From Methanococcoides sp. LMO-2 (GTDB lineage: Archaea > Halobacteriota > Methanosarcinia > Methanosarcinales > Methanosarcinaceae), in the NCBI RefSeq assembly GCF_038432375.1, contig NZ_JBCAUS010000002.1:808282-872281 (forward strand): a DNA stretch of 64,000 nucleotides, in the 5' to 3' direction. The notes beneath the pieces were generated by a model, which was not told where the DNA came from, ran no database searches, and was given only the letters and a program-made list of their open reading frames with translations. The position numbers and the translations under genes were made by a program. This document shows positions 1 to 64,000 of this stretch, one piece after another. Numbering within the stretch: position 1 is the first letter of the stretch; the number at the start of each line of letters is the position of its first letter.

Positions 1-863
1 GTTTGCCGGCCTCATCATCAAGCTCTGTTGGAAGCGGACCTTCACCGACCCTTGTAATATAAGCCTTAACAATACCAAGAACCTCATCCACCTTTGTAGG
101 CCCAACACCAAGATTTGCACATGCGGAACCTGCAATGGTGCTTGAAGAGGTTACAAACTTCTGAGTACCGTGAATTACATCAAGATGGGAACCCTGTGCA
201 CCCTCAGCCATCACATTCTTACCATCTGCAATAGCTGTGTTGATCTCATATGATACATCAGTAACATAAGGTGCCAGCCTCTGACCAAGTTCCAGATACT
301 TGTCTATAAGTTCCTTATCAGTAACTATTGAAGGATCGCCGCCAAGCTCCTTGATCGCTGCCTCTTTGGAAGCTGTTATCAACGAAAGTCTGTTCATAAG
401 TTTCTCGGCATCAACCAGGTCGCCCATGCGGATCTCATCCCTCGCGATCTTGTCCATATAAGCAAAGGCAATACCTCTCTTGGTAGTGCCGATCTTTTCC
501 TTACGGGATGATTCAAGAAGACCGTCCATCTCAATATGATATGGCATAATGATACTGGTCTTGGCATCGATACCAAGCTTATCGGAATGGACGTCTACAC
601 CGCCTTCAGCAAGCATATCGATCTCTTCTGCCAGAACCTCAGGGTTCAGTACAGTGCCCGGACCTATCAACACCCTTGAATCAAGCAAGAACCCGGAAGG
701 TATCAAATGAAGTTTATAGACATCTTCACCAACCGTTACCGTATGACCGGCGTTGTCGCCACCCTGAAACCTGACGACAAGATCGTAGTCTTTTGAAAGC
801 AGGTCAACGATCTTTCCTTTTCCTTCATCACCAAACTGTGATCCTGTCAGAATAGTAAACATA
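1..863 (-). CDS. purA: Adenylosuccinate synthase (N-terminal part, runs off the window)
   Basis: Catalyses the first committed step of AMP synthesis from IMP: GTP-dependent condensation with aspartate, in the cytoplasm. About 287 N-terminal residues are visible; the C-terminal third lies beyond base 1. Translating from the ATG at 861-863 gives MFTILTGSQFGDEGKGK, with the GDEGKGK nucleotide-binding loop, then DNAGHTV and a GPGTVLNP stretch typical of PurA. No frameshift is visible. There is no ribosome binding site before the ATG, and a TATA-like box at 881-896 would place transcription at about the start codon, so the message is probably leaderless. Divergent from the sugar cassette that begins at 1182. 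Confidence 0.95.
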
Positions 864-1181
864 GAGGGTGGAATTGCAGTTTATACATATAAAGGATTTG
901 GCAACATCAAACGATTTGAAAAAACAGAACATTATCGATCATTAAAGATGAAAAAATTCAAAGATAAAAATAAAAACATCCGATCGATCCAAATAACAAC
1001 TTAACTCCTTGAGAATTACTGCAAAAATCCCATATTAGTACAAATCAGAAAATAAGTAAATACAATTAAAATGTTGCACCATTAATTAGAAAATTATAAT
1101 ATAATGGGAACGTAATATCTTATTAAGAGATTCAAGCTTTCGGGGAGTTAGGTATCAGGGATCTCGCAGGGAGATAATAAT
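864..1181. promoter_or_regulatory. Divergent AT-rich promoter region, purA and sugar cassette
   Basis: No gene seen. On the minus side the TATA-like TTTATATG (within 881-896) is about 27 nt from the purA ATG. On the plus side an AT-rich box around 1092-1105 would start transcription near 1130 and give a leader of about 50 nt ending in the GCAGGGAGA ribosome binding site (1166-1174) before the TTG at 1182. The middle is A-rich and otherwise featureless. Confidence 0.5.
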
Positions 1182-1835
1182 TTGAATATACATAGTTCTG
1201 CAAAGATATATGGGTCAAGTATTATCGGGGATAATTCAGTAATACTTGAGAACGTGATCATTGGATATCCAGAGCACAGTATCCTTACAGAAATACTTGA
1301 GAACGGAAGATCTATCGAAGATTCTGATTTTACCGGATGTGAGATCGGACCGGGATCCTTCATAAGACCGAACACAACGATCTTCAGTAATGTCAGGACT
1401 GGAAGCAACTTCAGGACCGGACACAACTGTATGATACGCGAGAACACCAATATCGGAGACAATGTCCTGATAGGGACCAACGTTATCATCGACGGGAATG
1501 TGACCATCGGAAACAATGTCAGCATCCAGGGCAATGTATATATCCCCACCCATGTGACCATCGAGGACAACGTCTTCATCGGCCCCTGTGCAGTCCTTGC
1601 GAATGATAAGTATCCAATACGTAAAGAGTACAATCCTGAAGGCCCCATTATTCGAAAAGGAGCATCCATTGGTGCAAATGCCACCATACTTCCAGGAGTT
1701 GAGATCGGAGAGGGTGCCTTCGTAGCCGGTGGTGCATTAGTTACAAAAGAGGTTCCACCGTGGCAACTTGCGATCGGAAGCCCTGCAAAAATCCAGGAAC
1801 TGCCGGAAGAAATGCGTTCACTTAATAATATCTGA
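1182..1835 (+). CDS. Left-handed beta-helix N-acetyltransferase of nucleotide sugars (WbpD/WlbB type)
   Basis: 217-residue acyltransferase built almost wholly of hexapeptide repeats (runs such as [20 protein letters not shown] around residues 90-110), the LbetaH fold that forms trimers and binds acetyl-CoA. Its place before a DegT-type aminotransferase and a Gfo/Idh/MocA oxidoreductase matches the WbpB-WbpE-WbpD set, in which this enzyme acetylates the 3-amino group of UDP-2-acetamido-3-amino-glucuronate. Start is TTG at 1182, chosen because of the GCAGGGAGA site 8-16 nt upstream and because the first residues [10 protein letters not shown] begin the first repeat. Gap to the next gene is 40 nt. 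Substrate is inferred from neighbours. Confidence 0.85.
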
Positions 1836-1875
1836 TAATTGCTGATGAAGAAAAGAAGAACACAGGAGCGATATA

Positions 1876-2952
1876 ATGATCCCAATAGCAAAACCGGACA
1901 TTGGAAAAGAGGAGATCGATGCAGTTTCTAAGGTAATGACATCAGGGATTATTGCAGAAGGCAAACGTGTTGCAGAATTCGAATCTGCTTTTGCTGACTA
2001 TATCGGTACAGAACATGCAGTGGCAGTGAACTCAGGAACGGCCGCACTTCATACTGCCCTTCTGGCACATGGGATCGGTAAAGGCGATGAGGTCATCACA
2101 ACTTCATTCAGTTTCATAGCAACTGCTAACAGCATTCTGTATACTGGTGCAAAACCAGTATTTTCAGATATAGATCCTGAAACATTCAATATCGACCCGG
2201 AGAAGATAGAGGACAGTATAACCAACGATACAAAAGCACTGATGCCGGTACATCTCTACGGACATCCGGCGGAGATGAAAGCTATAAATGAAATTGCAGA
2301 AGACCATGGCCTTGCCATTATTGAAGATGCATGCCAGGCCCATGGTGCTACATATCATGGCAGGAAAGTTGGCTCTTTTGGAACAGGTGCTTTCAGCTTC
2401 TATCCTACAAAGAATATGACCACGGGCGAAGGCGGCATCATTACTACTAATGATAGTGAGGTCGCACGAAAAGCAAGAATGATACGTGCACATGGATCAC
2501 AGGAGCGTTATCTGCATGAGATGGTTGGCTATAATTTCAGAATGACAGATATTGCAGCTGCCATCGGACTGGTTCAGCTCAAAAAGATCGAGGGATACAA
2601 CTCTGCACGCAGAAACAATGCATCCCTGCTATCTGAAAGACTAAAAGACATACCCGGAATCACTGTCCCGACCATCAGGAAAGGGAGTGGGCACGTGTTC
2701 CACCAATATACAATAAGAGTAGCCAACCGTGATGAACTAGTCACAAAATTGAAACAGAACGAGATCGGCACGGGTGTATATTACCCGATACCAATACATA
2801 TGCAGCCAACATATATTGAAGCAGGGTACAATTATGATCTGCCGATCTGTGAAAAAGCAGCTAAGGAAGTTGTTTCACTACCAGTACATCCTGGTGTTTC
2901 AGAGCAGAATATTGAACAGATAATTGAAAATGTAATTGCGGGGGTAAAGTAA
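1876..2952 (+). CDS. DegT/DnrJ/EryC1/StrS-family sugar aminotransferase (WbpE/WlbC type)
   Basis: 358-residue PLP enzyme of aspartate aminotransferase fold type I. The N-terminus [14 protein letters not shown], the NSGTAALH phosphate-binding segment (about residues 52-59), EDACQAHGA (150-158) and Lys179 in [13 protein letters not shown], the Schiff-base lysine, are all present; length is normal. Likely transfers an amino group to C3 of a UDP-2-acetamido-3-keto-glucuronate made by the downstream oxidoreductase. The next gene starts 1 nt after its stop, so they are co-translated. The exact sugar cannot be proven from sequence. Confidence 0.9.
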
Positions 2953-2953
2953 A

Positions 2954-3889
2954 ATGTTGCGTGTAGGAGTTATCGGAGTCGGTGCCATGGGGCAGCACCA
3001 TGTAAGGATCTACAGTGAAATGGAAGGAGTGGAACTTGTAGGGATATCTGATGTTGACAAATACAGGGTCGAAGAAATGGCAGAGAAATATGGTGCCAAA
3101 GCCTTTACTGACCACAAAGAGCTTTTGATGGAAGGACTCGATGCAGTCAGTATTGTCGTTCCGACAACACTTCATAAAGCTGTCACATTGGATGCCATAA
3201 ATGCAGATACCAATATACTTGTAGAAAAACCAATTGCAGATACCCTTGAAAACGCCGATATAATGATAGAAGCTGCCGAAAAGGCAGGAGTTATCCTTAT
3301 GGTAGGCCAGATCGAGAGATTCAACCCCGCAACAACAAAAATGAAAGAAATAATAGATAGCGGACTGCTTGGAAAGATCGTTTCTATCTCGACAAAGAGA
3401 GTTGGCCCATACAATCCAAGGATAAGGGATGTAGGAATTATTCTGGATCTCGGAGTACATGATATCGATGCCATAGCATACATGTACGGCGGTGATGTCT
3501 CTGAAGTATATGCTATTGCAGGTAAGGACATACACTCTAAAGAAGACCATGCATCCGTGATGCTGAGATTTGACGAAGAACAGGCAGGTGTTGTCAACAT
3601 TAACTGGCTGACCCCCCATAAAGTGAGGAAAATGGAAGTTATCGGAGTAGAAGGTGTTGGCTATCTGGATTATGTAGACCAGACTGTTACTATACACGAT
3701 GAAAAATGGATAAGAGATGCAAAGGTTGAGAAAGCTGAACCACTTCAAAAAGAGCTTGAGCACTTCATTACATGTGTGAGAGAAGGAAAGACACCACTCG
3801 AATCAGGTATTGATGGAAAGCATGCACTTAAAGTTGCACTCGCAGCCATAGAATCTTACAATCGTGATAGTATAATCAAGATAGACTGA
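2954..3889 (+). CDS. Gfo/Idh/MocA-family sugar oxidoreductase (WbpB/WlbA type)
   Basis: 311-residue NAD(P)-dependent dehydrogenase. The Rossmann motif GVGAMGQHH lies at about residues 8-16, the family signature VEKPIA near residue 92, and a C-terminal alpha/beta domain contains LGVHDIDA around residues 168-175. In the Wbp pathway this enzyme oxidises C3 of UDP-N-acetylglucosaminuronate to the 3-keto sugar used by the aminotransferase. It is last in the cassette and is followed by a T-rich terminator. The UDP-sugar dehydrogenase that would feed the pathway is not adjacent; a candidate lies at 52966-54414. Confidence 0.87.
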   Translation: MLRVGVIGVGAMGQHHVRIYSEMEGVELVGISDVDKYRVEEMAEKYGAKAFTDHKELLMEGLDAVSIVVPTTLHKAVTLDAINADTNILVEKPIADTLENADIMIEAAEKAGVILMVGQIERFNPATTKMKEIIDSGLLGKIVSISTKRVGPYNPRIRDVGIILDLGVHDIDAIAYMYGGDVSEVYAIAGKDIHSKEDHASVMLRFDEEQAGVVNINWLTPHKVRKMEVIGVEGVGYLDYVDQTVTIHDEKWIRDAKVEKAEPLQKELEHFITCVREGKTPLESGIDGKHALKVALAAIESYNRDSIIKID

Positions 3890-3898
3890 CTTGTTTCT

Positions 3899-3951
3899 AG
3901 CTCATTCTTCCTTTTTCTTTTCATTTCTCTTCACTTCTTTTCTTTATTCAA
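3899..3951 (+). terminator. T-rich archaeal terminator of the sugar cassette
   Basis: Immediately after the oxidoreductase stop the plus strand holds several T runs of 3-5 separated by C or A. This is the usual archaeal poly-T termination signal; no stem is visible. The next gene is convergent. Confidence 0.6.
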
Positions 3952-4055
3952 CTCACCTTATTCTTGTATATCGATTTCTCTTGACAAATAATATAACGAA
4001 ACTACCGGGAGAATTGCTAAAAATTGAAATTATTTTGAGAAAATATGACAGAGGG

Positions 4056-5306
4056 TTAACGACCTCTGCCACGCTTTACAGCCAGGAACATGAAAACAAT
4101 GAAAATCACCAGAACCATATTCTGACTCAGGGTTTGATCATCGTTATCATTGATGCCAGCGTCCTCTGAAGAAACTTCATCAACAGAATCCCCAGTTTCT
4201 GCTGAGCCTGGCTTTTCCGTGATCGCAGTTATTGCAAATGGTGAGAAGCCAGGAGTTTCTGCTTCAAAATAGCTGTATTGATCATCTTCTTCAATATCGA
4301 TCGTAGAAAGCCGGTTCCATTTCTCATCACTATAACGATATAATACAACACTTGATGCTTCAATATCATTTTCAAAGAGCCATTCTTTACTTACCCTGAA
4401 ACCTATAACAGCATCCTCAATCTTATCATCACCAAATGCGGCATTACCTACCCAGATATTCATATTCTGATATACAACGCCCGGGGCCTGTGAACCTACA
4501 AGCTTAGAAGTTCCCTCCAAAACTTCAATGAGTGTACTGATCTGACCTGCATTGCTCACACCCTTGAACTGAATATAGCCAATTGGGGATTTTTCTTCAC
4601 TGAATTCGTATCTCGACAGCTCCCCTGCAACCACATTGGAAGTAGAAGCATCTTTCACAAGAATATTGTCAAAAGCTTCACCGGTAGCACCACCGCCACC
4701 TCCACCACTACTTCCGGAACCACTACTACCTGTATTTACCCCTGTAAATGATGTATCAGATATTATCACAACAGCATCATTCACAGATATCGGAACCGAT
4801 GATCCACTGGAATTGCTTATTATAACATTTGCAAAGTTCAGATCTGAAGTACCCGCCTTGAGAGGTTCAAAAACAATAGTTGCAAGTACGCCGGGATTAG
4901 TAACTTCTTCTTTCCCAAGAATTACACCATGAGAATATATGATACTACCTGCTGTATTGTCAATAGTGCCTTTATTGAAAAAAGTAGTCGCAGTCTTGCT
5001 AAAAAGATCACCTTCTAACACACTTTTTACATTAAGCATAGACCCATCAAAATAAAGGTCGAACTGCATCCCCGAGATAGGCACATCTGATTCTACATAG
5101 ACATTAACAACAAATTCAGATCCCACTTCTGCAGATTGATTATCCGGAGATAGGATCACTAAAGTCTCTGCAGAGACTGGGTCAATAAAGGTGAACACTG
5201 ACAGCAAAAATAAAAATACCACAAGAAGGTGACTGAAAATTTTGTTGCCAGGGGGGCCTGAAAAACTATTCGTAAAACTATTTGTGAGTAAAGATTTTAC
5301 TTTCAT
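4056..5306 (-). CDS. Secreted cohesin-domain / PGF-pre-PGF surface protein
   Basis: About 416 residues, predicted to be exported and anchored outside the cell. It has an N-terminal signal-like hydrophobic segment (LLVVFLFLLSVFTFIDPVSA), a cohesin-like beta-sandwich domain (about residues 45-180: VGSEFVVNVYVES, GMQFDLYFDG), a Gly/Ser linker with GGGGGG, a PGF-pre-PGF-type domain (about 210-360) and a C-terminal membrane helix followed by KRGRGR. The ATG at 5304-5306 is chosen because GGTGATC stands 3 nt before it; an upstream GTG at 5318 overlaps that site and is unlikely. Probably an S-layer-associated or scaffold protein. No dockerin is visible nearby. Confidence 0.75.
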   Translation of the reverse strand: MKVKSLLTNSFTNSFSGPPGNKIFSHLLVVFLFLLSVFTFIDPVSAETLVILSPDNQSAEVGSEFVVNVYVESDVPISGMQFDLYFDGSMLNVKSVLEGDLFSKTATTFFNKGTIDNTAGSIIYSHGVILGKEEVTNPGVLATIVFEPLKAGTSDLNFANVIISNSSGSSVPISVNDAVVIISDTSFTGVNTGSSGSGSSGGGGGGATGEAFDNILVKDASTSNVVAGELSRYEFSEEKSPIGYIQFKGVSNAGQISTLIEVLEGTSKLVGSQAPGVVYQNMNIWVGNAAFGDDKIEDAVIGFRVSKEWLFENDIEASSVVLYRYSDEKWNRLSTIDIEEDDQYSYFEAETPGFSPFAITAITEKPGSAETGDSVDEVSSEDAGINDNDDQTLSQNMVLVIFIVFMFLAVKRGRGR

Positions 5307-5635
5307 ATTGATCACCACTTACAATCAAAAATTAGTTCCATATAAGATATGAATCTTTTGAATGGAACCACTAGAAGAGAACTTTGAGTTGAGTGGGGGA
5401 ATATGTTGGTGGTACAATAGTAATTTGTTTGTGTTCAGGAATGGTCTCAACGTTCTCTCCTAAAGGCAAATTAGAGTACAACAACTTTATAGATAAACCT
5501 TTCTATAAATAAACGGGTTCCTTTAAAAAAGGATTTGTTTCCCAAAATATATATAGACATGATTAATATACATTCTGACCACATAATTAAATTTTAAATG
5601 TGGAGTGCCGCTTTATTCAATCAAAGCAAAACTAA
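5307..5635. promoter_or_regulatory. Promoter region of the cohesin protein, with inverted repeats
   Basis: 329 bases without a gene. On the minus strand there are TATA-like boxes near 5483-5495, 5500-5512 and 5550-5560, which imply a leader of at least 100 nt for the protein at 4056-5306. Two inverted repeats are visible: CCACAT...ATGTGG at 5579-5603 (just beyond the TPR gene stop, possibly its terminator) and an imperfect AAAC-CCTTT/AAAGG-GTTT repeat around 5511-5540. Confidence 0.45.
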
Positions 5636-6331
5636 TCAATCCTTTTGCGGAATAAATTGTTTGCATATAGAATCAGACCGCACTTTCCTGCCAGCTTTCC
5701 CCTTTTTCCTGCAGGCCCCTGCAGAGAAATAGCGACAAGAACTACAGCAATAAACTCGCTTTTCCAGTTTCTCCCTGACAACCTTTTCATGAAGATCGGT
5801 CTCACCCAGCCCACGATGATACTTGTAATCATTCCAGTCAGCATAATACATCTGGCTTGTAAGTGTCGAAACCGCAGGAGGATCCCAGTGATCGTAAACC
5901 TCTCCAACACCCGGAGAACTGGAAGTCATCTTTGGAGCTGAACCCTTTGGGGCACTGTTTAGAAGGTCAGTTATCTCTTCTTTCAGTTCCAATAGCATCT
6001 CATCACCGGGTTTTATTCCCAGTGCCCGGTTGATGTATGTTTTTGCACCTTCAAGGTTACCAAGGTTCTTCAGGCAAATTGAGATATTGTAGTATACAGG
6101 ATAAGGTCTTGCCACAACACCTATGCTCAGGATCTTCTCATAAAGGGCAACTGAATCTCTGAACTTGCGTTCATGCTGCAAAAGAAGAGCCAGATTATTC
6201 AATGCGTGCACATTTTTGGGCTGCAGCTGCAAAGCCATCCGGAAATAATGTTCTTTCTTATTAACATCCTTTTCCGCCCTGCCGGAGGCAATATACCTCT
6301 CAACGACCTTATTTACATCATCCTTTGCCAT
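5636..6331 (-). CDS. Tetratricopeptide-repeat protein
   Basis: 231 residues. The first two thirds hold about three TPR units (VHALNNLALLLQHERKFRDS near residues 35-54, then PVYYNISICLKNLGNLEGAK near 77-96), so it is probably a protein-binding scaffold in the cytoplasm. The C-terminal part, after a Ser/Pro-rich linker, has four cysteines (CCSSC, then C in GACRKKG) and a basic stretch and could bind a metal; I do not recognise that domain. It lies 9 nt downstream of the membrane protein gene at 6341-6973 in the same direction, so the two form an operon. Confidence 0.7.
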   Translation of the reverse strand: MAKDDVNKVVERYIASGRAEKDVNKKEHYFRMALQLQPKNVHALNNLALLLQHERKFRDSVALYEKILSIGVVARPYPVYYNISICLKNLGNLEGAKTYINRALGIKPGDEMLLELKEEITDLLNSAPKGSAPKMTSSSPGVGEVYDHWDPPAVSTLTSQMYYADWNDYKYHRGLGETDLHEKVVREKLEKRVYCCSSCRYFSAGACRKKGKAGRKVRSDSICKQFIPQKD

Positions 6332-6340
6332 ATAATATCC

Positions 6341-6973
6341 TCAGATATCTCTTTTTCTCTGAACATACCAGCCCACAAGAGGTGGGACCCAGCATAGGTT
6401 TGCCACAATGGTCTCAAGTGCAGTAAAGGTTTGGGTTGTCGGACTGAAACCATATAAACGTAAAAGCAAAAGACCCACAGGTACGATCACGATTATTGCA
6501 AGACTTGCAAGCATAACCGGATGATGTATATACCTGCTGAAAGCTCCGGACCAAACACCTTCTTTTCTTCTCAGGAAAAGCATCCCGGAAATGTTTGCTC
6601 CTATCTGGTCACTAAGTGCATAGAAGTAAGGAATGTAGAAACCCTCAACACCATAAACGTTAACACCTGCCAGACGGCTTGCAAGATCAATGATCCATGG
6701 CACTGCCAGCCCGAACAACTTGCCCCAGCCGTAGGCTTCAGCCATTGTGCCTGTACCTCCAAGAAAGCGCTGGCGTATCGAATATATCCCTTCAAGTATA
6801 CTTTCGCCTTCTCCTGAAAGCGTCCTGACCAGCCATTGTCCCACAGGGCTTGTCTGATAACCCTGCATATCAAGAAAGATGCCTGCAATAAGGCCCAATA
6901 CATAGCCTGGAACAGTGTACTTTATGAGTTCTTCAAAACCCTCGCTCTCGGGAAGTCCACCCTCATCGCCCAT
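6341..6973 (-). CDS. Conserved membrane protein, unknown function
   Basis: 210 residues with about four hydrophobic segments: around 24-36 ([14 protein letters not shown]), 84-97 ([14 protein letters not shown]), 152-172 ([21 protein letters not shown]) and 185-200. The N-terminus is acidic and cytosolic-looking, the C-terminus ends QRKRDI. No catalytic motif is recognised. It is the first gene of a two-gene unit with the TPR protein, which suggests that the TPR protein binds to it at the membrane. Both genes point away from the editing-domain gene at 7070-7480. Confidence 0.6.
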
Positions 6974-7069
6974 ACATATTCAAGAATGTTACTTTTGCTA
7001 ATTATAGGTATTGAAAACTGGCCGAGGAAAACGGAAAGAATGGAAATGCAAGGATGCACGAATATGCAT

Positions 7070-7480
7070 TCAGATCTCTTTGAACACTTTTGCCAGAGAT
7101 TCACCACGAACATGGATCGAGAATTCTGAAAAATAACCGAAAGCGGTGGTATGGGGTTCGAACCCTTTACTTTCCAGCTTATCCTTTATTGCCAAAATGA
7201 CCTCTACTGCAAACTCAGGAGAGGATTTGCTTGAAGAAAGATGAGCAAATGAATGCAGTACGATCCTTTTTTTATTGACTTTATTTAAGTACCATTTCAG
7301 GTTTGCAACTGCACTTTTTACCACTTTGTTCTTTCTTGGTTCATCCTCTGCTTCAACATGAATGAAAACAACTGCAGAATCCGTAAAAGATTCCTCTCTT
7401 TCGATATCATCTACGTGGTCAAGGGTCTTGCTGAAAGTTTCAAACCAAAAAGATCCCGTATCGAACATTAACATTTTCAT
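7070..7480 (-). CDS. Free-standing archaeal threonyl-tRNA synthetase editing-domain protein
   Basis: 136 residues. It resembles the N-terminal editing domain of archaeal ThrRS, a D-aminoacyl-tRNA deacylase-like fold that removes serine from tRNA-Thr: MKMLMFDTGSFWFE at the start, AVVFIHVEAED near residue 40 and IVLHSFAHLSSSKSSPEFA near 85. No aminoacylation or anticodon-binding domain follows, so it would act in trans. The ATG at 7478-7480 is used because GGAGG lies 10-14 nt upstream and the family begins here; the longer open frame to 7645 codes for a hydrophobic stretch with no homology I recognise. Confidence 0.75.
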   Translation of the reverse strand: MKMLMFDTGSFWFETFSKTLDHVDDIEREESFTDSAVVFIHVEAEDEPRKNKVVKSAVANLKWYLNKVNKKRIVLHSFAHLSSSKSSPEFAVEVILAIKDKLESKGFEPHTTAFGYFSEFSIHVRGESLAKVFKEI

Positions 7481-7623
7481 GGTCCTTTTTCCTCCATTAG
7501 TAGAATGATATTCATATTCTGGATCTAATATGATAAAGCGTTGAACAATGCTAGTAAGAAGCAAGCACCTACATAACCACAATGATTGAGGTAAGAACTG
7601 CCAATGAAGAAAGAAACAGGGGA

Positions 7624-7679
7624 ACATTGTAAAAAATAAGAACAATGTAAATATTGCCTCATTGAATATCTACAATATT
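7624..7679. repeat. Two adjacent inverted repeats upstream of the TusA-like gene
   Basis: ACATTGT (7624-7630) pairs with ACAATGT (7642-7648), and AATATTG (7650-7656) pairs with CAATATT (7673-7679). Both arms are perfect 7-mers. They lie 29-84 bases before the TusA start and about 145 bases upstream of the divergent editing-domain gene. They could be protein-binding sites or hairpins in the leader. Confidence 0.5.
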
Positions 7680-7707
7680 AAACAGATTATAATCATGGTT
7701 GATTCAA

Positions 7708-7944
7708 ATGGATAAAATAATAGCAGACTTTGAACTTGATGTGAGAGGACAGTGCTGCCCGTATCCACTTATCAGAACAAAAGAACTAATGGATGAGCTG
7801 GAAAAAGGTGAAGTTCTGTTAGTCATAGCAAATGAGGCCATGACCCCACAGAACATCGCCACATGGACAAAAAAGACAGGGAATGTACTGCTTGCGGTTG
7901 AAGAAAAGGGAGGAGTCTTCAACATATACGTCCGCAAGGCCTGA
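7708..7944 (+). CDS. TusA-family sulfur carrier
   Basis: 78 residues. TusA proteins carry a persulfide on the cysteine of a CPxP motif and pass sulfur to tRNA thiolation, molybdopterin or other sinks. Here the motif is RGQCCPYPLIRTKE at about residues 11-24, with a tandem Cys before CPYP. The remaining beta-alpha-beta layout, including LLVIANEA and NVLLAVEEKGG, fits. I choose the ATG at 7708, preceded by GGTTGATT; a TTG at 7699 is in frame but has no site. The E1-like enzyme at 8021-8839 is convergent with it and MoaD is nearby, so sulfur transfer is the probable theme. Confidence 0.85.
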   Translation: MDKIIADFELDVRGQCCPYPLIRTKELMDELEKGEVLLVIANEAMTPQNIATWTKKTGNVLLAVEEKGGVFNIYVRKA

Positions 7945-8020
7945 TGTTCATTCCCTTTGATATTTTGATACTTTGAGTTTTGATATGCAGGACCTTTATT
8001 CCTGACACTCTGATAAGAGT

Positions 8021-8839
8021 TCATCCAATACTACAGACCCCGCCTCCTTGCTGATAATTCTCATCCTCAATTGAAATTATAGAAGGCTCTGTCCCACATA
8101 CCGGACATGAAGGGTTCTTACGTACCTTGATCTCATCAAATGACATGCCGAAGGCATCATAGAATATAAGTCGCCCTTTTAGCAGATCCCCGAATCCCAG
8201 CAAGTATTTGATGACCTCAGTTGCCTGGATGACACCAATTATACCAGGAAGTACTCCGATGACTCCGGCCTCCTGACAGCTTGGGACCATTCCGGCAGGC
8301 GGAGCATGTTCAAAAAGACACCTGTAACATGGACCTTCATCAGGAAGTATTGTCGTAACCTGACCTTCAAAACGAAAGATGCTACCGTGAGAAAGAGGTT
8401 TTTTTGCAAGCACACAGGCATCGTTGACCAGGTAGCGGGTGGCAAAATTATCAGAACCATCCACTACGATGTCGTAGTCGTTTATTATATCCAGGATATT
8501 GTCAGGACTGATCCGTTCCTGATAAGTTATAACTTTCACATCAGGGTTCAGGTTCTCAACATACTGTTTTGCAGATTCGACCTTTGGAACATCCAAATTA
8601 CCTCCATGTATGACCTGCCTTTGAAGATTGCTAAGGTCTACAACGTCGTCATCAACGATACCGATAGCCCCAACTCCGGCGGCTGCCAGATACTGTATAA
8701 TAGGAGAACCAAGACCTCCTGCACCTATACAGAGCACTCTGGAAGACAATAACTTCTGTTGTCCCTTACCACCAACTTCCTGCAGTATTATGTGTCTTGA
8801 ATACCGCCTGATCTGTTCTTCAGTAAATTCACCTAACAT
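8021..8839 (-). CDS. HesA/MoeB/ThiF-family E1-like adenylyltransferase (copy 1)
   Basis: 272 residues. It activates the C-terminal Gly-Gly of a ubiquitin-like protein by adenylation, for molybdopterin, thiamine, tRNA thiolation or protein conjugation (UbaA-like). Seen: the nucleotide loop GAGGLGSP (about residue 41), the DLSNLQRQV helix, the D of VDGSDNFATRY, a Zn site made of CYRC and CPVCG, and the cysteine in PSCQEAGV at the position of the ThiF/MoeB catalytic Cys. ATG at 8837-8839 has GGGAGG 5 nt upstream; the longer frame to 8860 lacks one. A second copy lies at 22861-23634; the MoaD-like partner is probably at 10421-10696. Confidence 0.9.
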   Translation of the reverse strand: MLGEFTEEQIRRYSRHIILQEVGGKGQQKLLSSRVLCIGAGGLGSPIIQYLAAAGVGAIGIVDDDVVDLSNLQRQVIHGGNLDVPKVESAKQYVENLNPDVKVITYQERISPDNILDIINDYDIVVDGSDNFATRYLVNDACVLAKKPLSHGSIFRFEGQVTTILPDEGPCYRCLFEHAPPAGMVPSCQEAGVIGVLPGIIGVIQATEVIKYLLGFGDLLKGRLIFYDAFGMSFDEIKVRKNPSCPVCGTEPSIISIEDENYQQGGGVCSIG

Positions 8840-9151
8840 TTTTGCCTCCCTGAAAATCATAAATCATGCTGAATTACATCGGTCGTAGCCAACCTAATTG
8901 CCATTGAAATGCTATATTGCAAGTTCAATTCGTGTCAGCATTTTCAAAAAACTGTAATTCCCTGATAAATAGATATAGAAAGCGGCAAATTTGCTCATTT
9001 TTGTTTACTTTTACTCCAAGAGTCTCAAAAACAGATCAATGAGACATCATAGTAAGATACAGGTAAGTATTGCCTAATAACTAATGGTAATATTATAACG
9101 TGTTTTTATTACGAATAATTAATAATCTGAACATCAGGAGAGAGTTACAAA

Positions 9152-10399
9152 ATGAGTAAAGTAATTGGATTAAAATGCAGAGAATGTGGTGCTGAATATG
9201 AGGCTGGTATCCAAAATACCTGCTACGAATGTTTCGGACCACTTGAAGTACACTACGACTGGGATGAAATACAGGACACGGCAAGTAAAGAAAAGATAGC
9301 AAGAGGTCCTCCATCTATCTGGAGATATGCAGACCTTCTTCCGATAGATGGAACGAATTATGTTGATCTTGGTTCAGGCTACAATAAATTGCATCATGCA
9401 AAGAACCTCGGTAAAGAACTGGGACTTAAGGAATTATACATTCTTGACGATTCCGTGAATCCCACGAATTCATTCAAGGACAGGGTCACTTCAGTTGCAG
9501 TAAGCAAGGCCCTGGAACTCGGTGCCACTGCAATTGGCTGTGCATCCACCGGAAACCTCGCATCCGCAGTAGGAGCACATGCTGCAAAAGCTGGAATTCC
9601 GGCATACGTCTTCATACCTTCCTCCATTGAGACCGGTAAGATAACACAGATGCTCACATACGATCCAAACGTCATAGCTGTTGACGGGACATATGATGAT
9701 GCAAACCGCCTTGCAAGTGAGGTTGCTGACCAGAATCCCGACTGGGCATTTGTAAACATAAATGTCAGACCATACTACACGGAAGGATCCAGGACCCTTG
9801 CGTTTGAAACTGCCGAGCAGCTTGGATGGAATGCTCCTGATCACATCGTTGCACCGCTTGGAAGCGGAGCACTGCTTTGTGCATTGACCAGAGGTTACAA
9901 GGAACTTGAAAAGATAGGGTTCATAGATGGAAGCAGTTGCATCAGAATATCCGGTTCACAGCCAAGCGGATGTTCCCCAATATCGACCGCTGTTCAGAAC
10001 GATACAGAAGTCATCCCGATAAGGGAACTTGACACAATTGCACACAGCCTAGCTATCGGAAATCCTGCTGACGGATACTATGCAAAGCAGGCGATCCAGA
10101 CTTCAGGAGGTTATGCTGCATCCGTAACGAACGAGGAGATACTTGAGGCTATCCGCCTGCTTGCAAGTACTGAAGGAATTTTCACAGAACCTGCCGGCGG
10201 AACAACAGTTGCTGGTCTTAAGAGCCTTGTAGAAAGCGGCCATATTGACCCCGATGAAAGAACAGTTGTATATGTAACAGGTAATGGTCTGAAAGCACAG
10301 GATACGATTGCGGGGGCAGTTGAGAGACCGGAGTCCATAAAACCATCATATTCCGAATTCACAAAGAAGCTCAACAATATCACAAAAACCAACAATTAA
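9152..10399 (+). CDS. thrC: Threonine synthase
   Basis: 415-residue PLP enzyme that converts O-phosphohomoserine to threonine. The N-terminus has a Zn-ribbon-like CRECG...CYEC pair (Cys9, 12, 24, 27), a common feature of archaeal threonine synthases. Lys109 in PTNSFKDR is the Schiff-base lysine; STGNLASAVGAHAA (about 131-144) is the serine/glycine loop and ASTEGIFTEPAGG (about 335-347) is typical of the fold. AGGAGAGAG precedes the ATG. The MoaD-like gene follows after 21 nt, so the two are probably co-transcribed, a link of threonine synthase to sulfur-carrier chemistry that is also seen in other archaea as far as I recall. Confidence 0.95.
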   Translation: MSKVIGLKCRECGAEYEAGIQNTCYECFGPLEVHYDWDEIQDTASKEKIARGPPSIWRYADLLPIDGTNYVDLGSGYNKLHHAKNLGKELGLKELYILDDSVNPTNSFKDRVTSVAVSKALELGATAIGCASTGNLASAVGAHAAKAGIPAYVFIPSSIETGKITQMLTYDPNVIAVDGTYDDANRLASEVADQNPDWAFVNINVRPYYTEGSRTLAFETAEQLGWNAPDHIVAPLGSGALLCALTRGYKELEKIGFIDGSSCIRISGSQPSGCSPISTAVQNDTEVIPIRELDTIAHSLAIGNPADGYYAKQAIQTSGGYAASVTNEEILEAIRLLASTEGIFTEPAGGTTVAGLKSLVESGHIDPDERTVVYVTGNGLKAQDTIAGAVERPESIKPSYSEFTKKLNNITKTNN

Positions 10400-10420
10400 T
10401 AAATCTAGAGGTGAAACAAA

Positions 10421-10696
10421 ATGGTATCTATAAGATTTTCATCAGCACTTAACAACATAACAAAAACGAGATCCGCAAATATCGATCTGGGTACTGTTAC
10501 AATAAAGACCCTTTTTGATAGACTTACACGCGAGTACGGGGATGAGTTCGAAAGACGCCTGCTTCAGGACGGTGAAGTACGAAGGTTCGTAAATGTCTAT
10601 GTCAATGGAGAAGACATAAGACACCTTTCAGGACTTGACACCAAAATATCCGATACTGACGAAATATCAATTTTGCCAGCAGTAAGCGGTGGCTGA
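10421..10696 (+). CDS. MoaD/ThiS-like ubiquitin-fold small protein
   Basis: 91 residues ending in VSGG. The terminal Gly-Gly is the group that E1-like enzymes adenylate, and the beta-grasp outline (VSIRFSSALN, then NVYVNGEDIRHLSGLDTKISD, then DEISILPAVSGG) is that of MoaD/SAMP proteins. It may serve as sulfur carrier for molybdopterin or tRNA thiolation, or as a protein modifier. AGGTGAAACAAA precedes the ATG. It lies 21 nt after thrC; the E1-like genes at 8021-8839 and 22861-23634 are the obvious activating enzymes. Confidence 0.9.
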   Translation: MVSIRFSSALNNITKTRSANIDLGTVTIKTLFDRLTREYGDEFERRLLQDGEVRRFVNVYVNGEDIRHLSGLDTKISDTDEISILPAVSGG

Positions 10697-10784
10697 TCCT
10701 TAAAAGTACAGTGGAAGAGCAGGCCTGTTGATCCGGAAGATAATGGACCACTAAAAGCCTGCCATTCCCCGAAGTGGTGAACCT

Positions 10785-11693
10785 ATGATGAAATTGAGAA
10801 TCGGACACCTTTCTACCATGTACCATACCTCATTCATACTGATGGGGACAGACTGGCTTGAAAAAGCAGGCATTGAACCTGAGTGGAAACTTTTTGGAGG
10901 AGGACCTGCGATCGTCCATGCACTCGAGAATAACGAGCTGGACATCGGATATATCGGCCTGCCTCCCACAATGATAGGGATCGATGGCGGATTAGATGTC
11001 AGGTGTATTGCAGGCGGTCATGTTGAAGGAACTGTGATGATAGCCACTCCTGAATTCCGGACCCTCGAAGAATGTGGATATGACAAGAGAAATTTTCTGG
11101 AACAATTTAAAGGGCATTTAATAGCCTGTCCACCTTCCGGCTCCATTCATGATGTGATCATCAGGAACTATATTAAGGAAGCAGGGTTTGAGAATGACAT
11201 CGATGTCCTGAACTACGAGTGGGCAGACATGATCCCCGAAGCAATAGCAGACGGGGAGATCAAAGTTGCAGTTGGGACACCATCACTTGCTGTTGTGGCA
11301 AAAAGGTACTGTGATACAAAAATGGTGATACCGCCTGAAAAGCTGTGGCCTGATAATCCAAGTTACGGGATAGTTGCAACCTGTGTCATGATCGAGAACT
11401 CACCTGATACTCTTTTGAAGTTCATTAAATTGCATGAAAATGCCTGTGAATTCATTCGTGAAAATACAAAAGAGGCATCAAAGCTCGTTTCCGATACCAT
11501 TGAAATAATAGATGCCGACTTTGTGAAAGAGATGTATGAAGTATCACCAAAATACTCAGCAGGCATATCAGAAAATTACATTGGTTCCACTATGAGATTC
11601 GTAGATGTGTTGAACGAACTCGGATATATCTCAAAGAAGCTCGAGCAGAAAGATATCTTTGACCTTCGTTTTGTTGAAGAGCTGGAACTTTAA
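10785..11693 (+). CDS. SsuA/NMT1-like periplasmic-binding-fold protein without signal peptide
   Basis: 302 residues. The opening KLRIGHLSTMYHTSFILMGTDW and the pattern GGGPAIVHALENNELDIGYIGLPP match substrate-binding proteins of the nitrate/sulfonate/taurine or thiamine-precursor type. There is no hydrophobic leader or lipobox, so it is probably cytoplasmic, and no permease or ATPase gene is next to it. It may bind a small ligand or be an enzyme of this fold. GTGGTGAACCT precedes two adjacent ATGs (10785, 10788); either could be used. It lies between the thrC-MoaD pair and the convergent cysN, so a sulfur compound is a possible ligand. Confidence 0.65.
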   Translation: MMKLRIGHLSTMYHTSFILMGTDWLEKAGIEPEWKLFGGGPAIVHALENNELDIGYIGLPPTMIGIDGGLDVRCIAGGHVEGTVMIATPEFRTLEECGYDKRNFLEQFKGHLIACPPSGSIHDVIIRNYIKEAGFENDIDVLNYEWADMIPEAIADGEIKVAVGTPSLAVVAKRYCDTKMVIPPEKLWPDNPSYGIVATCVMIENSPDTLLKFIKLHENACEFIRENTKEASKLVSDTIEIIDADFVKEMYEVSPKYSAGISENYIGSTMRFVDVLNELGYISKKLEQKDIFDLRFVEELEL

Positions 11694-11841
11694 CACGAAT
11701 AGGCCATTCATTTTTCCATAGCTTTACTCTTCAGACCTTTTGGTATTTTTTCAATCGCATACCTGCACGCTTAAGAAAAAAAGAGAGGAGGAAAAACTCC
11801 CAATGCATCGATCAAATGCAGAAGTTCCCACCTCAATGAGT

Positions 11842-13389
11842 TCAACTGTTCACATGATCAGAACACAAGACCACAGAAACACCGGATCTTGTAACGATCT
11901 CACACAGACCCTCAATAGTGTCGGAATATTGCGCACTATCAACCGGAATTCCCTTGCAGATGTTTTCCTGTAGCAGCTCATCATCCACATAGATACAATG
12001 CGTACCCTGCATGGAAAGGCGATCATAATTCGCCTGTGCCTCTTCTTTTTTGTCTCCCAGATACCTGATAACCCTGGGCTTGACAGCTTTGCAGGCTTTG
12101 TCAGGAGATACCTGCTTGTATTTAGTGACCATACCAGCAGCAGCTGTCTGGTTGGTGTGAGGATCGATCACAATGAACGAACCTGTGATCTTGTTCTCAG
12201 AGTAAATGTCGGCAAATATCGGGGCCTTTAACTCGACCTTGACCTTTCCGATCTCATTTAAGCTCAGGAACTCCGAAGATCTCATGCTGATATCCTCTGG
12301 GTCGAACTCGTGAAGCACTTCAGAGAAACTTCCCTTTACCATGCTGGTAGTATGCTTGATCACATAATCCTTCCCAATCTCCATGGGATCGCTGTCCATC
12401 CATACGATGTTTGCCTCCAGACTTCCGGCAATTACAGGAAGATCATCAACCTTCGCGATCATATCACCGCGGCTTATGTCAATGTCATCCTCAAGACAGA
12501 GGGTCACTGCCATGGGAGCAAAGGCATGATCAAGGTCACCGTCATACGTAACGATCCTTGAAATTTTGCTTGTCTTACCTGATGGGAGCACTCTCACTTC
12601 ATCTCCTTTGTGGATCACTCCCGAAGCTATTGTACCACAATAACCCCTGAAATCATCGCCTCCGCCCCAGTTAACATACTGGACTGGGAACCTGAAATCA
12701 TTAAGGTTGCGACCACCTGTTACATTCACATTCTCCAGATAATCAAGCAATGTGGATCCCTTATACCAGGGCATATTTTCACTTCGATCGATGACATTGT
12801 CACCTTTAAGGGCACTTATGGGTATGAAGTAAATTGATTCATCTGATAACTTATCAGCAAAAGCATTGAACTCGCTCACAATGTTCTCGAACACTTCTTC
12901 TGAATAATCCACAAGATCCATTTTGTTAACCGCTACCACAAAGTTCCGGATCCCGAGAAGGGACGAGATGAACGAATGGCGTTTTGTCTGCGTCACAACT
13001 CCATTCCTGGCGTCAATAAGGATCAGGGCGAGGGATGCATTAGATGCACCTGTTGCCATGTTCCTTGTGTATTGCTCATGCCCGGGAGTATCGGCAATAA
13101 TAAAACGCCTCTTGGGGGTCGAATAGAACCTGTATGCGACATCGATCGTGATTCCCTGTTCACGTTCTGATTTCAGACCATCGGTTACCAGTGAGTAGTC
13201 GATCTCCTGGTTCCTGTGGGTCTTCGAGAATGTCTTTATCAGATTCAGCTGATCCTCGAATATTGATTTTGAATCATATAACAATCTCCCGATAAGGGTT
13301 GATTTGCCATCATCCACACTTCCTGCAGTGGCAAACCTTAACAGGTCGATATTCTGATTTTGTTCTATCAAAGAGCCAGAATCCTTCAA
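11842..13389 (-). CDS. cysN: Sulfate adenylyltransferase subunit 1 (GTPase)
   Basis: 515 residues. CysN uses GTP hydrolysis to drive ATP sulfurylase (CysD), forming adenosine 5'-phosphosulfate from sulfate. G motifs are clear: [11 protein letters not shown] (about residue 22), [12 protein letters not shown] (about 98) and NKMDL (about 152), followed by two beta-barrel domains as in EF-Tu-like proteins. No APS kinase (CysC) domain is fused at the C-terminus. It starts with TTG at 13387-13389, overlapping the cysD stop in TTGA, so translation is coupled. CysND-type ATP sulfurylase is mainly bacterial, which suggests acquisition by transfer. Confidence 0.95.
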
Positions 13390-14294
13390 AAGTATCCCTC
13401 CTTCTTCTTTTGCTCCATGGAACTATCCTGGTCGTGATCGATCACCCTTGTGATACGCTCGGAATGACGGGCAACCATCATCTCCTCAATTATCTTCGGG
13501 AGGGTGTCTGCCTCTGACCTTACTGCACCTGTACAGTAATGGCATCCCAGTGTCCTGAAACGGCACATGACCTCCTTGACCTCCTCCTCGTGCTCATCCG
13601 TATAGACCGGAATTAGCTGACCATGCTTCTCGATGACCGGCCTTTTCTTCGCAAAGTAAAGTGGAACGATCTCAATATTCTCATGGTAGATATATGTCCA
13701 GATATCAAGCTCTGTCCAGTTTGAGAGCGGGAATATCCTGATAGACTCCCCGGGATCGATCTTTGAATTGAAAAGATTCCACAATTCGGGTTTCTGGTCC
13801 TTTGGGTTCCACTGCCCATGTTTGTCACGGAAGGAAAATATCCTCTCCTTTGCCCTTGATTTCTCTTCGTCCCTTCGGGCACCACCAAAGGCTGCATCAT
13901 AGCCGCCTTCCTTTAGTCCGTCAAGGAGAGCTTTCGTCTTAAGCTCGGCACAACATTTGACCGTTCCCACTGTAAGGGGATTTACCCCTCTTTTGAGAGC
14001 CTCCTCATTCCTATGAACTTTCAGGTCAAGATCATGCTTCTTTGTATAGTAATCCCTGAACTCATACATTTCAGGGAACTTGTATCCCGTATCAATGTGC
14101 AATAAGGGGAAAGGCACCTTTTTCGGGTAAAAGGCCTTGATAGCCAGATGGGCCATCACTGACGAGTCCTTGCCCACAGAATACAACATCACCGGATTTT
14201 CAAATTCTGCAGCAACCTCTCGGATAATGCCTATGCTTTCGGCTTCAAGTGTCTTTAAATTTGAAAGATGATAAGATTCTTCCACACTTGCCAT
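13386..14294 (-). CDS. cysD: Sulfate adenylyltransferase subunit 2
   Basis: 302 residues, the catalytic PP-loop subunit of ATP sulfurylase: sulfate plus ATP gives APS plus pyrophosphate. Seen: the PP-loop [10 protein letters not shown] at about residues 38-47, [16 protein letters not shown] near 86-101, [16 protein letters not shown] near 146-161 and the C-terminal GCHYCTGA plus [13 protein letters not shown]. Length is normal for the family. GGAGGGTC stands 3 nt before the ATG. It is first of the cysD-cysN pair; cysH is 120 nt upstream in the same direction and may have its own promoter or share one. Confidence 0.95.
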
Positions 14295-14414
14295 TTTGAC
14301 CCTCCACTAATTTTATTCATAATGATATTCAATAACGTACTCAATCGGACCTGTGATCCCTTCTTCTGAAGTGCTAATTGTGATGAATTGATTCAGAAGT
14401 CCAAATACTAAGTT

Positions 14415-15158
14415 TCAATCCCGGGAACTGATGTTCCCCGAATGAAGTCCACATTCTTTTTTAGTGGCTTCTTCCCACCACCAGCGTCCTTCACGTTCAT
14501 GCTGTCCCGGCAGAACGGGTCTTGTGCATGGTTCACAACCAATGCTGACATATCCCTTCTCATGGAGTTCATTGTACGGAACATCGTTTTCCCTGATGTA
14601 ATCCCAGACCTGCCTGGAGGTCCAGTTCGCCAGAGGATTGAACTTTACAAGCATGCCGTCTCCAAATACAGGATCTAACTCTACAACAGGAATGTCGGCA
14701 CGTGTGTTGGGGCTCTGGTCCTTGCGCTGGCCTGTGATCCATGCAGACCTCCTGCTAAGGGAACGATTGAGTGGATCGACCTTTCTGGCAGCACAACATT
14801 CTTTGTGCCCGTCCTTGTAGAAGGAAAACATACCCTTCTTGTGAACCAGTTCCTCGGTCTTTTCCCTGTTCGCGAAGAAGACCTCCAGATCAATGTTGTA
14901 ATGATCCCGCACCACTTCGAAGAATTTGTAGGTTTCAGGATGAAGACGCCCCGTATCAATGGAGAATACACTCACATCTGACATGATCTTTGTCGCCATA
15001 TCAATGAGCACAACATCCTCAGCACCACTGAATGCGATAGAGATACCTGAACCAAACCTGTTCAGTGCATACTCAAGGATCTCCTGTGGTGATCTGCTCT
15101 TATATTCTTCAGCAAATTGTTCCATTTCTTTTATTAATTCCTTATCTGGCTCCGGCAT
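14415..15158 (-). CDS. cysH: Adenylylsulfate (APS) reductase, CysH family
   Basis: 247 residues. It reduces APS to sulfite and AMP using thioredoxin-like reductants. The PP-loop-type segment [14 protein letters not shown] is near residues 40-53. Two cysteine pairs that hold a [4Fe-4S] cluster in APS reductases, CC in KECCAARK (about 119-126) and CxxC in GCEPCTRP (about 207-214), are both present, and the catalytic cysteine lies in KKECGLH near the C-terminus. These pairs, with no APS kinase gene nearby, point to APS rather than PAPS as substrate. The thioredoxin-like protein at 17702-18034 might be the electron donor. Confidence 0.92.
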
Positions 15159-15293
15159 AGTTCCATTTCCTGATGATTTTCATTGAATGATCCCGTGCTT
15201 GGACATATAGTATCAGCAAGTGTCAGTAATGAGGAGGAATGAAGAGATGAGATCCGGATATGAGCCTCTTGCTGCTTACCCGGAAAACTCAAT

Positions 15294-16154
15294 TCATTCC
15301 AGCACAAAAGCCTTGAACTCTTCAAAGCCCACACGCTGGATAGTATCTCCAAACCGCTCTCCTGAAGTTGCTTCGATCTTGAAGAACTCCACGGACCTTT
15401 CGATTATCCTGAACAGGGTGTTCTCATCCACAAGCTCGGTCAGTTTGACACCAAGCCTTGGATGTTTACCGACCTTGCCACCAACATAGACCGTGTAACC
15501 TTCACGGGACTTCACCCATGCTTCTGTCGGGCATATCAGGAGACATTGTCCACAGAGATTACATTTGTCCCTGTAAAATTCCAGGCCACCATTCTCGACC
15601 TTTATCGCATCCACGGGACACACTGTTTGACAGAGGCCACAATAGGTACATTTATCCTTTACCCATTCCGGCTCAAGTCCCCCCATTACTCCAAGATCAT
15701 TCTCCTGTGGCTTCATACATGATGACGGACAGCCAGTAACTGCAAATTTGAACTTGCCGGGAAGTTCCATGGCAAAGTACTTCTCATCGATCTTCTTTGC
15801 AATATCCTCCGAATCGATCAGTCCACGCGGACAAATGAGATTTCCCTGACATGCAACTACTCCGCGGACCCTGGGTCCACAGGTACCCTGATGAACATCT
15901 CCTTTCTCAAGCTCATCAAGAAGGTCCTCTGCATCATCGAACGGAACATATGAGATCTCAAGTCCCTGCCGTGCAGTTATGTGGACCTCCCCTCTTCCAT
16001 ACTTCTCGGAAGCATCTGCAAGTGCCCTGAGCTGATCAGCGGTCAGCTGACCCCCAACGACACGAAGTCGCATTGAGAAAAGGTCTTCCTTCTGCCTCTG
16101 GCGAAGAAAACCGCCTTGTTTGAGCCTGTCATAGTTGATAGTCTTATTACCCAT
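15294..16154 (-). CDS. Siroheme [4Fe-4S] sulfite (or nitrite) reductase with ferredoxin domain
   Basis: 286 residues, probably the assimilatory sulfite reductase that completes sulfate to sulfide. It has an N-terminal substrate half-domain with TARQGLEI (about residue 60), the siroheme/cluster ligand cysteines CQGNLIC (C-x5-C) and TGCPSSC (C-x3-C), then an inserted 2[4Fe-4S] ferredoxin domain (CTYCGLCQTVCP and CNLCGQCLLICP, about 168-214) and a short C-terminal part. This small Dsr-like layout resembles AsrC and the Dsr-like proteins of methanogens and is shorter than CysI. GGGTGATAATAC precedes the ATG. The direct donor is unknown; nitrite as substrate cannot be excluded. Confidence 0.85.
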   Translation of the reverse strand: MGNKTINYDRLKQGGFLRQRQKEDLFSMRLRVVGGQLTADQLRALADASEKYGRGEVHITARQGLEISYVPFDDAEDLLDELEKGDVHQGTCGPRVRGVVACQGNLICPRGLIDSEDIAKKIDEKYFAMELPGKFKFAVTGCPSSCMKPQENDLGVMGGLEPEWVKDKCTYCGLCQTVCPVDAIKVENGGLEFYRDKCNLCGQCLLICPTEAWVKSREGYTVYVGGKVGKHPRLGVKLTELVDENTLFRIIERSVEFFKIEATSGERFGDTIQRVGFEEFKAFVLE

Positions 16155-16372
16155 GTATTATCACCCTAACTTCCACAGATTGAGATATATAGGTACATAA
16201 AAAGGCAAAAGTTGCACTCTTTTAGTGGTAATTTTAGCCCCATTCCCCATTGCTATATAACAAATTACCTTTCATTTGCTATATATTTACTCCAGAAAAA
16301 GTGTGTAAATAAAGCTAAGTAAATCGGGAAATATAAAATTAAACGGGACTATTGAAAGGGGGTTATCACTAA
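16155..16372. promoter_or_regulatory. Divergent promoter region, sulfite reductase / PiT permease
   Basis: 218 bases between divergent starts. TATA-like boxes TATATA occur at about 16184-16192, 16253-16260 and 16281-16290. The decamer TTGCTATATA occurs twice, about 28 bases apart (around 16250 and 16278), which might be paired promoter elements or regulator sites. GGGGGTTATCA precedes the permease ATG. Confidence 0.5.
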
Positions 16373-17332
16373 ATGATCATAGCACTGGCTGCAATTGCAT
16401 CTGCGATCTTCATGGGGATCAACATCGGCGGGAACAATGCAGCTGCTGCCATGGGGCCAGCATATGGTGCAAGGGCCCGTACTAAAAGACAGGCAGTGAT
16501 ATTGATAGCAATATTTTCCCTTCTCGGTGCCCTGATCAGTGGTGAAGAGGTCATCAGGACCCTTGGCGAAGGAATTATTCCAGGCAATACAATTACCATT
16601 ACAGCAGCTATCATTGCAACAAGTGCAGCTGCCATCAGCCTGTTCATAGGGAACATACTAAAGGTCCCGATATCAGCAAGCCAGTCAGCAGTAGGTGCTA
16701 TTGTAGGAATCGGTATATTCTACGGGATACTCGATACCCAACTGCTTTCACAGATAGCAGGCTGGTGGATCGTTACTCCGATACTTGCATTCGTTCTAGC
16801 TTATCTTTCCGGCAAATATATTCACCCCCGACTTGTGGTATGGCTTGTGGAACATGAATCGGAAGCAGAAATAAGAAGCACTATCGGAAAACTCCTGACG
16901 GTGACCGGTTGTTATGTTGCCTATTCGGCAGGTGCAAACAATGCTGCCAATGCTGTCGGTCCTCTCGTAGGAGCAGGATTTGTGGACGCAACAACAGGAG
17001 CTGTTATCGGAGGTCTTACGCTTGGCATTGGAGCTATAGTGATAGGAGGTCGTGTCCTCCAGACCGTCGGGACGGATATAGCAGAGATCTGTACCATACG
17101 TGCAATCTTCATCGAAGTGATCGTGGCAATCATCGTACACGTTGCATCCCATTACGGCATACCTGTGGCACTCGGCCAGCTGGTACCGGCAGCGGTTATA
17201 GGAATCGGATGTGCCAACAATGGCATGGCTACGATGAAGAATAGGATGGTAAGACGAATTGTGGTAATGTGGGTAATATCACCACTGGTAGCAGGTCTGA
17301 TGGCATATACTGCCATCAGCCTTATTTCCTGA
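16373..17332 (+). CDS. PiT-family anion permease, probable sulfate transporter (CysP-like)
   Basis: 319 residues, almost entirely hydrophobic, with about eight or nine helices. It carries the duplicated PiT signature: GINIGGNNAAAAMGPAYGA near residue 15 and YSAGANNAANAVGPLVGA near residue 183, the two pseudo-symmetric ion-binding loops. PiT proteins normally take up phosphate, but the Bacillus CysP protein of this family moves sulfate and sits with cysH. Here the gene is divergent from the sulfite reductase and next to cysH, cysD and cysN, so sulfate is the likely substrate. Phosphate remains possible. Confidence 0.85.
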   Translation: MIIALAAIASAIFMGINIGGNNAAAAMGPAYGARARTKRQAVILIAIFSLLGALISGEEVIRTLGEGIIPGNTITITAAIIATSAAAISLFIGNILKVPISASQSAVGAIVGIGIFYGILDTQLLSQIAGWWIVTPILAFVLAYLSGKYIHPRLVVWLVEHESEAEIRSTIGKLLTVTGCYVAYSAGANNAANAVGPLVGAGFVDATTGAVIGGLTLGIGAIVIGGRVLQTVGTDIAEICTIRAIFIEVIVAIIVHVASHYGIPVALGQLVPAAVIGIGCANNGMATMKNRMVRRIVVMWVISPLVAGLMAYTAISLIS

Positions 17333-17459
17333 AATGAAAAAACAATAGTTTGCCAGTCTGGATCGGTACGAATGAATTTATGCCGGTTCGATGAATCATA
17401 TACTTTAACAGATCCTCTAGAAATATTAACATTAATCTTATTGATCAGCTCTGCCAGCT

Positions 17460-17687
17460 TCACCTGGCATTTTCTTTTTTGAGTGATTCTTCAGCCCTGT
17501 TCATCAGTTCTTCATTGTCTTCATAGATCTTCCGGACATTATCCATTGCACGGTTGAGCCGTTTTTTCAGCACTACAAGTTCCCTGTCTGATAGCTCATA
17601 CTCAGGAACATTGTCTATCCACAGCTGCTGAACTTCGATAAGGGCATCTATCGCTGATTTTGTTCTGTTGATCGTTGTAGCGTCCAT
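17460..17687 (-). CDS. Small helical protein, unknown function
   Basis: 75 residues, highly charged and predicted to be mostly alpha-helical or coiled-coil (LKKRLNRAMDNVRKIYEDNE, about residues 40-60), ending EESLKKENAR. No cysteine, no membrane segment. The ATG at 17685-17687 is divergent from the thioredoxin-like gene 14 bases away, so the two promoters overlap the opposite coding regions or the real starts differ slightly. Function not recognised. Confidence 0.55.
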   Translation of the reverse strand: MDATTINRTKSAIDALIEVQQLWIDNVPEYELSDRELVVLKKRLNRAMDNVRKIYEDNEELMNRAEESLKKENAR

Positions 17688-17701
17688 GAAACTCCTTATA
17701 T

Positions 17702-18034
17702 ATGCAAGATATTAATAAGGTAATGGGGGAGGCAATAATTGTCGTGATACCATTTGTTATTTATCTGACAGTTAATAGACCATCGATGACATTAATAGAG
17801 CTATATTATTCCGATATTTGCATGAACTGCCATTATGTCAGGAACCAGATAATCGAAGTTCTTCCTGAAGGAGTTATGTTCAAAGAGATCAACGTAACCA
17901 GCTCAGAAGGAGCTGAGAGAGCAAAGCAACTAGGGATAGAAGAAGTACCTACTATTACTATTAATGGGGAGGTCGCGCTGATCGGACGAGTGGAAAAGGA
18001 CGAGATACTGGAGGAACTTGAAGAGTTCCTTTGA
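17702..18034 (+). CDS. Thioredoxin/glutaredoxin-like protein with N-terminal hydrophobic segment
   Basis: 110 residues. The C-terminal 80 residues form a thioredoxin fold: the redox motif CMNC in YYSDICMNCHYVRNQ (about residues 35-50), cis-proline loop EVPTITINGE (about 82-91) and a final helix EILEELEEFL. Residues 9-24 (EAIIVVIPFVIYLTVN) are hydrophobic and could anchor it to the membrane, unless the true start is the ATG at 17783. It stands between the sulfate island and SepCysS; reduction of CysH or SepCysS is a reasonable but unproven role. Confidence 0.7.
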   Translation: MQDINKVMGEAIIVVIPFVIYLTVNRPSMTLIELYYSDICMNCHYVRNQIIEVLPEGVMFKEINVTSSEGAERAKQLGIEEVPTITINGEVALIGRVEKDEILEELEEFL

Positions 18035-18081
18035 TCAAACGGAATCGTAGCAGAACAAAAGAATCCAGGGGGAATTCCTAA

Positions 18082-19275
18082 CTGAACCTTGATATTTATA
18101 AAAATTTGAGCAGGGGGGTTGAAAGCACATACATCAACCTGAACCCTATCCAGCGGGGAGGAGTACTTACCGCTGAAGCCAGAAAAGCAACACTTGAATT
18201 CGCAGATGGTTATTCAGTTTGTGACTACTGTTTCGAGTCAAGGGTCGATCTGGTCCAGAACCCGCCTGTAAGGAACCTTACAGCAGATATAGCAGAATTC
18301 CTGAACATGGACGACGTGAGGTTCACAGCCGGATGCCGACATGCGAAATGGGCGGCTATGCACATGGTCACACAACCCGGCGATACCATTGTACTGGATT
18401 CACTTGCACATTATACATCATACCTTGCAGCAGAAGCGAACCAGCTAAAGGTCGTAGAGGTACCGCATAGTGGCTACCCTGAATTTACTATCGATCCTGA
18501 GAAGTATGCGGAAAAGTTCGAGGAAGTAGAGCGCAATACCGGGTCACTGCCTGCGCTGGCGCTGCTGACACATGTTGACTATCGTTATGGGAATGTGGCA
18601 GATGCAGCATCCGTAGGGAAAATCTGTAAGGAATACGGCGTACCGTTCCTGCTGAACACAGCTTACTCATCAGGAGTTATGCCAATTGACGGGAAGAAAC
18701 TTGGCGTTGACTTCCTTTGTGCTTCAGGACACAAAAGCTGGGCAGCATCCGCACCAATGGGAATACTTGCAACAACCTTCGAATGGAACCAGCAGGTATT
18801 CGACAAATCTACAATCAGAGGAGACTGGAGCGGACGTGGCTTCACCAAGAAGGAAGTAGCCCTGTTCGGCTGTTCTCCTGTCTTCGGAGCACCGGTAATG
18901 TCACTGATGGCATCATTCCCTGCTGTTGTGGAACGTGTGAAGCACTGGGATGAGGAAGTAGAGAATGCAAGATACCTTGCATCACAGATCGAACGTATCG
19001 AAGGATTCCACCAGATGGGTGTCAAGCCTACAGAGCATACACTTGTAGCTTTCGAATCCCTTCCGTTCTTCGAAGCTGCTTCCAAATCAAAGAAACGTGG
19101 TTATTTCCTGTACCATGAACTGAAGAAACGAAAGATAATGGGAATACAGCCGGGCATGAGCAAGAGTTTCAAACTGAATACGTTCGGGCTCAGCAGAAAG
19201 CAGATAGAATACGTTGCCAGAGCTTTCCTTGAGATCGCAAGGAAATACGACATACCGGTGGAGGATGAAGCATGA
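18082..19275 (+). CDS. pscS: Sep-tRNA:Cys-tRNA synthase (SepCysS)
   Basis: PLP enzyme that converts O-phosphoseryl-tRNA(Cys) to cysteinyl-tRNA(Cys), the tRNA-dependent cysteine route of methanogens. Seen: NLNPIQRGG, the paired cysteines of GYSVCDYC, the PLP lysine in SGHKSWAAS and a further cysteine in LFGCSPVFG. The first standard start is TTG at 18106, but upstream in the same frame LNLDIYKN resembles the N-terminus that I recall for other SepCysS proteins; that frame opens with CTG at 18082, just after an in-frame TAA and 9 nt after AGGGGG. I therefore place the start there, giving about 397 residues. Methanosarcina species carry two SepCysS paralogues; this one is divergent around CRHAKWAAMHM. 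Overlaps the DUF169 gene by ATGA. Confidence 0.88.
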   Translation: MNLDIYKNLSRGVESTYINLNPIQRGGVLTAEARKATLEFADGYSVCDYCFESRVDLVQNPPVRNLTADIAEFLNMDDVRFTAGCRHAKWAAMHMVTQPGDTIVLDSLAHYTSYLAAEANQLKVVEVPHSGYPEFTIDPEKYAEKFEEVERNTGSLPALALLTHVDYRYGNVADAASVGKICKEYGVPFLLNTAYSSGVMPIDGKKLGVDFLCASGHKSWAASAPMGILATTFEWNQQVFDKSTIRGDWSGRGFTKKEVALFGCSPVFGAPVMSLMASFPAVVERVKHWDEEVENARYLASQIERIEGFHQMGVKPTEHTLVAFESLPFFEAASKSKKRGYFLYHELKKRKIMGIQPGMSKSFKLNTFGLSRKQIEYVARAFLEIARKYDIPVEDEA

Positions 19276-20279
19276 AATATACGGAACTGACAAAGCAGTT
19301 CAGGCAATTCTTTGAGTTGCCTTTTACACCGGTCGCTGTCAAGTTCAACAGTAATGAGGAGCCAGATATACCGCATCCCATGCGTTACTGTGAGATCGTG
19401 AGAAAAGCTGCAGCCTTTGGAACATCCTATACATGTTCAGCTGATGACATGTCCTGTGCAAGCGCGGAACTGGCACTGGGTTTCACAGAACCTGCTTATG
19501 GCGATGTGTATCCAAGGATGAAGCCTGCGGACACAAAGACCATGACCGTCACACCACTTGATAAATGTGAGTTCGAACCCGATGTGGTGGTGGTGGTGGG
19601 AACCGCCAGCAAGCTGATGCGTGTGGCTGCAACCCTGTCCAAAGTGAAAGGTGACATGGTGAATGCAAAGTTCAAGGGAGAGTTCGCTGTCTGTGGAGAA
19701 TGTACCACCATCCCGGTAATGGAGAACAAGGTGAACCTCTCACTCCTGTGTTCCGGAGCACGCATGTTCAGCGATTACAGGAACGATGAGATCGTGTTCG
19801 GATTCCCCATGGAAGCCTTTGTTGATCTCGCTGAGTCACTGAAAGAAGAAACCATCACGAAAGCGCTTTGTGGCTGTCTTATGGACGACCTGCCGGCACG
19901 TCTGGTGGAGGCTATCCTTGCACTTGGTTTCACGAAAGGAACGGACCATTTCATCGGACGTTTCGGGGATGAGATCGTAAGGCTGTACATTCCAAAGGAC
20001 GAAAGCGGGAAAAGCTCATCAGTAACCCTGCATGTTCCTGTGAAATTCAAAGATGCAGATGCATCAAAATCCTCAGAAGAAGTTGCAACCGACCTTTTCG
20101 AGGAGCCCATGAACTATCGCCTCAGGGATAACTGGGTCGATGCGATACTACTGATCGATCTGCACGAACCCATCAGGCGTGCAGCCATGAAAACTGAAAA
20201 GTTCAATGAACTCGTCAACAACGGAATAGAGGTAATGCTGGAACGTGTTGGCAAATTCAAGCGCAAGACGATACATTAA
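19272..20279 (+). CDS. DUF169 family protein
   Basis: 335 residues, recognised as DUF169 by the start (FFELPFTPVAVKF near residues 14-26) and by the cysteine-rich segment RYCEIVRKAAAF...YTCSADDMSC...ELALGF (about 38-73). Further cysteines are in CGECTTIP (about 137-144) and LLCSGARMFSDY. The family occurs in methanogens and anaerobic bacteria; its biochemical role is unknown to me, and the cysteines could hold a metal. Its ATG overlaps the SepCysS stop by four bases, so the two are translationally coupled and it may act in the same sulfur or cysteine step. Confidence 0.85.
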   Translation: MKYTELTKQFRQFFELPFTPVAVKFNSNEEPDIPHPMRYCEIVRKAAAFGTSYTCSADDMSCASAELALGFTEPAYGDVYPRMKPADTKTMTVTPLDKCEFEPDVVVVVGTASKLMRVAATLSKVKGDMVNAKFKGEFAVCGECTTIPVMENKVNLSLLCSGARMFSDYRNDEIVFGFPMEAFVDLAESLKEETITKALCGCLMDDLPARLVEAILALGFTKGTDHFIGRFGDEIVRLYIPKDESGKSSSVTLHVPVKFKDADASKSSEEVATDLFEEPMNYRLRDNWVDAILLIDLHEPIRRAAMKTEKFNELVNNGIEVMLERVGKFKRKTIH

Positions 20280-20291
20280 ATGTAAACAAAA

Positions 20292-20338
20292 GCAGATTGC
20301 CATGAACAATGGCAGATCTGCATTTTATCTATTTTTTA
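20292..20338 (+). terminator. Hairpin plus T-tract terminator after SepCysS-DUF169
   Basis: GCAGATTGCCAT (20292-20303) pairs with ATGGCAGATCTGC (20309-20321), with a five-base GAACA loop and one bulged G. It is followed by ATTTTATCTATTTTTT. This looks like a bacterial-type intrinsic terminator and lies 12 bases after the DUF169 stop. Confidence 0.75.
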
Positions 20339-20441
20339 GTTCATTTATTTGAGAAGAATAATTTAAAAGTAAACGACGAAGAAGGAGAAGATAAAATTAA
20401 AAATTAAATTTTAAATTCGAAATATGAAACAATCCTGCAAG

Positions 20442-20675
20442 TCAGGCTTTTTTGATATGCACTTTCCAGATATTGTTCTCTTCTTTATCGATACCAAGAA
20501 TAGTATGCCCTTCGTTCTTCACACTTTTAGGAACATTCGACACTGCAGGAGGATAATCAAAGATAACAGTAAGGTTATCACCACTTTCCAGCTCTTCTAA
20601 CTGTAATTTTGTTTTTACAAAAGTAAAGGGACAAATCTCCCCCCTGAGATCTAATTCAATTGGTTCTTCAGTCAT
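20442..20675 (-). CDS. TusA-family sulfur carrier-like protein (variant motif)
   Basis: 77 residues with the TusA fold outline: ELDLRGEICPFTFVKTKLQLEEL at the N-terminus and a C-terminal strand NNIWKVHIKKA. The active-site motif reads CPFT rather than CPxP, so the cysteine and first proline are kept but the second proline is lost. There is a single cysteine. It probably carries sulfur or interacts with a redox partner. It is convergent with DUF169 and divergent from the corrinoid protein gene. Compare the canonical CPYP copy at 7708-7944. Confidence 0.8.
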   Translation of the reverse strand: MTEEPIELDLRGEICPFTFVKTKLQLEELESGDNLTVIFDYPPAVSNVPKSVKNEGHTILGIDKEENNIWKVHIKKA

Positions 20676-20908
20676 ATTTCCACCTTTGGTCTTTGTTATT
20701 ATAATAAATAGCTCAGTCTGTAAAGATATAAGGGCTAAGATACAGGCAAATAAGGACAGAATTATTCCAGATTGGGAAATTCAGACATGATGGACTGTGT
20801 GGATATCCATCTCATAGGGAAGTGAACCTGTTAAACCGGAACTACTGAAGAAACACAGATATAGCATGTCTTCTGAAAACTTATTATATGTTTTAAAGAG
20901 GGATCAGA

Positions 20909-21556
20909 ATGCCATCAAAAGAAGAACTGCTTGGGGAAGCATATGCATCGTTGGTAGAGATCGATGAAAAGAGGGTCTTCAATGCCATTGAAAAATGGAT
21001 AGAAAATGGATATGAGATCAAAGACCTTTTAGAAAAGTTCGCAGAAGCCCTTAGTGAAATTGGCAAAAGGTTCGAAGAAAAGGAATATTTCCTGTCCCAG
21101 TTGATGAACTCCACTTTGATCCTTGACAAAGCAAACAAGCTCATTGTTGAAAAGATGGCTGAGAAAGGTGTGGAAATTAAAAGTAAAGGAACGATCGTAA
21201 TGGCAACTGTCAGGAACGATACCCATGACCTGGGGAAGAACATTGCAGCAAGTATGCTGAGGATCGCAGGATTCAATGTTATTGATATCGGAAAGGACCG
21301 TACTGCATCAGAGATCATCGACGCGGCAATTGACAATAAGGCCGACATTGTTGCAGTGTCCTCCATGACAAGCACAACGATGGGAAAACTTGAAGAATTG
21401 ATCGAGCTCCTTGAAGAGAAGGGAATCCGGCAAAATGTAAAAGTGGTTGTTAGCGGAGCTCCGGTTACGCAGGAATATGCAGATTCCATCGGAGCTGATG
21501 CATGTGTCAGGACTGCCACGGAAGCAGTAGAAGCCGCTGAAAGTTTTATGAATTAA
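20909..21556 (+). CDS. Methyltransferase corrinoid protein (MtmC/MtbC/MttC-like), orphan
   Basis: 215 residues, the methyl carrier of corrinoid-dependent methyl transfer from methylamines or similar compounds to coenzyme M. The N-terminal helical cap domain spans about residues 1-90. The cobalamin domain has the DxHxxG motif DTHDLG (Asp104, His106, Gly109), His106 being the lower axial ligand, then the SSMTSTTM loop and GAPVTQEYADSIGADACV near the end. No methyltransferase gene is adjacent. The next gene is a winged-helix regulator. The MtmB-like protein at 62226-63596 is one possible distant partner. Confidence 0.9.
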   Translation: MPSKEELLGEAYASLVEIDEKRVFNAIEKWIENGYEIKDLLEKFAEALSEIGKRFEEKEYFLSQLMNSTLILDKANKLIVEKMAEKGVEIKSKGTIVMATVRNDTHDLGKNIAASMLRIAGFNVIDIGKDRTASEIIDAAIDNKADIVAVSSMTSTTMGKLEELIELLEEKGIRQNVKVVVSGAPVTQEYADSIGADACVRTATEAVEAAESFMN

Positions 21557-21567
21557 GCCAAAATGGA

Positions 21568-21622
21568 GATACATTTATATAGTAGATAATACAATTCACG
21601 ATTGTGATTCACTATAGTGAAT
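21568..21622 (+). promoter_or_regulatory. TATA box and 16-bp palindrome before the winged-helix regulator
   Basis: A TATA-like ATTTATATAG lies around 21570-21580. The perfect palindrome ATTCACTATAGTGAAT occupies 21607-21622, where transcription from that TATA would begin, with a further ATTCAC...GTGATT half-site pair just upstream (21592-21609). This is the layout of a repressor operator, probably for the regulator encoded from 21672. Confidence 0.6.
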
Positions 21623-21671
21623 TTCTCATATCAACCGATATAAAAACATTACAAAAAAAGGAGCCAATAAA

Positions 21672-22068
21672 ATGAGGGATCGTTTTTGTTGATAATCACA
21701 AGGAAAAAGTACAGATAAAGAAAAAGATCGAAGATCCAAAGGACAAAGGCCTTAGAAAAACGATAGAAGGACTGCCACCTTCTGCAAAACTTGTCTATAA
21801 AGTACTGGAATACGGCGGTCTCCTGACACAAAAAGAGATAGCCGAACAAAGTTATCTTCCCCCACGTACTATTCGATATGCATTGGGCAGACTGAAGGAC
21901 GAGGATTTCCTGCAGGAAAGATTCTACTTCAAAGACGCAAGGCAAAGCCTGTATGGTCTGAAAGAAATACCCGGACAACAGGTCACAGGTGAAGCATCCC
22001 CACAGGGAGAATTTGAATTCGCCAATGTGTATACCGTTCCGAAGGAGTACGAAGTATTGGCAACATAA
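21672..22068 (+). CDS. Winged-helix (MarR-like) transcription regulator, frame interrupted at a T5 run
   Basis: GGAG (21660-21663) stands 8 nt before ATG 21672, but that frame stops after MRDRFC. From 21688 the next frame reads on without a stop to 22068 and encodes VDNHKEKVQIKKKIED..., a helix-turn-helix segment (LLTQKEIAEQSYLPPRTIRYAL, split: LLTQKEIAEQ then SYLPPRTIRYAL) and a wing, about 130 residues in total. Removing one T from TTTTT at 21683-21687 joins the two parts. In the downstream frame no ATG, GTG or TTG occurs before TTG 21883, which lies after the recognition helix. So this is a sequencing error, a real frameshift mutation or a programmed shift. Probable regulator of the corrinoid gene or of itself. 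Confidence 0.7.
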
Positions 22069-22384
22069 ATTCCATGATCCGGAACCATCAACTCAACAAC
22101 CTTCAAACCAAAATGTAATTGGTAGAAAGGTGTTGCAACCAATAAAGGACTCATTGTGAGAACAATGGGTCATCACTTCTTTTCATTTAATTATCACGAT
22201 CCAGCCTAACCATATTCAGGAGAGATCGTTCAGCGTTTACACTACAAAAGTAGACATTTCATAAAGAGAGATTTCGTACACTAAGAAGATCATCGATCAT
22301 TAAGAGAAAAATGGTCATTTAATGATTGATTACATTAGAACAACTGTTTTGATAAAGTAATAACTAAAAAAAGAAGTAAGTAAA
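22069..22384 (+). terminator. Intergenic stretch with hairpin terminator of the regulator gene
   Basis: 316 bases without a gene. An inverted repeat ATTGGT...ACCAAT lies around 22119-22142. The hairpin CATTGT-GAGA-ACAATG at 22152-22167, followed by T-rich sequence to about 22191, looks like the terminator. The rest is A/T-rich and ends at the tRNA-Gly 3' end. Confidence 0.5.
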
Positions 22385-22456
22385 TACACCAGCCGGGACT
22401 CGAACCCGGGTTCGAGCGTTGGCAACGCCCGGTGATAACCACTACACTACTGGTGT
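22385..22456 (-). tRNA. tRNA-Gly (GCC)
   Basis: 72 nt on the minus strand. Acceptor stem ACACCAG/CTGGTGT, anticodon stem GGGCG/CGCTC with loop TTGCCAA (anticodon GCC), T arm CGGG-TTCGAGT-CCCG. Discriminator A; CCA is not encoded. 15 nt downstream of tRNA-Phe and probably in the same transcript. Confidence 0.95.
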
Positions 22457-22471
22457 GAACTGAATTTTTGA

Positions 22472-22543
22472 TGCCCAGACCCGGATTCGAACCGGGGACA
22501 ACTGCCTCTTCAGGGCAGCGCTCTCCCACTGAGCTACCTAGGC
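22472..22543 (-). tRNA. tRNA-Phe (GAA)
   Basis: 72 nt on the minus strand. Acceptor stem GCCTAGG/TCTGGGC (with G-U pairs), D arm GCTC-AGTGGGA-GAGC, anticodon stem CTGCC/GGCAG with loop CTGAAGA (anticodon GAA), T arm CCCGG-TTCGAAT-CCGGG. CCA is not encoded. A TATA-like CCTTTATATC on the minus strand near 22573-22583 is placed to start transcription just before it. Confidence 0.95.
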
Positions 22544-22612
22544 CTTGAGAGCAACCGATACATGTCCTTTTTTGATATAAAGGTATCGGAAGACACTATT
22601 GTAAGATTGTGG

Positions 22613-22686
22613 TGGGCCCGCGGAGAGTCGAACTCCGGACCTCCGCCATGTCAAGGCGACGTCATAACCATCTAGACCACGAGCCC
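22613..22686 (-). tRNA. tRNA-Val (GAC)
   Basis: 74 nt on the minus strand. Acceptor stem GGGCTCG/CGGGCCC, anticodon loop TTGACAT (anticodon GAC), T arm CGGAG-TTCGACT-CTCCG. The discriminator A is followed by an encoded CCA (22610-22612), unlike the two neighbouring tRNAs. First of the three in transcription order. Confidence 0.95.
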
Positions 22687-22742
22687 ATTTTGCTTTTCCG
22701 TTGTCCAGTAAAATTGTATCCTGAACAACGCTTCTGTTTCTT

Positions 22743-22802
22743 GTTTGCTTCGAACCATGCTGCCCGAAGCAAACTCCTATAACCGATTTATGGTATAAAA
22801 AC
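22743..22802 (-). promoter_or_regulatory. tRNA promoter with 10-bp leader hairpin
   Basis: The minus strand has TATA-like GTTTTTATACC at 22792-22802. About 27 nt downstream comes a perfect inverted repeat, GTTTGCTTCG (22743-22752 on plus) with CGAAGCAAAC (22765-22774), separated by 12 bases. Transcription from the TATA would begin at the outer edge of this hairpin, giving a structured leader of about 85 nt before tRNA-Val. It could instead act as a terminator for the E1-like gene that ends at 22861. Confidence 0.5.
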
Positions 22803-22860
22803 TTTGTTGCTAATCGGTACTTCGGGTATTATTTCACTACGGGAAAGACACGGAGGCATT

Positions 22861-23634
22861 TTAGTAATTTTCAGCATCAATAGACGTAATGGAGGGATTA
22901 TTTCCGCAAACCGGACATTTTGGATTCCTGTTCACAGTTATCTCATCGAACCTCATTCCGAGGGCATCGTAGTAGATCATGCGCCCTACCAGCGACTTTC
23001 CAAGGCGGGAAATATACTTCACGACCTCTGTTGCCTGCATGGTACCCACTACTCCGGGAAGAATTCCCATGACACCGGCAGTCCTGGCTGCATCTGTGGA
23101 AGGTGATGTGGAGAAGATGCAACGGTAGCATGGCCCTTCATGAGGGAGGATTGTCATTACCTGCCCTTCGAACATGAAGATGCTGCCATGGAAGAGGGGC
23201 TTGTTATGGAGCACACATGCATCGTTGAGGAGATAACGGGTGGCGAAATTGTCCGAGCAGTCCACAACAACGTCGTAATCAGCGATAAGTTCCTCAACAT
23301 TGTCGGGACTCAGGCGCATGTTGTAGGATACTACCGTAACGTCGGGGTTCAGACTTTCCACATATTCCTTTGCAGACTCGACTTTCGGCCTTCCAAGGTT
23401 GCCTGCATGGATAACCTGGCGCTGCAGATTGCTCATTTCCACAACGTCATCATCAATTATTCCAAGCTTCCCAATGCCTGCAGCAGCAAGGTACTGTATC
23501 ACAGGTGAGCCGAGCCCGCCCGAACCAACACACAATACCCTTGATTCCAGAAGGCGCTTCTGCCCTTCCTCGCCCATGGGCTTCATAATAATATGCTTTG
23601 CATATCGTTCCTTTTGATCGGGAGTTAATTTCAT
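22861..23634 (-). CDS. HesA/MoeB/ThiF-family E1-like adenylyltransferase (copy 2, catalytic Cys absent)
   Basis: 257 residues, closely similar to copy 1 at 8021-8839: GSGGLGSP nucleotide loop (about residue 38), EMSNLQRQV, VDCSDNFATRY, and the Zn cysteines CYRC and CPVCG. At the position where copy 1 has PSCQEAGV this protein has DAARTAGV, so the conserved cysteine is alanine. It may adenylate a small beta-grasp protein without forming a thioester or persulfide. It ends DAENY and lacks the Cys-containing tail of copy 1. Divergent from the Mrp operon. Confidence 0.9.
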   Translation of the reverse strand: MKLTPDQKERYAKHIIMKPMGEEGQKRLLESRVLCVGSGGLGSPVIQYLAAAGIGKLGIIDDDVVEMSNLQRQVIHAGNLGRPKVESAKEYVESLNPDVTVVSYNMRLSPDNVEELIADYDVVVDCSDNFATRYLLNDACVLHNKPLFHGSIFMFEGQVMTILPHEGPCYRCIFSTSPSTDAARTAGVMGILPGVVGTMQATEVVKYISRLGKSLVGRMIYYDALGMRFDEITVNRNPKCPVCGNNPSITSIDAENY

Positions 23635-23752
23635 AAATCTAATATATACCCATAAAACCCTATAAATAAACAGAAGATTGTCAGGAATTTATCATGGTTT
23701 ATAATTGTAATGAAAAACAGTTATATATAGGGACTATATTTAGTGAGGAGAC
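23635..23752 (+). promoter_or_regulatory. Mrp operon promoter region
   Basis: 118 bases between divergent starts. TATA-like boxes CTATAAATAA (about 23663-23672) and TTATATATAG (23721-23730) face the Mrp operon. The nearer one would start transcription at about the mrpA ATG; the farther one gives a leader of roughly 60 nt that includes GAGGAG (23745-23750). Confidence 0.5.
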
Positions 23753-26125
23753 ATGGATTCATTTAATGCAATAACGGTAGCTATATTCCTGCCGTTCATA
23801 TTTGCCGGGCTTGTTCCCGTAATGGAAAAGATATTAAAGCAACGCGTGGGCTGGTTTGCAGCAGCCACAGCCCTGACATCCTTCATACTTATCGGCATGG
23901 CAGCACCGGAAGTACTTGAAGAAGGACACATAGTTCAGGGTACGATCTCCTGGATACCCTCTGCAGGCGTGAACTTCTCGATATACGCCGACGGGCTTGC
24001 AATGCTCATCGGGTTTATCGCATCCGGTATCGGCGTCCTTATCATGTCCTACTCCAACGGATACATGTCCCAGAAAGAGGACCTTAAAAGATACTACCAG
24101 TACCTGCTTCTTTTCATGGGATCCATGATCGGAATGGTCTTTTCCGCAAATACGATACAACTTTTCATATTCTGGGAACTCACCAGTATCACATCATTCA
24201 TGCTTATCGGATATTGGAGGCACAAGCCTGAATCCATCTATGGTGCCACCAAATCCCTTCTTATCACTGCCGCCGGCGGACTTGCAATGCTTGCAGGTTT
24301 CCTGCTTCTGCGCAGCATCACAGGATCTTTCGACCTTGCAGAAATACTCAGTGACCCGCAGATCATTCATGCGATCAAGGAACACGAGCTCTTCCTGATA
24401 ACACTTATACTAATCTTAATTGGTGCAGCAGCAAAATCTGCACAGGGTCCTTTCTACATATGGCTCCCTAACGCAATGGAAGCCCCGACACCGGTAAGTG
24501 CCTTCCTGCACTCGGCAACAATGGTCAAGGCAGGTATCTACCTCGTTGCAAGGATACACCCCATCTTCTCCGGAACAGATGCATGGTTCATCCTTGTAAG
24601 TGGAATAGGTATCCTGACAATGCTGGTAGCCGGGTTCCTCGCATTCAGGCAGACCGACATTAAAGGAATCCTGGCATACTCCACCATCAGCCAGCTGGCC
24701 TACATGATGACCATGTACGGTTACACCACACACCACGAACCCGGCATCGGTGTGGCAGCTGCAACATTCCACCTTCTTAACCACGCAACGTTCAAGGCCT
24801 GTCTTTTCCTTGTCGCGGGTATAGTGGCACACGAGGCTGCCACGCGTGACATACGAAAGCTCGGCGGGTTGCGGCGGGAGATGCCGATAACGTTCATAGT
24901 GGCGAGCATTGCTGCACTTGCAATGGCAGGTGTGCCGCCACTCAACGGTTTCCTGAGCAAGGAGATGTTCTATGAATCATCCCTTGAGATGGGACATCTG
25001 CTGGGAGGAGCTTTCACTTTCATCATCCCTGCATGCGCAGTCCTTGGTGGGGTCTTCACCTTTGCTTACTCCATCAAACTGATCGACGGCATATTCCTCG
25101 GAGAGCGCTCAAAGGAACATCTCCCTGAGCACATCCATGAACCACCACTCACAATGCTCATCCCACCTGCATTCCTTGCAGGACTTGTGATACTCTTCGG
25201 AGTGGTACCATCACTGCCGATCCACCATATTATTGAGCCCACCGTTTCAGGCATCCTGCTGGAGACCGCACACCTGCACGTAAAGCTCTGGCATGGCTTC
25301 ACAACATCCCTGATGATGACCATTGTCACATTCATACTTGGAATCCTCATATACACCAAATATGACAGGATCGCAGACTGGCAGAATAGCTTCAATGCAA
25401 AGTTCCCATGGATCAGTGTCAATTACTACTATGACAATGCAGTGGATTCCGCAAAGGACAGGGCATTTAAGTTCTCCTCTTTCACACAGCCAGGGAACAT
25501 CAAGAATTACATTAACGCAATGCTGCTTCTCATGATAGCACTGGTAGCAGTTCCGGTGATCATACTTGCCACGAACATAATACCATCCACATTGAACTTT
25601 AGCATTCCACCTTATGAAGCCATACTCCTGATATTGCTGGTCGTGGCAGCCCTGGCAGCAGCAGTCCTTCCAAAATACCTGCCGGCAATCATAGCACTAT
25701 CTGCACTGGGATACGGCGTAAGCCTGCTGTTCATCTACCTGAAAGCACCGGACCTTGCACTGACACAGGTATTGGTCGAGACACTTTCAACCATAATCTT
25801 CCTGCTTGCTATCACAAAGATACCGCAAAAGTACAAAGAGAAGATCAGCACATCGGTGCTTATAAGGGACGTTACAATATCCCTGGCGGTCGCAACAAGC
25901 GTATTCGTCGTACTGCTCAACGCCACACAGGGAATTGTACCACCATTCGAATCCCTTTCCCACTACTTCATTGAGAACAGCCTTCCGCTTGCAGGGGGCC
26001 ACAACATTGTCAATGTGATCATCGTGGACTTCAGAGGATACGATACTCTCGGAGAGATCTCTGTACTCTGTCTGGCAGCACTTGGTGTATACAACCTTAT
26101 ACACAGCCGGGGTGAGGAACAATGA
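23753..26125 (+). CDS. mrpA: Na+/H+ antiporter subunit A (Mrp/Mnh)
   Basis: 790 residues, a very large membrane protein homologous to complex I NuoL with an extra C-terminal region, as in MrpA. It is the proton-channel subunit of the multi-subunit antiporter that expels Na+ in exchange for H+. Conserved features: FWELTSITSFMLIGYW (about residues 141-156), LPNAMEAPTPVSAFLHSATMVKAG (split: LPNAMEAPTPVSAFLH then SATMVKAG, about 240-263) with the essential lysine, and HLLNHATFKACLFL (about 341-354). About 20 hydrophobic segments. First gene of a seven-gene operon with overlapping cistrons; its stop overlaps mrpB by ATGA. Confidence 0.95.
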   Translation: MDSFNAITVAIFLPFIFAGLVPVMEKILKQRVGWFAAATALTSFILIGMAAPEVLEEGHIVQGTISWIPSAGVNFSIYADGLAMLIGFIASGIGVLIMSYSNGYMSQKEDLKRYYQYLLLFMGSMIGMVFSANTIQLFIFWELTSITSFMLIGYWRHKPESIYGATKSLLITAAGGLAMLAGFLLLRSITGSFDLAEILSDPQIIHAIKEHELFLITLILILIGAAAKSAQGPFYIWLPNAMEAPTPVSAFLHSATMVKAGIYLVARIHPIFSGTDAWFILVSGIGILTMLVAGFLAFRQTDIKGILAYSTISQLAYMMTMYGYTTHHEPGIGVAAATFHLLNHATFKACLFLVAGIVAHEAATRDIRKLGGLRREMPITFIVASIAALAMAGVPPLNGFLSKEMFYESSLEMGHLLGGAFTFIIPACAVLGGVFTFAYSIKLIDGIFLGERSKEHLPEHIHEPPLTMLIPPAFLAGLVILFGVVPSLPIHHIIEPTVSGILLETAHLHVKLWHGFTTSLMMTIVTFILGILIYTKYDRIADWQNSFNAKFPWISVNYYYDNAVDSAKDRAFKFSSFTQPGNIKNYINAMLLLMIALVAVPVIILATNIIPSTLNFSIPPYEAILLILLVVAALAAAVLPKYLPAIIALSALGYGVSLLFIYLKAPDLALTQVLVETLSTIIFLLAITKIPQKYKEKISTSVLIRDVTISLAVATSVFVVLLNATQGIVPPFESLSHYFIENSLPLAGGHNIVNVIIVDFRGYDTLGEISVLCLAALGVYNLIHSRGEEQ

Positions 26126-26541
26126 CCACAATAATAACGAAAACAATAACAAAAATATGCATACCCCTGGTGATTCTGTTCTCCATATCACTCCTGCTTG
26201 CAGGACACAACAACCCGGGAGGAGGTTTCATCGGAGGTGTGATGTTCGCTTCGGTCATTTCACTTATGTACGTAGTGTTCGGACTGAAATATGTAAAAAC
26301 GTTCTTCAACCCCGACTGGGGCAAATGGTTCGGATTCGGACTTACACTTGCATCCTTTACAGCATTTGCAGCTATGATCTTCGGACATAACTTCTTCAGG
26401 AGTGCTGTGGAGTTCGTCCACCTCCCATTGTTCGGAGAGATCGAACTCGTATCTGCCGGCCTGTTTGACCTGGGCGTATATTTCGTAGTGATCGGATCAC
26501 TGCTTTTCATCTTCAAAAATGTAGGTGATGACAATGAATAA
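26122..26541 (+). CDS. mrpB: Na+/H+ antiporter subunit B
   Basis: 139 residues with four membrane helices. The motif GHNNPGGGFIGGVM (about residues 31-44) is diagnostic of MrpB/MnhB. The ATG overlaps the mrpA stop, and the 3' end contains the GGTGAT ribosome binding site for mrpC. It is a structural membrane subunit of the Mrp complex. Confidence 0.95.
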   Translation: MTTIITKTITKICIPLVILFSISLLLAGHNNPGGGFIGGVMFASVISLMYVVFGLKYVKTFFNPDWGKWFGFGLTLASFTAFAAMIFGHNFFRSAVEFVHLPLFGEIELVSAGLFDLGVYFVVIGSLLFIFKNVGDDNE

Positions 26542-26956
26542 TACATTACTTACCCTTACGATCGCACTCCTGTTCGGCATAGGAACATTCCTAATGCTGA
26601 GAAGGGATATCATAAAAGTTATAATCGGACTTTCCGTCCTGTCCCATGCAGTTAACCTGCTTATCGTTTCCACAGGCTTGTTCGATGGTACAAAAGTACC
26701 CATCATCACAGGGGACGGACACGGAGGAGAGGCATCCGGAACAATATTCAATGACAATCTTGCCGATGGTGTACTGGCACCCGTGGTCTCAGCTTCAACA
26801 CATGTTGATTTCGTAGACCCGCTTGTCCAGGCACTGGTACTTACGGCCATCGTTATCAGCCTCGCTACAACAGCATTCATACTGATCCTTGCATACCGGA
26901 TATACGAGGAATATGGAACGACTGATATACGTGAGCTCAGGAGGCTGTGGGGATGA
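26534..26956 (+). CDS. mrpC: Na+/H+ antiporter subunit C
   Basis: 140 residues, a NuoK homologue with three helices. The segment VIIGLSVLSHAVNLLIV (about 28-44) and VDPLVQALVLTAIVISLATTA near residues 95-115 fit MrpC/MnhC (written here in two parts of one helix). I use ATG 26534 because GGTGAT lies just upstream inside mrpB; GTG 26525 and ATG 26528 are in frame but overlap that site. The loop between helices 2 and 3 is longer than in Bacillus, with GDGHGGEASGT. Confidence 0.93.
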   Translation: MNNTLLTLTIALLFGIGTFLMLRRDIIKVIIGLSVLSHAVNLLIVSTGLFDGTKVPIITGDGHGGEASGTIFNDNLADGVLAPVVSASTHVDFVDPLVQALVLTAIVISLATTAFILILAYRIYEEYGTTDIRELRRLWG

Positions 26957-28494
26957 TGGAAGATATATCCCACCTTCCGATAATACTGATAGCCGTGCCG
27001 ATACTCATGGCTGCCATCATGATCTTTTTGCGCTCCAATACCGGAGCTCAGAAAGCATTGAACATAGGTGTCTCATTCGTAATGATGCTATTCAGCTTCA
27101 TACTCCTCTGGCAGGTCTGGAACGGAGGTATCCAGGTCTATGAGGTCGGAGAATGGGGCAAGTACGGCATCATACTTGTAGCCGACCTGCTCAGTTCAGG
27201 AATGGTTGTGTTAAGTTCACTGGTATCCTTCCTGGCACTGCTCTACTCACTGGACTACATAGAAGGCAAGTCACTTAGTTCCAGTTACCATTCACTCTTC
27301 AACCTGCTTGTGGCAGGTCTTAACGGAACTTTCCTGACAGGCGACATATTCAACATGTTCGTATTCTTTGAGATACTCCTGTTGTCCTCCTGTGCACTGG
27401 TGGTCGCCAACGAAAACGGAGGCGTCACAAAAATATCAGACAAGATGGAAGCAACGTTCAAGTACCTTGTACTGAACATGATCGGTTCCATTGTTATGCT
27501 TATTGCAGTAGCATCCCTTTATGCCACCGTGGGAACTCTCAACATGGCGGACATCTCAGTCAAGGTAAGTGCAATGAGCGCTGCAGGAACACTCCCATGG
27601 CACATATATGCCATTGCATTGTTGTTCATCGTTGTATTCGGAAACAAGGCAGCAATATTCCCTATGCACTACTGGCTCCCCGATGTGCACCCCACCGCAC
27701 CATCACCCATCAGCGCAATGCTTAGTGGTGTTATGATCAAGGTCGGTGCTTACGGAGTGCTCAGGGTGTTCTTCCTTATCTTTAAGGATGCCATGTTCCT
27801 GTTGCAGCCGATAATAATCTTCCTGGCACTTGCAACGATCATAATAGGAGCAGTATCAGCAGTTGGACAGAAGGATGTCAAAAGACTACTGGCATACTCC
27901 AGTGTCAGCCAGATCGGATACGTTTTCCTTGGAATCGGCTTCGGTACAGTCTACGCACTTGCAGCATCCCTTGTATTCCTTGTGAACCATGCGATCGCAA
28001 AGTCCATGTTGTTCCTTACCTCAGGAGGAATAATCCACCACGCAGGTACAAGGGACATGACTAAGATGGGCGGAATGATGAAGACAAGCCCGGTAATGAG
28101 CGTGGCCTTCCTGATAGGTGCCATGTCCATTGCAGGACTTCCACCAATGGGAGGATTCATCGCAAAGTTCGTGCTCTTTGATGCAGGACTTCTTGCAGAG
28201 TACTACATACCTATTGCAATAGCCCTGTTCTTTGCAGTCTTCACCCTGTTTTACATGTTCAGGGCATGGCTGCTGATGTTCTGGGGTGAGATCAGGGATG
28301 TGGAAAAATACGGAGAATATTCCTCACACGGACCATCCTACATGATAGTAATACCCATAGTAACACTTGCAGCACTGGCATTCGTCTTTGGGATCTATGC
28401 CGAACCGCTTATCGCCCTTTCACAGGCGATCGCAGAACAACTGATCGATCCGCAACCCTACATTGATGCAGTAATGACGAGGGTGGTAAGATGA
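26953..28494 (+). CDS. mrpD: Na+/H+ antiporter subunit D
   Basis: 513 residues, a NuoM/NuoN-like proton-translocating subunit with about 14 helices. Conserved: NMFVFFEILLLSSCALVV (about 133-150), HYWLPDVHPTAPSPISAML (about 237-255), VKRLLAYSSVSQIGY (about 311-325) and VNHAIAKSMLF (about 342-352). ATG 26953 is chosen because GGAGG (26940-26944) is 8 nt upstream; the GTG at 26947 is too close. Overlaps mrpC by four bases and mrpE by ATGA. Confidence 0.95.
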   Translation: MMEDISHLPIILIAVPILMAAIMIFLRSNTGAQKALNIGVSFVMMLFSFILLWQVWNGGIQVYEVGEWGKYGIILVADLLSSGMVVLSSLVSFLALLYSLDYIEGKSLSSSYHSLFNLLVAGLNGTFLTGDIFNMFVFFEILLLSSCALVVANENGGVTKISDKMEATFKYLVLNMIGSIVMLIAVASLYATVGTLNMADISVKVSAMSAAGTLPWHIYAIALLFIVVFGNKAAIFPMHYWLPDVHPTAPSPISAMLSGVMIKVGAYGVLRVFFLIFKDAMFLLQPIIIFLALATIIIGAVSAVGQKDVKRLLAYSSVSQIGYVFLGIGFGTVYALAASLVFLVNHAIAKSMLFLTSGGIIHHAGTRDMTKMGGMMKTSPVMSVAFLIGAMSIAGLPPMGGFIAKFVLFDAGLLAEYYIPIAIALFFAVFTLFYMFRAWLLMFWGEIRDVEKYGEYSSHGPSYMIVIPIVTLAALAFVFGIYAEPLIALSQAIAEQLIDPQPYIDAVMTRVVR

Positions 28495-28985
28495 AACGAT
28501 ATATCATATACTCAATAGCTCTTGGACTGATCTGGTGCTTTGTCCATGGAACAATTAGCGCCACCAACTTCCTGGTGGGACTGGTTCTCGGACCTTTCGT
28601 GATATATCCGTTCAGGGAACTGTATGACTTCACAAGAAAGAAATCATATGCTAACACGATACAAAAGATACCAAAACAGCTAAAGTTCCTGGGAGTCCTT
28701 CTGATCGAGATCATAAAAGCGAACATCGTGGTCGCAAAGATTGTGCTCAGTCCAAAACTGAACATCAACCCGGGAATAATTGCAGTCCCGATCCGCACAG
28801 AGACCGACACAGGCATAACTGCTATTGCCAATACGATCACCCTGACACCGGGAACCCTTACAATCGATGTATCGGATGACAGGAAAGTGCTTTATGTACA
28901 TGCCATCGATGCATCCGATCCACAGGACGTACGTGAATCCATCAGGGAAGATCTTGAAAAATATGTACTGGAGGCATTCGAATGA
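28491..28985 (+). CDS. mrpE: Na+/H+ antiporter subunit E
   Basis: 164 residues: two or three N-terminal helices and a cytoplasmic domain of about 90 residues, as usual for MrpE. The pattern PGIIAVPIRTETDTGITAIAN and TLTPGTLTIDVSDDRKVLYVHAID (about 95-145, in two pieces) is typical. It ends in DLEKYVLEAFE. Start and stop overlap its neighbours by ATGA on both sides. Confidence 0.93.
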   Translation: MKRYIIYSIALGLIWCFVHGTISATNFLVGLVLGPFVIYPFRELYDFTRKKSYANTIQKIPKQLKFLGVLLIEIIKANIVVAKIVLSPKLNINPGIIAVPIRTETDTGITAIANTITLTPGTLTIDVSDDRKVLYVHAIDASDPQDVRESIREDLEKYVLEAFE

Positions 28986-29248
28986 ACTCATTATTACTTG
29001 ACGCATCATTGACCTTCATGGTCATTGCGATCATACCATGCATATACAGGGTCATCAAAGGACCTACAATACCTGACCGCGTGATCGCCGTGGATGCCAT
29101 GACAACAGTCATCGTTGCGATGCTTGGTATATACTCATATGTACAGGGATCCGTGTTCTTCATGGATGTTGCCCTTGTGCTTGCGATCATCTCATTTGTC
29201 GGGACGGTTACTATATCCAAGTACCTTGATGAAGGGGTGGTATTCTGA
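28982..29248 (+). CDS. mrpF: Na+/H+ antiporter subunit F
   Basis: 88 residues with three helices. The motif GPTIPDRVIAVDAMTT (about residues 24-39) is diagnostic of MrpF/MnhF. Its ATG overlaps the mrpE stop. Its stop TGA (29246-29248) overlaps the proposed CTG start of mrpG. Confidence 0.94.
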   Translation: MNSLLLDASLTFMVIAIIPCIYRVIKGPTIPDRVIAVDAMTTVIVAMLGIYSYVQGSVFFMDVALVLAIISFVGTVTISKYLDEGVVF

Positions 29249-29631
29249 CAAACATAGATATTGCACTGGATATTGCAAGTACGATCCTGCTCCTCATAGG
29301 AGCATTCTTCGTATTCCTGGGCATGCTCGGATTACTGCGTCTGCCGGATGTATATAACAGGCTTCATGCTACCACGAAGATAGGCACTCTCGGAGTAGTT
29401 AGTGTAATGCTTAGCATCCTTGTAAAGGTAGGATTCAGCCCAATGGGAGTAAAGGCCATTACAGTAGGCATCTTCCTTTTCCTGACAGCACCTATTGCAG
29501 CTCACATGATCGGAAGAGCAGCTCACAGGCACGGTGTTGGCCTCTGCCAGGGATCGGTCATCGATGAGTACGGCAAGGACTGCGAAAAAGAATCTTGCCC
29601 AATAGGTAACTTAAAATCAAAGTCTGAATAA
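29245..29631 (+). CDS. mrpG: Na+/H+ antiporter subunit G (apparent CTG start)
   Basis: About 128 residues, three helices; LRLPDVYNRLHATTKIGTLG and LTAPIAAHMIGRAAHRHG identify MrpG. The first ATG in frame (29323) would cut off helix 1. The frame upstream encodes IDIALDIASTILLLIGAFF, clearly the missing helix, and extends to CTG 29245, which overlaps the mrpF stop as CTGA; ATT 29242 is another option. There is no ATG, GTG or TTG in the needed interval. Every other junction in the operon uses ATGA or a short overlap, so CTGA coupling is the simplest reading. The C-terminal tail is long and carries four cysteines. Confidence 0.85.
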   Translation: MTNIDIALDIASTILLLIGAFFVFLGMLGLLRLPDVYNRLHATTKIGTLGVVSVMLSILVKVGFSPMGVKAITVGIFLFLTAPIAAHMIGRAAHRHGVGLCQGSVIDEYGKDCEKESCPIGNLKSKSE

Positions 29632-29644
29632 AGTATCCAGCAGG

Positions 29645-30703
29645 ATGAACATGAAAAGAAGGACATTGGCCTTTAAAAGTGGTGATAAGGACTTTGAGGC
29701 AGGACTTAAACAGGCTGCTGATATCATCAGGGAAGGAGGAACAGTTGCCTTCCCTACAGAGACCGTGTATGGCCTTGGTGCCGATGCACTGAACGCCGAC
29801 GCAGTACTAAAAATATTCAAAGCAAAGGGAAGACCGGCTGACAATCCACTGATCGTCCATATTGAGAGCAAGGAGCAGTGCTCCGAGCTTGCAGAAGAGA
29901 TATCGGCAGATGCTCTCAAGCTTATGGATAAATTCTGGCCGGGCCCACTAACACTTATTCTAAAAGCAAAGAACATTGTTCCTGATATTACTACCGGCGG
30001 GCTTGATACGGTGGGCCTGAGAATGCCGGAAAACCCGGTAGCTCTTGAGCTTATCAGAAGATCGGAGCGAGCGATCGCCGCACCCAGTGCCAACACATCC
30101 GGAAGCCCCAGTCCGACAACTGCCCGGCATGTAATTCAGGACCTTGACGGTAAGATAGATGCCATCCTTGACGGCGGAGCGGCAGAGATCGGGCTTGAAT
30201 CCACCGTTGTTGACATGACAGGGGAAGTACCAACCATATTACGCCCCGGACACGTCACCGCAGAGGACATTAAGAAATGCATTGGCAAAGTGCGTGTCGG
30301 ATACAAGGACAGGACACTCGAAGAGGGAGAGATTGCACGCTCCCCGGGTATGAAATACACCCATTATTCACCTAAAACGAAGGTCATCCTTATCGAAGGC
30401 GATGCCGAAGACGTAAGAAAAACAATAGCAAGCATTGTATCAGAATGCCACAGAGAAGGTGAAAGGGTTGGTCTCTTTGTGACAGATGAAACTGCAGAAT
30501 CAGTAAAAGCAGATGAAACATACTCCCTTGGGAAAAGGAATGTTCCGTCCCAGGCAGCCCGTAGTATATTTATGGGTCTGCGACATCTTGATACTACAAA
30601 TATTGATCTCATCGTAGTCGATGGGACCCTGAATAAGGAAGGTATAGGAGCAGCAGTCTTTAATCGTTTGAGGAAAGCAGCTGACAGGATAATCAATGCA
30701 TAA
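29645..30703 (+). CDS. sua5: L-threonylcarbamoyladenylate synthase (Sua5/YrdC)
   Basis: 352 residues. Makes threonylcarbamoyl-AMP from threonine, bicarbonate and ATP, the first step of the t6A37 modification of tRNAs that read ANN codons. The N-terminal YrdC domain has FPTETVYGLGADA (about 35-47), KAKGRPADNPLIVHI (about 59-73) and PSANTSGSPSPT (about 149-160); a C-terminal Sua5 domain follows after SPGMKYTHYSPK (about 233-244), so it is the long Sua5 type. It lies 13 nt after mrpG and may be read through from the Mrp operon. Confidence 0.95.
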   Translation: MNMKRRTLAFKSGDKDFEAGLKQAADIIREGGTVAFPTETVYGLGADALNADAVLKIFKAKGRPADNPLIVHIESKEQCSELAEEISADALKLMDKFWPGPLTLILKAKNIVPDITTGGLDTVGLRMPENPVALELIRRSERAIAAPSANTSGSPSPTTARHVIQDLDGKIDAILDGGAAEIGLESTVVDMTGEVPTILRPGHVTAEDIKKCIGKVRVGYKDRTLEEGEIARSPGMKYTHYSPKTKVILIEGDAEDVRKTIASIVSECHREGERVGLFVTDETAESVKADETYSLGKRNVPSQAARSIFMGLRHLDTTNIDLIVVDGTLNKEGIGAAVFNRLRKAADRIINA

Positions 30704-30717
30704 ACGGAAGGGATCAA

Positions 30718-30954
30718 TTGAAAGCAGAGAAAAAAGAGTATAATGTCGCAAGGCAGGAATATCTGGAGATCACAAGACGAAACAGGAAGATCGCTAAAAT
30801 AGATATGTTGATCCTTGGTACCGGTCTTTTGCTCAAATATTTAGAGATGGCTGAGATCGGAAAACATTTCATGTGGCTTGGTTTTATTATCATTGTATAC
30901 GTATTCGGTTCTAACATGATGGCAAAATCAGAGCTGAGAAAGGCTCAGCCTTGA
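30718..30954 (+). CDS. Small membrane protein, unknown function
   Basis: 78 residues starting with TTG at 30718, 14 nt after sua5. A basic N-terminal half (about 28 residues) precedes two short hydrophobic segments, IDMLILGTGLLLKYL and WLGFIIIVYVFGSNMM. I do not recognise the family. GGGATC upstream serves as a weak ribosome binding site. Probably the last gene of the same transcript. Confidence 0.5.
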   Translation: MKAEKKEYNVARQEYLEITRRNRKIAKIDMLILGTGLLLKYLEMAEIGKHFMWLGFIIIVYVFGSNMMAKSELRKAQP

Positions 30955-31112
30955 TAAAAAGAAAATACGAAAGGTACATCCGTACCTAAAATTCATTTTT
31001 AAATAAAGAATTGCAAAAATGGATGAATGCTAACAGATCACAATTGTTAGCAATTCTCTGTTCAATAAGATATTGTGTGCTATGTGACAGGAGGTTCAAA
31101 CTCCATCGCCGT

Positions 31113-32432
31113 TCACATTCCAAACTTTTTCATCATTTTCTGCATGTTGAACTTGCCACCACGAAGTCCTTTCATGGCATTTTGCATCATCTTATGATAC
31201 TTCAGGAGTTCACGCACATCATCGGGGTTGGTGCCTGAACCCATTGATATTCTCTTGATCCTGGAGCTGCCGATCATCCTCGGGTTGAGAAGTTCTTCCT
31301 CGGTCATGGAATCCATCAGGATCCTGTACCCCTTCATCTTGTCCTCGGTGACCTTGTAAGCATCATCGGAAAGCTTCACGCCCATTCCACCCATAGGAAG
31401 CATCTGCATGATCTGCTTCATAGGACCAAGCTTGTTCATGGCCTCGAGCTGGGAGTACATGTCTTTGAGTGTGAAACGACCCCTCATCATGGCTTCCATG
31501 TCGATGTCTTCTTCGGAAAGGGTCTCCTCGGCCTTTTCGATAAGTGACTTAATGTCACCCATTCCCAGAAGCCTGGAGATGAACCTGTCAGGCTCGAACT
31601 TCTCGAGATCATCGGGAGTCTCACCCACACCAATAAATGCGATTGATGAATTGGTCTCGGAAACTGCGGACAGTGCACCACCACCCTTGGCGGTACCGTC
31701 AAGTTTGGAGATCACAACTCCGGAGATGCCAACGGAATCATTGAACGCCTTTGCCTGCTCGCTTGCCTGCTGACCGATAGCACCGTCAAGGACAAGTAAT
31801 TTATAATCCGGCTGGGCGACCTTGTGGATCTGTTCCATCTCATCAATGAGATCAGCTTCAAGAGAGTGTCTTCCGGCTGTATCAACGATAAGGACATCGT
31901 TCTTTTCAAGCTCCTTCAGACCTCTTTCCACAATACCGACCGCATCGGGATTGCCCTCTTCACCGTAGAACGGTACGTTCAGTTTGGTACAGAGAGTACT
32001 GAGCTGCTGGTAAGCACCCGGACGGAACGTATCAGCACAGACCACAGCGGGTTTCAGACCCTTTCTCTGGAAATAACGGGAAAGTTTTGATGTGGTGGTC
32101 GTCTTACCGCTGCCCTGCAGACCGATCATCATGATCTTCTGTGGCTTTAGCGGAATATCTGCGCTCTTACCCACGATATTAATGAGTTCCTGATAGACGA
32201 TCCTTATAACATGTTCACGTGGATTCATACCTGAAGGAACTTCCTCCTTCAATGCACGCTCCTTGATGTGACTGGACATCTTCATTACAAGCTTGACATT
32301 GACATCAGCCTGAAGCAATGCCCTCTGTATGTCTTTTACAACCTCATTGACCGTCTTTTCATCTATACGGCCGGCGCCAACCAGTTTTTTCAGTGCGTCC
32401 TGCAGGGAGCTGCCGAGTTTGTCCATTACCAT
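31113..32432 (-). CDS. srp54: Signal recognition particle 54 kDa protein
   Basis: 439 residues, the SRP GTPase that binds signal sequences and 7S RNA and targets ribosomes to the membrane. N domain about 1-90, then the G domain with [14 protein letters not shown] (about 105-118), DTAGRH (about 188-193) and [13 protein letters not shown] (about 246-258), then the methionine-rich M domain ([11 protein letters not shown] near 345, and MSMGSGT-type [13 protein letters not shown] near 400), ending [10 protein letters not shown]. Length is normal for archaea. Convergent with the small membrane protein. Confidence 0.97.
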
Positions 32433-32644
32433 TTAAGAATCATCCTATAATTTTGATATGAAAGTTTGATATGAAAGTCGTGAATAATTAAATTGACCTG
32501 ACACAAAAATGCCATCTTTATTTAATAACCTTTTGAAAACAGGATCTTAAAGAACAGTAAAAGCCCATGAAGTACCAGGGAAACATGGGGAAAACATAGA
32601 GAACTCTCACCACCTTGTCAAAACCAGATCAAAAGGAAAGTTCA

Positions 32645-32719
32645 TAGCGGGGGATGGATTCGAACCATCGGTCTACGGGTTATGAGCCCGTCGGGATCTC
32701 CTGGCTACCCCACCCCGCT
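32645..32719 (-). tRNA. Initiator tRNA-Met (CAT), copy 1
   Basis: 75 nt on the minus strand. Acceptor AGCGGGG/CCCCGCT with an A1-T72 pair, anticodon stem ACGGG/CCCGT with loop CTCATAA (anticodon CAT). The three G-C pairs of the anticodon stem and the A1-U72 pair are initiator features. Discriminator A; CCA not encoded. The sequence is identical to copy 2. Confidence 0.93.
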
Positions 32720-32867
32720 ACAGAGTGAGTATTCACGCTTGCAGCCCTTCTAACGATTTGATGATAGATAAAGGTTGCCAACGCACTAATAACGTCGCGC
32801 TCAATACGAAAACTCGAAGAAAAGATCAAGTTACCTCTTAGCAAAACAATCTCAAAAAGAAAGTTTA

Positions 32868-32942
32868 TAGCGGGGGATGGATTCGAACCATCGGTCTACG
32901 GGTTATGAGCCCGTCGGGATCTCCTGGCTACCCCACCCCGCT
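32868..32942 (-). tRNA. Initiator tRNA-Met (CAT), copy 2
   Basis: Identical 75-nt gene, offset from copy 1 by 223 bases. A minus-strand TATA-like CCTTTATCTATC at about 32983-32999 is conserved beside both copies, so both are probably transcribed. Confidence 0.93.
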
Positions 32943-33120
32943 TCAGAGTGAGTATTCACGCTTGTAGCCCTTCTAAAGGGGTGATGATAGATAAAGGTTG
33001 CGCATATCGCGCTCCCGCAGTTATATTTTGATAATTTTGCCAGAGGAATTACCACCTTTCAATAAGTTCATGCCATAAATCTTTAAATATATCACAACCA
33101 ATAGGGGAAACGGTGAATAG

Positions 33121-33558
33121 ATGCCACACAAATGTACCCGATGCGAAAAAATATTTGAAGACGGGGCCGAGGTAATTCTAAGCGGCTGTCCGAACTGTGG
33201 CTGGAACAAGTTCCTTTATGTAAAGGATATGGAGGAGCAAAAAACAGACATAGAGGAAGCTGTTGCTGAAGATCTGCCTGAGATGGAAGAGAAGGAAGTG
33301 ATCGAAGCTGAAGACCCCGCAGACAAGTTCATCAAGGAAATAGATGACATCATCGGTATTGAGCATCAGGAAAGGGAAGTTGTCGAGGAGGAAGGGGAAC
33401 GAGTAGAATCCGTAAGGATACTTGGCCCGGGGTCCTACGAGCTTAACCTCAACTCACTTCTTGAACGTGACGAGATCGTGATGGCAATAAAACAGGATGG
33501 AACATACGCTGTTGATCTTTCATCCACATTCCGCAGGAAAAATAAGAAAAAGGATTGA
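33121..33558 (+). CDS. Archaeal zinc-ribbon protein (DUF2072/OapC-like)
   Basis: 145 residues. An N-terminal zinc ribbon, CTRCEKIFEDG...SGCPNCGWNKF (Cys5, 8, 24, 27), is followed by an acidic low-complexity middle (about residues 38-98, rich in Glu) and a short conserved C-terminal part SYELNLNSLLERDEIVMAIK. This layout is that of a small archaea-specific family of unknown function. GGGGAAACGGTGAATAG precedes the ATG. It stands alone between the tRNA repeat and the membrane protein at 33671. Confidence 0.8.
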   Translation: MPHKCTRCEKIFEDGAEVILSGCPNCGWNKFLYVKDMEEQKTDIEEAVAEDLPEMEEKEVIEAEDPADKFIKEIDDIIGIEHQEREVVEEEGERVESVRILGPGSYELNLNSLLERDEIVMAIKQDGTYAVDLSSTFRRKNKKKD

Positions 33559-33670
33559 ACAGATGGTTTGATGGATAGATGAACGAGTGGTTGATACATT
33601 CACACCTATCATTTAACCTACAATTCTCTTCTCACAAATTGCCACGTAAATTCTGAAAGCCGGGGGGCGG

Positions 33671-34480
33671 ATGACAGAACTTCAGGAACGATTCTGGGAG
33701 ATCGATCTTCTAAGAGGCATAGCCATCGTCATGATGGTCGCTTTCCATCTGGCGTATGACCTGAAATATTTTAATGCCTATGATATCAACCTGACCTCAG
33801 GATCTATTTTCATGGTCGGAAGAGTATCTGCAATACTGTTCATTGTGCTTGCAGGTATTTCACTTACACTGAGCCATTCAAGGAAATGGCAGATGAAAGG
33901 CACAGGTAGCACCGGGGAAAAAGTTGAAAGATACGAAAAAAGCGAATTTGCAAGATATGCAAAAAGAGGATTGAGAATATTCTTCTGGGGAATGCTAATA
34001 ACTGGCGGCAGCTATATTTTTCTCAGGGATGGAGTGATAGTGTTCGGCATACTCCATTTCATAGGAATTGGCATCATCCTTGCATACCCGTTCCTGAGAT
34101 TCAGGACAGCAAATCTGATACTGGCATTACCTGTGATCGCAACCGGACTGTGGATGCAGAACATTACCTTCGAAATCAACTGGTTTTTCTGGGCAGGTCT
34201 CCGGTCTTCAGGATTCCACTCATACGACTACTTCCCGCTCCTCCCCTGGTTTGGCATCCTTCTTATCGGAATATTCCTGGGGAACTTGCTTTACCCGGAC
34301 TACAAAAGAGCACAACTTCTGTCCAGCATCCCGGATATCTCAGGATACCTGCCTGTTAAAGGGCTTTGTTACATGGGAAGAAGGTCATTACTGATCTACC
34401 TGCTTCACCAGCCGATACTGGTGCTATTGATATACATTACAGGAATTGCAGACATCGGGCAGCTATCACCCATCAGTTAA
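33671..34480 (+). CDS. DUF1624 family membrane protein (acyltransferase-like)
   Basis: 269 residues with about seven hydrophobic segments. The N-terminus FWEIDLLRGIAIVMMVAFH (about residues 7-25), with a conserved Asp-Leu-x-Arg-Gly and His, is typical of DUF1624, related to heparan-alpha-glucosaminide N-acetyltransferase. Later motifs are HFIGIGIILAYPFL and PWFGILLIGIFLGN. It may transfer an acyl group across the membrane; the substrate is unknown. Ends just before the convergent dinB. Confidence 0.8.
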   Translation: MTELQERFWEIDLLRGIAIVMMVAFHLAYDLKYFNAYDINLTSGSIFMVGRVSAILFIVLAGISLTLSHSRKWQMKGTGSTGEKVERYEKSEFARYAKRGLRIFFWGMLITGGSYIFLRDGVIVFGILHFIGIGIILAYPFLRFRTANLILALPVIATGLWMQNITFEINWFFWAGLRSSGFHSYDYFPLLPWFGILLIGIFLGNLLYPDYKRAQLLSSIPDISGYLPVKGLCYMGRRSLLIYLLHQPILVLLIYITGIADIGQLSPIS

Positions 34481-34537
34481 ATGATGAGTTAGCAACCACC
34501 AATTAAATTAAGATCTAAAGTTAAACTAGAGTTAAAG

Positions 34538-35638
34538 TCAGAAGAAATCAGAAAGTCTGGACTGCTTCTCATCCATTTTTTCAAGCTTTGTGACACCAAC
34601 ACCAACCAGCCGGAGCTTGCCCCTGCCCCTGAACTCCTGAAGCAGCACCTTTGCCGTCCTCTTGATGGCAGTGAGATCACTTGAGTAAGCACCCAGCGTC
34701 CTTGCCCTTGTATATGTGGTAAAGTCCTCAAGTCTTACTTTGATAGTAATGGTCTTGAAAAGGTACTTCTTTTTCAAAAGGGAGCCATGCACATTCTCTG
34801 AAAGGGTGTCTATCACAGTTTCCACATACTCCATATCGGAAGTATCGCGATCAAATGTGTCCTCCTTGCTGATGGACTTTACATCGCCCCTCTCAACTAC
34901 AACACGCTCATCGACACCGTTCGCCAGCTGATGCATCACAAGACCGAATTTCCCGAAACGCTCACGCAACACCTGCACATCATAGGTTGCCAGGTCACCA
35001 ATGGTCCGAATCCCCATCTCGTAAAGGATGGATGAGGTCTTTTTACCTATACCGGATATTCTTGAGACATCCAGCGGATGGAGAAAACTTCGAACATCCT
35101 CAGGGCTCACTACTGTCAGGCCATCAGGTTTCTGGTAATCTGATGCGATCTTCGCAATGGACTTGTTCGGGGCCACACCTATGGAACATGTGATGCCCTC
35201 CTTTAAGTGGACTTCCTCCTTGATCTTCAATGCCAGCTCTGCAGCAGCATCATAATCCGAAACCAGGTCGCTAACATCAAGATAGGCCTCATCCACACTT
35301 ACCTGCTGGAACTTAGAAGAATATCCCCTCAGGGCCTCCATAATACTGGAGGAGACCTTTTTGTAAAGCGGCATGTTCACGCGAAGATAGACCGCATTGG
35401 GACAGAGTCGATAAGCCTTTGAGATGGCCATGGCTGAATGTACACCATATTTTCGTGCCTCATAAGAACAGGTGCTTACAACACCCCTGCCCTCACCTTT
35501 CATCGGATCAGAGCCTACAACCACAGGCAGGCCTCTGAGGGAAGGATCTGCTGCAACCTCTACTGAAGAATAGAAGCTGTCCATATCCACATGGAATATT
35601 ATCCTGATGTTCTCACCTTGCAGGCACATGAGCGGCAT
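34538..35638 (-). CDS. dinB: DNA polymerase IV (Y family)
   Basis: 366 residues, a translesion polymerase. Catalytic motifs: HVDMDSFYSSVEV (about 16-28), VSVDEAYLDVSD (about 108-119) and the helix-hairpin-helix SRISGIGKKTSSIL (about 190-203); little-finger domain from about 240. The last residues, QSRLSDFF, are a PCNA-interacting (PIP) box, so the polymerase is probably recruited by the sliding clamp. The start is ATG 35638; a second in-frame ATG at 35629 is possible. No lexA-like control is visible. Confidence 0.95.
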   Translation of the reverse strand: MPLMCLQGENIRIIFHVDMDSFYSSVEVAADPSLRGLPVVVGSDPMKGEGRGVVSTCSYEARKYGVHSAMAISKAYRLCPNAVYLRVNMPLYKKVSSSIMEALRGYSSKFQQVSVDEAYLDVSDLVSDYDAAAELALKIKEEVHLKEGITCSIGVAPNKSIAKIASDYQKPDGLTVVSPEDVRSFLHPLDVSRISGIGKKTSSILYEMGIRTIGDLATYDVQVLRERFGKFGLVMHQLANGVDERVVVERGDVKSISKEDTFDRDTSDMEYVETVIDTLSENVHGSLLKKKYLFKTITIKVRLEDFTTYTRARTLGAYSSDLTAIKRTAKVLLQEFRGRGKLRLVGVGVTKLEKMDEKQSRLSDFF

Positions 35639-35787
35639 TATTGAAAATGTTTGTGCACATCACAATGGATGATACTGTTATCAATTCTGGCCCCGGTCGA
35701 TCCTGGCAAAGGATTTTATGCATAGAAGATATGAAGATGACTAATAAGTATACATGCACAAGTATCAGGAAAAACCGGAAGATAATC

Positions 35788-36075
35788 ATGTACCAATACA
35801 TAGCCATCGCAGCATATTGTGTAGTTCTTTTTCTGACACTGAGAGATATCAGGATATTCCGCCGCACAGGAATACCATCATACAGGAAAGGTGCGCTCAA
35901 AGGACTGGTAGCATCTACCGTGATACTTGCAGGAACGGTACTTGTGTCCATGAATCCTGAAATAGGACTTGTCGTTGTTTTCATAGGCCTTTACATCAAT
36001 CGCAAAGGAATGCGTGAAAAAGTATTCAATGATGCCAACACCCTGGACCGCCTTCTGGGGAAAACGGACATATGA
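35788..36075 (+). CDS. Small membrane protein, unknown function
   Basis: 95 residues from ATG 35788 (GGAAGATAATC just upstream): MYQYIAIAAYCVVLFLTLRD, then two further helices LKGLVASTVILAGTVLVSM and IGLVVVFIGLYINRKGM, ending in a charged tail. The longer open frame back to 35641 has no ribosome binding site and lacks a hydrophobic or conserved character. Divergent from dinB, which starts at 35638. Family not recognised. Confidence 0.6.
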   Translation: MYQYIAIAAYCVVLFLTLRDIRIFRRTGIPSYRKGALKGLVASTVILAGTVLVSMNPEIGLVVVFIGLYINRKGMREKVFNDANTLDRLLGKTDI

Positions 36076-36201
36076 TGATGCACCACGGCAAGTGAAAAGC
36101 TGCAAGGTGTGGCCCTTCAATCCAAAAGGTATAAATGTAAAGGTTTTCTATAAAGGCGATAATCTTAATCATATCTATCTAAATCATACTGGAGATATAC
36201 A

Positions 36202-36396
36202 ATGGGAAATATTAGACAGACAAACATCAAGAACATTGCATTCCGCCTGATCGACAACCACGGAGACGTATTCACAACAGACTTTGAACAGAACAAGGTT
36301 CTCGTCTCACAGTACACAACAATCGAGAGCAAGGTCATCAGAAACCGTGTCGCAGGCTACGTTACACGCAAGGTCGCACATCCTAAGAAGATCTAA
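36202..36396 (+). CDS. rps17e: Ribosomal protein S17e
   Basis: 64 residues, a small-subunit protein of archaea and eukaryotes. [20 protein letters not shown] at the N-terminus and [18 protein letters not shown] near the C-terminus are typical. GGAGATATAC precedes the ATG; TATA-like TCTATAAAGG is near 36147. It is 20 nt before dapA. Confidence 0.97.
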
Positions 36397-36416
36397 TTCT
36401 CAGGAAGTGGATCTTT

Positions 36417-37289
36417 ATGTTCGAAGGAGTATTACCAGCCATCATAACTCCTTTCACAAAAGCTGACACCATAGACAAGACAGGTCTTCAGCAGAATATC
36501 GAATTTGTTGAAAATGGTGGAGTTTCAGGAATTGCCGCCTGCGGGACAACTGGCGAATCAGCCACATTGTCCACTGCGGAACACATGGAACTCATTGATA
36601 TTGCAGTTGATTGTGCAAAGGTACCTATACTTGCCGGAACAGGCTCAAACAACACGGCAGAGGCTATCGAGCTGACAAAGCACGCGGAAGATGCGGGAGC
36701 AGCCGGTGCTCTTGTAATATCTCCTTACTATAACAAACCGAACAAAGCAGGACTTATTGCTCATTTTAAGGCTATCGCAGACGCGGTGGAAATGCCGATC
36801 GTCCTTTACAACGTACCATCACGTACAAGCCAGGACATGCCACTTGATGCCATAATCGAACTGGCAAAAGTGGATAACATCGTTGCTATCAAGGAAGCCA
36901 GTGGCAACCTTGACAAGGTCTCACAGATCATCGAGAACACAATGGATGAAGATTTCAATATCATATCCGGCGATGACGGCCTCACCATGCCCCTGATGTC
37001 CCTTGGCGGAACCGGAGTCATCTCCGTGGTCGCAAACGTTGTACCTGAAAAGATGGTAGGACTTGTGGACGCTGTCAATGCAGGTGACATGAATACAGCA
37101 AGGCAGATCCATTACGAGATAGCACCACTCATCCGTGCACTGTTCACGGAAACAAACCCAATACCTGTCAAGCGTGCAGTAGAGCTGATCGGGCTTAACA
37201 CAGGCCACCTGAGATTGCCTCTTGCACCTATCAGCAGTGAGAACGAACAGAAGCTTGTCGATTGCCTGAAAGAACTCGGGTGTATCTGA
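36417..37289 (+). CDS. dapA: 4-hydroxy-tetrahydrodipicolinate synthase
   Basis: 290-residue TIM-barrel enzyme that condenses pyruvate with aspartate semialdehyde in lysine synthesis. Signatures: GVSGIAACGTTGES (about 35-48), Tyr131 of YNVPSRT and the Schiff-base Lys159 in AIKEASGN. Length is normal. Directly after rps17e, and its stop TGA overlaps the dapB ATG (TGATG), so S17e, dapA and dapB are probably one transcript, as in several other methanogens as far as I recall. Confidence 0.97.
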   Translation: MFEGVLPAIITPFTKADTIDKTGLQQNIEFVENGGVSGIAACGTTGESATLSTAEHMELIDIAVDCAKVPILAGTGSNNTAEAIELTKHAEDAGAAGALVISPYYNKPNKAGLIAHFKAIADAVEMPIVLYNVPSRTSQDMPLDAIIELAKVDNIVAIKEASGNLDKVSQIIENTMDEDFNIISGDDGLTMPLMSLGGTGVISVVANVVPEKMVGLVDAVNAGDMNTARQIHYEIAPLIRALFTETNPIPVKRAVELIGLNTGHLRLPLAPISSENEQKLVDCLKELGCI

Positions 37290-38080
37290 TGATAAACGCA
37301 GCAGTTACCGGTGCTTCCGGAAGAATGGGAAAGCTCCTTATCGAAAACATCATCCAGATGGATGGTATACAGCTTTCAGCAGCTTTCGACCTTGTGAACA
37401 TCGGAAAGGATGTCGGAGAGGTTGCACAGCTCGGAAAGCTTGAAGTCCCGATCTCTGATGTTGCAGACATGGCAGCAGTTCTCAAAGAATCAAAAACGGA
37501 TGTCGTAATAGACTTTACAATTGCAGCTGCAACGGTTGTGAACGCACCGGTCGTAGCGGATGCAGGTGTTGACCTCGTGATAGGAACTACCGGCTTTAGC
37601 CCGGAGCAGCGCGCCCTTATCGAGGATGCAATTACCAGGAACAATACCACAGGCATAATCTCACCAAATTATTCCATGGGCGTTAATGTCTTTTTCAAGA
37701 TACTGCAGGAAACTGCAAAATACCTTTCAGATTATGATATCGAGGTCATCGAAGCCCACCACAACCAGAAAAAGGATGCACCTAGCGGCACTGCAATGAG
37801 AGCTGCCGAGGTCATCAGTGAAACACTGGGAGGTAAGGATTTCGTATACGGACGTGAAGGTCTCGCCCCAAGGGCTAAAGAGATCGGAATTCATGCCGTA
37901 CGTGGCGGGGATATTGTAGGCGATCACACAGTTCTCTTCGCCGGAGGCAGTGAACGCATCGAGATAAAACACCAGGCACATTCCAGGAATGCATTTGCAT
38001 CAGGAGCTGTGAAGTCAGCTATCTGGATAGCAAACGCAGAACCAGGCATCTATACAATGGATGATATCCTGGGATTCTAA
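37289..38080 (+). CDS. dapB: 4-hydroxy-tetrahydrodipicolinate reductase
   Basis: 263 residues, NAD(P)H-dependent. GASGRMGKLL (about 8-17) is the nucleotide site, IGTTGFSPEQ (about 95-104), EAHHNQKKDAPSGTA (about 151-165) is the active-site motif with the catalytic histidine and lysine. Start is ATG 37289 overlapping the dapA stop; a longer frame into dapA is not used. A run of seven T at 38085-38091 just after the stop is a likely terminator. Confidence 0.97.
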   Translation: MINAAVTGASGRMGKLLIENIIQMDGIQLSAAFDLVNIGKDVGEVAQLGKLEVPISDVADMAAVLKESKTDVVIDFTIAAATVVNAPVVADAGVDLVIGTTGFSPEQRALIEDAITRNNTTGIISPNYSMGVNVFFKILQETAKYLSDYDIEVIEAHHNQKKDAPSGTAMRAAEVISETLGGKDFVYGREGLAPRAKEIGIHAVRGGDIVGDHTVLFAGGSERIEIKHQAHSRNAFASGAVKSAIWIANAEPGIYTMDDILGF

Positions 38081-38095
38081 CTCTTTTTTTGACCT
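38081..38095 (+). terminator. T-run terminator of rps17e-dapA-dapB
   Basis: CTCTTTTTTTGACC directly follows the dapB stop. No stem is visible. The next gene is convergent. Confidence 0.55.
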
Positions 38096-38214
38096 TAATT
38101 AATTTCTACTATCAAAAACCCAGAGATATTCGCATAGAGAATTCTATCCGTACATGTCGTACTAAAGAGATGACAATACAAAAAACCTGAACTATAAAAT
38201 TAAAATAAAAGATA

Positions 38215-38694
38215 TCAGAGAAGGTGGTTCCCGATATCTTCCGAGATTATCCTTTCACAGTACAAACAACGAAGGACGATCCTCTGTCCGTCAGTACTTA
38301 CAGTGAACTTTGATGAAACCGGTTCGTTACTGTTGGAAATACAATTTGGATTTATACATTTTACCACACCACCCACTATCTCAGGGATGTGCACATGAGT
38401 CTTTTCAGATACCTCAAAGTTCCTGATAATATTGATAGTGGCCTTTGGTGATATCAATGAGATCTTGTCAACCTCATCGACATTAAGCTCCCTTCCTTCG
38501 ATCTTAACAACATCTTTTATCCCATGTACGCTCGGTGCATTGATAATTATGCTTATGACCCCTGAAGCTGCGTTAGGAATATTGAGGATGTTCAGGACAT
38601 TCAGCGCCTGTCCTGCAGTAATATGATCAATGACCGTTCCATTCTTTATCGGATGTACCCTGATCTCAGGTACAGGAGTTTCTCCATTGCTCAT
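38215..38694 (-). CDS. pyrI: Aspartate carbamoyltransferase regulatory chain
   Basis: 159 residues. Binds CTP/ATP and the catalytic chain. The allosteric domain shows RVHPIKNGTVIDHI (about 11-24) and the C-terminal zinc domain has the four cysteines CINPNC and CLYC (about 112-140) that contact PyrB. Its start overlaps the pyrB stop by ATGA, so it is the second gene of the pyrBI unit. Confidence 0.96.
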   Translation of the reverse strand: MSNGETPVPEIRVHPIKNGTVIDHITAGQALNVLNILNIPNAASGVISIIINAPSVHGIKDVVKIEGRELNVDEVDKISLISPKATINIIRNFEVSEKTHVHIPEIVGGVVKCINPNCISNSNEPVSSKFTVSTDGQRIVLRCLYCERIISEDIGNHLL

Positions 38695-39617
38695 TCCAAT
38701 GCCCCCATAACAAGTGCAAGTAGTGCCATCCTTACCGGAACCCCATAGAAGGACTGCTTGAAATAGCAGGCATGGGGAGTGTCATCAACCTTAGGATCGA
38801 TCTCATTCGTCCTTGGAAGAGGATGCATGACCTTAAGGTCCGGTTTTGCCTTTTCCAGAAGTTCAGTGGTTATCTGGAGACTGTTGGCAACCTTACGGTA
38901 TTCGGCAGGGTCCGGGAAACGTTCCTTCTGTATCCTTGTGGCATAAAGAACATCCACATCTGCGATGGCCTCTTCGATGGAATCTGTCTCTGTGACCTTT
39001 ATGTTGCGGCTCCTGAGATCCTCTATGATCTCCGCAGGCATGCGGAGTTCTTTCGGGGATATCAACGTGATCTCTGCCCCGTAAAGGGAAAGAGCATAGC
39101 ACAATGAATGTACCGTCCTGCCATACTTCAGGTCACCTGCAAGAGCTATTTTCAGCCCCTCAAGATGGCTTTCCCGCCTTATGGTGTAAAGATCAAGGAA
39201 TGTCTGGGTAGGATGATGACCTGCACCATCCCCTGCATTGATTATCGGAACTGAAGAGAACTCAGAAGCAAGCTGGGCAGCACCTTCCTTATTGTGCCTT
39301 AGTACAATTGCGTTGGAATAGCCCTGTACAACACGGATAGTATCAGCAAGGGTCTCGCCTTTTGCAATGGAACTCGCATCAACGGAACCAAGGCTCAATA
39401 CATCACCCCCAAGGCGCATCATCGCAGTCTCGAAGGACATGCGCGTCCTGGTACTTGGTTCAAAGAACATGACGGCCAGCACTTTGCCATCGAGCATATC
39501 AGACTTCGTTTTGCCGCTTGCTATCGGCTCAAGTTTTTCAGCAGTATCAAGGATATGGTCGATCATATCTCTTGAGAAGGATTTCATGGAAATGATATGA
39601 AGGTCTTTGAATGTCAT
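38691..39617 (-). CDS. pyrB: Aspartate carbamoyltransferase catalytic chain
   Basis: 308 residues, first dedicated step of pyrimidine synthesis. FEPSTRTRMSFETAM (about 52-66) is the carbamoyl-phosphate site; GDGAGHHPTQTFLDL (about 126-140) and HPLPRTNEIDPKVD (about 264-277) are also diagnostic. No ribosome binding site precedes the ATG at 39615-39617, and a minus-strand TATA (ATTATATTTC) centred near 39645 would start transcription at the ATG, so the mRNA is probably leaderless. Confidence 0.97.
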   Translation of the reverse strand: MTFKDLHIISMKSFSRDMIDHILDTAEKLEPIASGKTKSDMLDGKVLAVMFFEPSTRTRMSFETAMMRLGGDVLSLGSVDASSIAKGETLADTIRVVQGYSNAIVLRHNKEGAAQLASEFSSVPIINAGDGAGHHPTQTFLDLYTIRRESHLEGLKIALAGDLKYGRTVHSLCYALSLYGAEITLISPKELRMPAEIIEDLRSRNIKVTETDSIEEAIADVDVLYATRIQKERFPDPAEYRKVANSLQITTELLEKAKPDLKVMHPLPRTNEIDPKVDDTPHACYFKQSFYGVPVRMALLALVMGALE

Positions 39618-39697
39618 TCATAAGAAAAAGAATTGCATGAAATATAATGTTTGCCTATGGAAAATGAAAGAGAAAAGAGAAATAGACCACAATAGAA

Positions 39698-40144
39698 TTA
39701 TTCTTCCAGTTCTTCAAGGAACTGCATCCATCCCTTTGCATCTTTTACCTTGCACTTTTCAGCTTCCTCACGGAACTTTTTCATACGTTCCGGACCAGAA
39801 AGCTCTTCAATGTCCTTAAGGTCCATAATAGCTCGCAGAAGCCCGGCAGTCTCGTCAAAGACATCTTTGGCCTCATCGAGGGTCATATCGGTCTTCTCGA
39901 GGTAAGTTTCACAGGACTTCGCTTTTTTATTAAGGACAAGAATGCAGTGATCGATATGTTCCCTGTCTTCATCGGTAAGCTTGTCCTTATTGATCAGCTG
40001 CCAGGTGATCTCATGCAATGGGACCTTCTTCCCTTCGAGCTCAACTTCATCAGGTATTCTTTCACCACACCAGAACAAATGCCTGTGAAGGCGAGCCAGA
40101 AGCTTTTCACGCTGCTGTTTGGTTATAAGCTGATCGTCCCCCAT
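39698..40144 (-). CDS. DUF5788-like conserved protein
   Basis: 148 residues, mostly helical and charged. The N-terminal part LLARLHRHLFWCGERIPDEV (about 15-34) and the segment DEDREHIDHCILVLNKKAKSC (in parts, about 58-78) resemble a family found in Methanosarcinales and haloarchaea (I recall it as DUF5788). Four cysteines, no membrane segment. Function unknown. It is divergent from the HPS-RraA gene; ATG at 40142-40144. Confidence 0.65.
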   Translation of the reverse strand: MGDDQLITKQQREKLLARLHRHLFWCGERIPDEVELEGKKVPLHEITWQLINKDKLTDEDREHIDHCILVLNKKAKSCETYLEKTDMTLDEAKDVFDETAGLLRAIMDLKDIEELSGPERMKKFREEAEKCKVKDAKGWMQFLEELEE

Positions 40145-40265
40145 GCTCCTCAGATCCCTTTTGTGGCTTCAAATACCATTAATTATTAAGTACTATGAAC
40201 ATATACCCGGATAGATTTATACTTATTCAGGTACACTACTTTATCAAACTCCAAAAGGTGATCAT

Positions 40266-41546
40266 ATTAGTACAATAATTCAGGTCGCACTTGACCTGCT
40301 GGAGATCGATCGCGCCATACAGATCGCAAGAGAAGCTGTTGAAGGAGGCGCAAACTGGATCGAAGCTGGAACACCGCTTATAAAAAGCGAAGGGATGAAC
40401 GCTATCCGACAGCTCAAAAAGGAATTCCCCGAGCACACAATTCTTGCAGATATGAAGATCGCAGATACCGGTGCTTTTGAAGTGGAAATGGCTGCCAAAG
40501 CAGGTGCTGACGTTGTGATGTTGCTGGGGAATGCAGATGATTCCACCGTTCAGGACGCAGTAAGATCTGCGAGGAAATACGGCGTCAGGCTGATGGCCGA
40601 CCTGATCATAGTAGAAGATCCTGTAAAGAGAGCACAGGAACTGGAAACGATGGGTATTGACTACATCAACATGCATGCAGGCATCGACCAGCAGATGACA
40701 GGAAAGGATCCCACCCCTTTGCTTGAGAGGATAATTCAGGCAGTTGACATACCGGTGGCAGCCGCAGGAGGACTTGATGCAGTTACGTCTGCACAGGCAG
40801 TAAAAGCAGGTGCGAGTATCGTCATTGTTGGAGGTAACATCACACAATCGGATAATGTGACAGAATCTGCAAGAAAGATACGTGAGAGTGTTGATGCCAC
40901 CGAGATTCCCGAGTTCAAACGACAGACACTGGAAAAGGAGACAAGAAGATTGTTCTCCGAAGTATCCACACCTAACATCACCGATGCCATGCACCGAAAA
41001 GGTGCCATGAAGAACATCCGTTCAATGGTCGATGGGAAAAAGATGGTTGGCACAGCTGTCACAGTACAGACCTTCGAGGGAGACTGGGCAAAAAGCGTCG
41101 AAGCCATCGAGGTTGCAGGCGAGGGGGATGTCATTGTGATCTACAATGGAAGCCCTCATATTGCACCATGGGGAGGACTTGCCACCCTCAGCTGCCTGAA
41201 CAAGGGCATTGCAGGGATCGTCATTGATGGTGCCGTAAGGGATATTGATGAGATAAGGAATATCGGCCTTCCGGTGTTTGCAACCAGCAACGTTCCTAAT
41301 GCAGGCGACCCGAAAGGTTTTGGAGAGATTAACGCCACCATCAACTGTGGCACCCAGGTGGTCAACCCGGGAGATTACATCATAGGCGATGACAATGGTG
41401 TAGTTGTGGTGCAAAAGGAACGTGCATATGAAATAGCAAGGCGTGCAAAAGAGGTGGAGAAGAACGAGAAACGCCTCTATGAAGAAATAAAGCGCGGAAG
41501 TACGCTTTCCGAGGTACTTAAACTCAAAAAATGGGAGAAAATGTGA
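40266..41546 (+). CDS. Bifunctional 3-hexulose-6-phosphate synthase / RraA-like protein (apparent ATT start)
   Basis: About 426 residues. The N-terminal half is hexulose-6-phosphate synthase ([36 protein letters not shown]), in archaea used with formaldehyde-activating enzyme to make or split hexulose 6-phosphate for ribose synthesis. The C-terminal half (from about residue 220) is RraA/methyltransferase-like ([34 protein letters not shown]). The fusion is usual in Methanosarcinales. The HPS domain begins at once after the site GGTGATC (40257-40263); no ATG, GTG or TTG lies between the in-frame stop at 40212 and ATG 40395, which is 43 residues into the barrel. ATT 40266 is therefore the likely start. 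Confidence 0.9.
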
Positions 41547-42304
41547 TGATCGAACTTCTGAAGGTACTAGTCTGTGCCCCATTCCTGATCTATGCCTGCT
41601 ACTCCGATATAAAATCAAGAAGAGTTACCAACAGACTCTGGCCAAAAATGCTTGGAGCAGGCGCCATATTCATGCTATATGATGCTTACAGGTTTGGCAT
41701 CCCATACATCAAATGGACAGCTATCTCCTTCATACTTATCTTCACATTCGTTTACATATTGTTCTACCTGAATGCCTTTGGTGGCGCCGATGCAAAGGTC
41801 CTGATGGTGATATCACTTATATTGCCGATCTACCCTGCAATGGAACTCTTCGGCAGACAGCTGCCCATCTTCGGAATACCACCGCTTAACCTTTTCACAT
41901 TCAGCGTATTTGGAAATTCGGTCATCCTGACAATAATAGTTCCTATAGGGCTATTCCTTTACAACATGACACAGCCTTCATTGAAAGAGACACTGAAGAA
42001 ACCACATTACATGTTCGTTGGATACAGGACGCCTGTCTCAAAACTTGACAAACCTCACATAAGACTGATGGAAGCTTTCGAAGAGATTGACAACGAGATC
42101 AGGAATAAGTTCACCACTTCAGGTACAAAACTTGACGATGAGACGATCTCCAGACTACAGGAATATGCAGAAAAAGGCCTTATCGATGAAAGAGTATGGG
42201 TCACACCCGGCCTGCCATTCATGATTCCAATAACTGCCGGATTCATAGCAGCAGTGGTATACGGTGACCTCATATTCCAGCTCACACTGAACTTCCTGCT
42301 CTGA
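41546..42304 (+). CDS. Archaeal prepilin/preflagellin-type peptidase (A24 family)
   Basis: 252-residue membrane aspartic peptidase that removes the class III signal peptide of pilins, archaellins or binding proteins. The first conserved aspartate is in YSDIKSRRVTNRLW (about residues 15-28) and the second in the GxGD-type loop GGADAKVL (about 80-87). Six or so hydrophobic segments with a soluble insert of about 70 residues (KLDKPHIRLMEAFEE...) near the C-terminus, as in FlaK/EppA relatives. ATG 41546 overlaps the HPS-RraA stop (TGATG) and has GGGAG 8 nt upstream. The pilus-type ATPase and platform genes are at 54702-58973. Confidence 0.85.
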   Translation: MIELLKVLVCAPFLIYACYSDIKSRRVTNRLWPKMLGAGAIFMLYDAYRFGIPYIKWTAISFILIFTFVYILFYLNAFGGADAKVLMVISLILPIYPAMELFGRQLPIFGIPPLNLFTFSVFGNSVILTIIVPIGLFLYNMTQPSLKETLKKPHYMFVGYRTPVSKLDKPHIRLMEAFEEIDNEIRNKFTTSGTKLDDETISRLQEYAEKGLIDERVWVTPGLPFMIPITAGFIAAVVYGDLIFQLTLNFLL

Positions 42305-42309
42305 GAAGC

Positions 42310-44268
42310 TCATTTAGAACCTTTCAAATAACGGGTGATCTCTTCCATGAAGACTGGCCCGTACTTTTTTAATTTGAACTCACCGACGCCTGTAATGTCA
42401 AGGAACTCCTCGTTCCTGATAGGATACTTTACCGCCATCTGACGAAGACTTGTATCCGCAAAGATGATGTAAGGCGGAACGTCCTCATCCTCTGCCAGTC
42501 TTTTTCTTAACTTCTTAAGCCGGTCGAACAACTTTTTGTCGGGGCGTGATATAGGGGTTGGAACCCTCTTTGACTTTTTAGTAGCAGTGGACTTCTTTGA
42601 TGCAGTTGTCTTAGAGGTAGTCTTTTTAGAAGTGGTGCTCTTTGAATTGGAAGTCTTTGAAACAGAAGTACTTGAACGAGCATTATTTGAGCTATTGCTC
42701 TTTGAAGTCGGTGATCTTGAAATTGTAGTTTTGGGTTTCCCGGGTTTCGCCGCAACCGCATCAGACGGCCGCGTCAACCAGACCTCTCCACCCGCAAGAA
42801 CTTCCCGGCTCTGTTTGTTCAGGTTTAACAGAGGATATTTCGCCCCTTTAACATCAAGGAAACCAAGACGAACCATCTCCCTTGCCATATCGAGCCATTC
42901 GGACTTCGTGTAGCCCTCACCGGTAGCATAGCTTTTGAGACGGTCATGCTTGTAGCTTTTTATCTTCTTTGCCCGGGAACCTGAGATTATATCCACCACA
43001 TGCGTCAGGCCAAAGCGTTCATTGACCTCGTCCACACAAGACAACAGCACCCTTGCAGCCTCCGAGGCATCATAAGTATCACGTGGCTTAAGGCAGACAT
43101 CGCACCCGCCACAATAATCGGATTCCAGTTCCTCTCCGAAATAACCAAGCAAGACCTTCCTGCGGCATGTCGTGCTTTCACAGAAATCGATCATTTCCCG
43201 GAGTTTAACCGTTGCAATATCACGTTCGGACTTTTTCGACATCTTATCGATGAAGTACTTGATCTTGTACCAATCACCACGACTGAAATACAGGACACAT
43301 TCACATTCAAGACCGTCACGGCCACCCCTACCGGTTTCCTGATAGTATCCCTCAATGTTCTTGGGAAGGTCATAGTGGACGACAAACCTCACATTCGGTT
43401 TGTCAATACCCATACCAAATGCCACTGTCGCCACGATTATGTCAACATCATCCCTTATGAAGCGTTCCTGGTGTTCATGTCTTTTGGAATCTGACAGGCC
43501 CGCATGATAGGGCAAAGTATGAAAACCTTTGTTGTTGAGCTTCCTGGAAAGGGATTCCACGCTCTTTCGGCTGTTGCAGTAGATGATTCCCGAATCGCCA
43601 TCATGGCTTTTGAGGAGATCTTCCAGATCACCAAATGTGTTCTTTTTCTGTCGGATCTCATAGGAAAGATTGCTGCGATTAAAACTTGCCACATATACAG
43701 AAGGAGACCTCAGCTTGAGCATTTTAATAGTGTCATCCTTGACCTTCGGTGTGGCGGTTGCAGTCAGCCCAATAACCGGAATGTCAGGGAACTTTTCCTT
43801 CAAAAACCCAAGACGACGGTATTCAGGCCTGAAGTCGTGGCCCCATTGTGAAATGCAATGTGCCTCATCGATGGCGAACAGGCTGATATTCACATACTTG
43901 AGAAGTTCCAGAGTACTTTTCATACAAAGTCTTTCAGGAGCAACATATAGTATTTTCACATGACCATCCACTATGGCACGTGTGGTCTCCTGTTGCTCGC
44001 GATAGCTTAACGTGCTGTTAAGATAAGCAGCAGCTATCCCGTTGCTGACCAAGCCATCCACCTGATCCTTCATAAGGGATATAAGAGGAGACACCACGAT
44101 AGCAAGACCATCCATCATAAGGGCAGGGATCTGGTAGCAGATGGACTTCCCACCCCCGGTAGGCATCAGTACGAAAGTGTCCTTCCCGTCAAGGACATCC
44201 CTGATGATATCCTCCTGAAGGGGGCGGAATTCGCTGTAGCCGAAGTATTTCTGGAGTGTCCTGTGCAT
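42310..44268 (-). CDS. recQ: RecQ-family ATP-dependent DNA helicase
   Basis: 652 residues, a 3'-5' helicase for recombination and fork repair. Helicase core: MPTGGGKSICYQIP with Lys41 (Walker A), IDEAHCISQWGHDFRPEY (about 133-150), TATATPK, then GMGIDKPNVRFVVHYD and QETGRGGRDG in the second RecA domain. A zinc site follows (CESTTCRRKVLLGYF...CGGCDVC, about 370-400), then an RQC-like winged helix, a Ser/Thr/Lys-only linker of about 50 residues (about 515-565) and a C-terminal HRDC domain. RecQ is uncommon in archaea outside this group; the basic linker is unusual. Confidence 0.95.
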   Translation of the reverse strand: MHRTLQKYFGYSEFRPLQEDIIRDVLDGKDTFVLMPTGGGKSICYQIPALMMDGLAIVVSPLISLMKDQVDGLVSNGIAAAYLNSTLSYREQQETTRAIVDGHVKILYVAPERLCMKSTLELLKYVNISLFAIDEAHCISQWGHDFRPEYRRLGFLKEKFPDIPVIGLTATATPKVKDDTIKMLKLRSPSVYVASFNRSNLSYEIRQKKNTFGDLEDLLKSHDGDSGIIYCNSRKSVESLSRKLNNKGFHTLPYHAGLSDSKRHEHQERFIRDDVDIIVATVAFGMGIDKPNVRFVVHYDLPKNIEGYYQETGRGGRDGLECECVLYFSRGDWYKIKYFIDKMSKKSERDIATVKLREMIDFCESTTCRRKVLLGYFGEELESDYCGGCDVCLKPRDTYDASEAARVLLSCVDEVNERFGLTHVVDIISGSRAKKIKSYKHDRLKSYATGEGYTKSEWLDMAREMVRLGFLDVKGAKYPLLNLNKQSREVLAGGEVWLTRPSDAVAAKPGKPKTTISRSPTSKSNSSNNARSSTSVSKTSNSKSTTSKKTTSKTTASKKSTATKKSKRVPTPISRPDKKLFDRLKKLRKRLAEDEDVPPYIIFADTSLRQMAVKYPIRNEEFLDITGVGEFKLKKYGPVFMEEITRYLKGSK

Positions 44269-44555
44269 GTTGAATACCGATGATCATCTGATGTTTATTC
44301 TACTAAAGAAGCTACAGATATTTAAGAGCAGAGCATGCGGAGTGAAAGTGTTCAAGCCCTTTAAAACCACGGATAATTCAGATAGACATAAATTGTCAAC
44401 AATAAACAAAATGGAAAACTACTATTAAGTCATATGTTCCATCGATAGCATTAAAACCAACAAACATATTAAGCACAGCATATTTAAGAAACCCACTAAT
44501 ATTAACTAACATTGATTAACTGATCATCATCACATCACAACCGGAGTTCATTTTC
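44269..44555. promoter_or_regulatory. Divergent promoter region, recQ / GMP synthase
   Basis: 287 bases, AT-rich. A plus-strand TATA-like box is around 44478-44486 (CATATTTAAG). I see no RNA gene or repeat here. Confidence 0.35.
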
Positions 44556-45470
44556 ATGGTAAAAGTCGAGAAATTCATACCTAAAGCGATAGACAGGATC
44601 AAAGAAAAGGCCAAAGGGAAGACGATTGTAGGACTTTCCGGCGGAGTTGACAGCTCGGTCTGTGCAGTTCTTGCATACCGTGCCCTCGGGGACCTGTTCT
44701 TCCCGATCTACATTGACACAGGCCTCATGAGGAAAGGAGAGACAGAGGTCATCGAGGAGATCTTCGCAGACATGAACCTTCAGGTCATCCATGCCAAGGA
44801 TCGTTTCCTTGAAGCTCTTGTGGGAGTAAAGGACCCTGAAGAAAAGAGGAAGATCGTCGGTGAGACATTCATCCGCATCTTTGAGGAAGAAGCACGCGAG
44901 CTTGAAGCAGAATACCTGATCCAGGGAACTATATACCCCGACAAGATCGAATCTGAAGGCGGAATCAAATCCCACCACAACGTTGGCGGATTACCTGAAA
45001 AGATCGACTTCAAAGACATCATCGAACCTATCGATGACCTGTACAAGGATGAAGTTCGTGAGGTTGCAAAGGCACTTGAACTCCCTGATGAGATCTGTGA
45101 GAGGATGCCATTCCCGGGACCCGGACTTTCCGTAAGGATAATCGGTGAGGTTACCGAGGAGAAAGTAGATGTGGTCCGCGAGGCAAACGCAATCGTTGAG
45201 GAAGAACTGCTCGAGAAGTTCAAACCATGGCAGACATTCGCTGCTGTTGTCGGTAAAGGAACCGGTGTCAAAGGTGATGTCAGAGTACATGGCTGGATCG
45301 TCGCAGTCCGCGCAGTGGGCTCAAGGGACGGAATGACCGCAGAAGCACTCGAACTTCCATGGGAAACCCTGAAGAAGATCGAAACAAGGATCTCCGGCGA
45401 GATACCATCTGTTGCCAGAGTGCTTTACGACCTGTCACCAAAACCACCTGCAACAATCGAGTTCGAATAA
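44556..45470 (+). CDS. guaAb: GMP synthase, ATP-pyrophosphatase subunit B
   Basis: 304 residues. Amidates XMP to GMP using ammonia from a separate glutaminase subunit, as is normal in archaea. The PP-loop [10 protein letters not shown] lies at about residues 28-37; [20 protein letters not shown] (about 128-147) and [18 protein letters not shown] (about 182-199) are diagnostic. It ends EFE, with its TAA overlapping the ATG of the RaSEA gene. The glutaminase subunit is not in the window. Confidence 0.97.
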
Positions 45471-46510
45471 TGTCACTCAACAAAGCCGTACTGGAAATAC
45501 GCAACCGCCAGCGTATAAAGCCATCATCGAATGAGTATCCTGCTGCCGTCTGGAGGAGCACTGACCACTTCAACGGCGAAACAGTGGATACGCTGACCAT
45601 CATCTTCAAGACATCAGGATGCTGGTGGGGAAAGGCAGGCGGCTGCACCATGTGCGGTTTTGTCTATGATAGCGCAAAGATCCCGCCACAGCCGGAAGAG
45701 CTTGAGAAGCAGCTTGAGAATGCCATGCAAAAAGGCGAAAGGCTTGAGCGCTTCATGGTCAAGATATTCACATCAGGCAGTTTCCTGGATGAAAAAGAGA
45801 TCCCTGTTGAAACGAGGAAGAAAATCCTTGGGAAGCTGGCAGCCGATGAACGTGTGTTCAAGGTGATCGTGGAAAGCCGTCCGGAGTTTGTCACAGACGA
45901 GATCCTGAAATCATGTAGCGATGCTCTTGGAGATACATCATTCGAAGTTGCCATCGGTCTTGAGACCAGCTCAGACAACATCCGCAAGAACTCTATTAAC
46001 AAAGGATTCACCTTCGCTGATTTTACCAGGGCTGCTGAAGCAGCTAAGAACAACAATGTGGCCATGAAAGCTTATCTATTGCTAAAACCCCTCTTCCTCT
46101 CGGAAAAGGAAGCTATGGAAGACATTGTGAATACCATCGATGATGTCGCAGGACATGCACAGACCATTTCTATCAACCTGTGCAATGTGCAGAACGGCAC
46201 TTATGTTGAGCACATGTGGCAAAGAGGTCAGTACAGGCCACCCTGGCTTTGGAGCATTGTAGAGATACTGCAGAGGGCAAAACAGAAGCATCCTGAACTT
46301 GTGATAACTTCCGATCCGGTGGGTGCAGGCTCAAAGCGCGGCCCGCATAACTGCAAGAAGTGCAGCAGGGATGTGTCGGATGCCGTACACCTGTTCTCCA
46401 GGACACAGGACCTGACCGTACTTGATGGACTTGACTGTGGCTGCAAAGAGCTCTGGAAAAAGGTCCTTGAAATGGATGGACTTACATACGGAAGTCCGAT
46501 ACGGGATTAA
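45470..46510 (+). CDS. Archaeosine radical SAM enzyme (RaSEA-like)
   Basis: 346 residues. In archaeosine formation, RaSEA works with ArcS to convert the lysine adduct of preQ0-modified G15 of tRNA to archaeosine. Its radical SAM cluster motif is C-x7-C-x2-C (GCWWGKAGGCTMCGF, about 44-58), as I recall for this family. Also TSGSFLDEKEIP, GLETSSDNIRKNSINKGF (about 161-178) and a C-terminal set of cysteines (CKKCSRD, CGCKELW) that may bind a second metal. The ATG at 45470 overlaps the guaAb stop by one base (TAATG). Confidence 0.88.
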   Translation: MSLNKAVLEIRNRQRIKPSSNEYPAAVWRSTDHFNGETVDTLTIIFKTSGCWWGKAGGCTMCGFVYDSAKIPPQPEELEKQLENAMQKGERLERFMVKIFTSGSFLDEKEIPVETRKKILGKLAADERVFKVIVESRPEFVTDEILKSCSDALGDTSFEVAIGLETSSDNIRKNSINKGFTFADFTRAAEAAKNNNVAMKAYLLLKPLFLSEKEAMEDIVNTIDDVAGHAQTISINLCNVQNGTYVEHMWQRGQYRPPWLWSIVEILQRAKQKHPELVITSDPVGAGSKRGPHNCKKCSRDVSDAVHLFSRTQDLTVLDGLDCGCKELWKKVLEMDGLTYGSPIRD

Positions 46511-46555
46511 TAAGATAAAAGTAAAAAATAGAAAAAAAAAGGTTAGAGGACACGC

Positions 46556-47446
46556 TTATTCCGTGTCCTGATATACCATTGTTCCTATTCCCTTATCAGT
46601 GAAAAGCTCAAGCAGGACTGAATGGGATACACTTCCATCAATTATGTGAACGCGTTCCACACCGCCAAGGACACTTGCTTTGGCACTTCTCATTTTAGGG
46701 ATCATACCCCCGCCGATAACATCTTCCTCTATCAGAGGTTCCACATCATCCACACTGATGCGGGAGATACGGCTGGATGTATCTGACTGGTCCCTGAGAA
46801 CACCAGGTACATCTGTCATCAATATCAGTTTCTTCGCATGCAGGGCATCTGCCAGATCGCCTGCGACCGTATCAGCATTGATGTTCAATGCATTACCCTC
46901 GGCATCCATTGCGATAGGAGAGATCACAGGGATATAATCGTTGGCTGTTACAATGTTGATAAGCTCGGGATTAATGATCTCGGTCTCTCCGACCCAGCCA
47001 AGGTCCACATCATGTTCAACATCCTCGATCATGATCTTCTGAGTGGCCTTTTTCTTAGCCATGATCATTTTCCCATCCTTTCCGGAAAGACCTACGCCTT
47101 TTCCACCATGCTTACCTATGAGGGATACGATCTTTGTATTAATGTTACCCACAAGGACCATGCGTGCGATCTCCATGGTCTCATCGTCAGTTATTCTCAA
47201 TCCACCTACAAACTCCGGCTTCTTCCCCATACGCTCCATCTTTTCAGTGATCTCAGGACCACCGCCATGAACGATCACAGGATGAATACCAACAAAACGC
47301 AAAAGAACGACATCCTGAATGATATCGCTCATAACAGAAGGATTGACCATTGCATGCCCTCCGACCTTGATCACCATTACAGAACCATAGAAGTCCCGGA
47401 TGTACGGTAGGGCTTCGATCAGAACATTCTCTCTTTTTCCTGTCAT
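46556..47446 (-). CDS. argB: Acetylglutamate kinase
   Basis: 296 residues, second step of arginine synthesis. KVGGHAMV (about 27-34), VHGGGPEI (about 59-66), ADTVAGDLADAL (about 187-198) and IIDGSVSHSVLLELFTDKGIGT at the C-terminus (in two parts) are conserved. Length normal. The basic residue and N-terminal helix pattern needed for arginine feedback was not assessed. An ArgA-like acetyltransferase lies at 50694-51146. Confidence 0.96.
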   Translation of the reverse strand: MTGKRENVLIEALPYIRDFYGSVMVIKVGGHAMVNPSVMSDIIQDVVLLRFVGIHPVIVHGGGPEITEKMERMGKKPEFVGGLRITDDETMEIARMVLVGNINTKIVSLIGKHGGKGVGLSGKDGKMIMAKKKATQKIMIEDVEHDVDLGWVGETEIINPELINIVTANDYIPVISPIAMDAEGNALNINADTVAGDLADALHAKKLILMTDVPGVLRDQSDTSSRISRISVDDVEPLIEEDVIGGGMIPKMRSAKASVLGGVERVHIIDGSVSHSVLLELFTDKGIGTMVYQDTE

Positions 47447-47609
47447 ATGGATACAATAACGAATCTCATTTTATAAAGCTTTTTGATATATGACATATGA
47501 GCATATGAAATGAAAAGAGAATTATGAATTAAAACAAAAGAGAAAATCGGAACATGGAGAACTGATCAAAAGACAAGGATCGAAAACATATTTGAAAATG
47601 AAAGAATAA

Positions 47610-47655
47610 ACATTGAACCTAAAAAGTAGAATTTGAAGAGTCCGTAAACGGACTC
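47610..47655 (-). terminator. Hairpin terminator of the MC1 gene
   Basis: GAGTCCG (47638-47644) and CGGACTC (47649-47655) form a perfect 7-bp stem with a TAAA loop. On the minus strand it lies 20 nt after the MC1 stop and is followed by TTCAAATTCTACTTTTTAGG. It acts as a likely intrinsic-type terminator. Confidence 0.75.
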
Positions 47656-47675
47656 AAACAAATTAATAGTAAATA

Positions 47676-47972
47676 TCAGATCTTGTCCAGTTTGATAATT
47701 CCTGGCTTCTGTTTCTTCACGAATGGCTTGTTGATCTTGTCAGGCATCCAGTCAGGCTTGTTCTTTGGTGCCTTGACCATTTCTTTCCATCCAAGGAATA
47801 CATGGACCTTCTTGGTGCCACGCTCTCGAAGCATTATCTTTTCTGGCTTGGACTTGGTACCCTTGCCCCTGTTAGCAACTTTGAGAGCTGCCTGCCGTGG
47901 CTGTTTACCGGTGAATACTCCATGCTCTTTACCCTTACTGTCTCGTAACACAAAATTTCTTGTTTCAGACAT
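47676..47972 (-). CDS. Chromosomal protein MC1
   Basis: 98 residues, the small basic DNA-bending protein that packs DNA in Methanosarcinales and haloarchaea. RNFVLRDSKGKEHGVFTGKQ (about 5-24), PRQAALKVANRGKGT and a basic tail KPFVKKQKPGIIKLDKI are typical. AAGGTGATAAA precedes the ATG. Transcribed alone, with its own terminator hairpin. Confidence 0.96.
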   Translation of the reverse strand: MSETRNFVLRDSKGKEHGVFTGKQPRQAALKVANRGKGTKSKPEKIMLRERGTKKVHVFLGWKEMVKAPKNKPDWMPDKINKPFVKKQKPGIIKLDKI

Positions 47973-48292
47973 TTTATCACCTTACGTACCCGTTATTGGT
48001 TATATGTAGTTGTACTTATCGAATATATATAGTTTTCTTTTAATGTAGCCTTATGATAATGTTTCTGTAAATCAAGTTAATTTGACATTATTGCTGATAC
48101 TGGAAAAGAATAAAATAACTAAGAGACAGATATCCGAGATCAAGAAATATATTTTAAAAATACAATTACTGCTATTAAAATGATGGAGTATAACAAAACA
48201 TTTACATGTAATGAATATGTTTGTGTTTGGTATCAATCTAAAACCATAACTTAAACATAATTTATTTTAATTCTTTATTAGAGGTCATAAAA
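47973..48292. promoter_or_regulatory. Divergent promoter region, MC1 / mptA
   Basis: 320 bases without a gene. A minus-strand TATA (CTATATATATTC, about 48021-48033) serves MC1 with a leader of roughly 25-30 nt. A plus-strand AT-rich box around 48257-48268 may serve mptA. A perfect 10-bp palindrome TTACATGTAA lies at 48202-48211; its role is unknown. Nothing else is seen. Confidence 0.45.
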
Positions 48293-49246
48293 ATGGAGCT
48301 TCCAGTTGCGCAATTTCCTGACGTACAAGCAAATAAACCAAATATACCCGTAAACCTGACACGTGTAGGTGTGACCGGAGTTAAAAAACTAGTTGAGATC
48401 AAACGTAAAGACAAAAGGCCGATCGTGCTTATTTCAACTTTTGAGATCTTCGTAGACCTGCCTTCAGACCGTAAAGGTGCAAACCTTTCACGTAATTTCG
48501 AGGCCATAGATGAAGTCCTTGAAAAAGCGATCAACATGCCGGTTTATGAAATAGAGGAACTTTGCAGCGATGTTGCAAAGAACCTGCTGGGAAGGCATGA
48601 ATACGCCACCCGGTCCGAAGTACGCATGAAAAGTGAATATGTGGTCAAAAGGGAATCACCTTCCACAAAGATGCAGTGCCAGGAAGTTGTGGACATATTT
48701 GCAGAGGCCATTGCAACAAGACCAGGGGATGAAGACATCGACGTCAAGAAACTCATTGGTGCAGAAGTTGTCGGCATGACCGCCTGTCCATGTGCCCAGG
48801 AGATCATGAGGGATAACGCAAAGGCAGCACTGCGTGACCTTGGTGTTGACCTGGAGACCATTATTAATTTCCTGAACAAAGTGCCAATGGCAACCCACAA
48901 CCAGAGAGGACGAGGCATAATCTCACTTGAAGTAAGTGGTGATGTCGAGGTATCACTGGACACAATTATCGAGATCATTGAAAACTCAATGAGCTCCAGT
49001 ATTGTCGAGCTCCTGAAACGCGCAGATGAAGCAATGGTCGTGGAAAGAGCTCACAAGAACCCTAAGTTCGTTGAAGACTGTGTAAGAACAATGGCACAAA
49101 AGGTTGTCAGCGAATTCGGACATGTACCTGATGATGCTGTCGTCACTATCAAGCAGATAAACGAAGAAAGCATACACAGACATAATGCATTTGCCGAAAG
49201 GGTTGCGCTCCTCGGCGAACTAAGGGAAGAGATCGAAAATAACTAA
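48293..49246 (+). CDS. mptA: GTP cyclohydrolase MptA (FolE2 type)
   Basis: 317 residues, Fe(II)-dependent enzyme that opens GTP to 7,8-dihydroneopterin 2',3'-cyclic phosphate, the first step of tetrahydromethanopterin synthesis. Start [20 protein letters not shown]; the metal-binding cysteine motif [12 protein letters not shown] is at about residues 160-171 and [17 protein letters not shown] at about 198-214 is characteristic. GAGGTCAT precedes the ATG. DUF2098 follows 14 nt later in an operon. Confidence 0.95.
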
Positions 49247-49260
49247 GGAGAGATCAGAAA

Positions 49261-49575
49261 GTGGAAGAAGAGCCTTCAGCAGTTGATGCAAATGGTGCTC
49301 CGATAAGCATTGGAAGTAATGTAAGGTACATCAATACAGATACCATCGGAGAAATTATCGATATCAATACCGATGATGAAGGCACCTGGGCACTTCTTGA
49401 TACTACCCAGCTTTATTACAGGGTGGACACCCTGCAGATCACAGACCGGAAGGCAAGTGCGGGTAAGGAATATACCATTTCCGAAGAAGATGTAAAAGAG
49501 CGCATCAAACAACAGGCAGAAGACGTACAGACCAGCACACTGGAAGAAGTGTTCCAGGCAACAGGAGGAGGTTAA
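49261..49575 (+). CDS. DUF2098 family protein
   Basis: 104 residues starting with GTG. The core IGSNVRYINTDTIGEIIDIN (about 17-36) and WALLDTTQLYYRVDTLQ (about 43-59) form a small beta-rich (SH3-like) domain; the C-terminal third is an acidic helix. The family is largely restricted to methanogens and of unknown function. 14 nt after mptA, preceded by AGGAGAGATC, so likely co-expressed with methanopterin synthesis. Confidence 0.85.
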   Translation: MEEEPSAVDANGAPISIGSNVRYINTDTIGEIIDINTDDEGTWALLDTTQLYYRVDTLQITDRKASAGKEYTISEEDVKERIKQQAEDVQTSTLEEVFQATGGG

Positions 49576-49608
49576 TACTCCCACCTCCAATAACCATTCT
49601 TTTTTTAA
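49567..49608 (+). terminator. Hairpin terminator overlapping the DUF2098 stop
   Basis: GGAGGT (49567-49572) pairs with ACCTCC (49583-49588) and is followed by ATTCTTTTTTTAA. The stem begins inside the last codons. Note that the same GGAGGT would otherwise be a ribosome binding site with no gene behind it. Confidence 0.6.
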
Positions 49609-49675
49609 TTAAATGTTAATTCAAATTATAGTATTGCTTAATTCTTAGCATTGATCTAATCCTGTCAGGCTGTTC

Positions 49676-50611
49676 TCAATCGCATTTCCCAAGCAATGTA
49701 AGGGATCTTATCCACTCACCCTTCGGCTCCCTGGAAGTGCCTACCACAAGTCTCTTGATATCACCAACCTGCTCAACAACGCCCTGTGCCTCAATTACCT
49801 CCCCTTCCAGAGCCTGTCCTGCATAGGTATGGGTGTATGAAAGAACATGGTCGATCTTATCGTGGTCTACCCTGTAAACAGAAGGATTATCGAACGCTAG
49901 CTCCGCATCCGTGACCTTTGCTTCGATCTTCATAGTCCCAACATCAACACCTCGTGGAAGTGGTCCTTCTATCTGGCCCCAGTCCCTAACGAACAGCAGG
50001 TCGAAATAAGTGCCTCCGACCATTCCCCTGTTCCCTTTGCGTTTCTCATGCAGAATGAATTCCTCATAAGAGATCTCAGGAATGCGCTTGTTGTAAATGC
50101 GATGCCACATCTGCTCATCAATGTCTTCGATAAAGCCATCCTCTTTCTTTGCAGCTGCAATTGCATCCCTTGCCTTGAACCATTCGTTACCATATACTAC
50201 AAAATCGACATCTGATTGCTCATTTTGCAATCCCGGCAAAAATGAACCGGTAACTCCCATCTTTTCAAGAGGGATGTCGGCATCAAGCAATACATTTACA
50301 ACAGCCTTTACCCTCTCATCCTGATTAACAAGTTCAGGAATAGGATCTGGTGGATGCAGGACCATCTTCACCTGGTCCTCGGGAACTATATGTACATCCT
50401 GCACCCACTCAGGCCTGTTCTCCTTCATAAAATCGAAAGCAACATCAAAATCATATTTTCGGTATTTGAGCCCATTCAGCTGGCGATCACCGGATTCATC
50501 AGGAACATACCTTAGTACACACCTCACACCATCAGGATGAAAATAATCAGCTACTGCAAATATCCAGTCGTCTTTTGTAATAATGAAATCTCTGATACGC
50601 GCTTCTATCAT
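49676..50611 (-). CDS. Nucleotidyltransferase-fold protein
   Basis: 311 residues. GVTGSFLPGLQNEQSDVDFVV (about 119-139, in parts GVTGSFLPG and SDVDFVVYG) is the GS...DxD core of polymerase-beta-type nucleotidyltransferases, with the two metal-binding aspartates intact. The N-terminal 85 residues (IRDFIITKDDWIFAVADYFH) and the C-terminal beta-rich part are typical of a family found in methanogens and haloarchaea. Substrate unknown. ATG at 50609-50611. No partner toxin or antitoxin-like gene adjoins it. Confidence 0.75.
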   Translation of the reverse strand: MIEARIRDFIITKDDWIFAVADYFHPDGVRCVLRYVPDESGDRQLNGLKYRKYDFDVAFDFMKENRPEWVQDVHIVPEDQVKMVLHPPDPIPELVNQDERVKAVVNVLLDADIPLEKMGVTGSFLPGLQNEQSDVDFVVYGNEWFKARDAIAAAKKEDGFIEDIDEQMWHRIYNKRIPEISYEEFILHEKRKGNRGMVGGTYFDLLFVRDWGQIEGPLPRGVDVGTMKIEAKVTDAELAFDNPSVYRVDHDKIDHVLSYTHTYAGQALEGEVIEAQGVVEQVGDIKRLVVGTSREPKGEWIRSLTLLGKCD

Positions 50612-50693
50612 AGTGATCTACCCGTGATTATTTGAAACAATTCAACAGATGTAACTCAGGACTTATAATTTGCCCTCATAGAATATATCCTGA

Positions 50694-51146
50694 TCAGGAA
50701 AGTTCCATGGAAAGGGCTATTTCATCACAATCCGGAAACTTGGGACATTTAATGCAGCCACTCCAGATCTTATGTGGAAGTGATGATTTATCCACACGAC
50801 TGAACCCGTTCTTTTCAAAAAAGGCCGGAGCATAGGTCAATGTGAACACCGTTGTCACCCCAAGCTCACGAGCATCATCAAGACAGGAATCCAGTAGCCT
50901 GGTACCTACTCCTTTACCCCTGTATTCCGGAAGTATTGCAAAGGAGAGAACCTCAGCAAGGTCAACCCACAGGACCTGAAGTCCGCAGCAACCAACTACC
51001 TCTCCGCCCACCTCATAAACATAGAAATTGCGCACGGACTCGTAGAGTTCACTGACAGAGCGGGGCAGCATCTGATCCAGATCTGCATAATAATTGATAA
51101 TACGTTTAATGCTATCAACGTCTTTAACAGTAGCTTTCCTGATCAA
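50694..51146 (-). CDS. GNAT acetyltransferase, ArgA-like N-acetylglutamate synthase
   Basis: 150 residues. The acetyl-CoA loop is ILPEYRGKGVGTRLL (about 71-85) and the C-terminal SSLPHKIWSGCIKCPKFPDC (about 120-139, CxxC...C) is characteristic of the short ArgA group (COG1246), which acetylates glutamate for arginine synthesis. argB lies 3.2 kb away. The cysteines may bind a metal or be regulatory. Its ATG is about 45 nt from the 3' end of the tRNA-Arg gene. Confidence 0.8.
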   Translation of the reverse strand: MIRKATVKDVDSIKRIINYYADLDQMLPRSVSELYESVRNFYVYEVGGEVVGCCGLQVLWVDLAEVLSFAILPEYRGKGVGTRLLDSCLDDARELGVTTVFTLTYAPAFFEKNGFSRVDKSSLPHKIWSGCIKCPKFPDCDEIALSMELS

Positions 51147-51187
51147 AATGCAAGCTCCTTTGTTTGTAAAAATGATGAAAGAATAAT

Positions 51188-51265
51188 TGGCGGGCGTGAA
51201 GGGATTTGAACCCCTGATTTACAGCTTAGGAGGCTGCCGCCATATCCTGGCTAGGCCACACGCCC
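51188..51265 (-). tRNA. tRNA-Arg (CCT), CCA encoded
   Basis: Mature body 51191-51265 on the minus strand. Acceptor GGGCGTG/CACGCCC, anticodon stem GCAGC/GCTGT with loop CTCCTAA (anticodon CCT), T arm AGGGG-TTCAAAT-CCCTT. Discriminator G followed by encoded CCA at 51188-51190. It reads AGG codons. Confidence 0.94.
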
Positions 51266-51497
51266 TCGCGACACTCCTGTAATGTCGATCATTCTTTTAA
51301 ACTTATTGGTCAAAATACAATCCAAAAGAACCTTGTTAAGATTTGGAGAAACATATCAAGTTTTGAACAGATCGATGTAGAGAGATAAGTATTTCCAGTA
51401 CTGGAAATTAACCAGTGGAAAAATCGACAAAATTATATATCATTATAATTATGAGGTGTTGTTGAATGGGACAAATTCAAACACAGGAGACAAATAA

Positions 51498-51701
51498 ATG
51501 AAGATAGTACACGCACAAACGGTCCTTGCAGAAGAGCAACTAATGGAATTGAAGAAAAAATGCAATAGCTCATCTACAAAAGAAGCACTTACCATTGCTG
51601 TGGAGCACTATCTTGAATGTGAGTATACTGACATGAACGAAGACATGTGGGCTAAAAAGATGGAGAAGATCGTTCAGAAAAAGAAAGAACTGCAGAACTG
51701 A
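51498..51701 (+). CDS. Small conserved methanogen protein (DUF5371-like)
   Basis: 67 residues. MKIVHAQTVLAEEQLMELKK, then SSTKEALTIAVEHYLECEYT (about 24-43), then a basic tail. The short strand followed by two helices resembles a ribbon-helix-helix DNA-binding protein, and I recall a Methanosarcina family of this type (DUF5371). One or two cysteines. GGAGACAAATAA precedes the ATG. It is monocistronic, with a strong hairpin terminator downstream. Confidence 0.7.
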   Translation: MKIVHAQTVLAEEQLMELKKKCNSSSTKEALTIAVEHYLECEYTDMNEDMWAKKMEKIVQKKKELQN

Positions 51702-51739
51702 ACATAAAACCACAACTCATTTTAACACATATTTTACTC

Positions 51740-51783
51740 GTTACATGAGATGCGTTTTCAGCAAATCATGTAACATTTTTTTA
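51740..51783 (+). terminator. Hairpin terminator after the small protein gene
   Basis: GTTACATGA (51740-51748) and TCATGTAAC (51766-51774) form a perfect 9-bp stem; an inner TGC/GCA pair extends it. A run of seven T follows. Typical intrinsic-type terminator. Confidence 0.8.
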
Positions 51784-51993
51784 AGTCACATCATCAGGAC
51801 TGTGATCCTAATGACCTTTTGTTAACCAACACTTTGAGCTTTTTAGCATTAAATTTTTATGAAGCATACATATTTTATCAAGATTATATTATTAGTTTGC
51901 TAAATTTTGATAATATGTACATAAGACATTTATACACGAAATATGTTTAAATATAGACAGTCTGATCGATTCATTGGAAGGACTGATAGATAA
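51784..51993 (+). promoter_or_regulatory. AT-rich region before the PAP2 gene
   Basis: A/T-rich sequence with several TATA-like boxes (for example ATGTTTAAATATAG at about 51942-51955) serving the gene at 51994. GGAAGGACTGATAGATAA contains the ribosome binding site. I see no other feature. Confidence 0.4.
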
Positions 51994-52881
51994 ATGACAT
52001 CATCGTACCTAATGACTTTTATAATGGCACCGATACTGATATGCCTTATAGCAGTAGCATATTACATCTTTGTTCCAAAAGATTTCAAACGTGATCATGA
52101 AACAAACTGGAGAAAGATGTTTTCTCTGAGAACATTACCATATTTGGTATCAGCCTGTTTTGTTTACCTTCTTGTAAAATCCCAGCTCGCATTTGTGATG
52201 TTTCTGGGCAAATTTCCGGAAACCAGTTATGCAAGCTACATGATACGGATAGAAGGAGATGCGGTCGCATATTTCCAGAACTTTGCAACGCCGTTGTTGA
52301 CATATACCAGTGCTTTCGTTTACCTGATAGGATTTTCATTCCTGTTGATATTCACTTTCCTCTTGTTTATGTACACACAACAGCACGAATACCTGCAGGA
52401 ATATACTATCGCTTTTGTATCCATATACCTTATAGCACTACCTTTTTACATCTACGTACCCGTACCGGTAACAGGTTTTACACTACCGAATGTCGTACCC
52501 CTGTTGTACAACATAAGTCCAATTATACTACAGGGTGTAATGATAGTGGACCCGTTCCTTGACAACTGTTTTCCCAGCCTTCATGCAGCATTGTCTGTTA
52601 TGGCCATGCTAATGGTGCTTAGAACCGATTTCAAGAGGTTCAAGATCTTTGCAGTAGCACTTACAATTGCGATCCAGTTCACGATCCTCTATCTTGGAAT
52701 ACACTGGATCACTGACATGATCGGAGGGATCGTTCTTGCCCTGGGAACTTATTGTATTGCAACCCGATACAGGAAGAATATACTGAGAATACCGGAACTT
52801 ATCTTTGCTACCTTTGAAAAAAGGACAGAACTCTTCGAGACCGTTAATTCGGTCCTTTTATCAAAAGGCCTCATCAAATGA
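51994..52881 (+). CDS. PAP2-superfamily membrane phosphatase/phosphotransferase
   Basis: 295 residues with six or more helices. Conserved PAP2 motifs: FPSLHAALSVM (about 190-200), with the catalytic histidine, and GIHWITDMIGGIVLALG (about 228-244), with the second histidine and aspartate. The arrangement with a long N-terminal membrane part resembles inositolphosphotransferase Aur1-like proteins, so it could transfer a polar head group in lipid synthesis or dephosphorylate a lipid carrier. Substrate not determinable. It stands alone, 84 nt before the nucleotide-sugar dehydrogenase. Confidence 0.8.
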   Translation: MTSSYLMTFIMAPILICLIAVAYYIFVPKDFKRDHETNWRKMFSLRTLPYLVSACFVYLLVKSQLAFVMFLGKFPETSYASYMIRIEGDAVAYFQNFATPLLTYTSAFVYLIGFSFLLIFTFLLFMYTQQHEYLQEYTIAFVSIYLIALPFYIYVPVPVTGFTLPNVVPLLYNISPIILQGVMIVDPFLDNCFPSLHAALSVMAMLMVLRTDFKRFKIFAVALTIAIQFTILYLGIHWITDMIGGIVLALGTYCIATRYRKNILRIPELIFATFEKRTELFETVNSVLLSKGLIK

Positions 52882-52965
52882 GAAGATGAATACTGTCCTT
52901 TTGAAAAGAATAAATACTATTCAATAGAATATATGTTATGGTACTTGCATTTACTTTAGGATAAA

Positions 52966-54414
52966 ATGGAGATAGTGGTTACCATGACAGAAAAATTGGG
53001 TTCGATCCTCGAAAACAGAGGACCTATCAAAAAAATAGGCGTACTTGGAATGGGATACGTAGGAATCCCTGCAGCTGCTCTTTTTGCAAACTCCGACAGT
53101 TTTGATCATGTTCTGGGATTCCAGAGAGATTCACAGAGTTCCGGTTACAAGATAGGTATGTTGAACAATGGGGAAAGCCCCCTCAAAGGGGAGGAACCTG
53201 GCCTGGAAGAACTGCTGAAAAAGGTCGTTGGCGAAGATAAGTTCGAATGCACACCGGACTTTTCAAGGATATCAGAACTTGATGCGGTAACCCTTGCAAT
53301 ACAAACACCATTCTCCGACCCCTCAAGTCTTCTTCCCGACTTCAGTGCACTCACTGAAGGCATACACAATGTGGGGAAGTATCTGAAAGAAGGCATGCTG
53401 GTAGTTCTGGAATCCACCATAACTCCTGGAACCACGGACACGCTTGCCCGACAGATCCTTGAAGAAGAATCCGGGCTTACCGCCGGTGAGGACTTTGCGC
53501 TTGCACACGCCCCTGAAAGGGTCATGGTGGGGCGCCTGCTGAAGAACATACAGGAGCACGACCGTATTGTGGGCGGTATCGATGAGGCCAGCACAAAGAG
53601 AGCAGTGGAACTTTACAGTCCGGTGCTCACAAAGGGAAAGATAATACCCATGACAGCAAGGGCCGCAGAAGTTACCAAGACCGCAGAGAACACCTTCAGG
53701 GACCTCCAGATAGCAGCCATCAACCAGCTGGCACTGTACTGTGAGGCCATGGGCATCAATGTCTACGATGTAAGAACAGGTATCGACAGCCTCAAAGGCG
53801 AAGGCATTACACGTGCAATATTATATCCGGGTGCCGGTGTGGGAGGACATTGCCTTACAAAGGACACGTATCATCTTGAAAGAGGAGTCACAACCAGTGG
53901 TGGAACACTTGACTATCCTGATGACATGGATTCCATATTCGTCCTTGCAAGAAAGGTGAATGATTTCATGCCAAAGCACATGTTCCACCTGACAAAAGAA
54001 GCACTCAAGCGCATCGACAGGGAAGTGAAAGGTTCAAAGGTCGCAATACTTGGATGGGCATTTATCAATGACTCCGATGATGCGCGCAACCCGCCTTCTG
54101 AGCCATATAGGGACCTTCTGGTGAACGAGGGAGCAAATGTAATGGTACATGACCCGCATGTGCTGAACTACCCCCGTGTGGAGATCATGAAGGACCTGGA
54201 CGAAGTTATCAAAGATGCTGATGTCGTGGCAATACTGACCGGGCACTCCCAATACTTCGAGCTGAAGCCTTCACAACTAAAGGCACTGACAGGAAAGGCA
54301 AACACAGTTATTGTAGATGGAAGGAACGTTGTGGACCCTGATATATACATCAGCAATGGCTTTGTGTACAAGGGAATCGGGCGAGGGGATAAGAACGAAC
54401 ATACTATTGTCTGA
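52966..54414 (+). CDS. Nucleotide-sugar dehydrogenase (UDP-ManNAc/UDP-GlcNAc 6-dehydrogenase type)
   Basis: 482 residues, NAD-dependent four-electron oxidation of a UDP-HexNAc to the uronic acid. NAD loop GMGYVGIPAAALF (about 28-40), AHAPERVMVGRLLKNI (about 179-194), AEVTKTAENTFRDLQIA (about 231-247), the catalytic cysteine in GAGVGGHCLTKDTY (about 293-306) and a C-terminal domain with LGWAFINDSDDARNPPS. It could supply UDP-GlcNAcA to the cassette at 1182-3889. The start is either ATG 52966 (weak AGGATA upstream) or ATG 52984; I keep the first. Confidence 0.9.
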   Translation: MEIVVTMTEKLGSILENRGPIKKIGVLGMGYVGIPAAALFANSDSFDHVLGFQRDSQSSGYKIGMLNNGESPLKGEEPGLEELLKKVVGEDKFECTPDFSRISELDAVTLAIQTPFSDPSSLLPDFSALTEGIHNVGKYLKEGMLVVLESTITPGTTDTLARQILEEESGLTAGEDFALAHAPERVMVGRLLKNIQEHDRIVGGIDEASTKRAVELYSPVLTKGKIIPMTARAAEVTKTAENTFRDLQIAAINQLALYCEAMGINVYDVRTGIDSLKGEGITRAILYPGAGVGGHCLTKDTYHLERGVTTSGGTLDYPDDMDSIFVLARKVNDFMPKHMFHLTKEALKRIDREVKGSKVAILGWAFINDSDDARNPPSEPYRDLLVNEGANVMVHDPHVLNYPRVEIMKDLDEVIKDADVVAILTGHSQYFELKPSQLKALTGKANTVIVDGRNVVDPDIYISNGFVYKGIGRGDKNEHTIV

Positions 54415-54701
54415 GCGATATTCTGCTTGAACATTGATTAGCATAAGACAGAGAGAAGTTAGAGGGTGGAAAGAGGTAGGTTAAAGATAGATCAGATCTC
54501 GTTCCAACTGACCATTCAGGCCAACAGGATGAAAAGAGGATGTGGTTGAGAGAATTACAACCCATCTTCACTTATTTTTAGCAACTGCCGCGTCCATGCA
54601 TTATAGAACCAGTTTTAAATTTATCTGAAGACTAAAGAATCTGGGAATATTTTAATAATTGCCGACAATATGGTTGTGCAAACCTTCCAGAGATAAAAAA
54701 C
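54415..54701. other. Intergenic stretch before the secretion ATPase
   Basis: 287 bases. Contains no gene I can support. A TATA-like TTTTAAATTTATC around 54614-54626 faces the ATPase gene and would give a leader of about 60 nt. No repeat or RNA is recognised. Confidence 0.35.
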
Positions 54702-57014
54702 GTGACACTCCGAAGTTATTTGCACAATTTCATTAGTAAAGATAAGCAGGAATCCAAAAGTGTCTGCCAGTACAGGGTACGCCAGACAAAGAACCAGAGG
54801 ACCATACAGGTAGATTGTTCCCAATGCAAACAGTCATCAACTCTCAATGATCCTGCCTGTCGTGAAAGATTGTTTGATATCATACTCACAGAACCCATAT
54901 CAAACAGGCTTGTACTTTCCCACCTTTATGAACGCGACTATGAAGGAAATGAGATCGCAGTCATCTATGAACTTGCAAAGTTTGGAGATGCCCTTTTAAA
55001 TTACAAGGATGTGCGACTTACATCCAATTGTTCACACAGGGAAGCCGACAAATGCACTTCATACAGGAAAAAGTTGATTGACAATGTTCTGGAGTGCTCA
55101 AAGAATGATCCTGTTACTGCGTGCAAATTTCTAAAGGAAACTGGGATCGATGGCAACGAATACCCTAACCACCCGGAATGCCATGACTGTGTTGCAGACT
55201 TCAGATCGACCATCCGGGAAATGCAGGACATCGCTTCTGAGATCAGTATCATTCACTACTTCAGGACAGAACAAGATTCCCGGCACGATGCTGATAACAA
55301 TGACAACTCCCGGACAGTTTTTGATTATGACAGCTACATCAAGCCCCACGTAAGGCCTGCTTTTTCAACTTCCCGCATATACACGGAACCACCTGGAAAT
55401 ACACGATTCATGGAATGCTACGACGTCAGGAACAATGCAGGGAGAATGCTCCAGATATCCATCTATGAAATGACGGACAGACCTGAGAAGCTTTACATGG
55501 CAATTCCCCTTGAGTACAACCTTGGACATGAAGGTCTTGGCCTGATCGAAAGGGTCAGGAAAAAGCTGATACGATTCCGTCCTGAGAATATGAACTTCGC
55601 TGATCCTGTGAACTCAAGGGAATATATCTACAGGATCGGGAAGCAAATGCTTGAGGAAGATGCAAAACTGCATGAGATCGCCCTTACGCCTTTTGAGACC
55701 ATGGCATATTCAGACCTTCTTGCAAAATACACAACAGGTCTCGGGATACTGGAGGATGTGCTTTCAGACCCGAAGATCACGGATGTATATGTGAACGCAC
55801 CTGCAGACATCAATCCGATTCATGTGGTCGTGGACGGAGATGAATGCATCACCAACATATTCCTCTCACAGGACGACCTGGACTCAATGGTCTCGAGGTT
55901 CAGGGCCATTAGCGGAAGACCTTTCGGAGAAGCAACACCGGTACTGGAAATGGAACTGGCCGAATTCGGGGTCCGTGTATCAGTTATCGGCGATCCTTTG
56001 AGTGCCAACGGCCTTGCTTATGCCTTCAGGAAGCATGCAAGGACCCCGTGGACACTGCCTAAGCTGATCAACACCGGTTCGATCTCACCCCTTACTGCCG
56101 GCCTCCTGAGCTTCCTCATGGATGGGGAGGCATCGATCCTTGTGGCCGGAGAGGTGGGCGCAGGGAAGACATCCCTGCTATCCGCCATGATGATGGAGAT
56201 CCCCCAGAAATACCGCATCCTGACGATAGAAGACACAAGGGAACTCCCCATAGAGGACCTGCAGCAGCTTGGATGGAAGATACAGGGCATGAACTCACGC
56301 TCATCGATACTGAACACAAGCATCGAAGTGAAACCCGATGTTGCACTACGGGCAGCCCTGCGTCTTGGGAATTCCTCGCTTGTGATAGGAGAGGTCAGGG
56401 GACCCGAGGTAAAAGTGCTCTACGAGGCCATGCAGGTAGGTACAGCAGGGAATTCTGTCCTTGGAACCATACACGGGGCATCTACAAGGTCGGTCTATGA
56501 GCGCATAGTCCATACTCTCGGCGTGCCCCCTGCATCCTTCAAGTCCACCGATGCAGTGGTGGTCTGTACCAACACAAGGATTGGAGGAAGCATGAGCAAA
56601 AAACGCAGGGTAACGCAGATCTCGGAAGTGTCCACAGGGTGGGATGAGGATGCCACACCGGAGGAGATATTCACAGAGATAATGCAGTACAGCACCGTTG
56701 AGGACTCATTGATACCCACTGACATACTGGACAGGGGGCAGTCCGAGCTCATCGGGAAGATCGCACGCAAATGGGGGATAGCCATCGATGATGCATCACT
56801 CAACATACGCGTAAGGGCAAGGATAAAGCAGAAGATAGCCAGTGCCGGCACTCTCAATCCCGGATTTCTGGAAGCAGATGTGGTCAGCAAGGCCAACAAC
56901 GCCTTCTGGCTGTATATGGACATGGAAAAACATGGCACCTGCGGACCGGACTATGAAAGGGTATATGAGAAATGGAATCGCTGGTTCGACAATTTCTCCG
57001 CTTCCCGGGTTTAA
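54702..57014 (+). CDS. Type II/IV secretion (pilus-type) ATPase with cysteine-rich N-terminus
   Basis: 770 residues starting with GTG. The C-terminal 450 residues are a TadA/FlaI-like secretion ATPase: AGEVGAGKTSLLSAM Walker A (about residues 481-495), IEDTRELP Asp box, SSLVIGEVRGPE Walker B (about 561-572) and TIHGAST His box. The N-terminal 170 residues hold about a dozen cysteines, in part as pairs (DCSQC, HPECHDC, NCSHREADKC), so a metal site is likely. It powers assembly of a type IV pilus-like structure. It is followed after 12 nt by its membrane platform gene. No pilin gene is adjacent. Confidence 0.9.
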   Translation: MTLRSYLHNFISKDKQESKSVCQYRVRQTKNQRTIQVDCSQCKQSSTLNDPACRERLFDIILTEPISNRLVLSHLYERDYEGNEIAVIYELAKFGDALLNYKDVRLTSNCSHREADKCTSYRKKLIDNVLECSKNDPVTACKFLKETGIDGNEYPNHPECHDCVADFRSTIREMQDIASEISIIHYFRTEQDSRHDADNNDNSRTVFDYDSYIKPHVRPAFSTSRIYTEPPGNTRFMECYDVRNNAGRMLQISIYEMTDRPEKLYMAIPLEYNLGHEGLGLIERVRKKLIRFRPENMNFADPVNSREYIYRIGKQMLEEDAKLHEIALTPFETMAYSDLLAKYTTGLGILEDVLSDPKITDVYVNAPADINPIHVVVDGDECITNIFLSQDDLDSMVSRFRAISGRPFGEATPVLEMELAEFGVRVSVIGDPLSANGLAYAFRKHARTPWTLPKLINTGSISPLTAGLLSFLMDGEASILVAGEVGAGKTSLLSAMMMEIPQKYRILTIEDTRELPIEDLQQLGWKIQGMNSRSSILNTSIEVKPDVALRAALRLGNSSLVIGEVRGPEVKVLYEAMQVGTAGNSVLGTIHGASTRSVYERIVHTLGVPPASFKSTDAVVVCTNTRIGGSMSKKRRVTQISEVSTGWDEDATPEEIFTEIMQYSTVEDSLIPTDILDRGQSELIGKIARKWGIAIDDASLNIRVRARIKQKIASAGTLNPGFLEADVVSKANNAFWLYMDMEKHGTCGPDYERVYEKWNRWFDNFSASRV

Positions 57015-57026
57015 AGGAGCGGTACG

Positions 57027-58973
57027 ATGGGAACAGGAATATCAGAGAACTGGTACGTTCGTGGATGCAGGTTCACATCCCGACATTTTTCCAGGTTCAT
57101 AAGGGACATTGATGCCTTCTCAACAAAGGCTGAAAGATCGGTCAGCCAGGAATACCGTGATGCTGTGATCTTTACGGGATCCGTGATAGAACCTTTCGAG
57201 ACCGTCCTGTTCTCTTATGTCGGATCACTGACAGCGCTTGCCATGTTCCTTCTTCTGGATGTCATCCTGTTCCGCATCACAACGTTCAATCCGACTGTGC
57301 TGACATTCGTGGCCGTAATGACATTGCTGGTGCCTTTGGGAATACTGTTCTACCTCAGCGAATATGTGAAAATACACGCCAGGTACATGAAGATACAGTC
57401 CATCGGCGACATACCTGAGGTCCTGAGCTATGTTGTCATGTCCATGAGGCTTGTCTCTAACATGGAAAAGGCAATCCATTTTGCTGCCCTCAATTCCACA
57501 AGGCCACTTGCAAACGACCTCAGGAAGATGCTCTGGAACCTGCAGGTTCGCATGTATTCAAGCATGGATGATGCGCTACTGGACTTTGCACAGATGTGGG
57601 GGAAGAATAGCGAGCATTTCAAACGTTCCCTTCACCTGATCAAAAGTTCCACCAGCGAACCCGATGAGGCACAGAGGGTGATCACACTTAACCGCGCCCT
57701 GGACATCGTGCTGGAGGGAACAAAGGAGATGATGGAACAGTATGCAGTACGCCTGAAGACTCCCACATACATCCTTTATTCCATTTTTATCCTCATTCCC
57801 CTGGCGCTTGTGGCACTCCTGCCTGCCGTTACTGTAGTCGGGATAAGGTTCGATGCAGTGACCCTCGTAATACTTTATGACCTTGTTCTCCCGATAGCCA
57901 CCTTTGCATACGCGGAATACATCCTCATGCAACGCCCGGCAACTTTCCTGCCCCAGGCAATTCCGGAAACTCACCCGGGACTGAAAGGCATAGCCAGAAA
58001 AAGGAAAGTTGCAACGGTCGTTGCAGTTGTGATCGGTATTCTGGTCAGTTCATCAGGATACATAGCCATCTTTTTTGGCAATCCGATGAATATCATCTCA
58101 ACCGGGACCCTGGAAGGGATAATTCCACCTGCACTGTTTGTCATCTGGGGGATAGTGATCGCATTTTCGATATACATGAACACAGTATATTCACCATACA
58201 AGAAGATACGGGACGATATCCGGAAGATGGAAAGCGAATTTGCCGATGCGTTGTTCATACTGGGCAGAAGGATCTCCGAAGGACGTTCTGCAGAGGAATC
58301 ATTCGCCCACACCTCCAAAACAATGGAAGGATCGCATATCGGAAAAATGTTCGAAAGGATCTCCATCAACCTGATCACCATGCGAACGAACATAAGGTCA
58401 GCGATCTTCGACGAGGAGTTCGGGGCTTTCAGGGATGTTTACTCGGACAGGATACAGACCACAATGATAATGTTCACGGAAAGTGTGCACAAGAGCCACC
58501 TTTCAGCAGGAGTTGCCATCATTAAGCTTGCAGACCACCTGAAAGAACTACAGGCCGTGGAGAAGAACATCAGGCATTCACTGTATGATATGACATCCAC
58601 CATGAGAACAACAGCCTGCATATTCGCACCCCTTATCGCAGGTGTGACCATAGCTCTCTCGGAGGTCATCGCTAGGATCCTTCAGGACGTCGCTGAAGGC
58701 ATTTCAAGGCTCCCCCAGAACCTCGTACCCGGTCCGGCACAGATATCGCCTGAGAACCTTCACCAGACAATTGCACCGGACCTTTTCATGCTGTCAATTG
58801 GAGTCTACCTGATTCTCATCACAGCCATCCTTGTGAGATTCTCAAGCACCATAGAGAACGGAGGAGAAAGAACACAGTTCCTGTACGACCTCGGTCAATC
58901 GTTGCCGATCGCTATAATCGTTTTCACGGTCACAACGGTGGTCTCAAGGATATTCTTCAGGGGATTGATATGA
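57027..58973 (+). CDS. Archaeal type II/IV secretion platform protein (TadC/FlaJ-like, duplicated)
   Basis: 648-residue membrane protein with two T2SSF-type halves: helices near 70-110, a cytoplasmic helical domain (IGDIPEVLSYVVMSMRLV near 130), helices near 250-295, then a second set near 330-390, a second cytoplasmic domain (FADALFILGRRISEGRSAEE near 408-427) and final helices near 530-640. This is the usual partner of the secretion ATPase. GGAGCGGTACG precedes the ATG. Same operon as the gene before it. Confidence 0.9.
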   Translation: MGTGISENWYVRGCRFTSRHFSRFIRDIDAFSTKAERSVSQEYRDAVIFTGSVIEPFETVLFSYVGSLTALAMFLLLDVILFRITTFNPTVLTFVAVMTLLVPLGILFYLSEYVKIHARYMKIQSIGDIPEVLSYVVMSMRLVSNMEKAIHFAALNSTRPLANDLRKMLWNLQVRMYSSMDDALLDFAQMWGKNSEHFKRSLHLIKSSTSEPDEAQRVITLNRALDIVLEGTKEMMEQYAVRLKTPTYILYSIFILIPLALVALLPAVTVVGIRFDAVTLVILYDLVLPIATFAYAEYILMQRPATFLPQAIPETHPGLKGIARKRKVATVVAVVIGILVSSSGYIAIFFGNPMNIISTGTLEGIIPPALFVIWGIVIAFSIYMNTVYSPYKKIRDDIRKMESEFADALFILGRRISEGRSAEESFAHTSKTMEGSHIGKMFERISINLITMRTNIRSAIFDEEFGAFRDVYSDRIQTTMIMFTESVHKSHLSAGVAIIKLADHLKELQAVEKNIRHSLYDMTSTMRTTACIFAPLIAGVTIALSEVIARILQDVAEGISRLPQNLVPGPAQISPENLHQTIAPDLFMLSIGVYLILITAILVRFSSTIENGGERTQFLYDLGQSLPIAIIVFTVTTVVSRIFFRGLI

Positions 58974-59010
58974 CAATGTTAAGAAGTAAAATTTAAAAAA
59001 AATAGCAACC

Positions 59011-59040
59011 AATCAATCAATCAATCAATCATTCAATAGA
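59011..59040. repeat. CAAT tetranucleotide repeat
   Basis: Five to six copies of AATC/CAAT in a row from 59007, degenerating into ATTCAATAGATCAATC. It lies between convergent genes. Simple repeat, possibly part of the terminator zone. Confidence 0.8.
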
Positions 59041-59226
59041 TCAATCCACATATACAAGAGCTTTCACGGGGCACACGCTGATGCACTTCATGCAGACAGT
59101 GCATTTGCTGTAATCAATTGTGGCCTTTCCATCTCTTATTTGCAAAGCTCCAAAGGGACAAATGTTATCGCATTTGCCACAGTTGTTGCATCCGATGACA
59201 GCTATATATCCTTCCGGGTGACTCAT
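59041..59226 (-). CDS. 2[4Fe-4S] ferredoxin
   Basis: 61 residues with two complete cluster motifs: CNNCGKCDNICP (about 13-24) and CTVCMKCISVCP (about 42-53). A small electron carrier of the clostridial type, cytoplasmic. It begins MSHPEGYIAVIG and is divergent from the radical SAM gene 69 bases away, so it may donate electrons to that enzyme. Ends KALVYVD. Confidence 0.93.
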   Translation of the reverse strand: MSHPEGYIAVIGCNNCGKCDNICPFGALQIRDGKATIDYSKCTVCMKCISVCPVKALVYVD

Positions 59227-59295
59227 CTGCGAACAATTAGGTCACAACATACATACACTTTTGTATTTAAATCAGGCTTATATACGAGAGGAGAT

Positions 59296-60354
59296 ATGAA
59301 CCACAGCATGAAAGGGATGGTCCGCACAGATAAGGGGTCTTTCTACACATACCTCACAAGAGGCTGCAAACTATGCCAGCAGGGTGCCAAGATGGTGCTC
59401 TTCATTACAGGCATATGCAACAGAGGATGCTTCTATTGTCCGCTATCGGACGAAAGAAAGAAGGATGATACCTATGCCAATGAGCGTCTGGTGAAGGACG
59501 ATGAAGATGTTATCGATGAAGCGATCCGGATGGATGCCCTGGGAACAGGCATCACCGGTGGAGAACCACTAATAAGACCGGAACTTGTCCTTCATTATAT
59601 CAGACTTCTGAAAGAAAGGTTCGGCAAGGACCACCACATACATCTTTACACTTCAATAGCCCCGAAAAGGGATTTGCTAAAAGCCCTTTCTGAAGCAGGA
59701 CTTGATGAAATAAGGTTCCACCCGCCTGAGCAATTATGGAAAGAGCTTAAAGGCTCTGATTTTGAACGTGCCATAAGGGATTCCATTGAGCTTGGAATGG
59801 AAGCAGGAATGGAACTGCCATCAATAGAAGGAGTAAACGATGTCGAAGAGGTTGTCATCAATACAGGCTGTTTCCTGAACCTCAACGAGCTTGAATTCTC
59901 GGACACGAATGCCATAGAGATGAAAGAGAGGAACTTCGTGCTCAAGGATGACATGAGCAATGCTGTGGAAGGATCGGAAGAATTTGCACTGGAGCTGGCA
60001 GACAAGCTGCCTAAGATACACTTCTGTTCGTCGAGATACAAGGATGCCGGACAACTGCGTGAGCGTCTGCTAAGGACTGCAAGAAAGACAGCACGAGAGC
60101 TTGACGAGATCACTGAGGAAGGAACGATCGTCTATGGTTCTCTTGAGGGTGCTGATACTGATAAAATGGTAGGGATATTGCATAGCTTCGAAGTACCGGA
60201 AGACCTTTTTGAAGTAAAGGGCAACACTGTGGAATTACCCTGGTGGATAATCGAGGAAATAGCAGAAGAACTTAAAGAAGAAGGCCTTATCCCGTCGATC
60301 ATTGAGAGGTATCCCTTCGAAGACGGACTCGTAGTTGAAGTGATTCCGCTCTGA
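59296..60354 (+). CDS. Radical SAM protein, unknown substrate
   Basis: 352 residues from ATG 59296 (GAGAGGAG just upstream); the longer frame back to 59140 overlaps the ferredoxin gene and is unlikely. The cluster motif CNRGCFYC is at about residues 41-48. A preceding pair, CKLCQQG (about 24-30), is unusual, and GITGGEPL (about 84-91) is the SAM-binding GGE motif. The C-terminal half has one further conserved-looking cysteine pair region (NTGCFLNLNELEFSD, HFCSSRYKDAGQLR) but no domain I recognise. Found in methanogens as an uncharacterised family. Next to a ferredoxin. Confidence 0.8.
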   Translation: MNHSMKGMVRTDKGSFYTYLTRGCKLCQQGAKMVLFITGICNRGCFYCPLSDERKKDDTYANERLVKDDEDVIDEAIRMDALGTGITGGEPLIRPELVLHYIRLLKERFGKDHHIHLYTSIAPKRDLLKALSEAGLDEIRFHPPEQLWKELKGSDFERAIRDSIELGMEAGMELPSIEGVNDVEEVVINTGCFLNLNELEFSDTNAIEMKERNFVLKDDMSNAVEGSEEFALELADKLPKIHFCSSRYKDAGQLRERLLRTARKTARELDEITEEGTIVYGSLEGADTDKMVGILHSFEVPEDLFEVKGNTVELPWWIIEEIAEELKEEGLIPSIIERYPFEDGLVVEVIPL

Positions 60355-60466
60355 CACTAACATTTATAAGGATTAATGTTGTAGTGGAAACGCGTTCTGT
60401 ATCATAAAACAAATAAATTAGCATAAGTTTATAAATAGAAATTACATAGATGTAAATGAGGTGTTT

Positions 60467-60772
60467 GTGCTGGAGACTATTGAGGACCGGGTAAAGGCGA
60501 GGCTTATCAAATATTTAGGCCGTGATGATACAGGTATACGTGAAGATGTGCTGAAGCTCTTCCTTGAAGGTGGAACTTTCACAACAGGTGATGTCTACAA
60601 GCATCTTAATGAAAAGGAATTTGATGTGAGCTACAGAGGTGTTTCAGCCATGGTTGGCCTCATGAACACCAGGCTTGGCATACTGAGTATAGACGTAACT
60701 GGCGATCATAATCTTTACCTGTTGAAAGAAGACTATAAACCTATAGTTAAAGCAGTTCTTGATAACTACTGA
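60467..60772 (+). CDS. DUF2551 family protein
   Basis: 101 residues starting with GTG 60467, because AGGTG lies 3 nt before it; a GTG at 60461 overlaps that site. The pattern TIEDRVKARLIKYLGRDDTG (about 3-22), FTTGDVYKHLNEKEF, VSYRGVSAMVGLMNTRLGIL (about 48-67) suggests a winged-helix-like fold, so it might bind DNA. It is a methanogen family of unknown function. Precedes uppS by 53 nt in the same direction. Confidence 0.8.
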   Translation: MLETIEDRVKARLIKYLGRDDTGIREDVLKLFLEGGTFTTGDVYKHLNEKEFDVSYRGVSAMVGLMNTRLGILSIDVTGDHNLYLLKEDYKPIVKAVLDNY

Positions 60773-60825
60773 ACACCGCATGGTGTTAACATATCTTTTT
60801 TGATCGTTCTTTGGGAGGAATCTTC

Positions 60826-61677
60826 ATGATCAGATCCCTTATGAACCTCTTCTACAAGACCTATGAAAGGGCTCTTTCAAAAGATGTTAAGAGCGGAACT
60901 GTTCCCGAACATGTGGCCATAATCATGGATGGTAACCGCAGGTTCGCTAGCAGGCTTGGGAAAAGAACAAGCTATGGCCACTCAAAGGGCGCTGATGTGA
61001 CTGAAAAAGTAATAGAATGGTCATATGACATCGGTGTGAAAGAACTCACAGTCTATGCCTTTTCCACAGAGAACTTTAACAGGTCTTCCGACGAAACATT
61101 GCAGCTGTTTGATCTTATCGGAAGTAAGTTCGATTATATGAGAGAGAACGAACGAACTCATGAAAGAGAGATAAGAGTGCGTGTTATAGGAGACCATTCC
61201 CTTCTTCCGGAAGAGCTTCAGAAATCTGCCAGAAAGATAGAGCAGGCAACAAAAGACTACGACAAATTCAACCTGAATGTTGCACTTGCCTATGGTGGAA
61301 GGCAGGATATCGTCCAGGCTGTCAGGAAAATGGCAGATAAGGTCCTTAAAGGACAAATATCACTGGAAGATATCAACGAATCCACTATTGCCGATCATTT
61401 TTATCCTTCAGAAGGTGCAGCAGTCTCTAATGTTGACCTCATAATACGTACAGGCGGAAACGAAAGGATATCCAATTTCCTCCCCTGGCAGGCTAACGGG
61501 AATGAATGTGCCGCATATTTCTGCGCACCTTTCTGGCCCGAGTTTCGCAGGATCGACTTCTTAAGATCAATACGTATCTACCAGGCACGCCTGGCTGAAC
61601 AGAAGAAGAAAGAAAATCACCGAACAACCCATTTTCTTAAAGAAATTACCAAAACCGGTGATGGACATTGCCAATGA
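60826..61677 (+). CDS. uppS: Cis-prenyltransferase (undecaprenyl/dolichyl diphosphate synthase)
   Basis: 283 residues. Makes the long-chain polyprenyl carrier lipid from farnesyl or geranylgeranyl diphosphate and IPP, used for glycan assembly. IIMDGNRRFA with Asp35 is the catalytic motif; GHSKGADV, YAFSTENFNR (about 80-89) and RTGGNERISNFLPWQ (about 205-219) are all conserved. ATG 60826 is chosen because GGGAGGAATC lies upstream. In archaea the product carries N-glycans, a link to the sugar genes at 1-4 kb and 53 kb. Confidence 0.95.
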   Translation: MIRSLMNLFYKTYERALSKDVKSGTVPEHVAIIMDGNRRFASRLGKRTSYGHSKGADVTEKVIEWSYDIGVKELTVYAFSTENFNRSSDETLQLFDLIGSKFDYMRENERTHEREIRVRVIGDHSLLPEELQKSARKIEQATKDYDKFNLNVALAYGGRQDIVQAVRKMADKVLKGQISLEDINESTIADHFYPSEGAAVSNVDLIIRTGGNERISNFLPWQANGNECAAYFCAPFWPEFRRIDFLRSIRIYQARLAEQKKKENHRTTHFLKEITKTGDGHCQ

Positions 61678-61768
61678 TCCGACCTGATCGATCATGATCT
61701 GGACTATCTAACAAGATTCAGATCTAAAATAGGTAGTCACAAAGAAAAAGACAAATTGGAAAAAGTAG

Positions 61769-61816
61769 GGCCGCAGCGAAAGCAAACAACTCTGACGGGA
61801 TGGAGGAACTACGGCC
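61769..61816 (-). terminator. Large hairpin with T-tracts, after the 26-codon ORF
   Basis: GGCCGCAG (61769-61776) pairs with CTACGGCC (61809-61816) with one mismatch; the loop of 32 bases contains the small hairpin GCGAAAGC. On the minus strand it lies 15 nt after the ORF stop and is followed by CTACTTTTTCC and GTCTTTTTC. Terminator, or the 3' domain of a small RNA. Confidence 0.5.
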
Positions 61817-61831
61817 AATGTTTTAACGAGC

Positions 61832-61912
61832 TCATTTGTGGGCTCTTACGAATTCTTCAAATTGTTCATAGTATCTTGCTCTGTTTACCAGTTCTGTAAA
61901 GAAATCATCCAT
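61832..61912 (-). CDS. Predicted 26-residue microprotein
   Basis: The peptide is amphipathic and helix-prone, beginning MDDFFTELVNRARYY and ending FVRAHK; it is written here in parts. Evidence for a gene: a GAGGTGAAA ribosome binding site 7 nt before the ATG (61910-61912), a TATA box TTAATATATCC at 61946-61956 placed for a short leader of about 15 nt, and a hairpin with T-tracts after the stop. It is divergent from the MtmB-like gene. No family is recognised; it could be a regulator or a subunit stabiliser. Confidence 0.55.
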   Translation of the reverse strand: MDDFFTELVNRARYYEQFEEFVRAHK

Positions 61913-61945
61913 ATTATTTCACCTCAAATACTACAATTACTTCTG

Positions 61946-61995
61946 GATATATTAATGACAGCCAAGCGGGGTGAAAGTATTCCAGTATCTTTCAC
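61946..61995 (-). promoter_or_regulatory. Microprotein promoter and upstream inverted repeat
   Basis: Minus-strand TATA TTAATATATCC (61946-61956). Just upstream of it lies a perfect 7-bp inverted repeat, GTGAAAG (61971-61977) and CTTTCAC (61989-61995), with 11 bases between. Position fits a regulator site in the divergent control region. Confidence 0.5.
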
Positions 61996-62063
61996 AATGT
62001 GATATATTAACAGTATCCAATAGATCGATCAAGAACAACAATTTGATCAAATATTTTTAACTT

Positions 62064-62154
62064 CTCCATGTCAACAGAGGTTTTGAAGTTACTAACATGG
62101 AAAAATATATATAAGCTCCATGTCAATTGAGGTTTAAGGGCTAATTTCATGGAG
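62064..62154 (+). promoter_or_regulatory. MtmB-like gene promoter flanked by two copies of a hairpin element
   Basis: Unit A (62064-62101) and unit B (62116-62154) both begin CTCCATGTCAA, share GAGGTTT and end in CATGGA, so each can form a CTCCATG/CATGGAG stem. The TATA box AATATATATAAG (62104-62115) lies between them, so unit A is upstream of the promoter and unit B covers the expected start of transcription near 62140. The units are 52 bases apart. Confidence 0.65.
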
Positions 62155-62225
62155 TTTTCACAAAATAGAAAGTAAGACAAAATGAAATAAAAAAGACAAA
62201 AACGGGACAAAAAGGAGTCAATATT

Positions 62226-63596
62226 ATGAACAACATATACAAGTACCTCAGATCTGCCACCACAGGCGAAGAGAAACCAGAAGAAAAACATGACATGAAT
62301 GTGTTCATGAAGTCACAGGAACTGGCTGAAGAATTCGATATCAAATATGATGGGGAAAGTATTGTACCAACAGATACGAGCCTTGCAGACTCCGTATTTG
62401 AAGCTGCCATTCAGTTATTGACATCTGTGGGGATTTACTGCACAGATACAAAGAAAACGATACAGATCGAAGAAGAGGATATTACCAGATATCTAAACAC
62501 TTCCGAAACGCTTGAGATCGGAAGAAAGAATGAAAAGGTCACAGTTCCCTTCAGGTACATTATGGATTCCGAACCTCCAGTCATAATCGGAGGACCCATG
62601 GGAGGTACTGTTTCCGAAGAGAATTTCCTTGAAGTACACGTGAGTTCCGCCATGGAGCCTATTGTACAGGGCATATATGCAGGTGCACTTGAAAAGATGG
62701 GAGGCAAAGGAATACGCGGGAAAACTCCATTTGAGATGCTTGCCGCACTGAAGGAAGCCAGGGAAGAAAGGCTTGCAACAAAACTTGCAGGTCGTGAAGG
62801 CCTCACATTGATGGGACCCGGAACACCAACCATCTCTCCCGCATATATGCTGGTTTCTTCTGAAGAACTGTACTCCAGTGCAGATGTCCAGGAGGTCTAC
62901 CAGTTGGATGAACTTAAGACCGACTATGAGACATTTTACAAATCCATATTCCACCTTGAGCACGGAAACCATTTCCTGAGCGGCCAGTGTCCGGTATTTG
63001 GAGGAACAGGTATCGGTTCACCTGAAGGACTTGCCATTGTAGATGTTGCAGAGACCATCCAATCAAAGGTGCTCACCGGTGCCAGTTTGCATGTTTCCGG
63101 TGCGGTGCATGTGAATACGAACTCATCCTCAACAAAAGAGATCATGTGGGGATCTAACCTGTCTTCTCTTGCCATTTCACGCAACATGCACCACTACACA
63201 GCAAGATATTACTGGAACCTTGCAGGCTGCTGTACAGACATGATGTTCTATGAGACCGCTGCACAGGCCATCGGAGATACTGTTTGTGGAAGAGACATGC
63301 TGATTGGACCGGTAGGTGCCCGCGGAGCAGGCGCAGATCACTCAACAGGACTCGAGTCCAGGTTCATGGGAGAAGTTGCACATATGGCAACCGGACTTTC
63401 ACTTCTGGAAGCAGATGAGGCTGCACGGAACATCTACAGGAAATATGAAAACCTGCTAGCGTATGCTCCGGAAGGCAAACCTTTCGGCGAATGTTATAAC
63501 GTAAGATCGGAATATGAAATGAAACCCTCAGAAGAATATCTGGCCATCTACAGGGATGTATTTGCGGAAGTTAGCAAGTACTGTGGCATCGAGTGA
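62226..63596 (+). CDS. MtmB-family methylamine:corrinoid methyltransferase homologue lacking pyrrolysine
   Basis: 456 residues, about the length of MtmB (458). MtmB moves the methyl group of monomethylamine to its corrinoid protein. Shared landmarks, from my memory of MtmB: GIYCTDT (69-75), GGPMGG, KTPFEMLAA, CPVFGG, IVDVAETI, the C-terminal GLESRFMGEVAHMATG and GKPFGECYNV. The pyrrolysine of MtmB lies in GMGV-Pyl-GPET; here the equivalent is GLTLMGPGT, with Met196 (ATG 62811-62813), and there is no in-frame TAG. The substrate is thus unknown and may not be a methylamine. GGAG 9 nt before the ATG. No corrinoid gene is adjacent; orphan at 20909. Confidence 0.85.
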   Translation: MNNIYKYLRSATTGEEKPEEKHDMNVFMKSQELAEEFDIKYDGESIVPTDTSLADSVFEAAIQLLTSVGIYCTDTKKTIQIEEEDITRYLNTSETLEIGRKNEKVTVPFRYIMDSEPPVIIGGPMGGTVSEENFLEVHVSSAMEPIVQGIYAGALEKMGGKGIRGKTPFEMLAALKEAREERLATKLAGREGLTLMGPGTPTISPAYMLVSSEELYSSADVQEVYQLDELKTDYETFYKSIFHLEHGNHFLSGQCPVFGGTGIGSPEGLAIVDVAETIQSKVLTGASLHVSGAVHVNTNSSSTKEIMWGSNLSSLAISRNMHHYTARYYWNLAGCCTDMMFYETAAQAIGDTVCGRDMLIGPVGARGAGADHSTGLESRFMGEVAHMATGLSLLEADEAARNIYRKYENLLAYAPEGKPFGECYNVRSEYEMKPSEEYLAIYRDVFAEVSKYCGIE

Positions 63597-63612
63597 GATT
63601 TGAGAGATTAAC

Positions 63613-64000
63613 ATGAATGATATATTTGGAACCGATGGAATCCAGATATTCAGGAATAGGGCAGCGCTTTCTCCAAGGTACCTTCCGGACAGGCTTATTG
63701 GAAGAGAAAAGCAAGTAACAGAACTTGCATCACTGATGAGGCCTGTCCTCCACCACGGAGAGCCTGCAAATGTACTGATATCCGGAATTAAAGGAACAGG
63801 CAAGACAACTGTTGTGAAATTTCTCCTGAAACAGCTGAGCACTAACATTGAGACGAAGGATCTTAGCGCTGTTCCGATCTTCATCAATTGCCGGAAGATC
63901 AGCACGACCAGCAAAATCATACTTGAGATACTGAACAAGGTATCACCCGAAACGGAAGTTCCAAGAACAGGACTCTCAATGGGAAAATATTATAGGGCAT
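63613..64000 (+). CDS. cdc6: Orc1/Cdc6 replication initiator (N-terminal part, runs off the window)
   Basis: About 129 residues visible. FRNRAALSPRYLPDRLIGRE (about 13-32) is the usual N-terminal initiator-specific region, and the AAA+ Walker A is ISGIKGTGKTTVV (about 57-69). Archaeal Orc1/Cdc6 binds origin recognition boxes and loads MCM. The ATG at 63613 is weakly preceded by GAGATTAAC. Origin repeats are often beside such genes; none are evident upstream here, so they would lie downstream of the window if present. Confidence 0.9.
   Translation, partial: MNDIFGTDGIQIFRNRAALSPRYLPDRLIGREKQVTELASLMRPVLHHGEPANVLISGIKGTGKTTVVKFLLKQLSTNIETKDLSAVPIFINCRKISTTSKIILEILNKVSPETEVPRTGLSMGKYYRA

Follow-up and report, generated by a model that had tools for sequence, protein, structure and literature searches.

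Amino-acid leader peptides that act by attenuation consist of a short open reading frame whose critical codon specifies the amino acid of the regulated pathway. In prfB, while the UGA codon awaits RF2, the tRNA paired with CTT in the P site moves by +1 at CTTT, according to the accessible sections of one account (PMC12421855). Slippage is also described at hungry codons, in the work of Gallant and others, where an aminoacyl-tRNA is scarce; a 2016 review reports that a slow A site weighs more in +1 than in -1 shifts and, in its accessible part, says of starvation-specific trans-frame proteins that "no examples are known" (PMC5009743). Cellular recoding is reported for archaea in the -1 direction, proven for the Saccharolobus alpha-fucosidase and presumed for the magnesium chelatase of Methanocaldococcus and Methanococcus (PMC8211752, PMC3711429), and the accessible text of a 2021 review names +1 frameshifting in archaea only for a haloarchaeal virus (PMC8211752). 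In Methanosarcina mazei, the SelB-like factor MM1309 (aEF-X) is reported to bind Cys-tRNA-Cys (PMC4329189).

Here we describe a regulator gene whose start codon lies out of frame with the protein that follows it, in a 64 kb window (the whole stretch of DNA that was analysed, from the methylotrophic methanogen Methanococcoides). The gene is laid out as follows, the reading frames and ribosome binding site being read from the sequence, the leader also from comparison, and the shift site from the YTT TGY shared by leaders:

21657 to 21663, plus strand: Shine-Dalgarno sequence AAAGGAG
21672 to 21692, plus strand: frame-0 leader ORF M-R-D-R-F-C-stop (ATG AGG GAT CGT TTT TGT TGA)
21684 to 21689, plus strand: putative shift site, with TTT in the P site, +1 re-pairing on the TTT at 21685-21687 and the Cys codon TGT in the A site
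21688 to 22068, plus strand: +1-frame ORF of the winged-helix regulator, with 0 Cys codons (ORF, Pfam, AlphaFold2)
21736 to 21960, plus strand: winged-helix domain, residues 17-91 of the +1 ORF (AlphaFold2; Pfam HTH_24 at residues 43-75)

A preliminary description of this DNA had reported a ribosome binding site and an ATG followed by six codons and the end of the frame, with an intact frame downstream, and the window sequence bears this out. The leader runs from the ATG at 21672-21674 to the TGA at 21690-21692 across a T run at 21683-21687. The regulator frame has its upstream limit at a TGA at 21673, is open over 21688-22065 and stops at 22066-22068, and in the window sequence it holds no ATG, GTG or TTG before the TTG at 21883. 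Automatic gene callers could truncate such a gene or label it a pseudogene.

The layout resembles prfB in its short frame-0 start, its slip site (CTTT in prfB, with a T run read by tRNA-Phe in some genomes), a slow A-site codon beginning with U-G, a purine-rich AGGG upstream and a product that relates to whatever its A-site codon senses, as far as the accessible sections of the prfB account describe these traits (PMC12421855). It differs in that the A-site codon is the Cys sense codon TGT or TGC whereas prfB has the stop codon UGA, in that the gene encodes an archaeal winged-helix regulator, and in that the part resembling a Shine-Dalgarno sequence is only modestly complementary to the 16S tail. 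Because the stop codon and the release-factor gene are absent, we did not class the element as a prfB element. Like the leaders of attenuation, the short ORF has a critical codon that matches the amino acid of the regulated pathway, but here this codon would redirect the frame into the regulator itself and not steer a terminator or a separate downstream start. The likeness to hungry-codon frameshifting lies in a slip under aminoacyl-tRNA scarcity, which the 2016 review treats as an effect of starvation (PMC5009743) and which here would be built into a regulator. The archaeal -1 cases share cellular recoding with this gene and differ in direction, in concerning enzymes and in their signals.

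The preliminary description had presented the gene as broken at the T5 run and had proposed a comparison of strains. All five of the nearest relatives in our collection share the leader arrangement of the window, and over the 18 bases from ATG to TGT the six sequences vary solely in the third base of the Arg codon; this base is T, C or A and, in the window, is the first T of the T5 run. By this comparison, the conserved element is [T/C]TTT G[T/C] rather than the T5 run. Within the class, 83 of 237 genomes match the leader pattern, and in a set drawn from the phylum, which overlaps with the first, 46 of 392 do; reversing the pattern as a control left a single site per scan. One match without a regulator (L156) looked like chance and was set aside.

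A protein-based homolog search, with 237 loci plus the window, yielded 202 distinct places, and in 123 of them a leader ending in YTT TGY (Phe or Leu, then Cys) precedes a regulator in +1; the selection of these leaders required [CT]TTTG[CT] in the right frame, and they are distinct in sequence yet phylogenetically non-independent. Conditioning on the motif only, and not on the frame, placed the regulator in +1 in 109 of the 110 places with the first form of the motif and in all 122 copies of a looser one, and among these 122 the distance from the motif to the helix core takes 17 values between 25 and 79 bases. A further set, not chosen by the motif, comprised the 91 homologs that have no in-frame ATG, GTG or TTG: the leader is present in 89, and of the remaining two, L019 is a contig end and L196 a degenerate second copy. 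The recurrence of the leader before this protein family across the phylum goes far beyond chance; the out-of-frame start is conserved, and the description of the gene as broken does not hold.

Named carriers of the leader include Methanococcoides, Methanolobus, Methanosalsum, Methanothrix/Methanosaeta, Methanoregula and a Methanospirillaceae MAG, and ordinary starts prevail in haloarchaeal homologs and in some paralogs. On a tree of the homologs (195 rows and 78 columns, 7 of the 202 places having been dropped for short, X-containing or duplicate cores), in which few forks are resolved, the leader needs 6 gains or losses versus a mean of 60 with shuffled labels. Methanosalsum natronophilum (L008) has an ordinary ATG start and the Methanosalsum-like loci L011 and L099 have the leader, which is also missing from L217 (genome G153, same family); L008, L009 and L217 look like losses in this comparison. 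Locus L009 lies on contig PWFU01000014.1, which is binned as Candidatus Dojkabacteria and is probably mis-binned, because its regulator locus is near-identical to that of M. natronophilum. Among the 79 homologs without a leader, the paralogs L173, L200 and L207 start in frame with ATGAG[GT]GAT and are possibly relics of the leader or, alternatively, its ancestral start; since they lack the slip and Cys codons, they are not frame-toggled versions of the shift site.

Within the 123 leaders, the sequence from the ATG through the Cys codon is nearly completely conserved, except for wobble positions and one G/A exchange, and conservation collapses 3' of the Cys codon. The slip codon, which in the P site is able to re-pair in +1, is TTT in 69 and CTT in 54, and the codon before it is CGN in 119, TGT in 2, CAT in 1 and CTA in 1. 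The fewest switches needed on the tree are 9 for the slip codon and 7 for the Cys codon. Frame 0 ends directly after the Cys codon in 41 of the 123 leaders and within 7 codons in 121. As to a stimulator resembling a Shine-Dalgarno sequence upstream of the shift site, the pairing of AGGGATC with the 16S tail exceeds that of most synonymous spellings but ranks only 24th among 288 such leaders; with so modest a rank a strong anti-Shine-Dalgarno stimulator was rejected, and a weaker element resembling a Shine-Dalgarno sequence is possible.

The product of the +1 frame is a predicted HTH_24/MarR-like winged-helix protein; the preliminary description had called it a winged-helix regulator, and Pfam, AlphaFold2 and Foldseek agree on that fold. 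The HTH_24 match scores 23.6 bits against a gathering score of 21.9, and the AlphaFold2 model has block-mean pLDDT values of 89-96 over residues 31-90 and a mean of 69.6 over all residues, because both ends are disordered. The best Foldseek matches are mostly MarR-family proteins, at TM-scores to the query of about 0.43-0.51; solved MarR chains gave weak profile matches (best E 0.009), and no NCBIfam model matched the regulator at E 0.001. The protein shares its fold with MarR-like and HTH_24 regulators and differs from them in having only about 75 ordered residues.

Cysteine is nearly missing from these products. Counting identical proteins once (122 distinct from the 123 leaders) and measuring ordinary-start proteins from the start nearest the core, we found 107 of 122 leader-bearing proteins free of Cys versus 37 of 75 ordinary-start homologs, and a content of 1.3 versus 9.6 Cys per 1000 residues. 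In the helix core alone, the Cys-free counts are 106 of 121 and 41 of 77, respectively, and among the non-leader homologs outside the mostly haloarchaeal set 5 of 21 proteins are Cys-free. The depletion is confounded with phylogeny, and after phylogenetic correction, with only 5 independent pairs, it is non-significant. A Cys-poor product would fit a protein that has to be made during cysteine shortage.

Three neighbouring genes in the window give its context, SepCysS and TusA both lying upstream of the regulator gene:

18106 to 19275, plus strand: SepCysS, O-phospho-L-seryl-tRNA:Cys-tRNA synthase (NCBIfam TIGR02539, 503.9 bits, cut-off 365; PDB 3wkr and 2e7i)
20442 to 20675, minus strand: TusA-family sulfurtransferase (Pfam PF01206)
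22861 to 23634, minus strand: ThiF/MoeB/UbaA-type E1 (profile matches)

Across leader genes, the neighbours include, with one protein each above the NCBIfam cut-off, CysRS, SepCysS, CysD, O-acetylhomoserine/O-acetylserine sulfhydrylase, MetX, CysK and NifS, together with TusA (Pfam) and two proteins that score below the cut-off, one resembling sulfite reductase and one resembling a sulfate permease. Sulfur or cysteine genes occur at 50 of the 117 loci with a leader (907 kb). They occur at 1 of 20 random loci, for which genomes of the same set were sampled (240 kb), and at none of the 58 ordinary-start loci, mostly haloarchaeal (341 kb). In these figures the ten queries, chosen from neighbours at leader loci, bias the count toward those loci, and the unequal lengths of the loci make a comparison per kb the apt one. 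The only Rfam matches at the gathering threshold in the window are six tRNAs. Two of these tRNA genes, at 32645-32719 and 32868-32942 on the minus strand, have identical Rfam scores, lie 223 bp apart and are probably a tandem duplicate.

Upstream of the leader, the regulator gene carries candidate promoter and operator elements:

21574 to 21581, plus strand: TATA-like box TTTATATA, putatively that of the regulator gene
21595 to 21608, no strand assigned: operator-like palindrome 1, TTCACGATTGTGAT, with an exact TCACNATNGTGA at 21596, conserved in relatives
21608 to 21621, no strand assigned: operator-like palindrome 2, TTCACTATAGTGAA, with an exact match at 21609

The pair formed by TTCACGATTGTGAT and TTCACTATAGTGAA provides the sole exact sites in the window. 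In the genome to which the window belongs, the perfect 14-mer occurs in three places, namely at the regulator gene, in the promoter of tRNA-Cys(gca) and at a third locus, L239, and with one mismatch allowed the palindrome has 13 sites versus 5 for the reversed pattern. An exact TCACNATNGTGA lies upstream of 22 of 56 distinct tRNA-Cys genes, and is absent from the other 34, in a set that was in part deliberately retrieved (matches came from 14 of 30 genomes); it precedes 0 of 29 other tRNAs and occurs in 1 of 56 shuffled tRNA-Cys upstream regions. In the regulators' own promoters it is found exactly in 24 of 122 and with at most one mismatch in 61 of 122, versus 0 and 2 after shuffling, and upstream of ordinary-start homologs in 0 of 73. 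The leader loci (907 kb) hold 73 distinct exact copies and the random loci (240 kb) hold 0; the nearest downstream feature of these 73 is a regulator leader in 29 cases and a tRNA-Cys gene in 11, and single copies precede NifS, CysK, an OAH sulfhydrylase and a radical-SAM gene.

A tandem operator occurred at five places in 196 scanned genomes, two of them at regulator genes and three at tRNA-Cys, of which one, L291, is a degenerate copy recognised by eye and without an ARAGORN call. The window's own palindromes overlap by one base and thus fall outside this tandem pattern. In some lineages GTTAACNNNGTTAAC replaces the palindrome; 13 of 122 leader promoters match it exactly, and so do 3 of 73 ordinary-start promoters, a finding that counts against reading it as an operator; 42 of the 122 own promoters contain neither palindrome within one mismatch. 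By association, the regulator may bind the palindrome. A TATA-like box stands 10-45 bp upstream of the exact palindrome in 20 of 24 own promoters and 17 of 22 tRNA-Cys promoters, and 0-30 bp downstream of it in 3 of 24 own promoters. The palindrome thus tends to lie downstream of the TATA-like box, a position which suggests repression and, with it, that the regulator would act as a repressor.

Several further observations concern these sites. Of the 14 genomes with a tRNA-Cys match, 5 had more than one: one genome (G004) has two tRNA-Cys copies 193 bp apart, both with tandem palindromes (one half being imperfect in one of them), and another (G244) has three matches within about 5 kb, near the regulator. 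The degenerate copy L291 retains a perfect tandem operator. At L239 (C2:669355), the third perfect TTCACTATTGTGAA has a divergent HTH-like frame on one side and, on the other, a large frame that by eye encodes a secreted protein; tRNA-Cys is about 3 kb away. An element TTGCCTCAAT / TTTTGCCGC, also seen by eye, stands shortly upstream of the TATA box of regulators (families f5 and f7), of several tRNA-Cys genes and of haloarchaeal homologs, and is possibly an earlier operator of this family.

We consider it probable, from these comparisons, that charged cysteine tRNA is sensed through a programmed +1 ribosomal frameshift, which thereby controls a regulator of cysteine and sulfur metabolism. The ribosome would initiate at the ATG behind the good Shine-Dalgarno sequence and read Met-Arg-Asp/Asn-Arg-Phe/Leu, until YUU occupied the P site and the Cys codon UGY the A site, where two outcomes would be possible. 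With Cys-tRNA plentiful, UGY would be decoded and translation would terminate within a few codons, leaving a short leader peptide and no regulator. With Cys-tRNA scarce, the P-site tRNA (that for Phe, or for Leu on CUU) would move one base forward to UUU, the next A-site codon would be one for Val or Ala, and translation would go on to complete the nearly cysteine-free winged-helix product. The regulator would then bind TTCACNATNGTGAA palindromes, or other sites in some lineages, in its own promoter and at tRNA-Cys and sulfur or cysteine genes, so that scarcity of Cys-tRNA would raise the regulator of itself, of tRNA-Cys and of sulfur genes. The polarity of such a circuit is odd, since repression of tRNA-Cys under low Cys-tRNA is no simple homeostasis: if the regulator represses tRNA-Cys, cysteine use would be lowered in shortage and the tRNA would not be restored, and if it activates some sulfur genes, a classical starvation response would result.

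The same site could also work at a set ratio, a constant fraction of ribosomes shifting at YUU UGY and the link to cysteine being incidental. All of the frame evidence is equally compatible with such a shift, and prfB too uses +1 slippage on UUU or CUU, with TTTTTGA in some species, in the accessible sections of its account (PMC12421855). We nevertheless hold a set ratio to be unlikely, in view of an A-site codon that is Cys, in both spellings (TGT in 72 and TGC in 51), in every leader found, YTT TGY being present in 123 of 123 leaders of a set selected by that motif. The near absence of Cys from the products speaks against it as well, as do targets and neighbours that include tRNA-Cys, SepCysS, CysRS, CysK and sulfur assimilation genes.

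Roughly half as probable as a set ratio, in our estimate, is that no frameshift takes place and that the regulator starts at a non-canonical AUC or AUU, at 21679 in the window, the ATG ORF being a mere upstream leader peptide. ATC or ATT does stand at the same +1 position in the leaders, and the codon before RAT, which is AGG in 117, AGT in 5 and GGG in 1 of the 123, creates a GTG in +1 in its five AGT variants. The Shine-Dalgarno sequence points to the ATG instead, GGAG or GGTG lying at most 22 nt from the nearest ATG in 116 of 123 leaders with a spacing of 5-11 nt, and ten leaders have their ATG two codons farther upstream and retain the frame. Against the non-canonical start are also two features of the codons: the third base of the Arg codon varies among T, C and A, which is silent in frame 0 and non-silent in +1, and the base preceding TTT is only T or C, though the third position of the +1 Val codon would be free. 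Internal reinitiation was rejected as well, 93 of the 123 leader genes, including that of the window, having no ATG, GTG or TTG between the shift site and the HTH core and 30 having one. Readthrough of the TGA was rejected because it leads into the wrong frame and because in 82 of the 123 leaders the codon that follows Cys is not a stop.

Four-base decoding or a -2 shift would deliver the regulator in the same frame as +1 slippage in the P site, and the frame of the product cannot tell +1 from -2; YTT TGY fits the known +1 design of prfB, the tRNA calls considered were those of ARAGORN with anticodon gca, and we regard these two routes as improbable, slightly more so than a non-canonical start. 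As for the base-calling error or recent phase mutation of a homopolymer that the preliminary description had entertained, and likewise RNA polymerase slippage at the T run, the T5 of the window would allow them, but the out-of-frame layout is common to deep lineages, all 122 motif copies from many assemblies share one frame relation with no toggling between relatives as a phase-variable gene would have, and the CTT slip codon of 54 of the 123 leaders, where the T run does not exceed three, as well as relatives with CTT TGC and T4, removes the T run as the cause; the relatives refute base-calling error and recent phase mutation, and polymerase slippage is rejected with them. The remaining suggestion of that description, a programmed frameshift of the regulator, has gained strong comparative support as regards the programming, and shifting in vivo is what we infer from it.

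The accessible text of the GeneTack cluster paper makes no mention of this regulator family (PMC3711429). Among the matches listed in a search that covered open PMC papers, none was a prior description of the leader element. On balance we think it likely, with somewhat less assurance than for the cysteine-sensing frameshift as such, that this is the first natural gene in which a hungry sense codon programs expression. Methanogens and related archaea would possess in it an ancient +1 switch, convergent with that of prfB, where a Cys codon would measure charged Cys-tRNA and gate a nearly Cys-free regulator of tRNA-Cys, of itself and of sulfur metabolism.

If this reading is true, archaea would possess a cellular programmed +1 frameshift, and its product would be a starvation-specific one, of a kind for which the accessible part of the 2016 review knew no examples (PMC5009743). 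The trick of prfB would then be re-targetable from a stop codon to an amino acid, and methanogens would have in it a control circuit for cysteine and sulfur.

Follow-up and report, generated by a model that had tools for sequence, protein, structure and literature searches.

A pyrrolysine-less MtmB homolog of Methanococcoides that branches apart from MtqB and apparently shares an operon with an Orc1/Cdc6-like gene

Introduction

Homologs of the monomethylamine (MMA) methyltransferase MtmB that lack pyrrolysine (Pyl) were already noted in 2010. One of them has since been characterized: MtqB of Methanococcoides methylutens Q3c demethylates tetramethylammonium and choline and has a residual MMA activity of 11 nmol/min/mg. 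Its gene lies downstream of an mtbC-like gene (the mtqC-mtqB order), several Pyl-less mtmB genes are present in the Q3c genome, and in the accompanying tree of 1,061 MtmB homologs the Pyl-less ones other than MtqB have no known function (PMC13044021, March 2026). A related idea, that of a Pyl-less relative of methylamine methyltransferases taking a quaternary amine, is represented by MtgB and other Pyl-less enzymes of the MttB family (COG5598), although these belong to another protein family, which the predicted structure described here matches weakly in fold (9yce, E 1.9e-4, TM 0.44). Pyl-less relatives show what methylamine methyltransferases are capable of without the 22nd amino acid, and they bear on the question of why pyrrolysine exists.

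Here we analyze such a gene in a 64,000-nucleotide stretch of Methanococcoides DNA, referred to as the window throughout. A sequence-only reading had presented it as an undescribed Pyl-less MtmB parallel to MttB and MtgB. As a kind, Pyl-less MtmB relatives are already published, and this claim of novelty does not hold for them; the refuting condition named in that reading, a published characterized Pyl-less MtmB clade, applies to the kind and not to the clade of the window gene (the window clade), which is distinct from the characterized MtqB. Now that MtqB has been characterized, the window clade, whose members occur in methanogens of marine and saline settings, offers a second natural experiment in this fold and could extend the list of compounds converted directly to methane.

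Results

The window gene (Table 1) has no internal stop codons and is located in the genome of a marine Methanococcoides, 2.31 Mb in 14 contigs (G000). Its product matches the PF05369 (MtmB) model with 531.1 bits (cut-off 25) over residues 3-452 of 456 and profile positions 2-448 of 450. It aligns to the MtmB crystal structure 1L2Q with an E value of 1.3e-74 and is 33% identical to M. barkeri MtmB1 (1L2Q, 1NTH). NCBIfam assigned no family to it at E 0.001. The top Foldseek matches of a structure predicted from 16 close sequences are 1L2Q, 1NTH and 1TV2 (E about 1e-29), and the TIM barrel is of the MtmB type, with TM 0.78-0.79 to 1L2Q/1NTH for a model of middling confidence (mean pLDDT 69.5). 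Residues 121-227 fall below pLDDT 50, which makes the center of the barrel weak, and we therefore read the pocket from the alignment alone.

Table 1. Features of the locus, in window coordinates.
Feature	Position	Strand	Evidence
Undecaprenyl-diphosphate-synthase-type (uppS-type) prenyltransferase, upstream neighbor	60811..61677	+	PF01255
Promoter box 1, CCATGTCAACAGAGGT	62066..62081	+	Exact match
TATA-box-like AATATATATAA between the boxes	62104..62114	+	Sequence; conserved in upstream-region alignment
Promoter box 2, CCATGTCAATTGAGGT	62118..62133	+	52 bp from box 1
Likely ribosome-binding site AAAGGAG	62212..62218	+	Sequence
Pyl-less MtmB-family methyltransferase gene (window clade), 456 aa	62226..63596	+	PF05369, 1L2Q/1NTH alignment, Foldseek
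Codon ATG (Met196), column of Pyl202	62811..62813	+	Alignment, ortholog comparison
Orc1/Cdc6-like AAA+ protein, 399 aa	63613..64000, continues to G000:C2:873090	+	Cdc6_C, Cdc6_lid, AAA_16

In the alignment, Pyl202 (the X in 'GMGVXGPET' of 1L2Q) pairs with Met196 ('GLTLMGPGT'), which bears out the earlier description of a full-length MtmB homolog with methionine at the Pyl column. The same ATG codon is found in seven orthologs, six of them from Methanococcoides, and in the wider window clade this column is always hydrophobic (Met, Phe, Val, Leu or Ile) and never encoded by TAG. Pairwise dN/dS values among the window gene and its orthologs range from 0.04 to 0.12 (about 0.05); the gene is intact and under purifying selection. 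A sequencing error that replaced TAG, which had been named as a possible pitfall, is thus out, as are a recent TAG mutation and a decaying gene, because the methionine is conserved in independent genomes and dN/dS is low. The accompanying change of E259, Q333 and Y335 further contradicts an artefact.

Relative to MtmB, the alignment of the window protein shows Met in place of Pyl202, Gly in place of E259, Tyr in place of Q333 and Trp in place of Y335. Positions 259, 333 and 335, which we take from the MtmB structure papers to be Pyl contacts, are conserved among the Pyl enzymes aligned. Clade-wide, E259 is mostly replaced by Gly or Ser, Q333 by Tyr and N332 by Arg or Lys; Y335 is mostly Trp, with Arg, His or Phe in some members, and Glu229 is retained in all members except three. 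Over the whole length, the window clade and Pyl MtmB have 66 columns in common at which both are at least 95% conserved and carry an identical residue. Judging from the alignment, the pocket has been remodeled on a preserved scaffold. The window protein is similar to M. barkeri MtmB1 in its full-length homology, in these shared columns, in its best fold match and in Glu229, whereas it differs from MtmB proper in that an in-frame TAG (Pyl) at 202, E259, Q333 and Y335, and an adjacent mtmC are all missing.

Of the five PF05369 genes in the host genome, two contain a single in-frame TAG (C2:509216 and C2:518993); the others are the window gene and two further stop-free, Pyl-less genes (C3:29541 and C3:47405). 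In an unrooted tree of 57 sequences, built with the Pyl column excluded, the window clade is on one side of a branch with 100/99 support and the Pyl enzymes are on another, also with 100/99; MtqB-like genes form a third group, with 100/100 support once the long-branch row L107 is set aside. Next to the window clade, which is spread over six genera of Methanosarcinaceae, lies another Pyl-less group, with C3:47405 among its members (100/98). The gene falls on a Pyl-free branch inside the MtmB family, as anticipated from the sequence. The proposed loss of Pyl is not shown: without a root, and with the Pyl enzymes together on one side of a branch, the tree would be explained just as well by a single gain. 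The gene at C3:47405-48706 (L052) is a third type of Pyl-less MtmB homolog in this genome, with a corrinoid gene approximately 1.8 kb upstream.

The MtqB-like set consists of C3:29541 and genes of two other genomes (G001 and G005). A corrinoid gene (C3:30948-31529) is located directly upstream of C3:29541, and the same arrangement is seen for both relatives. The assignment of this set to the MtqB clade comes from gene order and from the 76.7% identity of the G001 and G005 proteins, which is near the published 78% between MtqB of strains Q3c and AM1 (PMC13044021), the Q3c sequence itself being absent from the tree. With C3:29541 the window protein shares 31.3% identity, and with the MtqB-like proteins about 30%; it falls outside their clade and has the uppS-type gene, rather than mtqC, directly upstream. 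As judged on the MtqB-like genes of the three genomes, the window protein and MtqB have in common the PF05369 fold family, the lack of Pyl, Tyr333 (in most MtqB-like proteins), an aromatic residue at 335 and Cys261 (Phe335 together with Cys261 in the Methanococcoides ones). They differ at position 229 (Leu or Thr in MtqB-like proteins, Glu in the window protein), at position 259 (Cys versus Gly) and in gene context, the partner being a corrinoid gene for MtqB and an Orc1/Cdc6-like gene for the window gene. By its place in the tree, the window gene is a branch separate from MtqB inside the MtmB family.

Gene neighborhoods of the window clade were compared across genera; for G-numbered genomes the genus names are those that we presume, and for L035-L049 they come from the records. 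An MtbA gene is divergent from the clade gene in 16 Methanolobus and Methanomethylovorans loci, and most of these loci also carry a Pyl mtmB on the far side of the clade gene; the one MtbA member tested scored 666.8 bits with NF041608 (cut-off 600). In six loci of Methanohalophilus and Methanolobus-type genomes (three from Methanohalophilus, Methanolobus bombayensis L047, and L045/L046), whose clade members form one subclade, the divergent gene encodes a BCCT transporter of the betaine/choline type. The one transporter tested scored 499.8 with TIGR00842 (cut-off 407.55) and 603.8 with the glycine-betaine BCCT model, which is under its cut-off of 650. Corrinoid protein genes lie close by in two cases: one ends 39 bp before the clade gene in Methanolobus bombayensis L044, and another is directly downstream of it in L041. 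Taken together, the MtbA, BCCT and corrinoid neighbors suggest that the methyl group comes from a methylated ammonium compound and passes through a corrinoid protein and MtbA. The BCCT transporters may, however, serve osmolyte uptake alone. No corrinoid gene was found near the window-clade gene in any Methanococcoides locus examined, and the nearest one on its contig in the host genome is more than 300 kb away.

In the window, the methyltransferase stop codon is separated by 16 nt from the Orc1/Cdc6-like gene, which is followed after 25 nt by a hydantoinase-A-like gene (block G000:C2:871894-875044, L050), and the three genes form an apparent operon. This trio recurs in most Methanococcoides having the gene and in one genome of another genus (G225). 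The prenyltransferase gene holds the same place in most Methanococcoides and lies beside a decayed locus in M. burtonii; it serves as a locus anchor and is not part of the system. In the latter genome (G006, which we take to be M. burtonii), the flanks are kept and the block is lost, leaving a decayed hydantoinase-like remnant with stops (L140, G006:C1:27722-28288), and no ortholog of the Cdc6-like gene was found.

Upstream of the window gene, two copies of CCATGTCAANNNAGGT 52 bp apart flank the TATA box. When sought throughout the host genome as a guide to a cognate corrinoid gene, this motif gave exact matches at the window locus only, and no partner. The box pair is conserved before the Methanococcoides orthologs and in L041, and weaker copies are present upstream of the clade gene in G225. 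It is absent before clade members of genera without the Cdc6-like gene, and also in L044, even though a Cdc6-like gene lies there on the other side of the clade gene. Since the box-bearing genes form one subclade, the co-occurrence of boxes and the Cdc6-like gene counts as one event and not as independent proof. We also located the main-origin boxes of Methanococcoides (TCCANNNGAAAC followed by a G run), which agree by eye with the promoter boxes at 8 of 12 specified positions (9 in G225). The origin region that goes with the nearest Cdc6-like homolog outside the genus group searched, on the second replicon of Methanohalobium, gave no clear box match. In G007, an insert of about 6 kb with transposase-like and serpin-like genes is located between the two boxes (L147, G007:C5:119841-125822).

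Discussion

With moderate confidence, we favor the view that the window protein works as a corrinoid-dependent methyltransferase, belongs to the MtmB fold family in a clade distinct from MtqB, and either lost Pyl or never had it; that it takes a charged methylammonium donor and passes the methyl group through a corrinoid protein encoded elsewhere and MtbA to coenzyme M; and that its promoter is probably regulated. In such an enzyme no covalent MMA adduct would form on Pyl. The barrel would bind a methylammonium compound that already carries a charge, either a quaternary amine or a tertiary one in protonated form, and Met202, Tyr333, Trp335 and Cys261 (MtmB numbering) would line the pocket. The good leaving group, which Pyl must create, would thus come with the substrate. 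Co(I) of a corrinoid protein, its gene lying elsewhere in the host genome, would then accept the methyl group, and MtbA would pass it from the methylated corrinoid to coenzyme M. The missing corrinoid gene near the Methanococcoides genes speaks against this explanation. The sequence-only reading of a Pyl-free branch with another methyl donor or role is upheld as to the branch itself; the residues surrounding Pyl are replaced, which makes a different donor the best reading, and we infer that this donor is likely another methylated ammonium compound. The similar pocket changes in MtqB-like proteins, a type proven to act on quaternary amines, support a charged amine for the window clade as well.

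Could the protein have ceased to be an enzyme and serve instead in binding, sensing or regulation? The Orc1/Cdc6-like gene that stands in Methanococcoides loci in place of a corrinoid partner would fit such a role, which we nevertheless consider improbable given the 66 columns shared with Pyl MtmB along the whole length and the corrinoid or MtbA neighbors in other genera. A donor from outside the amines, be it a sulfonium, a thiol or a methoxy compound, is comparably improbable. Some BCCT transporters take dimethylsulfoniopropionate, and members of the window clade presumably occur in dimethylsulfide-using genera; against this, MtbA, the neighbor in 16 loci, is an amine-specific coenzyme M methyltransferase, and the proven Pyl-less relative takes quaternary amines. 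Slightly less improbable, though still unlikely, is Pyl-independent MMA demethylation at a low rate, for example for nitrogen scavenging. It is suggested by the residual MMA activity of MtqB (PMC13044021) and by the Pyl mtmCB pair near the clade gene in Methanolobus and Methanomethylovorans, but E259, Q333 and Y335 are replaced, the genomes already have at least two TAG mtmB genes, and an adjoining BCCT transporter does not suit MMA.

That the window protein is MtqB itself, a tetramethylammonium and choline methyltransferase, is very unlikely. Both are Pyl-less, with aromatic residues at 333 and 335, and come from the same family and genus; moreover, M. vulcani, a choline user according to the title of L'Haridon 2014 as cited in PMC6498239, shows the window-type gene alone, without an MtqB-like gene. 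We reject the identity on the basis of the separate clade, the identity of about 30% and gene order, since it is C3:29541 in the same genome that has the published MtqC-MtqB order (PMC13044021). In addition, Methanococcoides seepicolus LLY, in which the window-clade gene is present with intact boxes (L040), uses betaine, ascribed to MtgBC, and not choline (PMC8547467), which argues against the same identity and makes choline unlikely as the sole substrate. Similarly, N,N-dimethylethanolamine is unlikely as a substrate requiring the window gene: M. burtonii, which lacks this gene, is reported to use the compound (PMC4239356).

Regulation of the operon probably acts at the TATA box and its two flanking boxes, and the operon's own Orc1/Cdc6-like product is a possible regulator; on the basis of the motifs, we hypothesize that this protein may bind the two origin-box-like elements. 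A non-initiator Orc1/Cdc6 transcription regulator is known in Orc1-2 of Saccharolobus (PMC9738581), likewise an AAA+ winged-helix protein; Orc1-2, however, is a global DNA-damage regulator, whereas the neighbor of the window gene would be a local one. More speculative, and in our opinion doubtful as a whole, is the full proposal: that the window clade is a second separate line of Pyl-less MtmB enzymes using a methyl donor of its own, and that in Methanococcoides it is switched by the Orc1/Cdc6-type protein of the same operon, bound to origin-recognition-like boxes on either side of the TATA box. A relative of replication initiators would then have become the local regulator of a gene for methanogenesis. 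As far as we found in the literature, an Orc1/Cdc6-like gene with a two-box promoter has no earlier description as the setting of a methanogenesis gene.

Hydantoinase-A-like proteins of about 640 residues occur in several copies per genome in G000, G006, G010 and G013. According to hand-compiled lists for these four genomes, 10 of 27 such genes are located within 8 kb of a corrinoid gene, compared to 1.4 expected by position.
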